From Terriglobia bacterium (GTDB lineage Bacteria > Acidobacteriota > Terriglobia > Terriglobales > Acidobacteriaceae): a stretch of 39,255 nucleotides of DNA. The notes below the pieces were generated by a model. The model saw nothing but the letters and a program-made list of their open reading frames with translations. It ran no database searches and was not told the origin of the DNA. Below, one piece after another: positions 1 to 39,255 of the stretch (positions within the stretch are counted from its first letter, which is position 1; every line of letters begins with the position of its first letter). A program made the translations under genes and the position numbers. Location: contig JAJPHW010000080.1 of the NCBI GenBank assembly GCA_021325035.1, positions 1 to 39,255 of the forward strand, given 5' to 3'.

Positions 1-71
1 AGACCCCATGGGTGAAGTCGCACTATAGCATGCAGGGCCATGCCGGGTGCGAATGATAAAATCGTGAGGTA
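1..71. other. Upstream flank with no gene
   Basis: These bases precede the first gene and contain no start-to-stop reading frame I can support. A TAAAAT hexamer at 57-62 could be a -10 element for the following gene, and GAGG at 66-69 lies close to its ATG. The stretch could be the 3' flank of a gene outside the window. Confidence 0.4.
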
Positions 72-929
72 ATGTTGCCTATCCGTTTGCTGGCCATTGA
101 TCTCGATGGCACTCTCGTCAATCATCAATTTCAAATTTCCCCCGCCGATTTGGCGGCGGTGCGGCGCGTACACGAAGCTGGCGTAGAAGTTATTGTGGCG
201 ACGGGGCGTCGGCATCGTTTTGCCATGCCGATGTCTGACCAGCTTGGCTTTGACCATTGGCTCATCAGTTCGAACGGCGCTATAACGCGATCAAATAAAG
301 GCGAGGATTTTCATCGCGATCTTTTGCCGACCGATACAGCGCGGGAGCTTTGCCGGGCCATGCAAGATTTTCGCGGCAATATCGTTCTTACCTTTGATAC
401 CGATGCCAAAGGCGCGCTGGCTCTGGAGCGGCTGGACGAATTGAATACGGTGATTCAGCGGTGGCTGGAAAAGAACCTGCAATACATCGAGTTTGTGGTG
501 CCGGTAGAGAATTGCCTGGGCAAGAATGGCGATCCGGTGCAGGCGATGTTTTGCGGGACGATTCCGCGGATGAGGCAGGCGCTTAAAGCGCTGGCATCTG
601 CGGGGCTGGAAGAGCGGGTAATGGTTTTGCGGACAGAGTATCCGGAACGCGATTTATCGATTGTAGATGTGCTGAATCAGGGATGTTCCAAGGGACATGC
701 GCTGGAGCGATGGGCACATTACCGTAACATTCCGCGCGAACAGGTCATGGCCATTGGTGACAATTTCAACGACATTGAGATGCTCGAATTCGCCGGGCGG
801 CCTTATATCATGGGGAATGCGTCGGAGGAGTTGCGGGAACGCGGGTGGAGCATAACCGCATCCAATAGTGAACATGGCGTGGCCAGCGCGATTGAGCAGG
901 TGATGGGCTGGGTTCCGGCGAAGGTTTAA
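72..929 (+). CDS. Cof-type HAD family phosphatase
   Basis: This 285-residue protein is a haloacid-dehalogenase-superfamily hydrolase of the Cof/YidA kind, a cytosolic phosphatase that usually acts on sugar phosphates or similar small substrates. Motif I (DLDGT) has its nucleophile and acid/base aspartates at residues 10 and 12. The motif III lysine is in CSKG near residue 208, and motif IV is GDNFND near 231. The large cap between about 85 and 200 fits the C2B cap of Cof proteins, and the length is normal. The ATG follows a GTGAGGT sequence at short spacing. The transglycosylase gene starts 10 bases downstream, so the two may be co-transcribed. The substrate cannot be read from the sequence. 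Confidence 0.9.
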   Translation: MLPIRLLAIDLDGTLVNHQFQISPADLAAVRRVHEAGVEVIVATGRRHRFAMPMSDQLGFDHWLISSNGAITRSNKGEDFHRDLLPTDTARELCRAMQDFRGNIVLTFDTDAKGALALERLDELNTVIQRWLEKNLQYIEFVVPVENCLGKNGDPVQAMFCGTIPRMRQALKALASAGLEERVMVLRTEYPERDLSIVDVLNQGCSKGHALERWAHYRNIPREQVMAIGDNFNDIEMLEFAGRPYIMGNASEELRERGWSITASNSEHGVASAIEQVMGWVPAKV

Positions 930-939
930 AGATTAAAAG

Positions 940-1680
940 ATGAAGTTGAGGATGGCACAACTCGTTGTGGTGATTGCATTCGCAGTGTCAGCGTATGCGT
1001 CGGATCTTGCTGTGCTGCAAAATGGGAGCACGATCAAGCATCAGCATCGGGAAGTGATCGGCAACGTCACCCGGTTATACACAAGCAGCACGAACGAAGA
1101 GTACGTGGACATTCCGACGAGCCAGATTGATCACTTCGAATCGGACTTAGCGCCGGTGGCGAGATCCAGCGCGGAAAATATCTCCAACATTGATTTAGCT
1201 GTGAGCCATGCCAGCGATCAGACGCAGCTTGACCCGGATTTGATAGCCAGCGTGATTCACGCTGAGAGTGGATTCAATCCTCATGCGGTTTCGCGCAAAG
1301 GCGCGCAAGGATTGATGCAGCTGATGCCGCAGACGGCGTCGACTCTGGGCGTGACGAATCCCTTCGATCCGACGGCCAACGTCGAAGGTGGATCGAAATA
1401 TCTTCGTGAGTTGCTGGATCGTTACAACTCAAATCTAGTGAAAGCCCTGGCGGCGTATAACGCCGGGCCGCAGCGGGTGGAGCAATATAACGGCGTTCCT
1501 CCCTATCGCGAAACGCAGGCCTATGTTGCGCGGATTGTGCGCGATTTTAATCGCAAGAAATTAGCCGAGCAGAAAACGGCGAAAATGGCCGCGCATAGAT
1601 CCGCGGTAAAAACTTTAACAAAGCCAGCTTCGACGGTTTCTGTTACCTCTGCCGAAATCAGCAGTACAACCCACCCTTAA
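940..1680 (+). CDS. Exported lytic transglycosylase (SLT domain)
   Basis: The 246-residue product should cleave the MurNAc-GlcNAc bond of peptidoglycan in the periplasm. A hydrophobic leader (residues about 5-20, ending in AYAS) is a probable signal peptide. Residues 25-70 form a small N-terminal segment, followed by an SLT/Slt70-like catalytic domain at about 85-205. The catalytic glutamate is E109 in HAESGFNP, followed by GLMQLMP (about 124-130) and AAYNAGP (about 168-174), the hallmark motifs of family 1 transglycosylases. The tail from 210 is basic and Ser/Thr rich. No strong ribosome-binding site precedes the ATG, so coupling to the HAD gene 10 bases upstream is plausible. M5 at 952 is an alternative start. 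Confidence 0.9.
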   Translation: MKLRMAQLVVVIAFAVSAYASDLAVLQNGSTIKHQHREVIGNVTRLYTSSTNEEYVDIPTSQIDHFESDLAPVARSSAENISNIDLAVSHASDQTQLDPDLIASVIHAESGFNPHAVSRKGAQGLMQLMPQTASTLGVTNPFDPTANVEGGSKYLRELLDRYNSNLVKALAAYNAGPQRVEQYNGVPPYRETQAYVARIVRDFNRKKLAEQKTAKMAAHRSAVKTLTKPASTVSVTSAEISSTTHP

Positions 1681-1757
1681 GTTCCAACGCGTTTGAGCTT
1701 CTGCGCATCAAAGCGAAGGCTCAAAATTCATTATTCAAAGTCACTGTGGAGGAATTT

Positions 1758-2336
1758 GTGAAGAAATACACAATCGCTTTGGCGGGGCTTTTGTTTTGTT
1801 TAGGATTCGCAAACCGGGCGAGCGCGCAAATACCAACGAACGGAAATGTTTTCTTTGGCTATTCATACATGAGCGCGGATTTGGGAAATGATCGGGCGAA
1901 TTTGAATGGGTGGAACGCTTCCGTGGAAGGAAAAGTTCTGCCGTTTCTTGGTATTGTGGCTGATTTCGACGGGCATTACGGTTCGCCGGGAAAATTGACG
2001 AACGGGGCATGTCCTTTATTGGCGGGGAGTTGCGCGTTCTCGACCAGCAACAGTTTCAATCAGCACGATTATCTCTTTGGGCCGCGCGCGTCGATTACCG
2101 TCGGCAATATCCGTCCATTTGCGAATTTTCTGGTTGGCTTTGCCCATGTCAATGAAAGTGGCGACTTGCTGACGAATTCCGATACATCTTTTGCCTACGC
2201 GGTCGGCGGCGGCGTGGATTATCACATTGTTCCCCTGGTTAGTCTGCGGGGTGCGGTGGACATGGTGCAGACGCGATTCTTCAGCAATACGCAGAACAAT
2301 GTACGGATTTCTACGGGCATCGCGTTTCATTTCTGA
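1758..2336 (+). CDS. Small outer-membrane beta-barrel protein
   Basis: I place the start at GTG 1758 rather than the in-frame GTG at 1746, because GGAGG at 1748-1752 is correctly spaced for 1758 and the product then starts with a clean signal peptide (MKKYTIALAG..., cleavage after ASAQ). The mature part of about 170 residues alternates short hydrophobic and polar stretches with many Gly and aromatic residues and ends in AFHF. A C-terminal phenylalanine is typical of outer-membrane barrels recognised by BamA. It resembles the OmpA-like/OMP_b-brl porin families. Its ligand or function cannot be told. Confidence 0.75.
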   Translation: MKKYTIALAGLLFCLGFANRASAQIPTNGNVFFGYSYMSADLGNDRANLNGWNASVEGKVLPFLGIVADFDGHYGSPGKLTNGACPLLAGSCAFSTSNSFNQHDYLFGPRASITVGNIRPFANFLVGFAHVNESGDLLTNSDTSFAYAVGGGVDYHIVPLVSLRGAVDMVQTRFFSNTQNNVRISTGIAFHF

Positions 2337-2405
2337 TTCAAGACTGTCTATGAAGATTCGGCGTGACCTCATGGTAGGCTGAATGTTCATAGACATCTTC
2401 TTCGC

Positions 2406-3458
2406 ATGAATCGAAAACGCGCCTTCATTTACGGGCTTGTGCTGTGTGTACTCGCAGCCCTCATTTACATGCAGTTCCGCACCTGGCGGAACTTTGATTG
2501 GGCAACATTCCTGAGCCAGACCGGGCGCGTAAACAAAGTCAGTATTGCGTTGGCGATAGCCTGGATATATCTCGCCTACGTCATGCGCGCGGTCCGCTGG
2601 AGCGTGTTTCTGCGTCCGGTATGCCGTTCTTCGACGGCACGACTCTTTTCTCCGACTGTCATTGGCTTCACTGCGCTGGCTCTGCTCGGACGGGCGGGTG
2701 AGATGATTCGTCCTTATTTAATTGCGCGGAAGGAAAACTTGCCCTTTCCATCTCAAATGGCGGTGTGGGCGGTTGAGCGCATTTTCGATCTCGGGGCGTT
2801 TGGTTTGATGCTCCTCACCGCGCTACTGCTGTCACCCATAACCCGCGGTCTCCTGGCAAATTATCGCCTTGGGGGCCCGAGCACATTTGCCTTGATATTC
2901 CTGGGTGTGTGCGCGGGAATTGCCGCCATCTGGAAAGGCGATACGTTCATCGCAAAAGCGACGAGCCGTTTATCACCCAGGCTTTCGAAACTAGGCACTC
3001 TTATCGCTTTTCGTATTCAGGAATTTCGTTCCGGCTTAAATACTGTTCAGGATGTCTCATCGTTCGCGCAGGCCAGCGCCGTTTCGCTTGGAATGTGGAT
3101 CATGATTTCATTTTCCTATCTCGAAGTTTTACATTCCTATGGCGTTGGTCCGCTCGATATGCCTTTATCGCAAGTGCCGCTGCTGATGCTCTCCAGCATG
3201 GCGGGTTCGATGGTCGCACTGCCGGGGGTGGGTGGTGGGACCCAGTTGGCTACTATTTTTACCTTGCAACGGATTTTTGGCGCTCCGCGCGAGTTGGCGG
3301 CGAGCTGCGGAATTCTGCTATGGCTGGTGACCTTCGCTTCTATCGTGCCACTCGGCTTGATATTAGCGCACCGTGAGCGCTTGTCCATTCGCGAACTTTC
3401 CGCCGAAACGCAGCACGCCGAGGAAGAAGACGTGCCCGCGCCATCCCCGCGAGCATAA
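2406..3458 (+). CDS. YbhN/LPG-synthase-TM-like integral membrane protein
   Basis: This 350-residue protein has about eight hydrophobic segments and matches the flippase-like YbhN/UPF0104 fold, also seen as the membrane part of lysyl-phosphatidylglycerol synthase (MprF). Family features include the RAVRWSVFLRP segment near residues 60-72, GRAGEMIRPYLIARKE near 97-112 and AVERIFDLGAFG near 118-130, followed by the Gly/Pro-rich LPGVGGGTQLAT near 272-283. The soluble aminoacyl-transferase domain of MprF is absent, so lipid aminoacylation is not implied. Such stand-alone proteins are thought to move lipids or isoprenoid-linked substrates. The tail is acidic and disordered. Function is inferred from fold only. 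Confidence 0.8.
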   Translation: MNRKRAFIYGLVLCVLAALIYMQFRTWRNFDWATFLSQTGRVNKVSIALAIAWIYLAYVMRAVRWSVFLRPVCRSSTARLFSPTVIGFTALALLGRAGEMIRPYLIARKENLPFPSQMAVWAVERIFDLGAFGLMLLTALLLSPITRGLLANYRLGGPSTFALIFLGVCAGIAAIWKGDTFIAKATSRLSPRLSKLGTLIAFRIQEFRSGLNTVQDVSSFAQASAVSLGMWIMISFSYLEVLHSYGVGPLDMPLSQVPLLMLSSMAGSMVALPGVGGGTQLATIFTLQRIFGAPRELAASCGILLWLVTFASIVPLGLILAHRERLSIRELSAETQHAEEEDVPAPSPRA

Positions 3459-3494
3459 AGCCGCCTGCTACAATCAAAAGTTCCCTAAATACCC

Positions 3495-3980
3495 ATGAAG
3501 TGCCCGTTCTGCGGATTTGAAAACGACAAAGTTGTGGACTCGCGCGAGAGCAAAGAGGCAGACTCGATCCGCCGCCGGCGCGAATGCCTGAAGTGCGAGA
3601 AGCGCTTTACGACCTACGAGCGGATTGATGAAATCCCCTATATGGTCGTGAAAAAAGATGGCCGCCGCGAGAAGTTTGACCGCCAAAAAGTGCTCAACGG
3701 CTTGCTGCGCGCGTGTGAGAAGCGGCCAGTGCCCATTGGTAAGCTGGAGCAGATTGTGAATGAAGCCGAAAGCTTCGTTATCGACTCTCCCGAGCGCGAG
3801 CGGAAGACCAGCGAAGTGGGTGAATTGATTATGAGCAAATTGCGGCGGCACGACAAAGTCGCGTATGTGCGGTTTGCGTCGGTTTATCTTGACTTCAAAG
3901 ACGTGCAGGAATTCATGGATGAGTTGAAAGACCTGCTCAAAACGAAAGATATTCCGGAGAAAAACAAGAAAGCGAATTAG
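3495..3980 (+). CDS. nrdR: Transcriptional repressor NrdR
   Basis: NrdR is the nucleotide-sensing repressor of ribonucleotide reductase genes. The 161-residue length is normal. An N-terminal zinc ribbon uses C3/C6 and C31/C34, with the strongly conserved VVDSRESK and IRRRREC segments. An ATP-cone domain follows from about 46 to 136 (VVKKDGRREKFDRQK at its start). The C-terminal tail is lysine rich. A TACAAT box lies at 3469-3474, about 20 bases before the ATG, and I see no ribosome-binding site. No nrd gene is in the window, so its targets lie elsewhere. The isocitrate dehydrogenase gene follows after 44 bases. Confidence 0.97.
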   Translation: MKCPFCGFENDKVVDSRESKEADSIRRRRECLKCEKRFTTYERIDEIPYMVVKKDGRREKFDRQKVLNGLLRACEKRPVPIGKLEQIVNEAESFVIDSPERERKTSEVGELIMSKLRRHDKVAYVRFASVYLDFKDVQEFMDELKDLLKTKDIPEKNKKAN

Positions 3981-3985
3981 GAAGT

Positions 3986-4001
3986 CGCGGGCAGGCCCGC
4001 G
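3986..4001. repeat. GC-rich inverted repeat between nrdR and the isocitrate dehydrogenase gene
   Basis: The sequence CGCGGGC-AG-GCCCGCG is a perfect 7-base inverted repeat with a 2-base centre, followed by CCACACGG. There is no T-run, so it is not an intrinsic terminator. It could be a dispersed palindromic unit or a processing hairpin. Confidence 0.5.
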
Positions 4002-4024
4002 CCACACGGTCTCTATAAGAATTT

Positions 4025-5029
4025 ATGGCACATAAAATTACATTAATTCCTGGCGATGGCATTGGGCACGAAGTGGTTAAAGCAGTCGTTCGCATTCTCG
4101 AAGCAACCGGTGTGAAGTTCGAATGGGAAAGTTTTGCTGCTGGCGCCGAGGCCTACGAAAAATATAAGGAATATATCCCCAAAGAACTGGTTGAGTCTAT
4201 CGAGCGGACGCGCGTTGGGCTCAAAGGCCCGGTGACGACGCCGGTTGGGGGCGGATTTGCCAGCATCAACGTGGCATTGAGACAGAAGTTTGAACTGTAC
4301 GCCAACTTCCGGCCCATTAAAAATCTGCCGCACATTCCGACGCGTTATCCCGATGTGGATTTGATTATCGTCCGCGAAAATACTGAAAGTCTTTATTCCG
4401 GCTTGGAGCATGAAGTCGTGCCCGGCGTGGTTGAGAGCCTCAAGATCATCACGGAAAAAGCTTCAACCCGAATCGCGAAGTTTGCCTTCAAGTATGCGCG
4501 TGAGAACCAGCGCAAGAAGATTCACGCCATCCACAAAGCCAACATCATGAAGCTGTCGGACGGATTGTTTCTGCGCTGCTGCCGTAATGTAGCGAAAGAC
4601 TATCCCGAAATCACTTATGGCGAGCACATCGTGGACAACACCTGCATGCAGTTGGTGATGAATCCGTATCAGTACGACACGCTGGTGATGGAAAACCTCT
4701 ACGGGGACATTATTTCTGATTTATGCGCGGCATTCGTGGGTGGATTAGGTCTCGTGCCCAGCGCAAATCTAGGCGATCACTGCGCAATCTTCGAAGCTGT
4801 GCATGGCTCCGCGCCAGATATCGCAGGGAAAGACATTGCTAATCCCACCGCGGTGCTGCGCTCTTCCCTGCTGATGCTGCGGCACCTTGGCGAGAACGAA
4901 GCGGCAGACAAAATCCGCACCGCCCTCTATAACGTTTATAGCCATCGCGAAAAACTCACGCGCGATGTCGGCGGAAGCGCGGGGACGTCAGAGTTTGCCG
5001 ATTCGGTGATTGCGGAGATGCAGAAGTAA
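4025..5029 (+). CDS. NAD-dependent isocitrate dehydrogenase (IDH/IPMDH family)
   Basis: This 334-residue protein belongs to the isocitrate/isopropylmalate dehydrogenase family and most resembles the short NAD-dependent isocitrate dehydrogenases related to mitochondrial IDH3, which convert isocitrate to 2-oxoglutarate. Supporting features are the N-terminal LIPGDGIG, YANFRPIKNLP near residues 95-105, the substrate loop NTESLYSGLEHEV near 121-133, the catalytic lysine in HKANIMK near 170-176, and the metal-binding ENLYGDIISD near 223-232. HGSAPDIAGK near 260-269 with the following residues governs cofactor choice. The NTESLYSG loop argues against isopropylmalate dehydrogenase. It stands alone between nrdR and a terminator, and no leu or other TCA genes are nearby. 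Confidence 0.88.
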   Translation: MAHKITLIPGDGIGHEVVKAVVRILEATGVKFEWESFAAGAEAYEKYKEYIPKELVESIERTRVGLKGPVTTPVGGGFASINVALRQKFELYANFRPIKNLPHIPTRYPDVDLIIVRENTESLYSGLEHEVVPGVVESLKIITEKASTRIAKFAFKYARENQRKKIHAIHKANIMKLSDGLFLRCCRNVAKDYPEITYGEHIVDNTCMQLVMNPYQYDTLVMENLYGDIISDLCAAFVGGLGLVPSANLGDHCAIFEAVHGSAPDIAGKDIANPTAVLRSSLLMLRHLGENEAADKIRTALYNVYSHREKLTRDVGGSAGTSEFADSVIAEMQK

Positions 5030-5070
5030 AAATTTATGTCCCGCCCCTTGCGCACAAAACGCGCAAGGAA

Positions 5071-5092
5071 CGGGGCACCCCCCCGCTTTTTT
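5071..5092 (+). terminator. Intrinsic terminator after the isocitrate dehydrogenase gene
   Basis: A 5-base stem CGGGG (5071-5075) with CCCCG (5081-5085) is followed by C and six T residues (5087-5092). An upstream hairpin, CCTTGCGC/GCGCAAGG at 5046-5068, strengthens the structure. It lies between the plus-strand dehydrogenase and the convergent minus-strand DUF486 gene. Confidence 0.7.
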
Positions 5093-5095
5093 GAT

Positions 5096-5425
5096 TTACC
5101 ACTTCTTGAAGATGACAGCGACCGCCGCGACGATCATCACAAAACCTACGACATAATTCCACTTCAGCGGTTCTTTTAAATACAAAACAGAAAAGACGGA
5201 AAACACCGTCAGCGTGATGATTTCCTGGATGGTCTTTAACTGCGCTGCCGTAAATTCATAGGAGCCGATGCGGTTGGCCGGCACCTGAAAGCAATATTCG
5301 AAGAATGCAATCATCCAGCTGACTAGGATGACTTTTAATAACGGCGCACTGCGGTATTTCAGGTGGCCATACCAGGCGAAGGTCATGAAAACATTTGAAA
5401 TGGTAAGCAAAATAATGGTGACCAT
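5096..5425 (-). CDS. DUF486 (DMT-fold) small membrane protein
   Basis: From the ATG at 5425 this is a 109-residue, four-helix membrane protein of the DUF486/COG3169 family, distantly related to small multidrug-resistance transporters. An in-frame start 14 codons further upstream (5467) exists, but AAGGAG is correctly placed just before 5425. Hydrophobic segments lie at about 3-20, 33-50, 66-85 and 90-106. The family features seen are the FAWYGHLK turn near residue 15 and FEYCFQVPANRIGS near 42-55. The role is unknown. It is a single gene divergent from the heme A synthase gene. Confidence 0.85.
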   Translation of the reverse strand: MVTIILLTISNVFMTFAWYGHLKYRSAPLLKVILVSWMIAFFEYCFQVPANRIGSYEFTAAQLKTIQEIITLTVFSVFSVLYLKEPLKWNYVVGFVMIVAAVAVIFKKW

Positions 5426-5520
5426 TGAAGCTCCTTGCGAAAATATTGGCCGCAGCATCCCGCACAAACGGTTTCAAAAATGTTACTACCTTGCTAAACT
5501 AATCCGTCGAGGATCCGCGC

Positions 5521-6459
5521 GTGAAAGCCGTTTCCACTCCTTACAACGCAGCCCACCACCGGTTTGCTGTATTTACAGCTTGCGCGACTTTCTGTCTATT
5601 AATTGCCGGCGCGCTCGTGACCAGCAATGACGCAGGCCTGTCGGTGCCGGATTGGCCGACCTCTTACGGGTCGTTCTATAAGTTGCCGCCGTGGACGGGC
5701 GGAATTATCTACGAGCACAGTCATCGGATGTTCGCAGAATTCATCGGCACCCTAACCATCGCCATTGCGATTTGGACGTGGTTTAGCGATAAGCGCAAAT
5801 GGATGAAGGGTTTGGGCATCGCTGCCTTGGGAACCATCATCGCGCAAGGCATTCTCGGCGGATTGACCGTGCTTTACTTCCTGCCGCCTTTGGTTTCCTC
5901 GGCGCACGCGGCTGTAGGACAGACTTTCTTTTGTATTGCATGTTGTATTGCTTTGTTTACTGGCCGTAATTGGGTGGAAGATGCACAGCCGATCGCAAAT
6001 GATACCGCACGCCCTCGTCTGCTAAACCTTGCTTTGCTTTCGATTTTCGTTCTTTATGCACAGCTTCTTTTCGGCGCAATGTTCCGCCATCACGGTATGA
6101 GTTGGTTGCCACATGTGGTGAATGCGCCGTTGGTCGCAATTGTTCTTACTTGGACAGCAGTCACTGCACTGACTCGTTACGGCAATGTGCAGGCCATTCG
6201 ACGGCCAGCAGTGGCAATTCTCTTTCTGCTTGTGATTCAGCTCTGCCTCGGCTTTCTCGCATTTCTTACCCGCGTGGAATGGGGACGCGATGCCGCCCAA
6301 CCGGAACTTCCCATGGTGGCTTCGACGGTTGCGCATGTGACCACGGGAGCTTTGCTGCTGGCTGCGGCGTACATTCTGACGATGCAGGTCTGGCGGCTCG
6401 TTCCAGCACCAGCTACAGAAACTGTTCCAAGTAAAAATCACGAGGTGGTGGCCGCATAG
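5521..6459 (+). CDS. ctaA: Heme A synthase (CtaA/Cox15)
   Basis: CtaA oxidises the C8 methyl of heme O to make heme A for cytochrome oxidases and sits in the cytoplasmic membrane. The 312-residue length and about eight membrane helices fit. Family signatures are the GAxVTSNDAGLSVPDWP loop (about 30-46), EHSHR at 65-69, SSAHAAVGQ at 126-134, the HH at 190-191 with H198, and AHVTTGALLL near 272. These give the paired histidines for two heme groups. The start is GTG 5521 with GAGG upstream. It overlaps the next gene by one base (TAGTG), so a DUF420 partner is translated with it. The ba3 oxidase at 29887-32522 is a likely client. Confidence 0.93.
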   Translation: MKAVSTPYNAAHHRFAVFTACATFCLLIAGALVTSNDAGLSVPDWPTSYGSFYKLPPWTGGIIYEHSHRMFAEFIGTLTIAIAIWTWFSDKRKWMKGLGIAALGTIIAQGILGGLTVLYFLPPLVSSAHAAVGQTFFCIACCIALFTGRNWVEDAQPIANDTARPRLLNLALLSIFVLYAQLLFGAMFRHHGMSWLPHVVNAPLVAIVLTWTAVTALTRYGNVQAIRRPAVAILFLLVIQLCLGFLAFLTRVEWGRDAAQPELPMVASTVAHVTTGALLLAAAYILTMQVWRLVPAPATETVPSKNHEVVAA

Positions 6460-6893
6460 TGCAAGTCCCCCCGCAATACGCCATTTTCCCTGTCATTGAC
6501 GCGACCATGAATGGAACCAGCGCGGTCTTGTTGCTGATTGGGCGCAGCTACATCAAGCGTGGACAAATGGCGGCACACCGGGCATTCATGATTGCCGCGC
6601 TGATTTCATCGAGCATATTTCTGAGCTGTTATCTCTACTATCACTTTCACGTTGGCTCGGTGCATTTTCAGGGACACGGTATTTGGCGGCCGATTTACTT
6701 CACCATTCTCATTTCCCATGTGATTCTGGCCGCAGTAATCGTTCCCATGATCATCATTACATTGACCCGGGCGCTGCGAGAACGCTTCGACAAGCATCGC
6801 CGTATTGCCCGCTGGACTTTCCCACTGTGGATGTACGTTTCGGTCACGGGCGTCATCGTCTATGTAATGCTCTACCTGATTTTTGGCACGTAA
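6459..6893 (+). CDS. DUF420 membrane protein, probable oxidase assembly factor
   Basis: The 144-residue protein has four predicted helices and the DUF420 pattern: an early D-x-T-x-N-G segment (DATMNGTSAVLLLIG), RGQMAAHRAFM near 36-46, YYHFHVGSVHFQG near 60-72 and ISHVILA near 85-91. The Bacillus DUF420 protein CtaM (YozB) is needed for functional cytochrome aa3 oxidase. The one-base overlap with ctaA (stop TAG, start GTG) implies translational coupling and supports a role in heme-copper oxidase maturation. The conserved histidines may bind heme or copper, which is inference. Confidence 0.85.
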   Translation: MQVPPQYAIFPVIDATMNGTSAVLLLIGRSYIKRGQMAAHRAFMIAALISSSIFLSCYLYYHFHVGSVHFQGHGIWRPIYFTILISHVILAAVIVPMIIITLTRALRERFDKHRRIARWTFPLWMYVSVTGVIVYVMLYLIFGT

Positions 6894-6928
6894 GACTAGC
6901 ACCAACCCTCGTCATGCCAGAATGAATC

Positions 6929-7762
6929 ATGCCCATCTCACAGCCGCTTGTTCCAGATTTTCTCTACGGCACAGCCTGGAAGGAAGAAAAAACTGCAGCC
7001 CTCACGGAACTCGCGATACGAGCAGGCTTTCGGGCGATTGATACGGCGAACCAGCGGCGGCATTACTTCGAAGCCGGCGTGGGTGAAGGCCTGGCGGCTG
7101 CCTATCGAGATGGAGTCGTCACCCGCGCCGATCTTTTTCTACAAACAAAATTCACTTATCAACGCGGGCAGGACCATCGCCTGCCCTACGACCCCAGCGC
7201 CAGCCTCGCGGAGCAGGTCAGGCAGTCGCTGGCGAGTTCGCTTGAACATCTCGGGACCGAATACGTAGATAGCTTTGTGCTGCATGGCCCATCGTCCGGT
7301 TATGGATGGAACGATGCTGACGCCGAAGTCTGGGAGGCGATGAAGAAAGAGCGTGATGTGGGACATGCGCGTCTTCTTGGCGTGAGCAATGTTTCCCTGC
7401 TGCATCTCGAACAGATGGCATCCATTCATTCCGATGTGCCTGCGTTTGTGCAGAACCGCTGCTATGCCCGCCTCGGTTGGGACCGCGAGATAAGAGCATT
7501 TTGCAACCAAAGAAAAATCGTTTACCAGGGATTCTCACTACTGACCGCGAACGTCGAAGTTTTGCAGCATCCTTTGGTGGCGCAAATCGCAGAACGGTCG
7601 AATGTTACACCTGCCCAAGTTGTATTCGCTTTTGCCCGTGCAGTCGGGATGCTGCCGCTCACTGGCACTTCAACGATTCAGCACATGAAGCAGGATTTGG
7701 CCAGCCGGGAGCTTAAGCTATCTCCTGAGACCATAGAATTAATTGAGTCTTTGGCGGGGTAG
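6929..7762 (+). CDS. Aldo/keto reductase
   Basis: This 277-residue cytosolic oxidoreductase should reduce carbonyl substrates with NADPH. The catalytic tetrad is visible: D in RAIDTANQ (about 38), Y in RRHYFEAG (about 46), K in FLQTKF (about 73) and H in SFVLHGPS (about 115). Later VSNVS, VQNRCYAR and PLTGTSTIQHM match the cofactor-binding half of the TIM barrel. RRHY replaces the usual short spacing before the tyrosine, so this loop is two or three residues longer than in many members. The MOSC gene starts 15 bases after it and may share its transcript. The substrate is unknown. Confidence 0.9.
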   Translation: MPISQPLVPDFLYGTAWKEEKTAALTELAIRAGFRAIDTANQRRHYFEAGVGEGLAAAYRDGVVTRADLFLQTKFTYQRGQDHRLPYDPSASLAEQVRQSLASSLEHLGTEYVDSFVLHGPSSGYGWNDADAEVWEAMKKERDVGHARLLGVSNVSLLHLEQMASIHSDVPAFVQNRCYARLGWDREIRAFCNQRKIVYQGFSLLTANVEVLQHPLVAQIAERSNVTPAQVVFAFARAVGMLPLTGTSTIQHMKQDLASRELKLSPETIELIESLAG

Positions 7763-7777
7763 TCGCGCGTCTGATCC

Positions 7778-8425
7778 ATGTATATGCGAGTCGTCTCAGT
7801 CAATGTCGGTCTTCCTCGCGAAGTGGAATGGAAGCACCGGCGCGTCAACACAGCGATCTTCAAAGCTCCGGTAGATGGAACGATTCCAGTGCGCAAACTC
7901 AATCTTGATGGCGACCGCCAAGCCGACCTGACGGTCCACGGCGGCCCGGATAAGGCAGTTTACGGATATCCGCTGGAGCATTACGACTATTGGCGGAAAG
8001 CCGTTCCCGAGACACTCTCTACCTTGGGCGCATTTGGTGAAAATTTAACTACTCAGGGCGTGCTGGAGAAAGACCTCAACATCGGCGATCACGTGCGGGT
8101 GGGTACGGCTCTTTTGCAAGTGGCTCAGCCTCGAATGCCCTGCTATAAGCTGCAAGTCCGGTTTGATCGGGATGACATGACCAGGTTATTCGCCCCCAGC
8201 CTGCGCTGCGGATTCTACTTTTCTGTCATTGAAGAAGGCGCGATCAAAGCCGGAGATGCGATTGAGATCGTGCAGCGCGATGAACATCGGGTTTCTATCG
8301 CTGAGGTCAATGAGCTTTACTACACACAAGATATTGACCGGGACTTGCTGGAGCGGGCGTTGCAAGTGCCTGGGCTAACCGTGGAGTCGCGCTCCATGCT
8401 GCTAAGCCGCGCTGACGGCCACTGA
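7778..8425 (+). CDS. MOSC domain protein (YiiM type)
   Basis: The 215-residue product has a MOSC sulfur-carrier fold with the order typical of E. coli YiiM, which protects against N-hydroxylated base analogues using molybdenum cofactor. Seen features are the N-terminal VNVGLPRE, DLTVHGGPDKAVYGYP near 49-64, GAFGENLTT near 86-94, GTALLQVAQPRMPCYKL near 109-125 with the conserved cysteine, and a C-terminal three-helix domain (about 165-210). A second ATG two codons later (7784) is equally possible. It faces the minus-strand GNAT gene with an 11-base gap. Assignment to molybdenum chemistry rests on family knowledge. Confidence 0.9.
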   Translation: MYMRVVSVNVGLPREVEWKHRRVNTAIFKAPVDGTIPVRKLNLDGDRQADLTVHGGPDKAVYGYPLEHYDYWRKAVPETLSTLGAFGENLTTQGVLEKDLNIGDHVRVGTALLQVAQPRMPCYKLQVRFDRDDMTRLFAPSLRCGFYFSVIEEGAIKAGDAIEIVQRDEHRVSIAEVNELYYTQDIDRDLLERALQVPGLTVESRSMLLSRADGH

Positions 8426-8436
8426 GTCAAACGATC

Positions 8437-9348
8437 TTAAGACACAAATTCTTCGATGTTCCCCTTTTCCAGTAGATAGACCCCCGGCCCCTGCTGCCCG
8501 CGAACGGTCTTGCAAAATTCCGCAACGAAGAAACCGGCTTTGAGCGCTTCCGAAAAAGACCAGCGTGTTGCTTCACGCCATTCGTGTGCGAGCGGCATGT
8601 TGTTTTTTTCGATCAAGCCGATATCGGTAGGAATTTCGATGGCGATTCTTTGCCGGCTGAGGGCGGAAGCAAGATCAGTACGCTCGGGGCGGTTATCGCC
8701 GATAAAGCGCAGCAATGGGGTGAGCACGGAAAGGGCATCGTGTATTTCGGCGCGAAGCCGCTGTTCGTCAAATTTCCCTTCTGCGCGGCGGCGCACCCGG
8801 CGGCTTTCCAGCAACCAACGCACCCACAAACGGTCCGTTCCGTTTTGATGGAGCACGCTCGAAGTGGATGGTCCGTAGAAATCAAGTTTATAGCGATCAG
8901 AAATGACACCGAGCTTGCCGAAATTCAGATGGGCATTCCGCGCTTGCAATGGATCAAAAGTCCAAGTCATTTCGCGGATGCGTAAATCGCCGCCACGCCC
9001 ATCGCGAATTCGAAGGGCCATCGCCTTCTCGCGTTGCGCCAGTTTGAGCTTGTAGCCGAGGTCGAAATCGCGATATGCAGGCAGAACCCCCAACATGTGG
9101 GAATGAATATTAATCTCGCCGTTTTCCAGACCAAAGATGCCAAAGGCAAATCCGATGAGATTTGCACCGTCGAAGGCGCCAATCCACAAAGAGCCAGATT
9201 CTTTTGACGCGATCGTCATGGTCAAAGGAATCACGTCGGAATCCGCCAGTCCCCAGATTTCTTTTTCGACGGCTTCCACTTGACGCAGGTCTTCATAGCT
9301 ATGCATCTCGCGGATGGTGATTGCGGGTTTGCTGGAAGTTGGGGCCAT
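8437..9348 (-). CDS. GNAT-superfamily acetyltransferase-like protein (COG3375)
   Basis: From ATG 9348 this is 303 residues. A GTG six codons upstream (9366) is an alternative, and neither has a clear ribosome-binding site. Residues about 10-150 form a GNAT-like fold (TIREMHSYEDL, then VEKEIWGLADSDVIP, and GFAFGIFG on the core strand). The middle contains HSHMLGVLPAYRDFDLGYKLK, where a normal GNAT carries the acetyl-CoA pyrophosphate loop R/Q-x2-G-x-G/A. Here the loop is not canonical, as in other COG3375 members. LRIREMTWTFDPLQARNAHLNF is the most conserved family segment. The C-terminal half (about 190-300) is family specific. Acceptor unknown. It lies downstream of fur on the same strand. 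Confidence 0.75.
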   Translation of the reverse strand: MAPTSSKPAITIREMHSYEDLRQVEAVEKEIWGLADSDVIPLTMTIASKESGSLWIGAFDGANLIGFAFGIFGLENGEINIHSHMLGVLPAYRDFDLGYKLKLAQREKAMALRIRDGRGGDLRIREMTWTFDPLQARNAHLNFGKLGVISDRYKLDFYGPSTSSVLHQNGTDRLWVRWLLESRRVRRRAEGKFDEQRLRAEIHDALSVLTPLLRFIGDNRPERTDLASALSRQRIAIEIPTDIGLIEKNNMPLAHEWREATRWSFSEALKAGFFVAEFCKTVRGQQGPGVYLLEKGNIEEFVS

Positions 9349-9371
9349 ACAAATCGGACAAGACACCGTTC

Positions 9372-9401
9372 AAGATCTAAAACTTTGCTGAAGATCTAAA
9401 A
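9372..9401. repeat. Two direct copies of AAGATCTAAAA upstream of the GNAT-like gene
   Basis: AAGATCTAAAA occurs at 9372-9382 and again at 9391-9401, 19 bases apart start to start, in an AT-rich gap between fur and the GNAT-like gene. Each copy has the AGATCT palindrome. The near two-turn spacing would suit a protein-binding site, but no known operator is matched. Confidence 0.45.
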
Positions 9402-9454
9402 ATTTAAAGATAAAAGCGATAAATATACGCGAGATTCGAGGCTAGCGCTATGAT

Positions 9455-9955
9455 TCAATTCCCGCGGCCAATCCGGTCTTTCTTGCGGCAATCTTCGCAG
9501 GTTCCATAAATCTGGAAGGTATGGCGCGTGGTTTCGTATTGATAGCGGCGGCCGATTTCCTGCTCAAGATGGTCCACTTCCGGGGAAAAGAACTCGACGG
9601 AACTGCCGCACTCCGTGCAAACCATGTGATGGTGGCTGCGGCGGTTGTATTGATGCTCGTAGCGGGCGATGCCATCGTGAAAAGCGACTTCGCTGGCCAA
9701 GCCACACTCGGCCAGAAGCTTGAGCGTCCGGTAAACCGTCGTAAACCCGATGCGCTGGTCTTGCTTTTGGACCAGGCTGTGCAATTCCTTTACGGAAAGA
9801 TGCTCGCGGGTTTCGAGAAATGCCTGCAAAATTGAGTCACGCTGCGCGGTCTGCTTGAGCCCGACGCTTTTCATGTGGCGATGCAGAATTGCCTGAGCCT
9901 CGCGCACCATTTCGCGGGAGATGCTGGGTTGATCGTCTATGCGCTTCTGCAACAT
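9455..9955 (-). CDS. Fur-family metal-responsive regulator
   Basis: The 166-residue protein has the Fur/PerR/Zur layout: an N-terminal winged helix (QTAQRDSILQAFL, then FTTVYRTLKLLAECGLA as recognition helix, about 35-90), a HHHMVCTECG metal-binding segment (about 107-116), and a second cysteine pair CEDC near 152-155. The two CxxC pairs form the structural zinc site. The histidines of HHH and HTF would form the regulatory site. Which metal or peroxide it senses cannot be read safely. The sequence before the ATG contains GTATCATTC, a weak half of a Fur-type box, so autoregulation is possible but unproven. Confidence 0.9.
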   Translation of the reverse strand: MLQKRIDDQPSISREMVREAQAILHRHMKSVGLKQTAQRDSILQAFLETREHLSVKELHSLVQKQDQRIGFTTVYRTLKLLAECGLASEVAFHDGIARYEHQYNRRSHHHMVCTECGSSVEFFSPEVDHLEQEIGRRYQYETTRHTFQIYGTCEDCRKKDRIGRGN

Positions 9956-10056
9956 GCGTAGTTATGAATGATACTGGGGCTGGGCTCGGCCCGCCAACTC
10001 TACTCGGCATCCCAGATTTGTATTCTTCCCGCTGCGCACCCTAAAATCAAAAGTCC

Positions 10057-12519
10057 ATGATGTCTGTTGCTAGCAGCCGATTCGCCGCAGTTCCCAGGCG
10101 TAAACCTTGGTGGCGGGTTCCCCTATTCTTCCTGGATTTTTTATTGGTGGTGGCGTTCGGTATTGCGGTTTGGGCATATTTAACCGTCCGCGCAACGCTG
10201 CCGCAAACTGACGGATCATTAAAAATAAAGGGTCTTTCTACGCAGGTTTCCGTCTCGCGCGATGCCCACGGTGTTCCGACGATTGAGGCTTCAAATCTTG
10301 ACGATCTTTTCTTCGCCCAAGGATTTGTCACAGCCCAGGACCGGTTATGGCAAATGGACGGCATGCGTCGTTACGCTGGCGGAAACCTCTCTGAAATTCT
10401 TGGTGAAGAGTTGCTGCAGCATGACCGTAAGCAACGAATTCTAGGCTTGCGTGAAGCGGCGAAGAGCGCGTACGCGCAATTCTCCCCGCAAGTGCGAGGA
10501 CATTTTGAAGCTTACGCGCGCGGGGTAAACGCCTATATCGAAGCGAATCAAAATCATCTTCCCTTTGAATTCCGCGTGCTCGGCTATAAGCCTCAACCGT
10601 GGGCACCCGAAGATTCAACGCTAATTGCCGCACAGATGGTGGAAGATTTGAGCACGAGCCCCGAGCAAGCTTTGGTGCGCGAAAAAATATTGGCGAAGCT
10701 TGGCCCCGCGTTGACCGCCGATTTATTTGTGAATACCTCCACGCATGACCGGCCGCCGACGGTTTCCCATGCGAGTGCGGAACCGGCAGACAACAACGAT
10801 AGCGATGACGACGATGAGGATGACTCGGGTTCGGACAGCTCGGTTGCAGGCATAGATCAGAACGTTCCGCTCCCCGTCGAGAATGCAACCGAAGATGACC
10901 GCTTTGTTGTGGGCTCCAATGATTGGGTAGTTTCCGGCGCTCATACGACCACCGGAAAACCGCTCTTGTGCGACGACATGCACCTGGGTCACCAGATGCC
11001 CAATCTTTGGTATGAGGCGCATCTCCGGTCTGGAAGTTTTGATGTCGTTGGCGTCACGCTTCCTGGTATGCCCTACGTCGTCGTCGGGCACAATCAACGC
11101 ATCGCGTGGGGATTCACCAATGTTGGGCCCACGGTCGAAGACGCCTACATCGAGCAGTTCAACAGCGACGGCAACTACCTGACGCCCGATGGATGGAAAG
11201 CTCCGGCGCATCGCCGTGAAGTCATCAAAGTCGAAGGCAAGCCTGATTCAATTGTGGACATCGTGGTCACGCGGCACGGCCCGATTGTCACGGAGCTTTA
11301 TCCCGGGGAGACCCGGTCGATTGCCTTGCGCTGGACTCTATACGACGGTATTCGCAATCCTTTTTTTGCGGTTGATTCGGCGCAAAATTGGACAGAATTT
11401 CGCGCTGCATTTTCGCAGCTCGACGCTCCCGGGCAAAACGTCGTTTATGCCGATGTGGACGGCAATATCGGTTATCAAACCACTGGCAAGATACCCATTC
11501 GCGCCTCCGGCGATGGGAGCCTGCCGGAAGATGGCACATCCGATAAATTCGAATGGACGAGCTATATCCCCTTCGATAAGCTGCCCAGTGTTTTCAATCC
11601 ACCGTCAGGAATTATTGCGACTGCCAATGGCCGGATACCCCCTGATGGATACCCTTATTCGATTAGCTCCCAGTGGGAAGCCCCGTGGCGTACGGCGCGG
11701 ATCTATCGCGTTCTGGAGTCGGGAAAAATCTTTTCTGCCGCAGATATGCTTACGTTGCAAACGGACATTGACTCGGAGTTTGACCGGTTTGTCGCCAGTC
11801 ATCTAGTGGCAGCAGTTGATCGAAGCAAAAGCGCTTCGGCTAAAGCGAAAGCCGCCGCCGATATTTTGCGCAATTGGGACGGGCACATGAGTGCAAACTC
11901 TGCCGCGCCCGCGATTGCGGTACGCGCCCGGCAAGCGCTGATACGCTTGCTCCTCGAAGACAAGTTACGAGAAGGAAAGGACCAATCCGACTCCGCGCTG
12001 ACATGGAAAAGTTACCGGTGGATGATGCAATCCGTCTGGCTTGAAAACGTTCTCCAGCAGGAACCACAACGTTGGCTGCCATCGAATTATTCCAGTTACG
12101 ACGAAGTGTTGACTGCAGCGGTAGAAGCGGCCATTCAAGATCCGGCCATGCCTTCGAACACAACCGCTTGGAAATGGGGCGATGTGAATGCGGTCACGAT
12201 TCAACATCCGGTGTTGTCGAGAATTCCCTTGTTAAAAGCTTGGGCGGGACCAGGCACGCAGCCGCAATCCGGCAGCCCTTACACCGTGAAAGCAGTTTCT
12301 CGCACGCACGGGCCGTCAGAGCGCATGACAGCCGATCTAAGTGATCTGGATCAAACTACGCTAAATATTGTGACTGGGCAGGCGGGAAACCCTCTTAGCC
12401 CGTATTACATGGATCAATGGAAGGCTTGGTACGACGGTTTTACATTCAAATTGCCTTTTTCTCAAGCCGCTATTGCCAAGGCCGAGGCTCACCACTTGCT
12501 GCTCGAACCAGTTCACTGA
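10057..12519 (+). CDS. Penicillin acylase family Ntn hydrolase
   Basis: The 820-residue precursor is an N-terminal-nucleophile amidohydrolase of the penicillin G acylase/AHL acylase superfamily. A hydrophobic helix at about 20-45 anchors or exports it. The alpha chain (about 60-230) includes GVPTIEA and FAQGFVTAQDRLWQMDGMRRYAGG. Autocleavage should occur before Ser287 in GSNDWVVSG, freeing the serine as nucleophile. NQRIAWGFTN and the conserved SAQNW and N-containing NVVYADVDGNIGY regions follow. Between the chains, residues about 245-265 form an unusual run of Asp, Glu and Ser that should lie in the removed spacer. Substrate may be a beta-lactam, an acyl-homoserine lactone or another amide. 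The 3' end overlaps the convergent lipoprotein gene by 7 bases. Confidence 0.92.
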   Translation: MMSVASSRFAAVPRRKPWWRVPLFFLDFLLVVAFGIAVWAYLTVRATLPQTDGSLKIKGLSTQVSVSRDAHGVPTIEASNLDDLFFAQGFVTAQDRLWQMDGMRRYAGGNLSEILGEELLQHDRKQRILGLREAAKSAYAQFSPQVRGHFEAYARGVNAYIEANQNHLPFEFRVLGYKPQPWAPEDSTLIAAQMVEDLSTSPEQALVREKILAKLGPALTADLFVNTSTHDRPPTVSHASAEPADNNDSDDDDEDDSGSDSSVAGIDQNVPLPVENATEDDRFVVGSNDWVVSGAHTTTGKPLLCDDMHLGHQMPNLWYEAHLRSGSFDVVGVTLPGMPYVVVGHNQRIAWGFTNVGPTVEDAYIEQFNSDGNYLTPDGWKAPAHRREVIKVEGKPDSIVDIVVTRHGPIVTELYPGETRSIALRWTLYDGIRNPFFAVDSAQNWTEFRAAFSQLDAPGQNVVYADVDGNIGYQTTGKIPIRASGDGSLPEDGTSDKFEWTSYIPFDKLPSVFNPPSGIIATANGRIPPDGYPYSISSQWEAPWRTARIYRVLESGKIFSAADMLTLQTDIDSEFDRFVASHLVAAVDRSKSASAKAKAAADILRNWDGHMSANSAAPAIAVRARQALIRLLLEDKLREGKDQSDSALTWKSYRWMMQSVWLENVLQQEPQRWLPSNYSSYDEVLTAAVEAAIQDPAMPSNTTAWKWGDVNAVTIQHPVLSRIPLLKAWAGPGTQPQSGSPYTVKAVSRTHGPSERMTADLSDLDQTTLNIVTGQAGNPLSPYYMDQWKAWYDGFTFKLPFSQAAIAKAEAHHLLLEPVH

Positions 12520-13841
12520 GGAATGGCTGAATCTACGTATTTCACGTCGTACGGAAGTCCGCCGACAAATAGGGGCTGTGGGTTTTGCACTTCGATCTGG
12601 TCGGTCGTCGTGTCGTAGATGTTCAGGACATTATTTTGTATAACGTACACAATATCTCGCCCGAGAATGGGCGCAATTCCTGTCACATCCCCAACAAATG
12701 CCGGAAAAATAGTAGTAGCGGCGGTTGAATTGTAAATAGTGAGACATCCTCGCACTTCTCCACCGGAAATATTCACGTTGGAGCAAGAGCGCGCGCCGAT
12801 GAAGAGTTGGCCGTCGGCGCTGAGTTCCATGTGATTGTGCCAGCCATCGGTAATCGAAATCGGGCTGGAATTGATCAGTGTCATGGAATTGGTATTGATC
12901 TGTGTCAACGTGCCGCAGTATTTGGCGGCGGTCCCTGAACCACAAGGCGTGTTGGGGGCGGAGCCAGCTACGTAAAGTGTTGAGTTATTGAGCAATCCAG
13001 TCGTCGCCCCTTGAACGGGAACTGGCGTCCCGATGGAGAAATCGCTCATTTGCATCACGGCGACGCTGGCTTGTTTGCCGCCACATTCCGGACCACAGTT
13101 GAGGATGTAAGCGACGGAACCATCAGCGCTTAGAACGGCCCCAACTGGGCGATCGAGGTTGGGACTTGTAATGGTTGTCAAAGGATTGGAATTTGTCCCA
13201 ACAAGAATTGTGCTGATGACCGTGATGGCATCTGAGTTATCGCTGAAAACAAGGATGTTATTGGTGTTGCTGCCGGGCACAATGTAGTGCGCGCTGGGAA
13301 TGGCAAGGGTCGCTGATATGGTACTGCCGAAAAGGCTTACCTGATAAACAGCGCCCAAAGCTTGGCCATTTTGATTCGGTGCGCTGGGGACGGCGACGTA
13401 TCCCGTAGCATTATCGCTGGCGATGAACATACTGTCCGAGAGGCCGGACAAGGTAACGGAACCGGTCTTGGAACCAGAACTCGTTGTCGCAATAGCCTCG
13501 GTTGTATTGTCCACGAGCACGACTGCCGGGGAAACCGTGCTATAGACCCATGTGTACCTCTTATTGGGAGAAAGGGTCATCCGGCTAGGTTGCGTTAATT
13601 CCCCTAATACGCTGACGGTGCTGGGTGACAACGAATCATTCTGCGCATTGACAATCTGCAAAACGGGAGAGACTCCCCCAAATAATGGATTGGAAATGAA
13701 GGCGCGGTAGCTTAAACCGCTGCCTGTACTTTTTGATCCGCCGCCCCCGCAGGAAACGACGAACAGACTGAAGACAGGAATAACCAAAATAAAAAATAGA
13801 GATTTTCTCAAACCTGGGACTCCGAAGAGCATGAAGGACAA
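12513..13841 (-). CDS. Predicted beta-propeller lipoprotein
   Basis: The 442-residue product begins with a hydrophobic leader ending in FVVSC at residue 31, a plausible lipobox followed by GGGG, so it should be lipid-anchored outside the cytoplasmic membrane. The rest is rich in Ser, Thr, Asn and Gly, with repeats of about 40 residues of the YncE/YVTN kind, for example RMTLSPNKRYTWVYS, GAVLSADGSVAYILN and HMELSADGQLFIGA. These suggest a seven-bladed propeller. Two pairs of closely spaced cysteines (CGPEC and the C in APNTPCGSG with KYCG) could be disulfides. No catalytic motif is seen. It resembles the many Acidobacteriota surface propellers of unknown role. Confidence 0.75.
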   Translation of the reverse strand: MSFMLFGVPGLRKSLFFILVIPVFSLFVVSCGGGGSKSTGSGLSYRAFISNPLFGGVSPVLQIVNAQNDSLSPSTVSVLGELTQPSRMTLSPNKRYTWVYSTVSPAVVLVDNTTEAIATTSSGSKTGSVTLSGLSDSMFIASDNATGYVAVPSAPNQNGQALGAVYQVSLFGSTISATLAIPSAHYIVPGSNTNNILVFSDNSDAITVISTILVGTNSNPLTTITSPNLDRPVGAVLSADGSVAYILNCGPECGGKQASVAVMQMSDFSIGTPVPVQGATTGLLNNSTLYVAGSAPNTPCGSGTAAKYCGTLTQINTNSMTLINSSPISITDGWHNHMELSADGQLFIGARSCSNVNISGGEVRGCLTIYNSTAATTIFPAFVGDVTGIAPILGRDIVYVIQNNVLNIYDTTTDQIEVQNPQPLFVGGLPYDVKYVDSAIPQ

Positions 13842-13912
13842 AGATTTAGATGCGAAAACATGGATTATAGCAGAGCGATTTTTCTAAAATCTGTGTGCAT
13901 ACGAGTTTCTCA

Positions 13913-13960
13913 TGCCGGGATGCAAAACCGGCACGTGTCCTGTATTCTCAAGGTTACACG
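13913..13960 (+). promoter_or_regulatory. Structured leader before the homocysteine methyltransferase gene
   Basis: Two possible hairpins occur in tandem just before the start codon: TGCCGG (13913-13918) with CCGGCA (13928-13933), and CGTGT (13934-13938) with ACACG (13956-13960). The second would enclose AAGG at 13950-13953, the likely ribosome-binding site of the gene. I do not recognise a SAM-I, SAM-II or SAH aptamer here, so a control function is only a hypothesis. Confidence 0.3.
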
Positions 13961-13963
13961 CTC

Positions 13964-15838
13964 ATGGCTTCTAACTTTCTCGAACGGCTCAAGTTGGCTC
14001 CGGTATTGTGCGACGGCGCAATGGGTACCCTGCTGTATTCCAAAGGAATTTTCATCAACCGTTGCTACGATGAGTTGAATTTGTCGCAGCCGGAACTGAT
14101 TCGCAGTGTGCATCATGAGTATTTACAGGCAGGTGCAGAGGTCATTGAAACTAATACTTTCGGTGGCAATTCATTCCGGCTGGCCCGTCATAGCCTTGCG
14201 GACAGAACGCATGAAATTAATCTGGCCGGCGCAAAATTAGCTCGCGAAGCAGCAAAAAGTTTTGATGTTTGGGTTGCGGGCTCGGTAGGCCCACTCGGCA
14301 TTCGTATTGAGCCGCTGGGCAAGACTTCTCGAGAGGAAGCGCGGGCGGCATTCCGTCAACAGATTCAGGCCTTGGTTGAGGGCGGCGTTGATTTGCTGAT
14401 TTTGGAAACTTTTGGCTCGACGGAAGAGCTTCATCAGGCAATTTTGGCTGCGCGGGATGTCAATCCTCAGATTCCGGTAGTCGCGCAAGTCACGATTGAT
14501 GAAGAAGGCAACTGTCTTGACGGTTCCACGCCTGAAATCTTTGCCCCTAAGTTGGAAGAATGGGGCGCTGACGTTATCGGCTGCAATTGCAGCGTCGGCC
14601 CGGTGGACATGCTGGATGCGATTGAGCGCGTGCGCCAGGCGACTTCCCTTCCACTCGCTGCGCAGCCGAATGCCGGCATTCCCCGCAATGTTGAAGGCCG
14701 CAACATTTATCTATGCTCACCGGAATACATGGCAAGTTATGCCAGGAAATTTGTTTCCGCGGGCGTGCGGCTCGTGGGTGGATGCTGCGGGACCACGCCT
14801 GAGCACATTCGCATTATGAAGTCTGCGTTGCGAGTGGGAGAAGCGAGAGCGAGAACTCCACAACCCCGCTCTGCGGCCGAAGCAAAACCTGTACTCGCAC
14901 CCACTGTACCGCTGGAAGAACGATCTAAACTTGGCGGAAAGATTGCCCGAGGTGAGTTTGTCACAATGGTGGAGATCGTTCCCCCTAAAGGAACTGATAT
15001 CCATAAAGAAGTTGAAGGCGCGCGATTCCTGAAATCGGTTGGGGTGGATGCAATCAACATCCCTGATAGTCCGCGTGCATCAGCGCGTATCAGCAATCAG
15101 GCACTTTCGTTGTTGATTCAAAAAGATGTCGGGATTGAAACCATCCTGCATTACACCTGCCGGGACCGCAATGTGCTGGGGATGCAGTCCGATCTCCTCG
15201 GCGCAGCAGCTACCGGTATCCGCAATTTGCTCTGTATCACTGGCGATCCGCCGAAGATGGGCGACTATCCCGACGCGACCGCAGTGTTCGATGTGGACTC
15301 CATCGGACTCGTGAATATCGTGCACAATCTGAATCGCGGGCTTGATATCGGCGGCAACCCCATCGGGGCTGGGACTGGTTTTGTTATTGGCGTCGGCGCA
15401 AACCCTGGCTTGTCAAACATTGACGAAGAGGTTCGGCGATTCGAATACAAAGTCGAAGCTGGAGCGGAATATGCAGTGACTCAACCGGTTTTCGATCTCG
15501 CCCTACTCGAAGCTTTTCTCAAGCGCATTGAGCATTGCCGCATTCCTGTGGTTGCCGGCATCTGGCCTCTAGTGAGCGCGCGCAACGCGGAGTTCATGAA
15601 AAACGAGTTGCGGGTCTCTGTTCCGGACTCCATTTTCGACCGCATGTGTAAGGCTCCATCTCCACAAGCGGCCCGGGAAGAAGGAATCGCGATTGCCCGC
15701 GAAATGTTGATGGCGGTACGGTCTCTTGTGCAGGGCGCGCAAATCAGCGCTCCGCAGGGCCGCTATGCCTCGGCCGTTGATGTGCTCGAAGCCTTGGGCG
15801 GCACCGATGCAGCTACAGGAACGGCGGCGGTCTCATAA
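13964..15838 (+). CDS. Bifunctional homocysteine S-methyltransferase / 5,10-methylenetetrahydrofolate reductase
   Basis: I start this gene at ATG 13964 (AAGG upstream, family-like MASNFLERL N-terminus), giving 624 residues. The 23 extra codons back to 13895 look unlike protein. Residues 1-300 are a homocysteine S-methyltransferase barrel: CDGAMGT near 16, ETNTFGGN near 60, the zinc-binding cysteine in GCNCSVGP and the final VGGCCGTTPEHI pair. Residues about 325-610 are a MetF-type reductase with TMVEIVPPKG, HYTCRDRN and ITGDPPKMGDY. The same fusion is seen in Bacillus YitJ. It links folate one-carbon reduction to methionine synthesis, and acts in the cytosol. No other met gene is nearby. Confidence 0.92.
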   Translation: MASNFLERLKLAPVLCDGAMGTLLYSKGIFINRCYDELNLSQPELIRSVHHEYLQAGAEVIETNTFGGNSFRLARHSLADRTHEINLAGAKLAREAAKSFDVWVAGSVGPLGIRIEPLGKTSREEARAAFRQQIQALVEGGVDLLILETFGSTEELHQAILAARDVNPQIPVVAQVTIDEEGNCLDGSTPEIFAPKLEEWGADVIGCNCSVGPVDMLDAIERVRQATSLPLAAQPNAGIPRNVEGRNIYLCSPEYMASYARKFVSAGVRLVGGCCGTTPEHIRIMKSALRVGEARARTPQPRSAAEAKPVLAPTVPLEERSKLGGKIARGEFVTMVEIVPPKGTDIHKEVEGARFLKSVGVDAINIPDSPRASARISNQALSLLIQKDVGIETILHYTCRDRNVLGMQSDLLGAAATGIRNLLCITGDPPKMGDYPDATAVFDVDSIGLVNIVHNLNRGLDIGGNPIGAGTGFVIGVGANPGLSNIDEEVRRFEYKVEAGAEYAVTQPVFDLALLEAFLKRIEHCRIPVVAGIWPLVSARNAEFMKNELRVSVPDSIFDRMCKAPSPQAAREEGIAIAREMLMAVRSLVQGAQISAPQGRYASAVDVLEALGGTDAATGTAAVS

Positions 15839-15929
15839 GGATTTCCACACCTCACCGATAAAATCTCTTTATCATTAAACTGTTTCTCAGAACACTGGAT
15901 GGGGAGTAAAATTCGCCGAGGAGTTTTCT

Positions 15930-16169
15930 GTGGCGAAATTTGAAGATTGCCTGGTCCGGCTGGACAAGATCGTGCAGGAACTTGAGAAGGGTGAAGTCTC
16001 GCTGGAGAAATCGCTCACTCTTTTTGAGGAGGGCATGAAACTCTCGGGCGCGTGCCGCAAGGAACTAGAAGAGGCCGAAGGCAAAGTTGAAATTTTGCTC
16101 AAGCAAAACGGAAAACTTCAAGCTGAACCGTTTGAAACCGTGCCGGAAAGTGTGGCCAGCAGAAAATAA
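15930..16169 (+). CDS. xseB: Exodeoxyribonuclease VII small subunit
   Basis: The 79-residue protein is XseB, partner of XseA in the nuclease that degrades single-stranded DNA during repair. It is almost wholly helical: FEDCLVRLDKIVQELEKGEVSLEKSLTLFEEGMKL matches the family hairpin of two helices, followed by a charged coil. Translation starts at GTG 15930 behind GAGGAG. xseA is not in the window. xseB next to an isoprenoid synthase gene is a common bacterial order, here interrupted by a small receiver-like gene. Confidence 0.93.
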   Translation: MAKFEDCLVRLDKIVQELEKGEVSLEKSLTLFEEGMKLSGACRKELEEAEGKVEILLKQNGKLQAEPFETVPESVASRK

Positions 16170-16273
16170 TGCTGGAGGCGCAAATTATCATCGTAGCGGC
16201 GATAGCGGATTTCCTACTACCGCGACTCTGCCGCAAGCTGTTCCGCGATTGACGCCGGAATGTTGAGGGATGT

Positions 16274-16636
16274 ATGCAGTCTCCCACGGTGGTTCTGTTG
16301 CAACGCGATTCGTCACTCGCAGAGTATTTAACTCCTTCCCTGCCCGCAACATTCAATATCAGCTATGCGCGAACGCTCGATGAAGTGCGGGACGCATTGC
16401 GAGAAATTTCTTCGGGCGTAGTCGTGCTCGACATGGAGATGGTTTCGCTTCGCGAAATTTCTCAATTGAGCAGTGACTTTTCCCAAGCGAGCATTATTTG
16501 CAATCACCGAACGCCTGACGACCGTCTTTGGGTGCAGGCCATCAATGCTGGGGCCGTGGATTGCTGCGCATCCAGCGACGTTGTTGGCATTGCTCGAGCG
16601 GTACACAAAAATGCTGCCGCGCTGAACGCTGCCTGA
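16274..16636 (+). CDS. Receiver-like protein with degenerate active site
   Basis: The 120-residue protein has the alternating pattern of a response-regulator receiver: strand VVLLQRD, helix, VVVLDME with the phospho-acceptor position kept as D53, strand ASIICNH, and a final helix (AGAVDCCASSDVVGIARAVHK). The acidic pair after strand 1 is reduced to one Asp (QRDSS), and the conserved lysine after strand 5 is missing (CCASSD instead of a K-P turn). There is no output domain. It is therefore probably a phosphorylation-independent pseudo-receiver acting through protein contacts. It lies between xseB and ispA in the same direction. A random origin is unlikely given the fold pattern, but the partner is unknown. 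Confidence 0.65.
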   Translation: MQSPTVVLLQRDSSLAEYLTPSLPATFNISYARTLDEVRDALREISSGVVVLDMEMVSLREISQLSSDFSQASIICNHRTPDDRLWVQAINAGAVDCCASSDVVGIARAVHKNAAALNAA

Positions 16637-16683
16637 TGTTTGTGTAGGCTTACGAAGTTCCAGCCTTGCTATACTCGATTTTC

Positions 16684-17565
16684 ATGCTCAAAGACACTTT
16701 GGAACAAGGAAGAATCCTCGCGGATTCAGCATTAGAGCGTCTTTTGCCGCCCGAGACGGCACGGCCGGCGTCCATTCATAAAGCCATGCGGCATAGCGTT
16801 TTCGCGGGTGGAAAACGCATTCGCCCCATCTTGTGCATGGAAGCGGGAAGCATGATTGCCGGGGCGCGGCCAGCGGGAATCGAAAATCTTGGAGCGGCGC
16901 TTGAAATGCTGCACACCTATTCGCTGATCCACGATGATTTGCCAGCCCTTGACAATGACGATTTGCGACGAGGGCGTCCCACATGCCATAAAGTTTTTGG
17001 CGAGGCAATTGCAATCCTGGCGGGCGACGCTTTGCAGACACAAGCCTATGAAGTGTTGGCGATGTTGAATTGTCCTCCCATGGCACGCGTGAAGATCATC
17101 GAAGAGATCGCCCGTGGCACAGGCACTCTGGATGGCATGATTGGTGGCCAGGTGGTGGATCTTGAAGCCGAGCATACGAAGCCGAATCTGGATACGCTCG
17201 AATATATTCACCGGTCGAAAACCGCAGCTTTGATAACGGCGAGCGTGGTCAGCGGAGGACTTTACGCTGGTGCCGATGATGCGGCTGTGGCCAAGTTGCG
17301 GACCTTTGGGCAGTCCATCGGGTTAGCGTTTCAGATTGTGGATGATGTGCTGGACATCACCCAAACATCTGAACAGCTGGGCAAAACAGCGGGCAAAGAT
17401 ACGGCGGCCGAGAAAGCTACATACCCAGCATTATTTGGAGTTGAAGAGTCCCTGAAGAGAGCTGATGCGCTGGTAGAATCTGCATTTGCTGCAATAGCTA
17501 GTTTCGGCGAAAGAGCCACCACGCTGAAAGAGTTGGCACGTTTCCTGGTAGAGCGAAAAAAGTAA
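16684..17565 (+). CDS. ispA: Polyprenyl (farnesyl/geranylgeranyl) diphosphate synthase
   Basis: This 293-residue enzyme condenses isopentenyl diphosphate with allylic diphosphates for quinone, undecaprenyl or carotenoid synthesis. The first Asp-rich motif is DDLPALD at 84-90, and the second is DDVLD near 218-222. GGKRIRP (42-48) binds the diphosphate. The residues before the first motif (LEMLHTYSLIHDD) fit a short-chain, C15-C20 product. ATG 16684 is chosen over the upstream TTG at 16666 because the N-terminus MLKDTLEQGR fits the family. A TATACT box ends 8 bases before this ATG, so a leaderless mRNA is possible. The intergenic gap to crcB holds a fluoride riboswitch. Confidence 0.93.
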   Translation: MLKDTLEQGRILADSALERLLPPETARPASIHKAMRHSVFAGGKRIRPILCMEAGSMIAGARPAGIENLGAALEMLHTYSLIHDDLPALDNDDLRRGRPTCHKVFGEAIAILAGDALQTQAYEVLAMLNCPPMARVKIIEEIARGTGTLDGMIGGQVVDLEAEHTKPNLDTLEYIHRSKTAALITASVVSGGLYAGADDAAVAKLRTFGQSIGLAFQIVDDVLDITQTSEQLGKTAGKDTAAEKATYPALFGVEESLKRADALVESAFAAIASFGERATTLKELARFLVERKK

Positions 17566-17606
17566 CCTTCCACTTGTAGGAATTTGTGATAAAACATTTT
17601 TGTAAT

Positions 17607-17684
17607 GGCGATGGAGTTCGCCCTAACCGCCTGAACCGGAAGTGATGGTACTGGCTAATAACTCCTACAACTTTTTGTAGGGAG
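17607..17684 (+). promoter_or_regulatory. Fluoride riboswitch (crcB motif) with translational expression platform
   Basis: The sequence carries the crcB-motif signature: GGCGATGGAGTTCGCC (17607-17622), CTAACCGCC (17623-17631), a variable arm, then GGCTAATAACTCCTAC. GGAGTT (17613-17618) is complementary to AACTCC (17660-17665), giving the aptamer pseudoknot. Downstream, CTCCTACAA (17662-17670) can instead pair with TTGTAGGGAG (17675-17684), which contains the ribosome-binding site of crcB (start GTG 17694). Fluoride binding should hold the CTCC strand in the pseudoknot and free the site, turning translation on. There is no T-run, so control is more likely translational than by termination. Confidence 0.92.
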
Positions 17685-17693
17685 AACTCTATC

Positions 17694-18080
17694 GTGAAAG
17701 AACAAATCGGCAATCTGCTGATCATCTCACTGGGCGCGATTTTCGGCGCCAATGCCCGCTATCTCATCAGCCGCTTTTCAGTCAGGGTAGTCGGTTCGAC
17801 ATTTCCCTGGGGGACTCTGTTTATTAATGTCGTAGGAAGCGCAATTGTCGGATTCTTTATGATTTACGCGAGCGAGAGGGTACTGATTGATCCACGCTGG
17901 CGATTGCTCGTGGTTGTCGGATTTTGCGGAGCATTCACCACTTTTTCAAGCTATGCGTTTGAAAGCATGGCGCTGTTTGAGCAAGGGCAATGGCATTTGA
18001 TGGCGGCAAATGTTATTGGCAGCAATCTTTTGTGCCTGGCAGGAGCGGTTGCAGGAATGGCACTGGCGAGGGTGCTATAA
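17694..18080 (+). CDS. crcB: Fluoride channel CrcB/Fluc
   Basis: The 128-residue, four-helix membrane protein is a Fluc channel that lets fluoride leave the cell. Matching motifs are FGANARYLIS near 17-26, the GTLFINVVGSAIVG stretch near 41-54 with the conserved pore Asn, and FCGAFTTFSSYAFE near 79-92 carrying the Phe-box and the Na+-site Gly/Thr region. Translation starts at GTG 17694, nine bases after GGGAG. The fluoride riboswitch immediately upstream confirms the function. The DUF190 gene starts one base after the stop codon, so the genes form an operon. Fluc works as an antiparallel dimer, and only one crcB gene is present here, consistent with a homodimer. Confidence 0.97.
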   Translation: MKEQIGNLLIISLGAIFGANARYLISRFSVRVVGSTFPWGTLFINVVGSAIVGFFMIYASERVLIDPRWRLLVVVGFCGAFTTFSSYAFESMALFEQGQWHLMAANVIGSNLLCLAGAVAGMALARVL

Positions 18081-18081
18081 A

Positions 18082-18411
18082 ATGCCAGATGGGATGGCGG
18101 TACAGATCACAATTTATCTAACTGAGGGCGACCGCTGGCATGGTAAGCCAATGTACATGGAACTTCTGAACTACCTGCGCAAAGAGAATGCCAACGGGGC
18201 GATTGCTTTGCATGGAGTGGCCGGATTTCTAGGGCGCCACCGCGTGGAGACCAGCCACTTAGTGGACGCAGGCGGAAAATTGCCCGTCGTCATTATTTTT
18301 GTGGATACGGATGAGCATGTAACGCGACTGCTGCCAACCATCAAAGAAATGGCCGCAAATCGATTAATCGTCCGCGAGAATGTCGTCATTGAACAAGGAA
18401 ACCTCGCCTGA
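18082..18411 (+). CDS. DUF190 PII-like protein
   Basis: From ATG 18082 the product is 109 residues. The family is a ferredoxin-like, PII-related fold (for example Thermotoga TM0021), usually trimeric. Features seen are ITIYLTEGDRWHGKPMYMELLNYLRKENANGAIALHGVAGFG-like segments near 8-50, and IIFVDTDEHVTRLLPTIKEM near 72-91. DUF190 genes are often found beside crcB, suggesting a role in fluoride or ion signalling, though the ligand is not established. Here it starts one base after the crcB stop codon. An upstream in-frame ATG at 18010 lies inside crcB and is not supported. bshB1 begins at the base after its stop. Confidence 0.9.
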   Translation: MPDGMAVQITIYLTEGDRWHGKPMYMELLNYLRKENANGAIALHGVAGFLGRHRVETSHLVDAGGKLPVVIIFVDTDEHVTRLLPTIKEMAANRLIVRENVVIEQGNLA

Positions 18412-19212
18412 ATGTCCTTCCCGCTTGATGTTCTTGCCATAGCTGCTCACCGTGACGACGTAGAGCAAACTTGTGGCGGCACTTTGCTCAAAATGGCCGA
18501 ACTTGGCCATCGGACGGGGATTCTCGATCTTACTCAAGGTGAAATGGGTACGCGCGGGTCGGCGGAAGATCGTGCCCGTGAGGCAGAAGAAGCAGCCCAG
18601 ATTCTGAAAGCAAGCTGGCGGGGCGCACTCGATATTCCCGATGGCCGAGTGGAGAACACGTGGGAAAACCGGCTTAAGGTAGCGCGAGTCATACGGGAAC
18701 AGAAGCCTCGCGTAGTCATTCTGCCTTATTGGAAGGGACGTCATCCCGACCATTACACGGCTTCAACTCTGGGCTATGAGGCTTGTTTTTTGGCCGGGCT
18801 TGCAAGGCTGGATGTGAATCAGGCGCTGAGCGGTCCATCCGCTTTCAGCAATGTGGCGGGAGCGATTGCCAGCACCATTTCACCGAGTTCATCTTCTTCG
18901 CAGTTATCGGCACACCGTCCATTCAAAATTATTTACGCGACACTCTATTACGACATTCGCCCAACATTCGTCGTGGATATCACTGAGCAATTTGAAGCGC
19001 GGTTTGAATCGCTGATGGCTTACAAGACGCAATTTAGCGATCAGGAAGCCGGCAAAGACCTCTTCCCTGCTCGGGCTGAAATACGCTCAAGAATTGAAGC
19101 TATGGCGCGCTTCTATGGGATGTTAGGTGGAGTCACTTACGCCGAACCATTTCTACAAAAAGAAGTCGGGCTCGTCGAAGACTTGACCGTGATTCCCGTG
19201 AAGTCCATCTAA
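18412..19212 (+). CDS. bshB1: Bacillithiol biosynthesis deacetylase BshB1
   Basis: This 266-residue PIG-L/LmbE zinc hydrolase should deacetylate GlcNAc-malate in bacillithiol synthesis. The GEMGTRGSAEDRAREAEEAA segment near 43-62 is typical of BshB1. Zinc ligands are expected at H13, D16 and H114. The canonical AHPDD motif reads AHRDD (12-16). HPDH at 111-114 is intact. A Ser-rich loop (about 162-170) precedes IIYATLYYDIRPTFVVDI. The start ATG directly abuts the DUF190 stop, so it is probably translated with the fluoride genes. bshA and bshC are not in the window. An alternative role as a general LmbE deacetylase of another glycoside cannot be excluded. Confidence 0.88.
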   Translation: MSFPLDVLAIAAHRDDVEQTCGGTLLKMAELGHRTGILDLTQGEMGTRGSAEDRAREAEEAAQILKASWRGALDIPDGRVENTWENRLKVARVIREQKPRVVILPYWKGRHPDHYTASTLGYEACFLAGLARLDVNQALSGPSAFSNVAGAIASTISPSSSSSQLSAHRPFKIIYATLYYDIRPTFVVDITEQFEARFESLMAYKTQFSDQEAGKDLFPARAEIRSRIEAMARFYGMLGGVTYAEPFLQKEVGLVEDLTVIPVKSI

Positions 19213-19261
19213 TTCAAGTCCATTTAGCATGAAGACAATTTCCACTTCGTTCGCAGCGTCG

Positions 19262-19921
19262 CTATCGTTTGATGGCGACAGCAAGACCATCTCTCACGGG
19301 CAAAATCGTCGTAGTCAATTCTGGTGAATCATACATAGCGCGATTAAATTGCATAATTGCGCGGGTTTTGTCATCTGGCTTCTTATCCGTGACCCGGCCG
19401 CTCCAAAGAACGTTATCAGCCACGAATAATCCGCCTTTGCGCAAGCGGGGCAAGGCCAGCTTTAGAGCGCGGGGGTAGTCCTGCTTGTCGATGTCACAGA
19501 AAACAATGTCGAATTGCTGTTTCTGTTCGGAAATCAGTTCAAGCGCATCGCCCACTTGCACATTGATGCGGTCGCTGACGCCTGCGCGCTTGAAGTATCC
19601 ACGGGCTTCGTCGGCATTTTTCCGGTCGCCGTCGGTATAGAAAATCAGGCCCCCAGCTCCCACGGCGCGTGCCCACCAGATCGTGGAGTAGCCGATAGCC
19701 GATCCCATTTCAAAGACCGTTTTCGCACCGATCATTTGGGCGAGCTGATACAAAATGCTGGCGACGACCGGGCCGACGATGGGGATGTTTCGCTTACTGG
19801 CCTCGGCCTCCATTTCGGCGACGACCTCGTCGCGCGCCGGCAGCAGTGAGTAAAGATAATCGTCCACACCGGGTTCGGTGATTAAACCGTGATGACGCCA
19901 TGCGGGTGCTTTTGCGGCCAT
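19262..19921 (-). CDS. SAM-dependent O-methyltransferase (caffeoyl-CoA type fold)
   Basis: From ATG 19921 (AAGGAG placed correctly; a longer start at 19939 is not needed) the product is 219 residues. It matches the O-methyltransferase family 3: VFEMGSAIGYSTIWWARAVG (motif I, about 54-73), FYTDGDRKNADEARGYF (motif II acidic SAM contact), VQVGDALELI, and FDIVFCDIDKQDYPRAL (about 128-144) with metal-binding Asp and the following LFVADNVLWSGRV, where N helps bind the cation. The family methylates catechol hydroxyls with Mg2+. The true substrate is unknown. It is the second gene of a minus-strand pair with the UPF0173 hydrolase, 26 bases apart. Confidence 0.9.
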   Translation of the reverse strand: MAAKAPAWRHHGLITEPGVDDYLYSLLPARDEVVAEMEAEASKRNIPIVGPVVASILYQLAQMIGAKTVFEMGSAIGYSTIWWARAVGAGGLIFYTDGDRKNADEARGYFKRAGVSDRINVQVGDALELISEQKQQFDIVFCDIDKQDYPRALKLALPRLRKGGLFVADNVLWSGRVTDKKPDDKTRAIMQFNRAMYDSPELTTTILPVRDGLAVAIKR

Positions 19922-19947
19922 ATTCTTTCTCTCCTTCAATCAAATAC

Positions 19948-20649
19948 TTACTGCAAAGTCTCACCGGGTTTCATTTCTACTATCTCAGTGCCTGTGACGA
20001 GTTTCTTCAAATCGTTGGGACGGCCAATGAGCACGGGGAAGGTTCCAAAGTGCATGGGAATCACGGTTTTTGCTTTCAAAAGATTACATGCATAGGCAGC
20101 TTCACGCGGACTCATAGTGTAGTGGTCGCCGATGGGAATCATGGCGATATCCGGCTTATAGAGATCGTGGATGATCTTCATATCGCCAAACACATTGGTA
20201 TCGCCAGCGTGATAAATTTTGACGCCGTTCGCGAACTCAATCACAAAACCGCAAGCTTCGCCACCGTAAACAATCTGGTCGCCATCAGAAATGCCACAGG
20301 AGTGGTCGGCATGAACCATCGTGACTTTAATATCGTCAACGGCTTGTGTTCCGCCCTTGTTCATAGCGGCGGTGTTCTTCACGCCTTTCTTTTCCAGCCA
20401 GGCGCAGAGTTCGGGAATGCCGACAACCTTCGGGGTGTGCTTTTTAGCAATTTCCACGGCGTCGCCGATGTGATCGAAGTGTCCGTGAGTGCAGAGCATC
20501 ACGTCCACATGCTTGACTGTTTTTTCTTTGTCCGGGCACATCGGGTTACCCATCACCCAAGGGTCGAGAAGAATGATTTTGCCGCCAGGCGTTTCGATCC
20601 GAAATGTCGCGTGACCCAGCCACGTAATTCTGATGCCTTTAATATCCAT
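19948..20649 (-). CDS. UPF0173 metallo-beta-lactamase-fold hydrolase
   Basis: The 233-residue protein has the metallo-beta-lactamase fold of the UPF0173/YtkL family. LGHATFRIET (about 11-20) opens the fold, LCTHGHFDHIGD (about 52-63) supplies HxHxDH metal ligands, MVHADHSCGI (about 111-120) and HAGDTNVFGD (about 146-155) carry further His and Asp, and IGDHYTMSP and PMHFGTFPVL close the site. The start has GCAAGGAGTG upstream. The reaction is unknown for the family. A 258-codon open frame on the opposite strand is a coding shadow. Confidence 0.92.
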   Translation of the reverse strand: MDIKGIRITWLGHATFRIETPGGKIILLDPWVMGNPMCPDKEKTVKHVDVMLCTHGHFDHIGDAVEIAKKHTPKVVGIPELCAWLEKKGVKNTAAMNKGGTQAVDDIKVTMVHADHSCGISDGDQIVYGGEACGFVIEFANGVKIYHAGDTNVFGDMKIIHDLYKPDIAMIPIGDHYTMSPREAAYACNLLKAKTVIPMHFGTFPVLIGRPNDLKKLVTGTEIVEMKPGETLQ

Positions 20650-20692
20650 GATCTGTCACTCCTTGCAGGCCTCTAGTTTATTATGATTCGCC

Positions 20693-21244
20693 ATGGCCGC
20701 ATTGAAGGTTTTGCTTTCAAGAGAAGACATAGCGCAGAAAGTGGCGGAGATAGGCGCGAAGATCACCCGCGACTTCGCAGGCGAATCTATAGTTCTGATT
20801 GGCGTGTTGAAAGGCGCGACCATTTTCTTAAGCGATCTGGCCCGGCACATCGAACTCGATGCGAGTTTCGATTTTATTGCAGTATCAAGCTATGGCAACC
20901 GGCCCAGCCCTGATCAGGAATTGAAAGCCGGATGGGACTCGACGGGAGAAGTCCGTCTCGCGAAAGATGTGGACCAGAGCGTAAAAGACAAAATCATTAT
21001 TCTCGTCGAAGATATTCTCGATACAGGACTTACGCTCACTTATTTGAAGCAACTATTTTTGAGCCGGCAACCGAAAGAACTGCGTATTGCCACTCTGCTT
21101 GATAAGCCTTCACGCCGCAAGTTGGCATTGGAAGCAGACTATGTGGGATTCACGATTCCGGATGAATTTGTCGTGGGCTACGGACTCGATTACGCTGAAC
21201 GCTACCGCAATCTGCCGGATGTTTGCATCATCCCGAGAGATTAG
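20693..21244 (+). CDS. hpt: Hypoxanthine phosphoribosyltransferase
   Basis: This 183-residue cytosolic enzyme of purine salvage joins hypoxanthine or guanine to PRPP. The IGVLKGATIFLSDLAR loop near 37-52, SSYGN near 64-68 and the PRPP-binding VEDILDTGLTL near 103-113 identify it, and DYVGFTIPDEFVVGYGLDY near 143-161 is the purine-contacting C-terminal part. The length is normal. It diverges from the UPF0173 gene across 43 bases. TATTAT at 20679-20684 lies only eight bases before the ATG and no ribosome-binding site is visible, so a leaderless mRNA is possible. The stop overlaps the convergent RNA methyltransferase gene by four bases. Confidence 0.94.
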   Translation: MAALKVLLSREDIAQKVAEIGAKITRDFAGESIVLIGVLKGATIFLSDLARHIELDASFDFIAVSSYGNRPSPDQELKAGWDSTGEVRLAKDVDQSVKDKIIILVEDILDTGLTLTYLKQLFLSRQPKELRIATLLDKPSRRKLALEADYVGFTIPDEFVVGYGLDYAERYRNLPDVCIIPRD

Positions 21245-21987
21245 CCTTCCGGCGGTCCGCCTTTGCGCAACTTCCACAAAATCTGGCGCAACATGCCGGT
21301 CCATACCGTGGCATCGCGCTCCGGCCAGTTCAATCGGCGTACTACGCGACGAATGCGTGCGTAGGCGTCAGAAACCTGACGGCGTTTTAGAAATCCGCTT
21401 CCATGCAAAACGTCTAATAGCAGCGTGGTGATGCGTTCCATTTCTTCCGCGCTAGCTAGTTTGAGTGTTGTTTTCTCTTTGGTGATTGTTCGTCCTTCGC
21501 GAATCAACTCATACAAGCAGACTGCAACGGCTTGCCCCAGATTCATTGAAATATTGCGGTCGATCGTGGGAATACGCAGCAACCAGTTGCAATGACTCAT
21601 GTCGTCATTGGACAACCCATATTTTTCCGAACCAAAGAGCAGCGCGACGTTATTAGAAAGTGAATGTTTTTTGATTAGCCGCGCTGCTGGCTCCAGCCTT
21701 CGAACAGTGTGGTGCAGTTCGCGATGGCGTACAGCCGTCGTGCCCACGACTAAACTACAGCCGGCAACAGCTTCGGCCACGGTGGGAAATTCTTTGGCAT
21801 GGGCCAGCAAATCCGCCGCGCCAACGGCCGACTTCGCCTCCCGAAATGCTTTCTCGTAGGGATTCACCACGCATAACTGATCAAACCCGAAATTGCTCAT
21901 GGCGCGGGCCACCGCGCCAATATTCAAGGGATTGCGAGTGGAAACCAGTACTACGCGCAGATTTTCATTTTTACTTTTTGTGGGCAA
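21241..21987 (-). CDS. SpoU/TrmH-superfamily RNA 2'-O-methyltransferase, TrmJ-like
   Basis: The 248-residue protein has the three SPOUT motifs of 2'-O-ribose methyltransferases: motif 1 STRNPLNIGAVARAM (about 16-30), motif 2 ALLFGSEKYGLS (about 116-127), and motif 3 IPTIDRNISMNLGQAVAVCLYE (about 137-158). The order and a helical C-terminal extension (about 165-248) resemble TrmJ, which methylates tRNA position 32. The target could differ. Translation apparently starts at TTG 21987, and no clear ribosome-binding site is seen. It converges on hpt with a four-base overlap. Confidence 0.88.
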   Translation of the reverse strand: MPTKSKNENLRVVLVSTRNPLNIGAVARAMSNFGFDQLCVVNPYEKAFREAKSAVGAADLLAHAKEFPTVAEAVAGCSLVVGTTAVRHRELHHTVRRLEPAARLIKKHSLSNNVALLFGSEKYGLSNDDMSHCNWLLRIPTIDRNISMNLGQAVAVCLYELIREGRTITKEKTTLKLASAEEMERITTLLLDVLHGSGFLKRRQVSDAYARIRRVVRRLNWPERDATVWTGMLRQILWKLRKGGPPEG

Positions 21988-22163
21988 GCTATGATTTTAC
22001 GGCAAGCTTGAATTTGTTATATGCAAACCTTTTCACATAGACATGCCACTCTACGGGAGCTATAGTTTTCACGATGAGTCCGATGCCGCGCGGCGTTAAT
22101 TAAGGTCCCCCGTGAGGTACACGATTCCGAAACCAAAATCTTATATGTTCAAGGAAAAATATC
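21988..22163. other. Intergenic gap between the RNA methyltransferase and sialidase-like genes
   Basis: This divergent spacer must hold promoters for both flanking genes. I see an AAGGAA ribosome-binding site at its right end and AT-rich hexamers such as TTATAT at about 22141-22146, but no convincing full promoter, terminator or riboswitch. A CGATGAGTCC...GTGAGG...CGAAACC pattern resembles a hammerhead core but lacks the invariant first bases. Confidence 0.4.
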
Positions 22164-23684
22164 ATGGGTAGAAAACTGTTTGGTTTTCGTGGGACGCTTG
22201 CGATGGTCGGCATGGCCTTCGCGCTTGCAATCGCGCTGGCCCCGAATGCATCGGCGCAATACACGCTGAAGCAAGTCAGTGTTGACGGTTTTACCAATTC
22301 TGACAGTGTGCATAAAACCGAAGTAGAACCGGCATCGTTTGCCTGGGGATCAACGATCATATTCACTTATCACGTCGCGCGGCGTCCCGGCTCGATTGGC
22401 TGGGGTAGCGCGGATGTTGGCTTTTCAACTTCGACCGATGGTGGAAAAACCTGGACCTACGGTTATTTGCCGGGACTGACAAAAAATTATCAAGGCGGCA
22501 CTTATGGAGCAGCTGCCGACCCATCCGTTGCTTATGATGCGAAGCATGGAGTATGGCTTATCTCGACGCTGCCTCTCGTAGGACTAAACGGCCAGTCTCA
22601 ATATATTGGTGATGTCGCGGTTAGCCGCTCCACCGACGGTATTAACTGGGGAAGCCCTATTAACATTGATAAAACCCACCTCGATGATAAGAATTGGACT
22701 GTCTGCGACAACACGTCTACAAGCCCCTATTACGGAAATTGTTACACCGAATGGGACCAGGCTTATGGTTCCGGCGATGTGCTAATGAGCGTTTCCAGTG
22801 ATGGCGGACTTACCTGGAGTGCGGGCAAGCCATCGGCCGATCACGCGGGCGGACTCGGCGGGCAACCGCTGGTGCAGCCCAACGGTACGGTGATCGTTCC
22901 TTTCTCGGCCGGAAATGTCTATTCATTCAGTTCCACAGATGGCGGAAAAACCTGGGGAAGCAGCGTGCTGGTTGGTTCTGTGAACAGCCACGGCGATGCC
23001 GGCAGCATTCGTAATCCCAACCTGCCTTCAGCTGAGATTGATGCCGCCGGAAAGGTCTATGTGGTCTGGGATGATTGCCGTTTCCGCAAGAACTGTAGCG
23101 CCAACGACATTGTGATGAGCACTTCAACCGATGGCAAGACCTGGAGCGCCGTCACCCGTATTCCGATTGACCCGGTGACCACTCTTTACGATCACTTTAT
23201 TCCGGGCATTGGGATCGATCACAGCACTTCGGGTTCGAGTGCGAACATTACGATTATTTTTTACGGATATTCAAATACCAATTGCACGACCAGCAGTTGC
23301 CGTCTCTATGTCGGATTCACAAACTCTAAAGATGGTGGGCAAACCTGGACAGCAGGAAAGATCCTAGCTGGTCCCATGCAGTTGAGTTGGCTGCCGGTTT
23401 CCGACAATGGGTACATGGTGGCGGATTACATCCACGCTTCGTACACGAATGGCAATCCTTTCGGAATCTTCGCAGTAGCCAAGGCGCCTACGGGATCGAC
23501 ATTAAACGAAGAAATGTACACAACCGTACAACCGTTACTTCCTGCTTTGGATGAACCCCGGTTCAGCTCTCAGGATGACAAACCATTTCCGAACGCCAAG
23601 TCCGATCATGTCGTCAAAGCCTACTATGACGATGAAGGCGAGCGGGAGATTCCAGCTTCGCGGCTGGCGAGACTGCCTCACTAA
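22164..23684 (+). CDS. Exported Asp-box (BNR) sialidase-like protein
   Basis: The 506-residue protein has a signal peptide (MGRKLFGFRG... to SASAQ, residues 1-32). Five or six Asp-box motifs of the S-x-D-x-G-x-T-W type follow (STSTDGGKTW, SRSTDGINW, SVSSDGGLTW, SFSSTDGGKTW, STSTDGKTW and NSKDGGQTW), typical of a six-bladed sialidase-fold propeller. The FRIP arginine motif of true sialidases is not evident, so enzymatic sialidase activity is doubtful. It could be a surface or periplasmic glycan-binding or hydrolytic protein. Start ATG 22164 lies behind AAGGAA. A strong terminator follows the stop codon. The C-terminal 35 residues are charged and lack an anchor. Confidence 0.82.
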   Translation: MGRKLFGFRGTLAMVGMAFALAIALAPNASAQYTLKQVSVDGFTNSDSVHKTEVEPASFAWGSTIIFTYHVARRPGSIGWGSADVGFSTSTDGGKTWTYGYLPGLTKNYQGGTYGAAADPSVAYDAKHGVWLISTLPLVGLNGQSQYIGDVAVSRSTDGINWGSPINIDKTHLDDKNWTVCDNTSTSPYYGNCYTEWDQAYGSGDVLMSVSSDGGLTWSAGKPSADHAGGLGGQPLVQPNGTVIVPFSAGNVYSFSSTDGGKTWGSSVLVGSVNSHGDAGSIRNPNLPSAEIDAAGKVYVVWDDCRFRKNCSANDIVMSTSTDGKTWSAVTRIPIDPVTTLYDHFIPGIGIDHSTSGSSANITIIFYGYSNTNCTTSSCRLYVGFTNSKDGGQTWTAGKILAGPMQLSWLPVSDNGYMVADYIHASYTNGNPFGIFAVAKAPTGSTLNEEMYTTVQPLLPALDEPRFSSQDDKPFPNAKSDHVVKAYYDDEGEREIPASRLARLPH

Positions 23685-23705
23685 TTAAGTTCCGAAAATT
23701 TAAAT

Positions 23706-23735
23706 GTCAGGGGCTTTTAGCTCCTGGCATTTTTT
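23706..23735 (+). terminator. Intrinsic terminator after the sialidase-like gene
   Basis: GTCAGGGGC (23706-23714) pairs with GCTCCTGGC (23720-23728) around a TTTTA loop, giving nine pairs of which two are G-T, and is followed by ATTTTTT (23729-23735). It is 22 bases after the stop codon. Confidence 0.88.
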
Positions 23736-23943
23736 ATGCGTGCTTTTCGAAATATCATCCCTTCGAGGAATACTCCGCCTCCCTATAATAAAAAAGAACG
23801 TGACTCCACGACCACAAATGGCCAAATCCCAGCGGCCAAGAGCTCATTTCAGCACCCTGAAGAATCTCTTTGCGTCATATTGCTCTGCTTTGTTTCAACA
23901 TTCCTTTAGGTGTCTGGCGGATGGTATTTTATATGTAAGTCCA

Positions 23944-24633
23944 ATGCAAACTTTAGAACAAGATCGCATTGCTTCTCTGGTTGAAGCGCAGAATAAAGCA
24001 GCCCGGTTGTTTCATGAAGTCGAAGCTCGTGGGCTCATCCGCGTGGGAATCATGGAGTCCGAGCTTAATCAGGAAATTTATGATCTTGCGCAGAAGATGT
24101 TTGGCGTTGATAAGTACTGGCATAAACGCATCGTTCGCGCCGGCTCCAATACGCTCAAGCCCTATGATGAGAATCCTCCTGACCTGCGCATTACCGAAGA
24201 TGACATCGTCTTCCTCGATCTCGGCCCTGTTTTCGAAGATTGGGAAGCGGATTTCGGGCGAACTTTCGTCGTGGGAAATGATCCGCGCAAACATCAATTG
24301 CGTCACGATATTGAAAGCGCTTTCGCTGAAGGCAAGCGATACTTCCACGCGCACTCCGGCATCAAGTCCAACGAATTCTTTCACTACATAGTGTCTTTAG
24401 CGGAAAAAGCTGGATGGGAGTTCGGCGGCCCGATCGCCGGCCATCTTATCGGCCAATTTCCGCACGAGCGCATCCCGAACGACAAGATTTCTCTCTACGT
24501 TCACCCTGAGAATCCCTTACGAATGCGAGAACCAGACGCCGAGGGCAACCCTCGTCATTGGATTCTTGAGATCCACTTTGTAGATCGCGCACGTGAGATT
24601 GGCGGATTTTACGAAGAGTTGCTGACGATCTGA
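23944..24633 (+). CDS. M24-family metallopeptidase (aminopeptidase P/creatinase fold)
   Basis: I use ATG 23944, which gives 229 residues and the family-like N-terminus MQTLEQDRIASLVEAQNKAA. The longer frame from 23704 runs through the upstream terminator and is not credible. The pita-bread fold ligands are present: D in FLDLGPVF and D in ADFGRTFV (about 99-113), H in GHLIGQFPHERI (about 167), E in LEIHFVD (about 201) and the final E in FYEELL (about 222). It is short for an Xaa-Pro peptidase because the N-terminal creatinase domain is absent. TTATAT at 23929-23934 is close before the ATG and no ribosome-binding site is seen. Substrate unknown. Confidence 0.85.
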   Translation: MQTLEQDRIASLVEAQNKAARLFHEVEARGLIRVGIMESELNQEIYDLAQKMFGVDKYWHKRIVRAGSNTLKPYDENPPDLRITEDDIVFLDLGPVFEDWEADFGRTFVVGNDPRKHQLRHDIESAFAEGKRYFHAHSGIKSNEFFHYIVSLAEKAGWEFGGPIAGHLIGQFPHERIPNDKISLYVHPENPLRMREPDAEGNPRHWILEIHFVDRAREIGGFYEELLTI

Positions 24634-24679
24634 TTTTTGTTGCAGCCAATATCTCTCCTTGTACAATGCTGAGAACTCT

Positions 24680-26071
24680 ATGGCTCCTCCTGAGCAGGCG
24701 GTCCAACCCTATCTACCTGCACAGCAACCTTTTGGCCTTCGCACAGGAATTCTCTCGCAGTGGGAAACGCTAGCACAGTCGCTCTCAAGCATCGCGCCGA
24801 CCGCATCCCCCGCGATGATTATTCCTCTGGTGATTGCCGGCTCGGGTCGTTCGTCATGGCTTTCCTATTTGCTGGCAACAGTTGGGGCGTTGCTGGTAGC
24901 TTTACATGTAAATGTCTTTGCCCGTGACACGGCTTCGCCCGGATCGCTCTACGCATTCGTTCATGAGGAACTCGGGGTCTGGGCCGGTTTGATTGCGGGC
25001 TGGGGATTGCTTGTCGCTTACATTGGCACTGCGCAAGCCGTCACCGGCGGCGTAATGGAATACACACAAGGGCTGTGGGGCGGATGGCTGTTGCATCCAG
25101 TTGGCGGGTTCCTGGTTGTGGCAACAACCATTGCTGTGGCCGTCGCCTTGGCGTATCGCAATGTGGAGCTTTCGACGCGTTTCATGCTGTGGATTGAAGC
25201 TGCATCCATCGCACTAATCGTTTTGGTGTTTGTCTTCCCTTCTCATGGCCAATCTCTTGCCTATAGTGCAGGACAATTTACGCCGCCAGCTTTCGCATTG
25301 AACCCGATTCGCGCCGGACTCATACTCGCGACGTTTAGTTTCGTTGGTTTTGAAAGCGCGACGGCACTGGGGGCCGAAGCGAAAAACCCGCTTGTGACCA
25401 TTCCCCGCGCAGTCTTGGCGACGACGATCCTTTCTGGATTTTTCTTTGTTTTTTGCGCCTATGCGGAGTTCTCCGCGTTTAGTGGGCGCCTCGATTTGCT
25501 TGACGTAAATTCTGCGCCGCTGCAAACGCTGGCGCGAATGAAGGGCATCGCCTGGCTGGCGCCGATTTTGAGTATCGGCGCTGGCGTCAGCTTCTTTGCC
25601 TGTGCCTTGGCCTGCATCACAGCTTCCGCGCGAACCGCTCTATTTATAAGCATGCAAGGCAGCTTGCCTCATCATCTGGGGAAGGCGCATGTGACTAATC
25701 AAACCCCGCACATCGCCGTTGTCGTAAGCGGAATCGCGTCGGTTGCCGTTCCCGGCTGTTTAGTTCTTCGACACGCTAGTGGATTCGATCTTTACAACTG
25801 GCTGGGCACCATCGCGACTTTTGGGTTCGTTGTTGCTTATATTTTTGTAGTTGTTGCGGCGATTGTCCGGTTGAAGCGCAAGGGTCGCGCCAACCTTTGG
25901 AACTTTGCGATCGCCACCGTCACTATTCTTTTTCTTGGATGGGCCTTCGAAGGCAGTCTCAATCTTGGCGCATCAGGTCCAGAAAAGTGGCTGGCGCCAA
26001 TTTTCGCTGGCATCGTTGCAATCGGTGTAATCTTCGGCGTCTGGTTTCGCAAAACGTATTCAGACGGCTAA
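24680..26071 (+). CDS. APC-superfamily amino-acid permease
   Basis: From ATG 24680 this is a 463-residue membrane transporter with about 12 helices. The first helix region (LSQWETLAQSLSSIAPTASPAM) and the conserved FASPGSLYAFV-like DTASPGSLYAFVHEELG near 83-99 match the APC amino acid/polyamine/cation family, as does LATFSFVGFESATALGAEAKNPLVTIPRA near 221-249, where FVGFE is the hallmark of helix 6. The substrate is likely an amino acid or amine. An in-frame ATG at 24659 is less likely. TACAAT at 24662-24667 is near the start codon. It stands alone between two unlinked genes. Confidence 0.9.
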   Translation: MAPPEQAVQPYLPAQQPFGLRTGILSQWETLAQSLSSIAPTASPAMIIPLVIAGSGRSSWLSYLLATVGALLVALHVNVFARDTASPGSLYAFVHEELGVWAGLIAGWGLLVAYIGTAQAVTGGVMEYTQGLWGGWLLHPVGGFLVVATTIAVAVALAYRNVELSTRFMLWIEAASIALIVLVFVFPSHGQSLAYSAGQFTPPAFALNPIRAGLILATFSFVGFESATALGAEAKNPLVTIPRAVLATTILSGFFFVFCAYAEFSAFSGRLDLLDVNSAPLQTLARMKGIAWLAPILSIGAGVSFFACALACITASARTALFISMQGSLPHHLGKAHVTNQTPHIAVVVSGIASVAVPGCLVLRHASGFDLYNWLGTIATFGFVVAYIFVVVAAIVRLKRKGRANLWNFAIATVTILFLGWAFEGSLNLGASGPEKWLAPIFAGIVAIGVIFGVWFRKTYSDG

Positions 26072-26129
26072 TCCATCAGTTCGGAGAATTCGCTTGTCTC
26101 TGATCGCCAGTTTTATTGGCTGGGTAGCA

Positions 26130-26843
26130 TTATCGAATCACATAAACCTTCCGAACGGTCTCATGAACTTCGCACTGCCCGGACCACCCCGCAGGAAAAT
26201 ATGCCAACGTGTCCGGTTTGATTTTGATGACTTCGCCGTTATCGTGCGTATAGGTGCTTGAACCTGCCATGAAGTGACAGAATTCGTCGCGCTTCACGAC
26301 ACAGCGCCAGGTTCCGGGTGTGCAAGTCCAAATACCGGTTTCGGCGCGGCCATCGGCCTCTTTGCTCAATAAAATTCCTGCCGTGCGTGAGAGGCCGACC
26401 AACGGCTTTGAAACTTGCCCCCATTCTTTAAGAGGTCCCGCATTCAGTGGATCGCGCAGAACAGGCGTTTTCTCCGCCGGCCCGCCAACGAATTTCATGT
26501 AAGTGGCATCGCTTGTCTCGGAAATATCGAGTTCTCCATTGCCGTTTTGCTTAATGTGAATCACTGTTCCCGGCTGGACTTCAATCGTCTCATTGGCACG
26601 ACGAAATACGCCCCTCCCCGTTATAAAGTGGCAAAGCATGTCCGAAAGGAACGTTAGCTGCTGTTTGCCTGGATAAAACCGCATCACGCCCATATCAGGC
26701 TGTTGCGAGGCATCTTTGTGAAGCGCAACGCCAATGACTCTGGATTGACCATCTTTTATGGCAGCATTGTTAGCCACCGATAGTTCTTCCCAACGAGAAG
26801 CTGGATAAATGTGAGGAGCCGTGGAATTTAATTGAAGGTTCAT
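26130..26843 (-). CDS. Two-domain cupin protein (ureidoglycine-aminohydrolase-like)
   Basis: The 237-residue protein has two cupin barrels. The N-terminal one (about 40-120) includes MLCHFITGRGVFRRANETIEVQPGTVIHI, and the C-terminal one (about 160-237) includes GIWTCTPGTWR, EFCHFMAGSSTYTHDNGEVIKIKPDTLAYFPAGWSGQCEV. The second resembles cupin_3/DUF861 domains, found in ureidoglycine aminohydrolase and EutQ-like proteins. Few histidines line the expected metal sites, so catalysis is uncertain. Its ATG overlaps the TGA of the upstream glycosyltransferase gene (ATGA at 26840-26843), so the two proteins are translationally coupled. A shared pathway is inferred; neither substrate is known. Confidence 0.78.
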   Translation of the reverse strand: MNLQLNSTAPHIYPASRWEELSVANNAAIKDGQSRVIGVALHKDASQQPDMGVMRFYPGKQQLTFLSDMLCHFITGRGVFRRANETIEVQPGTVIHIKQNGNGELDISETSDATYMKFVGGPAEKTPVLRDPLNAGPLKEWGQVSKPLVGLSRTAGILLSKEADGRAETGIWTCTPGTWRCVVKRDEFCHFMAGSSTYTHDNGEVIKIKPDTLAYFPAGWSGQCEVHETVRKVYVIR

Positions 26844-28129
26844 GCTTTCTCCGCGAGTAATTTGTCCAATTGCTGCGCCGCCTTTTCCGGACCCGGTTGG
26901 CGTCGCATGTGCGCCGAAGTCTCATTGAGCTTTTTCTTCATGGCTGCGTCATACAATATGAAACTCAAATTCTTTCCCAATTCTTTTGCTGTCCAATCGC
27001 TGCGATGCATCTTGATTCCATGTCCCGTTTCCTGCACGCGCGTAGCGTTATCGTGTCCATCCCAAACGTAGGGCATGATGATCGCAGGCTTGGCGAAGTA
27101 CAAACATTCTGTGAAAGTGTTATTTCCGCCATGGTGTATCACTGCATCAACCTGTGGAATTACCGACGGCTGCGGAAACCATTTATCGAGGATTACGTTT
27201 TCCGGAACATCTTTGTACGTGTCGAGGTACCCACCAACATTGACCAGAGCGCGCACTGGCAAATTCCCCAAGCAATGGATCAATTTATCCAAAGTCGCGG
27301 TATCGCCCGTTCCAAGCGAACCGAAGCTGACATAAATCAGAGGCATGCTCTGGTTTTTGTTGAACTGTGGAATTACGTACGGCTGTTCCTGTCGCACGCA
27401 TCCTTCGAGATATTGAAATTTTGAAGGATCGAGGGCAACCCTTCGTTTAAATTTCACCGGTTCGGGATACAAAAGTAAATTCAAATGCGGTGATGCCTCA
27501 AAGAACTGCCCAAGCGGATATGCAACTTCGCCATTCGCTTTGAGAAACCTGTTGAATCGCTCGTGGATCGGCTTGATGACCTCGTGAAACTTGTCTTCGA
27601 ACTTCCGAAAGCATGCCTTGTCCTTTTCGCCGCATCCGGAAAGATGGGGAGGGATTTCTGGGTCGGGCAGTTCGTTTTCACTGCAAGAAATGATACGCAC
27701 CCATGGCTTACCGAATTGCTTGATGGCGGGGAACAGAATCACATTGTCCACGCAAATCAAATCGGGCTGGACACGCGCCAGCACTTCCGGCAAATCTTTC
27801 TGCGCCCAAACTGCGGTCTCAACGATTGCATCCCAGCAATCGCGCACATAATTGTCGAGTTGATCAATTGGCGACTTGTTGAAATTGGGGATGTGCCCGT
27901 TGATAAAATTTTGCCAGTACTGCGCCGTTTCTTCGGCGGACATTGGTGGCGCCATATTGACTACAAACTCTTCAAATCCATAGCCAGCGTACACTCCCGC
28001 CATATCGGGTGCTGTCAGGAATACAGCTTTGTGACCAAGTTTCTCCAAGGCCTGCGCTATACCCACGGAATTTAGGGCAGGCCCATAGGCAGCTTCCGGG
28101 AAAAAAGCTATTTTTCTTTGTTGTCCCAT
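26840..28129 (-). CDS. GT1-family glycosyltransferase (UGT/MGT type)
   Basis: This 429-residue cytosolic enzyme has the GT-B layout of macrolide and plant UDP-sugar glycosyltransferases. The N-domain begins KIAFFPEAAYGPALNSVGIAQALEKLGHKAVFLT. The C-domain has LIYVSFGSLGTGDTATL near 266-282, WFPQPSVIPQVDAVIHHGGNNTFTECLYFAKPAIIMPYVWDGHDNATRVQETG near 323-375. The HHGGNNTFTE and the D/Q-type end of this PSPG-like motif contact the sugar nucleotide. Acceptors in this group are usually small hydrophobic molecules. The gene is the first of a pair with the cupin. No polyketide or other natural product genes are nearby, so the acceptor is unknown. Confidence 0.85.
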   Translation of the reverse strand: MGQQRKIAFFPEAAYGPALNSVGIAQALEKLGHKAVFLTAPDMAGVYAGYGFEEFVVNMAPPMSAEETAQYWQNFINGHIPNFNKSPIDQLDNYVRDCWDAIVETAVWAQKDLPEVLARVQPDLICVDNVILFPAIKQFGKPWVRIISCSENELPDPEIPPHLSGCGEKDKACFRKFEDKFHEVIKPIHERFNRFLKANGEVAYPLGQFFEASPHLNLLLYPEPVKFKRRVALDPSKFQYLEGCVRQEQPYVIPQFNKNQSMPLIYVSFGSLGTGDTATLDKLIHCLGNLPVRALVNVGGYLDTYKDVPENVILDKWFPQPSVIPQVDAVIHHGGNNTFTECLYFAKPAIIMPYVWDGHDNATRVQETGHGIKMHRSDWTAKELGKNLSFILYDAAMKKKLNETSAHMRRQPGPEKAAQQLDKLLAEKA

Positions 28130-28166
28130 TTTTTGACTAGGTGTTTACAATATCGCACAGTCACCA

Positions 28167-28517
28167 ATGAAATCGACAAGCAGCCCGCAAGTTCGCGGAG
28201 TGGACGTAGATTCACAATCGCGATGCGCTCACTATCATCTGCCCATGGACGTAGTTGCCATCAAGATGAAATGTTGCGGAATCTATTACGCTTGTAAAGA
28301 GTGTCATGATGCACTCGCCGATCATGACATCCTCGTCTGGCCTCGCAAAGAATGGGACGAGAAGGCAATCCTCTGCGGCGTCTGTGGCCACGAACTAACC
28401 ATCCGCGAGTATATGCAGAGCGAAAACTCCTGCCCGGCATGCACCGCAAATTTCAACCCCGGCTGCCGCAATCATTACCATTATTATTTCGAGGCTGATA
28501 TGGCAAAACACTCATGA
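28167..28517 (+). CDS. CHY-type zinc-finger protein
   Basis: The 116-residue protein is a CHY zinc-finger domain (about residues 8-110): RCAHYHLPMDVVAIKMKCCGIYYACKECHDALADH gives the CxHY, CC and CxxCH ligands, followed by ILCGVCGHELTIREYM and SCPACTANFNPGC, with a final HYHYYF. About nine Cys/His positions fit three zinc ions. In eukaryotes the fold occurs in ubiquitin ligases and in the mitochondrial protein Hot13, but the bacterial role is unknown. The ATG of the transporter gene overlaps its TGA (ATGA at 28514-28517), so the two are coupled. Confidence 0.9.
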   Translation: MKSTSSPQVRGVDVDSQSRCAHYHLPMDVVAIKMKCCGIYYACKECHDALADHDILVWPRKEWDEKAILCGVCGHELTIREYMQSENSCPACTANFNPGCRNHYHYYFEADMAKHS

Positions 28518-29758
28518 CGCGATTTACCGGTATTCTCGGCATCATCGTCATCATGGCGCTAGCGTATGTTTTTTCTGCGAACCGGAGGGCCATCCGGCCG
28601 AAGACCGTCTTTTGGGGTCTGGGGTTGCAAGTCGCTTTCGCGATTTTCGTATTGAAAGTTAGCGCTGGGCGTGTCCTGTTTCAAAAAGCCGGGGATCTCG
28701 TGACCCGCTTATTGAGCTATGGCTTCGCAGGTTCAGAATTCGTCTTCGGCGATCTGGGCAAGCAAGGTTCCCGCTTTGGTTTTTATTTTGCGTTTCAGGT
28801 TTTACCCATTGTCATTTTCATTGCCGCGTTTTTCGCAGTTCTTTATCACTACGGAATCATGCAATTTGTCGTTCGGCAGGCTGCCCGCGTGATGACTCGT
28901 TTCATGGGAACCAGCGGCGCTGAATCCCTCAACGTTGCCGCCAGTATTTTTATGGGGCAAACCGAAGCTCCCTTGACTATCCGCCCATTTCTGCCGGATA
29001 TGACCCAATCCGAACTCATGACAGTCATGACCAGCGGCATGGCCCACGTCTCCGGCGCAATCATGACGGCCTATATCGCTTTCGGTATTGACGCCAAACA
29101 TTTGCTCGCGGCCGTCATCATGACTGCACCCGGGACTATTCTTATTTCCAAAATGCTCGTCCCCGAAACCGGACATCCTAAAACCGCGGGCCGCGTCATT
29201 ATGAGCGAAGAGGAAGTTGCTGCAGAAAAAAGTGAGAACCTTCTCGGAGCCATTGCGCGCGGCACCACCGATGGTCTGCATCTCGCGCTCAACATCGCTG
29301 CCATGTTGATCTCATTTCTCGCACTAGTTGCCTTGGCAAATGGCATTCTCGGCGGGATACATAACTTTCTTGCAAATCATGGCGCTGCATGGTTCCCAAG
29401 CAGCCTGCAAACGATCTTCGGAGCTTTGTTCGCCCCCGTTGCCTGGTTAATCGGAATTCCGTGGCGCGATTGTCCCATCATCGGAAATCTATTGGGTACG
29501 CGAATGGTACTCAATGAGTTGGTGGCGTTTTCCATGCTGGCGCCGCAGCGTGCGTTACTCGATCCGCGATCCTACACCATCGCGACCTTTGCGCTTTGCG
29601 GCTTCGCCAATCTCGGTTCGATCGGAGTTCAAATTGGCGGCATCGGCGCACTGGCTCCTAACAAACGCGGCGAACTTGCCCGTTTGGGTTTTCGCGCCAT
29701 GCTTGCCGGTACCATGGCCAACTTAATGTCCGCCGCCATCGCCGGACTTTTGTATTAA
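28514..29758 (+). CDS. Concentrative nucleoside transporter (NupC/CNT family)
   Basis: The 414-residue membrane protein moves nucleosides with protons or sodium. CNT signatures include the GTSGAESLNVAASIFMGQTEAPLTIRPFLP region near 134-163, where GQTEAPL contacts the base, followed by MTSGMAHVSGAIMTAYIAFGI, and the later NELVAFSML near 334 with FANLGSIGVQIGGIGALAP near 371-389. About ten hydrophobic segments are present. It is translated from an ATGA overlap with the CHY zinc-finger gene, an unusual pairing. Purine salvage by Hpt elsewhere in the window could use imported nucleosides after phosphorolysis, which is inference. Confidence 0.93.
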   Translation: MTRFTGILGIIVIMALAYVFSANRRAIRPKTVFWGLGLQVAFAIFVLKVSAGRVLFQKAGDLVTRLLSYGFAGSEFVFGDLGKQGSRFGFYFAFQVLPIVIFIAAFFAVLYHYGIMQFVVRQAARVMTRFMGTSGAESLNVAASIFMGQTEAPLTIRPFLPDMTQSELMTVMTSGMAHVSGAIMTAYIAFGIDAKHLLAAVIMTAPGTILISKMLVPETGHPKTAGRVIMSEEEVAAEKSENLLGAIARGTTDGLHLALNIAAMLISFLALVALANGILGGIHNFLANHGAAWFPSSLQTIFGALFAPVAWLIGIPWRDCPIIGNLLGTRMVLNELVAFSMLAPQRALLDPRSYTIATFALCGFANLGSIGVQIGGIGALAPNKRGELARLGFRAMLAGTMANLMSAAIAGLLY

Positions 29759-29801
29759 GTCATCAGAGATACACCCTTCTGTGCCCTTCCCCACCCCTCC
29801 G

Positions 29802-29817
29802 TGTGATCTCCATCACA
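29802..29817. promoter_or_regulatory. Crp/Fnr-family operator palindrome upstream of the ba3 oxidase operon
   Basis: TGTGA-TCTCCA-TCACA is a perfect 5-base inverted repeat at the spacing of Crp/Fnr-family sites (E. coli CRP consensus TGTGA-N6-TCACA). It lies 69 bases before the first start codon of the operon and about 50 bases before the inferred transcription start. Confidence 0.6.
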
Positions 29818-29825
29818 TATTGTTC

Positions 29826-29854
29826 TTGCCAAAATCTCCTAACCTACCGACAAT
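29826..29854 (+). promoter_or_regulatory. Sigma-70-like promoter of the ba3 oxidase operon
   Basis: TTGCCA (29826-29831) is five of six to the -35 consensus. It is followed by exactly 17 bases and GACAAT (29849-29854), four of six to the -10 consensus. Transcription would start near 29861, giving a leader of about 25 bases before the subunit IIa ATG. The Crp-type site is just upstream. Confidence 0.6.
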
Positions 29855-29886
29855 GAGCCGCATAAAAACTATGAAAGGTTCAATCT

Positions 29887-30021
29887 ATGGCAAGTGAACC
29901 GAAAAAAGATCATTTTGTCCCCAAAGGGGCCGTTGCGTTTTTTGCAATCATGCTTCTTAGTTTCGGCTTGATTTGGTTGGGGATCTATCTGCTGGCGCTG
30001 CACCGTCAGCTTAGCCTGTAA
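29887..30021 (+). CDS. ba3-type cytochrome c oxidase subunit IIa
   Basis: This short frame encodes 44 residues, MASEPKKDHFVPKGAVAFFA... to HRQLSL. A charged N-terminus, a single membrane helix (about 15-38) and a short C-terminal tail match subunit IIa (CbaD-type) of ba3 oxidases, which replaces the first helix missing from subunit II. It has a weak AAAGG site upstream and lies directly before subunits II and I in the expected gene order. The subunit II ATG follows 9 bases after its stop, with AGGAG between. Codon use and context make it a real gene in spite of its size. Confidence 0.88.
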   Translation: MASEPKKDHFVPKGAVAFFAIMLLSFGLIWLGIYLLALHRQLSL

Positions 30022-30030
30022 GGAGAAATA

Positions 30031-30816
30031 ATGGCATCCTCCACGCTTTCCAATCAAGAAGGCGTCAATCCGCTTGAGCGCCGCGTGCTCTGGGGAGCGA
30101 CCCTCTTCACGCTGATCACCATCGGCTTCATCGCCTACTCTGTCTGGGGACTTGGCGCCAGCGTTCCAACCTGCATGAACAACATGCCAGTCTTTAAACA
30201 CGGGGAAATCATCAGACACGACGGCAAGAATTACGAAATCCACTTTCTCGCGAAAATGTGGAAATTTGAACCATCGAAAGTCATCGTTCCCGTCGGCTCA
30301 ACCCTGGATGTCTCCGTTACCAGCAAAGACGTACAGCATGGCTTTCAAATCCTTGGTACAAACATCAATTTCATGGCATTGCCTTTCGTTCTCACTACCG
30401 GCCGCGTGCATTTCACCAAGCCCGGCATCTATCACATCGTTTGCCATGAATACTGCGGAGCAGCCCATCAAAACATGAACGCCATTATCGAAGTCAGCGA
30501 CAAGGTGGACGATATTTCCGCAGATGGGTTGCCCACGCTCGATGCAGGGCGCAGCCTAGCCGATGCCAAAGGCTGTCTCGCTTGCCATAGTACGGACGGG
30601 ACGACTGGAATCGGTCCAAGCTTCAAAGGAATCTGGGGACAGACTGCTCAACTGATTGATGGCAGCACTCGTACGGTAGATGCTGCGTTCGTGCACAATA
30701 TGATTCTTCATCCCGACGCCAATGCTATTAAAGGCTTTGACCCCGTCATGCCGGTGGTCGCAATGAGCGACGACGAAATCGAACAACTCACCGAATACAT
30801 CAAGGAGTTGCAATGA
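30031..30816 (+). CDS. ba3-type cytochrome c oxidase subunit II with fused cytochrome c
   Basis: The 261-residue protein has one N-terminal membrane helix (about 18-42), a cupredoxin domain (about 60-160) and a C-terminal cytochrome c domain (about 172-261). CuA ligands are H103, C138, E140 (carbonyl), C142, H146 and M149 in CHEYCGAAHQNM. The heme c site is CLACH at 182-186 with methionine M240 or M245 as sixth ligand. Classical Thermus ba3 subunit II lacks the heme domain, so this enzyme can accept electrons through an attached c heme, as in caa3-like arrangements. Its stop overlaps the subunit I ATG by four bases. AGGAG precedes its start. Confidence 0.95.
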   Translation: MASSTLSNQEGVNPLERRVLWGATLFTLITIGFIAYSVWGLGASVPTCMNNMPVFKHGEIIRHDGKNYEIHFLAKMWKFEPSKVIVPVGSTLDVSVTSKDVQHGFQILGTNINFMALPFVLTTGRVHFTKPGIYHIVCHEYCGAAHQNMNAIIEVSDKVDDISADGLPTLDAGRSLADAKGCLACHSTDGTTGIGPSFKGIWGQTAQLIDGSTRTVDAAFVHNMILHPDANAIKGFDPVMPVVAMSDDEIEQLTEYIKELQ

Positions 30817-32522
30817 GCTACCCCGCGCGCGCTCAACAAATGCAACCGGCACTTCGCATCATCATACTTACCGAGCTGCTTGTGCCGCTCACGTTGCTCG
30901 TCTTCGGCGCTTATCATGGCGTACTCCAGGTCCTCTATCGCGCCGGAATCATTCGCGCAACTTCATTTGCAGGAATTGATTACTATCAAGGCCTCACCGC
31001 ACATGGCGTTATTAACGCCATCGTTCTCACCACGCTTTTCGCCGTCGCTCTCGGCAATGCGCTGGTCACACAAGAGCTTGAGTCTCCGCTCTCCATTTTT
31101 GGTGCCGGACTCTCGCTCGCCCTGATGCTGCTTGGCGCGGTCATGGCCGCGGCCATGATCTTCACCGGCCATGCGACCGTACTCTACACGTTCTACCCGC
31201 CGCTCAAAGCCCATCCCATTTTTTATCTGGGACTTGCTCTCTTCATCGTGGGTTCATGGGTCGCTTTCTATACTTGGATTCCGGTTTACCTGCGCTGGCG
31301 CAAGAACAATCGTGATCAAAAAACTCCGTTGGCTGTTGTTGGCATGTTTGCCACTTTCATCGTCTGGCAAATGTGCACGATTCCCGTCGCTTATGAAGTG
31401 TTGGTGATGTTGCTTCCCTGGTCGCTCGGCTGGACGCCTGGCGTCAACGTGGTCCTCGCCCGCACGCTCTTCTGGTTTTTCGGTCATCCCCTGGTCTATT
31501 TCTGGCTGCTGCCCATTTATGTTCTCTACTACACCATGCTGCCACGTCTTGCCGGAGGTAAGCTCTACAGCGACTTCGCCGGGCGTCTGAGCTTCATGGC
31601 TTTTATTGTTCTCTCTTGTCCGCTCGGACTGCATCACCAATTTGCAGATCCGGGAATCTCTGCGACATGGAAAGGGATTCAAACCGTACTCACCCTGTTT
31701 GTCGCCATTCCCAGCATGTTGACCGCATTCACGCTCGCAGCATCTATGGAATACGGCGCTCGCCAGCGCGGCGGCACCGGTCTTTTCGGATGGTGGAAGG
31801 CTCTTCCGTACTTCAGCCGCGAAAATTGGCTCTTTTCTTATCTTTTCGTTGGGCTTGTCATCTTTCTCTTCGGCGGCGTCACCGGTATCATCAACGCCTC
31901 CTACAATCTCGACAACATCGTGCACAATACCGCGTGGCTTCCCGCGCACTTCCACTTGACCGTCGGCGGTCCTGTCTTTCTTGGAATCCTAGGAATGAGT
32001 TTGTTTCTAATCAGCGGATTGCTGAATAAACCTGTCGGCGATCTCTCGACCGCGGTCGCAATTCCCTATCTCTGGATGATTGGCACTTTCACATTTTCGA
32101 CCGGGCTCTTCATTGGCGGACTGCGCGGCGAGCCCCGCCGCACCAACATGGGCCTTACATATTTAAATCCGGCTTCGCCGAGTTATCGTCCAGATTGGTG
32201 GACCAGCACTCACATAGGCGCGATCGGTGGGGTCATCATGAGCCTCGCCATCTTTCTGTATTTCGTTGTGCTTATTCGCACCTTGCTCGCACCGCGTGTC
32301 GAAAGCTCAGAACCATTCATCATTCCGCTTAGCGAGCCTTATCACGATGAGAATGTGCGCTCAGTTCGAAATTTCACTCCCTGGGTTGTCGTTGCCTGCG
32401 TACTCTGCATTGCTGCCTACTACATGCCGCTTCGCGATATCGTTCGCAGCAATTATCCAAGTGCGCCAGCTTATAGTCCGGCAAGCGCTGCTCCGCTGAC
32501 ACAATCCACAAACATTCCATAA
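30813..32522 (+). CDS. ba3-type cytochrome c oxidase subunit I
   Basis: This 569-residue, roughly 13-helix membrane protein is the proton-pumping heme-copper subunit of the B family. Ligands are visible: H in GLTAHGVINA (low-spin heme, about 66), the CuB site H-x3-Y cross-link in FGHPLVYFWLLP (about 226-237), HH in GLHHQFADPG (about 275-276), and the PAHFHLTVGG pair (about 377-379) for the high-spin and low-spin hemes. Loss of the K-channel glutamate is normal for B-type enzymes. Translation starts in the subunit II stop (ATGA). The heme A precursor could come from CtaA at 5521. A GC-rich palindrome follows the stop. Confidence 0.95.
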   Translation: MSYPARAQQMQPALRIIILTELLVPLTLLVFGAYHGVLQVLYRAGIIRATSFAGIDYYQGLTAHGVINAIVLTTLFAVALGNALVTQELESPLSIFGAGLSLALMLLGAVMAAAMIFTGHATVLYTFYPPLKAHPIFYLGLALFIVGSWVAFYTWIPVYLRWRKNNRDQKTPLAVVGMFATFIVWQMCTIPVAYEVLVMLLPWSLGWTPGVNVVLARTLFWFFGHPLVYFWLLPIYVLYYTMLPRLAGGKLYSDFAGRLSFMAFIVLSCPLGLHHQFADPGISATWKGIQTVLTLFVAIPSMLTAFTLAASMEYGARQRGGTGLFGWWKALPYFSRENWLFSYLFVGLVIFLFGGVTGIINASYNLDNIVHNTAWLPAHFHLTVGGPVFLGILGMSLFLISGLLNKPVGDLSTAVAIPYLWMIGTFTFSTGLFIGGLRGEPRRTNMGLTYLNPASPSYRPDWWTSTHIGAIGGVIMSLAIFLYFVVLIRTLLAPRVESSEPFIIPLSEPYHDENVRSVRNFTPWVVVACVLCIAAYYMPLRDIVRSNYPSAPAYSPASAAPLTQSTNIP

Positions 32523-32527
32523 CATGC

Positions 32528-32554
32528 GTCGGGCGGGTGTCACACCCGTCCGAC
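32528..32554. repeat. 27-base GC-rich palindrome at the convergent gene end
   Basis: GTCGGGCGGGTGT (32528-32540) and CACACCCGTCCGAC form a nearly perfect hairpin with one G-T pair. There is no T-run. It sits six bases after the oxidase operon and before the convergent amidase gene, where it could work as a bidirectional terminator or be a dispersed repetitive palindrome. Confidence 0.6.
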
Positions 32555-32573
32555 AAGCAGAACTTGCTAACTT

Positions 32574-33074
32574 TCATGCTGTAATACCAGTAGCTCTTGC
32601 GAGCAGTTGCCCCACGTCCAATCCACCGGGGCAGGTCTTCGTTGATCGAATCTGATGATGCCTTATCACATGGTCTGCATCCAGAGCGATTCTCCATCGC
32701 TCTGCGATCTGAGACACCAAGATCGTGCTCGCGGCCAACTGCGCTTCTGTCCAAACATCCGCGGCAACTCCTTCATGTTCAATTCCGACCGTATAGAAAT
32801 TTGGATTCACTCCCGGCTTCAATAATCCCCACGTTGGATCCACCACGATCCCCGCATGAAACGCTGTATCCTTTTCATTCACATATTGGTGCACGGCGCC
32901 AGCTTTCGATATACCGTAATGCGCCGACTTCTGCGTCCCCGGATCTTGAAACACTGACTCACCCGCGGCAAAGCTGCCATCCATGATATGAATCACAATC
33001 GCCTCCGGATGAAACCCGTAAGGCCGGCCTTTGCGAAAATTTGAATCCGGACAGCCAATCCAAATTGGTTGCAT
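32574..33074 (-). CDS. N-acetylmuramoyl-L-alanine amidase (amidase_2, T7-lysozyme type)
   Basis: The 166-residue protein matches the zinc amidase_2 fold that cuts the bond between MurNAc and the L-alanine of the stem peptide. Zinc ligands are H28-29 in VIHIMDG, H in IRHHQI near 139 and a cysteine in TKTCPGG near 148, the His-His-Cys set of T7 lysozyme and PGRP rather than the His-His-Asp of AmpD. SAHYGISKAGAVHQYV near 50-65 and TVGIEHEG near 95-102 are the other family segments. No signal peptide is seen, so it may act in the cytosol or be exported otherwise. GGAGG precedes the ATG. Confidence 0.9.
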   Translation of the reverse strand: MQPIWIGCPDSNFRKGRPYGFHPEAIVIHIMDGSFAAGESVFQDPGTQKSAHYGISKAGAVHQYVNEKDTAFHAGIVVDPTWGLLKPGVNPNFYTVGIEHEGVAADVWTEAQLAASTILVSQIAERWRIALDADHVIRHHQIRSTKTCPGGLDVGQLLARATGITA

Positions 33075-33236
33075 GCGTCCTCCGTTTAGAAATCACCTCA
33101 CCTTCCAGTCAAGAAAAAATCGCGTTTTTTTGTCAAGTACACCAACGTGGGTATCGCAGAACGGCTTGCGATTGGACTTTCCGCTATACTGGAACGTTTT
33201 CTTATCCTTTCGCTTAAGCGGAACGAGGACCTACAC

Positions 33237-34613
33237 ATGGCTTCTCCTTCAGTGGATTTCGCGCGTCAGAATCAACAACGTTTTCTCAACGAACTCAAAG
33301 ACTTGCTTCGCATTCCCAGCGTGAGTACTGCGCCAGAGCATAAGCACGATGTGCAGCGTGCCGCCGATTTCGTTGCGGCAGAGCTGCGCCGCATCGGAAT
33401 GGAAAACGTAGAGATAATCCCAACCAAGGGCCATCCGCTGATTTATGCCGACTGGTTGCATGCGTCTGGCAAACCCACCGTGCTTTGCTACGCGCACTAT
33501 GACGTTCAACCCGCCGAGCCGCTGAACGAATGGATATCGCCGCCTTTTGAGCCCGCCGAGCGCAACAACAATATCTACGCCCGCGGCGCGGTGGACGACA
33601 AGGGTCAGCTCTGGATGGAAGTCAAAGCCCTCGAATCGCTCATGCGAGCGCACAACGGAAAATTACCGATCAACGTAAAAGTAATTTTCGAAGGCGAAGA
33701 GGAAGTCGGCGGCGAATCGATTGCCGAATACGTCCGGAAGCAGAAAGCCAAGCTGAAGGCTGATTTCGCGTTGGTCTGTGATACGGAACTTTTTGCGCCT
33801 GATCTTCCCACTCTCTGCGTGGGACTCCGCGGCCTGGTTTACACCGAAATCGAAGCACAGGGCGCGAAGACCGACTTGCACTCGGGAATGTACGGCGGGG
33901 CCGCGCCGAATCCGCTGTTTGCACTCATCGAAATTATCAGCAAAATGAAAGATGCAAAAGGCAAAGTACTGATTCCCGGCTTCTATTCCAAAGTCAAGGC
34001 CCCTACTGCGGCTGAGCTAAAAGCATGGAAGGAGTTACCCTTCAATGAGGAGCACTACCGCAAAACCGAAGTCGGATCGAAAGTGCTGACCGGGGAACCC
34101 GGGTTCTCCGTCCTCTACCGAACCTGGGCACGTCCGACGCTTGAAGTTCACGGCATGCCCGGAGGATTTGTTGCTGCTGGCGCAAAGACCGTGATTCCCG
34201 CCCGCGCATCGGCCAAAGTCTCGATGCGCTTGGTCCCGAATCAAGATCCCGAAGATATCTTTAAGCGTTTTTCAAACTTCGTGAAAAAACACACGCCCAA
34301 GGGAATCGAAACGAAGATCAAAGTCTGGAGCAAAGGGCCCGCCTGCGTCGTCGGCACCGACAATAAGTTCGTGAAAGCCTCGACCGAAGCCATGCGCGAA
34401 GTCTTTCACAAAGAGACAGTTTTCATCCGCTCCGGCGGATCCATTCCCATCGTTACAGACTTTCAAGATGTGCTGAAGATTCCAAGCGTGATGATGGGTT
34501 TCGGTTTGCCCGACGACAATCTGCACGCACCCAACGAGAAATTCCACATTCCGAACTTTCATCGGGGTATTGAGTCGCTTTGCCTGTTCTTTGAGAAGCT
34601 AGGGAAGTCGTAG
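33237..34613 (+). CDS. M20-family dipeptidase/carboxypeptidase
   Basis: From ATG 33237 the protein is 458 residues. The 30 codons before it (from 33147) lack similarity to the family. It is a di-zinc M20 peptidase of the ArgE/DapE/CNDP group. Ligands include H in YAHYDVQP (about 86), D in GAVDDKGQ (about 119), EE in FEGEEEVG (about 153-154), D in LVCDTELF (about 182) and H near the end (LHAPNEKFH, about 433). The lid domain spans roughly 200-320. The TAG stop overlaps the GTG start of the GH130-like gene by one base, so the two are coupled. Confidence 0.93.
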   Translation: MASPSVDFARQNQQRFLNELKDLLRIPSVSTAPEHKHDVQRAADFVAAELRRIGMENVEIIPTKGHPLIYADWLHASGKPTVLCYAHYDVQPAEPLNEWISPPFEPAERNNNIYARGAVDDKGQLWMEVKALESLMRAHNGKLPINVKVIFEGEEEVGGESIAEYVRKQKAKLKADFALVCDTELFAPDLPTLCVGLRGLVYTEIEAQGAKTDLHSGMYGGAAPNPLFALIEIISKMKDAKGKVLIPGFYSKVKAPTAAELKAWKELPFNEEHYRKTEVGSKVLTGEPGFSVLYRTWARPTLEVHGMPGGFVAAGAKTVIPARASAKVSMRLVPNQDPEDIFKRFSNFVKKHTPKGIETKIKVWSKGPACVVGTDNKFVKASTEAMREVFHKETVFIRSGGSIPIVTDFQDVLKIPSVMMGFGLPDDNLHAPNEKFHIPNFHRGIESLCLFFEKLGKS

Positions 34614-35620
34614 TGAGGCTTCTTACGACAGGAACGATGCGGCGGCTGATCTCCTTTAGCTCGTTGCTCGTGGCCTCGTGTTTGCTGGTCGCGCCTGCGC
34701 TGTGGGCGCAGATGAATTCGGTGCCGTTCGGAGCCTGGCAGCGAGCATCCGATACGCCCATTGTTTCCCCGCAGAGTGGAACTTGGGAATCCGCGGGAAC
34801 GTTCAATCCCGGGGTAATCCGGCGCAAAGGCAGGTTCGTCATGCTTTATCGCGCACAAGATGCAAACGGAACTTCACGCCTCGGCTACGCGGAAAGCACT
34901 GATGGCATTCATTTTGAGCGCCGAAGCGAGCCTGTTTTTGCGCCGGAAATGGATTACGAAAAAGACGGCGGCGTAGAAGATCCACGGCTGACACAGATTG
35001 GCAAGACCTACTACCTCACTTACACAGGCTACAACAAACGCGACGCGCAGCTTTGTTTGGCTACTTCGACCGATCTCATCCATTGGGAACGCAAAGGCAT
35101 TATTCTGCCCGCATACAAAGGCAAGTGGAACGTGGGTTGGACCAAATCGGGCGCAATCCTGAACAAGAAAATCGACGGCAAATTTTGGATGTATTTTCTG
35201 GCGACACGAGGCAATCACGTTGATGAGATGGGCTTAGCCTATTCCACAGACCTGCTTCACTGGACGGAAGCGACAGACGTACCAGTGCTCCCGGCGCGGG
35301 TGGGACGGTTTGATTCGACCGTAGTCGAACCGGGGCCGCCGCCCATGCTTGCGCGGGACGGAATTGTGCTCATCTACAACGGTGCCGACGATGAGCACGT
35401 TTACCGTACCGGAATCGCTGTGTTTGATCGCCACGATCCGAGCAAACTGCTTTACCGCAGCGAGCATCCCTTGTTCGAGCCGGTCAAAGAGTGGGAAAAA
35501 GTTGGGCAAGTGCCGAATGTCGTTTTTGTAGAGGGCATGGCGCGCAAAGGCAACAACTTTCTGTTCTACTACGGCGGAGCAGACAAATACATCGGCGTAG
35601 CCGAGGCGCCAGTGCGCTAG
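34613..35620 (+). CDS. Exported GH130-like glycosidase/phosphorylase
   Basis: The 335-residue product has a signal peptide (to about LWAQ, residue 33) from GTG 34613; ATG 34637 behind AGGA would still leave a complete leader. The remainder is a five-bladed propeller of the GH130 type: MLYRAQDANGTSRLGYAES near 85-103, GGVEDPRLTQ near 121-130 with the conserved ED-P-R active-site motif, KWNVGWTKSGAI near 170-181, and LIYNGADDEHVYRTGIAVFD near 257-276. GH130 enzymes split beta-mannosides, by phosphate or by water. An exported enzyme cannot easily use phosphate as a substrate, so hydrolysis is more likely (inference). It is coupled to the M20 gene by a one-base overlap. Confidence 0.85.
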   Translation: MRLLTTGTMRRLISFSSLLVASCLLVAPALWAQMNSVPFGAWQRASDTPIVSPQSGTWESAGTFNPGVIRRKGRFVMLYRAQDANGTSRLGYAESTDGIHFERRSEPVFAPEMDYEKDGGVEDPRLTQIGKTYYLTYTGYNKRDAQLCLATSTDLIHWERKGIILPAYKGKWNVGWTKSGAILNKKIDGKFWMYFLATRGNHVDEMGLAYSTDLLHWTEATDVPVLPARVGRFDSTVVEPGPPPMLARDGIVLIYNGADDEHVYRTGIAVFDRHDPSKLLYRSEHPLFEPVKEWEKVGQVPNVVFVEGMARKGNNFLFYYGGADKYIGVAEAPVR

Positions 35621-35656
35621 AGCCTATATCGAAGAACGTGACTGTTAGGATAATTT

Positions 35657-36070
35657 GTGCCAGAGCCAGATATTGAACTCATTCCACTCACCGATTCCGG
35701 CGATCAACGCGGGGCAAGCTTTCCGCTGGGAAGCGCCTGGCTGGACTTTCTCGGGAAAGCCGTAGATTGTCATATCTCGACCATCAAACCCGGCCAGACG
35801 CGCGGCAACCATTATCACGAACGTAAACGAGAAATTATCGTGGTTGTTCACCGCGACCGCTGGACGATGTGCTGGGACACCGGTGCGAATACATCGCCCC
35901 AACGCCAGGAATTTACAGGCGGAGGAGCTGTGATGATCAAAACCTCACCCGGAGCGTCGCACGCAGTTGTCAACAATGGCAGCGAGGATCTCCAGCTTTT
36001 CGCCCTTTGCAACCAGTTGTACGACCCAGCCCATCCGGATGCCATCGCTCGTATCGTTTCAGCCCTTTAA
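35657..36070 (+). CDS. Single-domain cupin protein
   Basis: The 137-residue protein starts at GTG 35657. It forms one cupin barrel with RGNHYHERKREIIVVV near 50-65 carrying the first metal motif (G-x5-H-x-H), and the second motif near 95-110 (KTSPGASHAVVNN). The DQRGASFPLGSAW opening resembles cupin domains of sugar-nucleotide-modifying or polysaccharide proteins such as the C-terminal domain of CapF. It lies 36 bases after the GH130-like gene and could be part of the same transcript, but I see no specific ligand or pathway. Confidence 0.78.
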   Translation: MPEPDIELIPLTDSGDQRGASFPLGSAWLDFLGKAVDCHISTIKPGQTRGNHYHERKREIIVVVHRDRWTMCWDTGANTSPQRQEFTGGGAVMIKTSPGASHAVVNNGSEDLQLFALCNQLYDPAHPDAIARIVSAL

Positions 36071-36086
36071 CTTTTTCACGAGTGAC

Positions 36087-36383
36087 TTATTCACGATAAG
36101 CCAGCCAACTCAATAAGCGGTCTTGGTTACGCTCCAGGGGAATAAAGCGCGTGCCGTCCGGGGCAATCTCCGTCGCTGTCAAAGCCGAAATAGTCGTTAC
36201 TGTTTTGTCTTCGCTCAAATGCAGCGTCATCTTCTCCGAACACGCCGGGCACAGCCAAAAATACTCCACTTGCCGCTTATATTCTCCGGTTTGCACCTGG
36301 CCGTTCTCGACGCGGAAAAGCTTGCCTTCATCCAAATACCGGAAAATGGATGAACAGATCGGATTTGCACATTTTGCCAACAT
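36087..36383 (-). CDS. Small zinc-ribbon-like protein of unknown function
   Basis: From the ATG at 36383 the product is 98 residues (MLAKCANPICSSIFRYLDEG...). The frame extends 29 codons further to 36470, but that part overlaps the DUF2934 gene and looks like noise. A C-x4-C pair (CANPIC) and a C-x2-C pair (CPAC near 45) should bind zinc. The C-terminal half includes TLHLSEDKTVTTI. I do not recognise a functional family, though small proteins with this opening occur commonly in Acidobacteriota. It could be a regulatory or structural zinc protein. Confidence 0.7.
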   Translation of the reverse strand: MLAKCANPICSSIFRYLDEGKLFRVENGQVQTGEYKRQVEYFWLCPACSEKMTLHLSEDKTVTTISALTATEIAPDGTRFIPLERNQDRLLSWLAYRE

Positions 36384-36426
36384 CGCGATACACCTCATAC
36401 GTCCGAAACCAAAATTCGTATTTTCG

Positions 36427-36642
36427 TTAATGCACCGTGAGCGCCATTGGTTTAACACAATGAAAAACATGACGACTTAATATTTCCGCTTCGGCTTTGA
36501 GCCAGTCATCGAGCGCTCCATCACAATGCCTTCCCCGCTCTTCCCATATTTGATACGCCCGATGTCGAATTTCTTCTTCTACGCCCGAAGACAGATGACA
36601 TGCGTGGCTGACAATTTCACGGGAAATTTCGTGCGTATTCAT
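36427..36642 (-). CDS. DUF2934 protein
   Basis: The start at ATG 36642 is chosen because GGAGG precedes it at the right spacing, giving 71 residues. The domain is recognised from IRHRAYQIWEERGRHCDGALDDWLKAEAE near 25-53, the hallmark of DUF2934: an R-A-Y-x-I/L-W-x-x-R-G box and a D-W-L-x-A-E box. The function of the family is unknown. The proteins are frequent in Acidobacteriota and other soil bacteria. It is one of four small minus-strand genes between 36087 and 37641. Confidence 0.85.
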   Translation of the reverse strand: MNTHEISREIVSHACHLSSGVEEEIRHRAYQIWEERGRHCDGALDDWLKAEAEILSRHVFHCVKPMALTVH

Positions 36643-36804
36643 AGAAACCTCCACAGCTGAATTATTCGCTCAAGCGGCATTGTTGTAAGTGACTGCCGTC
36701 ACGCTCCGGTGTGCGCTGAGCCCGGCCTTACATATCCTCCGTCATTGGCGTATATCTTGGGCCGTCCGAAGAAAGCGCACGATTCCAAATATCAGATTGG
36801 ATTT

Positions 36805-37215
36805 CTACGTCGAACTCGCCCACGCCGCCGCGCTTCCGCCCGAGTTAGTGGGCATCAACACTCGAGGAATTACACCCTCAATCGTCATCACCAATTCATT
36901 TAGAGTGGTTCCCTCGTCACAATATGCATCCACGTAAGCCAAATCCTTTGCAGACAATTCAGTTTCGCCCGCCAACAGCACAATCGGGGCGTGCGGAAAG
37001 AACCCACGAATCTCACGCGCTAACTCCGTGCCTGTCATTTGATCAAGCTTCTGGCTTAGCACAATCACGTCAAAGGGCAACGCTTCAACCATTTCCAGTG
37101 CGTCTAACGCGTCATCTATGGCAATCACCTCAAAGCCCACATCCCGCAGGATGCTGGTTAACATCAATCGTGAGCTAGCATCGTCGTCCACGTAAAAAAT
37201 ATTTGATTTATGCAT
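36805..37215 (-). CDS. Receiver-domain protein lacking the phospho-acceptor aspartate
   Basis: From ATG 37215 (AAGGAG upstream) the protein is 136 residues with no output domain. It follows the receiver fold: IFYVDDDASSRLML with its DDD acidic site at strand 1, FDVIVLSQKLDQMTG where the usual phosphorylated Asp is replaced by Ser (VLS), FPHAPIVLLAGE at strand 4 and DAYCDEGTTLNEL at strand 5, where the expected K-P is not present. It therefore should not take a phosphoryl group in the normal way and may be a constitutive or atypical partner. It is followed by an Asn/Ser-rich tail. The gene lies between DUF2934 and the cold-shock gene. Confidence 0.8.
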   Translation of the reverse strand: MHKSNIFYVDDDASSRLMLTSILRDVGFEVIAIDDALDALEMVEALPFDVIVLSQKLDQMTGTELAREIRGFFPHAPIVLLAGETELSAKDLAYVDAYCDEGTTLNELVMTIEGVIPRVLMPTNSGGSAAAWASST

Positions 37216-37381
37216 GATGATGGCACTCCTTGCCGGAATTTTTATGTAGGCTGCGTCTTCGGTGAGATCGGAAACTCTGCCCACACTATTGAGACGCCTC
37301 GCGGCGGGATTATTGCGTAAAGAGTTTGTAAAGTCGGCGGGATAAAAACGAAATGCATTAACAAAACATGCAGAAACACGA

Positions 37382-37428
37382 AGGCGCCCGCGTCTTTCTT
37401 CGTTTCATCCGAAAGATTGCGGGCGCCT
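37382..37428 (-). terminator. Hairpin terminator downstream of the cold-shock gene
   Basis: AGGCGCCCGC (37382-37391) pairs perfectly with GCGGGCGCCT (37419-37428), and an inner GTCTTTC/GAAAGAT pairing narrows the loop. On the minus strand it lies 10 bases after the csp stop and is followed only by a weak T-rich tract (TTCGTGTTTCTGC), so termination may be incomplete. Confidence 0.65.
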
Positions 37429-37437
37429 GATTACTGC

Positions 37438-37641
37438 TTAGACCGCGCGGACATTCTCGGCTTGCCAGCCCTTGGGGCCTTTGGTCACGTCGAACTCGAC
37501 GGTCTGGCCTTCTTGCAGGCTGCGGAAACCGCCCGCCTGAATCGCGGAGAAGTGCACGAATACATCTTCCCCACTCTGACGGCTGATAAAGCCGAAGCCC
37601 TTCGCGTCGTTAAACCACTTTACTGTTCCTTGTTCTGCCAT
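37438..37641 (-). CDS. Cold-shock domain protein
   Basis: The 67-residue protein is a CspA-family nucleic-acid chaperone with a single OB fold. RNP1 is KGFGFIS (14-20) and RNP2 is VFVHF (27-31), preceded by [11 protein letters not shown]. The aromatic surface that stacks on single-stranded RNA is intact. It appears to have its own transcript with a leader of about 110 bases, as for known csp genes, and a hairpin terminator. Whether it is cold induced or constitutive cannot be told. Confidence 0.97.
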
Positions 37642-37761
37642 GTTGATCTTTACCTTTTTCTTTTTTGAATTGTGCTGAGAAAATTCGCTGCGGGTGAGAG
37701 TGGTGTCGCTGGTTGGCGTGACCGGCTTTCAACTTGTAGTGAAAAAACTTAGCGCAACTTC

Positions 37762-37767
37762 ATAATA
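37762..37767 (-). promoter_or_regulatory. Possible -10 element of the cold-shock gene
   Basis: On the minus strand the hexamer reads TATTAT, with a weak TCGCTT sixteen bases upstream at the -35 place. It would give a leader of about 115 bases before the csp start, usual for cold-shock genes. Confidence 0.35.
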
Positions 37768-38274
37768 CGCTAAACAGGGACAAAAGCGAGGGAAATTTTT
37801 GGAAAAGACTTCCCAATTCGGGAAAGGCAAAGCTGTATCATACCGAGAACAAACAAGTTCCAAATACTCGCTGCATGGGTTTCCAGATTTCTCCCTTACC
37901 CGATTTGCTTACCAATATCCTCTGCGCGGGTTAGATGGGTGTTCGCCAAACACTTGAACCAAGACGATTGATTGCGCTTTTAAACTGCTGTAGGCTTAAA
38001 ACTGCTCTCGCGATTTCTCCCGCCTTCTCTCTCCCCACACCTGTAAATTGCACAATTGCTACATAGCCTGTGCAAAATGAGGTAGTAATGCGAAGGGTCA
38101 CACCATATATGGTGTTTTATCTCTTGACCCCGGTGGCTCTCGGCGGATACAGTTACATCAATTTGTGCCTGCCCTTACGAGCCACGGATGGAGTTTTGCC
38201 CGGTTTCGCAGCAAAGGCATCAGAATGGTTAATAGTGCATTTTCGTGATGAAAAGCAGATTCCTGGCACGTTCT

Positions 38275-38292
38275 CGCCGCGTAAACGCGGCG
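38275..38292. repeat. Perfect hairpin unit near smc
   Basis: CGCCGCG and CGCGGCG flank a TAAA loop. The flanks (GATTCCTGG... and ...CTCGGAATGACA) also contain a complementary ATTCC/GGAAT, as in dispersed palindromic repeats. There is no T-run. Confidence 0.5.
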
Positions 38293-38350
38293 CCCAATGG
38301 CTCGGAATGACAAGTTGTACGGAGTGAATGAAAGACCTAAGGAGTAGCAG

Positions 38351-39255
38351 TTGCTCAAACTAAAAAGACTCCAAATTCTCGGATTTAAGTCGTTCTGTGA
38401 TCGCACGGAACTCAAGTTCCACGGCGACGGCGTGGCCGCCATTATTGGGCCAAACGGTTGCGGCAAGTCCAACATCTCGGACGCAATTTCTTGGGTGCTG
38501 GGCGAGCAGTCCGCCAAGACCCTCCGCGGCGCGCGCATGGAAGATGTGATTTTTGCCGGCACGCGTGACCGCAAGCCCACGGGCATGGCCGAAGTGGCGC
38601 TCACGCTGATTGATCCGGAAGTGTACGACGGGCCGGACAAGGGCAATCCCACCGAGATCGATATTCAAGATGAGCTGCCGCGCGAAGCGGAGACCGATTT
38701 CGCCGATTGGAATGAAGCTGAAATCCGCGCCAAAGCCGCGGAAGAAACTGAGCGTATTACTGAAGAATCGCGCCCCGGGAAAACAGAAGAAGTCGAAGGC
38801 GAGCCAGAACCGGCGGTCGAAGCCGAGGCTGCGCAGACCGGTCCTCAAGTCGTATTGAAAATTCGCCGTCGGAAATTTCAGCAGAGTTTTCGCGCAGGAG
38901 AGATTGTCGTCACGCGGCGCTTGTTCCGTTCGGGCGAAAGCGAATACCTGCTGAACGGAAAGCTTTGCCGCCTCCGCGACATTCAAGAATTGTTCATGGG
39001 CACCGGCCTCGGGCCTGAGTCGTATGCACTCATCGAACAAGGACGTATCGGTCAGATCCTGAGCAGCCGCCCAACCGATCGCCGGGCGATTATCGAAGAA
39101 GCCGCCGGCATTACGAAGTTCAAGACCAAGAAGCGCTTAGCCGAAGCGCGGCTCGAAGACGCCAAACAAAATCTGGCGCGCATCAACGACATTTTTGATG
39201 AAGTCACGCGACAGATGAATTCGCTCAAGCGGCAGGCTGCAAAAGCCGAACGCTA
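38351..39255 (+). CDS. smc: Chromosome segregation ATPase SMC (5' part, with acidic head insertion)
   Basis: The gene runs off the window; 301 codons are visible. Translation starts at TTG 38351, six bases after AAGGAG, with the family N-terminus MLKLKRLQILGFKSF. Walker A is GPNGCGKS at 33-40, followed by WVLGEQSAKTLRGARMEDVIFAGT. The next family block, VTRRLFRSGESEYLLNGKLCRLRDI, is at about 187-211, with GRIGQILSSRPTDRRAIIEEAAGI after it and the start of the coiled coil from about 262. Between residues 90 and 183 lies a mostly acidic insertion of about 80 residues that bacterial SMC such as that of Bacillus lacks. SMC with ScpA/ScpB compacts and segregates chromosomes. Confidence 0.96.
   Translation, partial: MLKLKRLQILGFKSFCDRTELKFHGDGVAAIIGPNGCGKSNISDAISWVLGEQSAKTLRGARMEDVIFAGTRDRKPTGMAEVALTLIDPEVYDGPDKGNPTEIDIQDELPREAETDFADWNEAEIRAKAAEETERITEESRPGKTEEVEGEPEPAVEAEAAQTGPQVVLKIRRRKFQQSFRAGEIVVTRRLFRSGESEYLLNGKLCRLRDIQELFMGTGLGPESYALIEQGRIGQILSSRPTDRRAIIEEAAGITKFKTKKRLAEARLEDAKQNLARINDIFDEVTRQMNSLKRQAAKAER

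Follow-up and report, generated by a model that had tools for sequence, protein, structure and literature searches.

A fluoride riboswitch before crcB in a Terriglobia bacterium, with an initiation region that may hold both aptamer strands

The expression platforms of fluoride riboswitches have been worked out mainly for the terminator types. In transcriptional fluoride switches the aptamer and the expression platform share a pseudoknot strand (PMC11077080, PMC13273304), and in the Bacillus cereus crcB switch the sequence tract of the pseudoknot also builds the competing fold, a terminator hairpin (PMC11077080). Binding of fluoride locks the docked pseudoknot in this riboswitch class (PMC8752731). 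In Pseudomonas syringae and Burkholderia pseudomallei, the change in intrinsic termination in vitro is 0% for both fluoride riboswitches, and translational control is presumed (PMC13273304).

The window analysed here is a stretch of 39,255 nucleotides, one contig of a Terriglobia bacterium whose 3.9 Mb genome carries a single match to the fluoride riboswitch family, RF01734. The gene order in the window is a homocysteine methyltransferase-MTHFR fusion, exonuclease VII small subunit, an unassigned ORF, polyprenyl synthase, crcB, DUF190, and PIG-L. The polyprenyl synthase stop (17565) is followed by a full-length fluoride aptamer and then by the GTG start of crcB (17694; Table 1). The closest named relatives of this CrcB are from Acidobacteriota MAGs (Acidobacteriales / Terriglobales). 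DUF190 follows crcB almost without a gap and probably belongs to the same operon; of 91 loci inspected, 82 have it in the neighbourhood of crcB. Read-through from the upstream gene is possible; the aptamer-crcB-DUF190 module is, however, retained at loci where that gene was not detected upstream. The locus resembles Bacillus cereus crcB in its RF01734 class, its P1, P3 and 6-bp pseudoknot, and the expectation that fluoride turns the gene on. Unlike that switch it has no terminator, and in the proposed competing fold the start-codon region takes hold of the aptamer 5' strand (P1 and pseudoknot loop) as well. The absence of intrinsic termination and the presumption of translational control are shared with the Pseudomonas syringae and Burkholderia pseudomallei switches (PMC13273304).

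Judged by its sequence, the RNA upstream of crcB is a genuine RF01734 fluoride riboswitch aptamer. Its covariance-model score exceeds the gathering score; it has P1 (GGCG/CGCC), a P3 longer than the consensus, and a 6-bp pseudoknot joining the P1 loop, which bears the 5' strand GGAGUU (17613-17618), to the 3' strand; and it sits before a fluoride-related gene (CrcB, PF02537). A first-pass annotation had already proposed a fluoride riboswitch that controls translation of crcB. The riboswitch is borne out by the score of 50.8 bits and the PF02537 gene downstream, and the translational control is probable; the aptamer 3' strand can pair with the ribosome-binding site. No terminator-like site was found in 17400-18200, and translational control is thus the simplest reading of the leader. 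The segments on which the annotation built its model, TTGTAGGA (17574-17581), TCCTACAA (17663-17670), TTGTAGGGAG (17675-17684) and GGAGTT (17613-17618), all lie exactly where it put them. It had the CTCC of the middle segment, TCCTACAA, join the pseudoknot; the UCC at 17663-17665 is indeed shared, and the rest falls outside AACUCC (17660-17665). The middle segment is close to the 3' edge that is consensus in every fluoride aptamer (ACUCCUAC in Rfam), and its occurrence here is therefore unremarkable. What a translational fluoride switch would require is a complement of this edge that overlaps the Shine-Dalgarno (SD) sequence.

Table 1. Features of the crcB leader and the genes behind it, in coordinates of the window
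Feature	Position	Strand	Basis
Upstream TTGTAGGA copy, judged a chance match	17574..17581	+	In 0/79 relatives; chance frequency; pairing probability 0.00
Likely extended -10 element TGTGATAAAAC (hexamer TAAAAC, 17590-17595)	17585..17595	+	Inferred from comparison with relatives
Fluoride riboswitch aptamer, RF01734	17598..17674	+	50.8 bits vs gathering score 34; E 2.4e-11; model full length 1-64
Aptamer P1 hairpin GGCGAUGGAGUUCGCC	17607..17622	+	Rfam model alignment and sequence
Proposed OFF-helix 5' strand CGAUGGAGUUC, common to P1 and pseudoknot loop	17609..17619	+	11-bp complement of 17684-17694
3' pseudoknot strand AACUCC	17660..17665	+	6-bp complement of 17613-17618; Rfam consensus ACUCCUAC
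Inner SD-masking hairpin, UCCUACAA (17663-17670) with UUGUAGGG (17675-17682)	17663..17682	+	Pair probabilities 0.38-0.90
Shine-Dalgarno GGGAG	17680..17684	+	9 nt before GTG start; G/A-rich peak at -14 to -9 in relatives
Proposed OFF-helix 3' strand GAACUCUAUCG: last SD base, spacer, first GTG base	17684..17694	+	Register conserved over 80 leaders; relatives' consensus GAACTCCATCGTG
crcB (Fluc fluoride channel), GTG start	17694..18080	+	PF02537, E 2.7e-28
DUF190 gene	18082..18411	+	PF02641, E 3.3e-27

The longest complementarity in the leader, which the first-pass annotation did not notice, lies between CGAUGGAGUUC and GAACUCUAUCG (11 bp with one G-U), and pairs the 5' strand of the aptamer with the start-codon region (the proposed OFF helix). 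Fold prediction for the leader gives these pairs a probability of 0.99-1.00, leaves the start-codon base 17694 with an unpaired probability of 0.00 and four of the five SD bases with 0.01-0.17, and puts the OFF duplex at -14.9 kcal/mol against -6.3 for the pseudoknot duplex. Pairing of the SD and/or the start codon without ligand, which characterizes a translational riboswitch, is thereby present by prediction.

Relatives were drawn from 179 fluoride-switch loci found by genome searches, of which 80 were retained with a CrcB homologue (tblastn, at least 110 bits) that begins 40-140 bases after the aptamer start. When the start codons of these 80 family leaders are aligned, 78% of cells are paired in the exact OFF-helix register, compared with 29-49% at slides of 1-6 bases either way. 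Conservation in the spacer is 0.3-1.3 bits per column, and the adjoining linker has diverged; the segment reads GGAGAACTCCATCGTG repeatedly, beside a differing linker. We set our own thresholds for the helix (8 or more of the 10 pairs before the start codon) and for the SD hairpin. By these, 49 of the 80 leaders (about 60%) carry the helix and 31 do not; 21 of 78 have neither the helix nor a strong SD hairpin. The OFF helix is therefore not universal. On the CrcB tree, from which two leaders with wrong start-codon calls (L111 and L132) were left out, the helix label changes 14 times, against 23.7 in shuffles.

Two-sided covariation amounts to one A-U to G-C case; the aptamer strand is almost invariant, which leaves the test with hardly any power. 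Spacer changes preserve pairing in 27 instances and break it in 12 (22 distinct arm/spacer pairs), a count given no weight since the leaders had already been chosen for pairing. The evidence for the OFF helix, as drawn from these alignments, is conserved complementarity rather than covariation. GTG is the start codon in 45/49 leaders with the helix and 12/31 without it (Fisher p 5e-7, uncorrected for descent). Phylogenetically independent pairs give about 4 for an association of GTG with the helix, 0 against and 4 tied (median p 0.125, supported branches); with descent allowed for, the association is suggestive and falls short of significance on supported branches.

The aptamer 3' strand has a complement at the SD as well. 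A run of at least 7 nt in this downstream pair (TCCTACAA/TTGTAGGG) occurs in 20% of leaders (16/78) vs 2.8% of dinucleotide shuffles, run-length figures being indicative only, with initial start-codon calls wrong for about 20 leaders. The leader might then be a plain two-state translational switch, in which, as other translational riboswitches do, it closes the SD UUGUAGGGA with the 3' strand CUCCUACAA alone, and the spacer complementarity is a side effect of common descent or of preferences at initiation sites. The complementarity that this requires is present in the query and above chance in relatives, and the 3'-strand hairpin is the only obvious one in crcB leaders of other lineages. The spacer helix, however, is longer and commoner (49/80) than an SD hairpin with a run of 7 nt or more (16/78), and keeps its exact register where the linker has diverged, so that we consider masking by the 3' strand alone rather unlikely.

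Regulation at the level of transcription, by a termination event (intrinsic or Rho-dependent) to which masking of the initiation site would only contribute, has precedents: fluoride switches of other phyla (L201, L203, L206, L214, L237) have hairpins followed by U runs when read by eye, and translational masking is known in general to be coupled to Rho in other riboswitches, a subject on which PMC13273304 cites a paper. The leader, however, has no terminator that we could find; its U run at 17672-17676 falls where the SD hairpin has its loop region, and no U run follows the OFF hairpin. Termination is accordingly judged improbable here.

The first-pass annotation had the middle segment pair with either neighbour, and only the downstream half of this holds above chance in relatives, the upstream pair being at chance. 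That the upstream TTGTAGGA serves as a third strand competing for the middle segment, or closes an outer helix, is very improbable: it is an exact 8-nt complement and its isolated duplex is about as stable as the SD hairpin (-9.3 vs -9.2 kcal/mol), but it has no counterpart in the 79 other family leaders, occurs at chance frequency, pairs with the middle segment at a probability of 0.00 in the full-leader fold, and lies upstream of the likely -10 element and the probable transcript start. Upstream runs, counted in the 45 bases before P1 as stretches that complement the aptamer 3' strand, reach at least 7 nt in 1/80 leaders (2.8% expected) and at least 8 nt in 1/80 (0.7% of shuffles), the one leader being the query itself and the lengths again indicative. 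The two closest leaders, L064 and L099 (CrcB identity 74 and 73%, grouped with the query at 100/99 support), have upstream runs of 5 only. The conservation in relatives that the annotation had proposed to look for is thus not there, and TTGTAGGA is probably a coincidence. A further partial copy, TTGTAAT (17600-17606), stands right before P1; no model considered here needs it.

The position of the promoter bears on the same segment. TGnTA is found 12 to 32 bases before P1 (mostly 15-21) in 38/80 leaders; shuffles give 16% and an upstream control gives 6/80. The motif TGTGRTAAAA recurs in relatives. A simple sigma-70 scan detected no promoter before the aptamer and no -35 consensus. The comparison with relatives suggests that the transcript likely starts near 17602. 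A transcript starting there would not include 17574-17581, so TTGTAGGA is probably outside the main transcript.

These observations are best accommodated by a two-state translational ON switch for fluoride, in which the initiation region holds both aptamer strands, and we consider this reading probable. Without fluoride, 17609-17619 would form 11 bp with 17684-17694, a segment that runs from the SD end through the spacer to the first GTG base, and the aptamer 3' strand (17663-17670) would pair with the SD region (17675-17682). The ribosome would be excluded from crcB, and probably also from DUF190 behind it. With fluoride and Mg2+, P1 and the GGAGUU/AACUCC pseudoknot would be stabilized, freeing the SD and start codon for translation of crcB. 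Because the pseudoknot needs both aptamer strands, both masks would be lost together; and since fluoride locks the docked pseudoknot (PMC8752731), the SD and the start codon would be freed together. The upstream TTGTAGGA would have no role. In a constrained model of the ON state, pairing between SD and spacer (17677-17682 with 17687-17692) is still available, and this residual hairpin could lower expression.

Fluoride switches can be far more numerous in other genomes of the same family. G481 has 18 matches, and a stretch of about 60 kb on one contig (1434895-1495344) contains 17 of these; G443 has 14, with 13 on one contig (L260-L289). They precede genes for inorganic pyrophosphatase, enolase, CLC-type transporters and others, the proteins being judged by eye, and the clusters are possibly a fluoride-resistance island. 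At four further loci in the family (L127, L129, L139, L142), similar short reading frames follow the switch and there is no obvious fluoride exporter. Two of these frames were translated, and both end in LIAVRRC; some genomes of this set carry 4-6 copies of the fluoride switch.

Leaders from outside the family show how far the design extends among the sampled genomes, to which the spacer comparison applies. Other Acidobacteriota leaders (L192, L193, L194, L246) resemble the query in having an RF01734 aptamer and a CUCCUAC 3' strand complementary to GUAGGAG or GUAGGGG before crcB; unlike the query, they are without a GAACUCCAUCG-like spacer (by eye). In crcB leaders of other lineages and phyla, also read by eye, 3'-strand hairpins are present, several with U runs, and no GAACTCCATCG spacer or OFF helix was seen. 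Such pairing in fluoride switches was not found in the main text of the openly available literature searched. Because leaders of other lineages show 3'-strand hairpins and none shows the GAACTCCATCG spacer, the expression platform looks like a lineage-specific variant within a known riboswitch class, with an ordinary aptamer, gene and logic. More tentatively, and in our judgement at slightly under an even chance, this Acidobacteriota lineage may have evolved a platform whose spacer between SD and start codon copies the P1 strand and pseudoknot loop as their reverse complement. The initiation site would then hold both aptamer strands at once, and the choice of GTG would be part of the helix (C17609-G17694).

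Dozens of natural leaders thus share a translational design kept in a single register, and in this design the ligand-stabilized pseudoknot and the start codon would compete for the same strand. The variants with and without the helix are a ready set for asking if holding both aptamer strands tightens the switch. The leaders also suggest that the identity of a start codon can be selected for RNA pairing.

Follow-up and report, generated by a model that had tools for sequence, protein, structure and literature searches.

Upstream of the genes for a ba3-type oxidase in a Terriglobia bacterium lies a palindrome, TGTGATCTCCATCACA, which is well supported by its sequence as a putative operator of the Crp/Fnr family. 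It is probably the stronger of the two sites in a tandem operator through which a redox- or oxygen-sensing Crp/Fnr-type regulator of the host (P0005 or its paralogue P0006) would activate the oxidase. Confidence in this reading is fair rather than high, because half of the oxidase loci from the same bacterial family are without the site and because the partner site is degenerate. The window, by which is meant the whole stretch of DNA analyzed here (39,255 nucleotides), is an entire contig (C8) from a draft genome of 3.86 Mb, and its relevant features, together with a related operator found elsewhere in the host, are collected in Table 1.

Table 1. Positions of the operator sites, the neighboring genes and a related host operator
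Feature	Position	Strand	Basis or remark
Nucleoside-transporter gene	28514-29758		Pfam
In-register partner site TGTGCCCTTCCCCACC, degenerate, 22 bp farther upstream	29780-29795		Pair spans 29780-29817
Strong Crp/Fnr-type site TGTGATCTCCATCACA, proximal member of the pair	29802-29817	none	Pattern scan, relatives
Promoter-like TTGCCA-N17-GACAAT	29826-29854	+	Not above chance
Subunit IIa of ba3-type oxidase (44 aa)	29887-30021	+	Structure-chain matches
Subunit II, CuA domain fused to C-terminal cytochrome c domain	30031-30816	+	Pfam, structure matches
Subunit I (catalytic) of ba3-type oxidase	30813-32522	+	Pfam, structure matches
Tandem operator on another host contig (L154; G000:C128)	1479-1514 of L154		0 mismatches; CxxCH protein (457 aa) from 1584 onward

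The palindrome ahead of the oxidase genes

An earlier note on this DNA had placed a perfect TGTGA-N6-TCACA before the ba3 oxidase operon, and this was confirmed: inverted 5-bp half-sites of the Crp/Fnr type, 6 bp apart and upstream of a gene, are found at 29802-29817, and a pattern scan identifies them as the sole perfect copy in the window. The site is contained in the 128-base gap that separates the nucleoside-transporter gene from the gene for subunit IIa. At up to two mismatches, the same pattern occurs 19 times in the window; shuffled sequences average 14.05, and 9 in 100 of them have at least as many. Looser matches to a single site therefore mean little.

On a genome-wide scale, the perfection of a single palindrome is near chance. 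The genome search that the earlier note had proposed does return the palindrome, at five perfect places (none for the mirrored control), yet simple arithmetic predicts about 3.7 (3,864,199/4^10). The perfect single palindrome was rejected as a genome-wide marker, the other four places being, on our reading, unrelated to respiration: one is within a long ORF, which we take to be FtsX-like, and the remaining three precede or adjoin genes read as non-respiratory. A looser single-site form, GTGAYNNNNRTCAC, was also set aside as unable to define a regulon alone, with 21 places in the genome against 7 for the mirrored control and at least half of them intragenic. Support for TGTGATCTCCATCACA comes from its position, its relatives and its tandem partner.

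Any such palindrome folds, and this one would form a stem of 7 pairs closed by a loop of 4 bases (-6.1 kcal/mol, z -2.57) 43 bases past the stop codon of the nucleoside-transporter gene, where it might serve as the terminator of that gene and not as an operator at all. We consider this scarcely credible, since the stem has few G-C pairs and a poor T run, a terminator scan does not find the hairpin, and two related oxidase loci described below (L015 and L138) keep the half-sites and not the loop.

A partner site and a 22-bp tandem operator

The partner site TGTGCCCTTCCCCACC was absent from the earlier note, as were the clade-wide tandem operator and the cysteines of the regulator. It starts with TGTGC, as do several partners near homologues of the regulator. 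The two sites together match the pattern GTG-N7-TCAC-N8-GTG-N7-TCAC at 29781-29816 with one mismatch of 14; the arrangement seen across the clade, in which two site centers are 22 bp apart, is thus present in the window with a degenerate second site. The rest of the window contains no tandem fit below three mismatches, and the matches at up to three mismatches number 7 over both strands against a shuffle mean of 2.85, a count that 4 of 100 shuffles reach. Among shuffled upstream regions, none of 1980 came to one tandem mismatch, and none of 93 oxidase loci from outside the family came to two or better.

Within the family, the tandem pattern is present in 68 of 100 genomes, with 193 forward matches and 189 reverse ones, where the mirrored control yields 4 of each kind. 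When two full GTGA-N6-TCAC sites were allowed a free gap of 1-30 bases, matches were found in 50 of 100 genomes and the mirrored control gave 0 in every row; the spacing between centers was exactly 22 bp in 56 of the 75 pairs listed, from 116 pairs in all.

A palindrome count was made in the non-coding DNA around 30 homologues of P0005, with one locus per genome and the host's own genome included, by taking every 5-mer as X-N6-revcomp(X). TGTGA-N6-TCACA ranks first, being present at 17 of the 30 loci, while unrelated 5-mers reach 2. The further 5-mers that occur at more than two loci, TCACA (6), TCACG (4), TCACC (3) and AGTGA (3), seem to belong to this arrangement too, and the appearance of TCACA-N6-TGTGA among the top palindromes suggests that sites stand next to each other. 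In the 500 bases that precede P0005 homologues, the commonest spacing between sites at up to two mismatches is 22 bp, with 9 pairs; 48 and 70 bp follow with 3 pairs each.

Elsewhere in the window, a further GTGA-N6-TCAC core (GTGACTGCCGTCAC) resides at 36689-36702, in the gap upstream of a minus-strand ORF (36087-36470), where the tandem fit is poor (3 mismatches). This ORF has a relative in another genome (L277 of G090), 33% identical, that begins 72 bases from a tandem operator.

The oxidase and its distribution

The operon that had been assigned to subunits IIa, II and I of a ba3-type oxidase is genuine, as judged by matches to solved structures. Subunit I matches 7deg_A (E 1.7e-177) and 1ehk_A (E 1.2e-111), subunit II has its best match among the solved ba3 oxidases 7deg and 1ehk, and subunit IIa matches the IIa chains of both weakly (E 0.004-0.009). 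All three subunits are therefore homologous to those of the solved enzymes, which come from Aquifex/Thermus; the difference lies in subunit II, which in the window is fused at its C-terminus to a cytochrome c domain (PF00034, 1w2l) that the earlier note did not record. Subunit II also aligns over its full length with sequences at L138, the closest same-family relative, and at Oligoflexia loci.

Within the family, the ba3 oxidase is rare and patchy. Matches to subunit I at E ≤ 1e-60 occur in 6 of 398 family genomes, and matches at E ≤ 1e-80 occur in 15 of 396 genomes sampled from the phylum. A contig search, which may omit records very near the host's own genome, confirmed 323 relatives, the best 80 of which include records from Kapaibacteria, Ignavibacteria, Oligoflexia and Chitinophagaceae at 50-62% identity. 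The oxidase was likely gained horizontally; a plasmid search with the DNA upstream of the oxidase gave no match. The available part of a survey of 24 acidobacterial genomes describes oxidases of type A, type C and bd, and none of type B (PMC5900883).

Conservation of the site at oxidase loci

Upstream of the oxidase, GTGA-N6-TCAC is found at 5 of 99 loci (100 were collected, and L093, which lacks an upstream anchor, was dropped), where shuffling gives 0.36 on average and never more than 2. Outside the family, the count is 2 of 93. The earlier note had held that absence of the palindrome before orthologous operons would refute it, and here the outcome is divided: three of the six same-family loci have the site, namely the window, L138 (oxidase 73% identical, site CGTGATGGGCATCACC) and L015 (about 41%, perfect site TGTGACGTTCATCACA), and the other three (L016, L139 and L140) are without GTGA-N6-TCAC upstream. 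Fnr-type TTGAT sites at up to one mismatch precede none of the six oxidases. Nor does the tandem pattern appear with better than 3 mismatches at the five same-family loci other than the window; at L138, a site with 2 mismatches stands 21 bp from the palindrome, and the contig of L015 ends 14 bases before its site, so that any upstream partner is out of view. An apparent tRNA upstream of the L138 oxidase was rejected, as ARAGORN finds none there.

Because two divergent oxidase lineages have the operator and most foreign homologues do not, the operator appears to be a property of the host's regulator and not of the oxidase. The same distribution bears on whether the palindrome is simply a functionless product of chance. 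Its near-expected number of perfect copies in the genome (5 against about 3.7) and its absence from three of six same-family oxidase loci are what chance would give, but its position, its in-register partner, its occurrence in two divergent oxidase lineages of one family and the clade-wide tandem pattern are not, and we judge a chance origin to be very improbable.

Candidate regulators

The earlier note was correct that no Crp/Fnr gene lies in the window: the genome gives eight matches to PF13545 (four over the cut-off), all on other contigs. Among the four host proteins over the HTH_Crp_2 cut-off, P0005 (C21) and P0006 (C91) have the recognition helix SRETV[S/T]R and a C-x2-C-x8-C motif with a further cysteine, and the other two (C136 and C86) have TTRSRV[N/S] helices. 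In an alignment of 31 rows comprising P0005, its homologues and P0006, from which L174, L186 and L191 were dropped because extrapolated starts left their translations empty or one residue long, the [ST]RETV[ST]R helix and four cysteines are found together in 28 of 28 usable rows.

In the available part of PMC1274295, Arg180 and Glu181 of the helix correlate with half-site positions G3 and A6; by this rule the genome encodes two regulators that match TGTGA, P0005 and P0006. Their SRETV[S/T]R helices lend good support to the earlier note's reading of the half-sites as of the CRP or HcpR kind and not of the TTGAT kind.

Of 100 family genomes, 87 encode homologues of P0005 (E ≤ 1e-15), often more than one, and such homologues are present in all five other oxidase genomes, with or without the site. 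The 500 bases immediately upstream of the P0005 gene (L167) contain no site at up to two mismatches, and likewise none is found immediately upstream of P0006; the tandem site associated with P0005 sits ahead of usp, two genes upstream. A plasmid search for relatives of the regulator returned 491 records, none of them reaching 60% identity. Within L163 1134-5052 (G000:C91), P0006 adjoins an ORF on the same strand that, as we read it, resembles a GAF-domain sigma-54 activator.

Comparison with known regulators

The Crp of Escherichia coli, with its TGTGA/TCACA consensus and its Arg-Glu-x3-Arg helix positions, resembles the present system in both half-sites and recognition helix. The regulators described here differ from a cAMP-dependent Crp in carrying N-terminal cysteines, and in the alignment P0005 has Leu and Tyr where mycobacterial Crp has Glu and Arg, which contact cAMP. 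These comparisons bear on whether a real operator might have another reader, either a cAMP-bound Crp or one of the TTRSRV[N/S] proteins, which we consider improbable. The genome does encode four proteins over the HTH_Crp_2 cut-off and the operator sequence does resemble the E. coli consensus, but the TTRSRV[N/S] helices are without the Glu that goes with A6, the Glu and Arg that contact cAMP are not conserved in P0005, and the L008 and L009 loci are without any site at up to one mismatch.

Likeness to Fnr consists in the Crp/Fnr fold, the four conserved cysteines and the redox- or stress-type genes nearby. Fnr, however, reads TTGAT, whereas the host helix has Arg at position 180 and TGTGA is the top palindrome around the homologues. 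E. coli Fnr has its cysteines at C20, C23, C29 and C122. The regulators here have C-x2-C-x8-C with the fourth cysteine in an FVLC-G motif, so that, although four cysteines are present in every usable row, both their spacing and the place of the fourth differ from those of the cysteines that hold the Fe-S cluster in Fnr.

The HcpR sites of Desulfovibrio, given as wTGTGAnnnnnnTCACAw in the available part of PMC1274295, share their half-sites and spacing with the window, and the regulator shares Arg180/Glu181; the predicted regulons often contain hemerythrin-, ferredoxin- or cytochrome c-like genes. In contrast to the P0005/P0006 group, HcpR is described there as having no Fnr-type cysteine motif, and the same part of that paper makes no mention of sites paired at 22 bp. 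HcpR also governs hcp, which is not among the 25 most frequent of the 76 Pfam families beside tandem sites.

Genes beside tandem operators

The neighborhood of the tandem pattern was surveyed at 108 distinct sites from 130 loci, a part of all the tandem places found. Nearly all of these sites are non-coding (104, with 4 intragenic), and a simple gene caller places the starts of 113 genes near them. By raw counts without a random-gene baseline, taken over the 25 most frequent of 76 Pfam families, these genes include cNMP_binding (12), Crp-type HTH (9), Usp (8), radical SAM (7), hemerythrin (5), TonB_C (4), OsmC (4), POR_N (3) and ScdA_N (2), as well as five cytochrome c families with 3 each, whose members may overlap, and the glycoside hydrolase 3 family (2).

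In the host, the 21 loci with GTGAYNNNNRTCAC were scanned, and tandem fits at up to two mismatches are found at three places. These are the window (1 mismatch); a gap on C21 between divergent usp genes, ahead of the gene run usp-adh-crp that ends in P0005 (at most 1 mismatch); and C128, where the fit has 0 mismatches on one strand and precedes a CxxCH protein. This last protein has no Pfam match, and its G044 relative, 75% identical across 324 residues, is likewise accompanied by a tandem operator, which marks the protein as a candidate conserved member of the regulon. Another usp gene, on C152, has a single GTGAT-N4-ATCAC 52 bases ahead of it.

Two further kinds of protein recur beside tandem operators. 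One is a small protein starting (M)LLAYRLVRLIE(T/S)H, seen at L203, L247, L290, L307 and L329. The other comprises radical-SAM proteins with GCNLRCIHCRATA or a close variant (L243, L257, L270, L288, L206, L215 and L218), which we take to resemble the radical-SAM enzymes of heme biosynthesis.

Promoter and direction of control

The earlier note had also read TTGCCA-N17-GACAAT as the promoter of the oxidase operon. The letters are present, yet a scan of 4.3 kb gives 2 matches against a shuffle mean of 3.6, and the assignment as a promoter is unsupported. The spacing drawn from it, with the site center about 51 bases before the transcript start and between the class I and class II positions, is not borne out, because that start rests on a promoter at chance level.

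With no promoter above chance to place the transcript start, it is conceivable that the operator is real and represses, its dimers overlapping or crowding the promoter and lowering the oxidase in one redox state. Several relatives have sites only 41-65 bases before the aligned start of the regulator, where a dimer could block polymerase. On the other side, the presence of usp, hemerythrin, PFOR and radical-SAM genes beside tandem sites suggests induction at low oxygen, and in Acidobacterium capsulatum, a species without an established tie to the tandem operator, several uspA homologues rise as oxygen drops from 10 to 0.1 umol/l, according to the available part of PMC11636273. Repression accordingly seems doubtful to us, and activation is the reading that we prefer.

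Discussion

The preferred reading may be set out as follows. The palindrome would be the strong member of a tandem pair, whose two dimer sites lie 22 bp apart, a distance of about two helical turns that would place both dimers on the same face of the DNA. The dimers would be those of a Crp/Fnr-family regulator whose gene lies on another contig; P0005 on C21 is the likeliest candidate, and its paralogue P0006 on C91 is a possible one. The recognition helix of this regulator appears to read TGTGA in the manner of Crp, and its four cysteines recall Fnr; this combination leads us to expect a sensor of oxygen, NO or redox state, which may work through an Fe-S cluster. The regulator's own usp-adh-crp gene run is probably under its control as well. 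As oxygen or redox state changes, the dimers would act on RNA polymerase, most likely as activators when oxygen falls, and in this way a patchily distributed ba3 oxidase may have been drawn into an existing redox or low-oxygen regulon.

A broader proposal, for which we see about even chances, is that the four-cysteine subfamily is specific to the clade and serves as the family's global oxygen or redox regulator, acting through paired operators at 22 bp and capturing rare oxidases. Such a regulator would combine Crp-like reading of DNA with Fnr-like cysteines, and would exist as several paralogues per genome in many species; oxidase operons would have been captured because a paired operator evolved upstream of them.

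The half-sites themselves are ordinary and known; what is unusual is their fixed pairing and the regulator subfamily. In the available text of the open-licence literature, which was the scope of the search to the exclusion of subscription papers, we found neither an operator nor a regulon of this kind described, and the words Crp and Fnr are absent from the main text of four papers on acidobacterial genomes or oxygen (PMC5900883, PMC8407424, PMC11636273 and PMC10564751). If the preferred reading is true, the paired operator would provide a searchable signature for the redox or low-oxygen regulon of a widespread bacterial family, together with a set of promoters on which to test it and a pair of candidate regulators; the window would also exemplify how an oxidase of patchy distribution comes under the control of its host.
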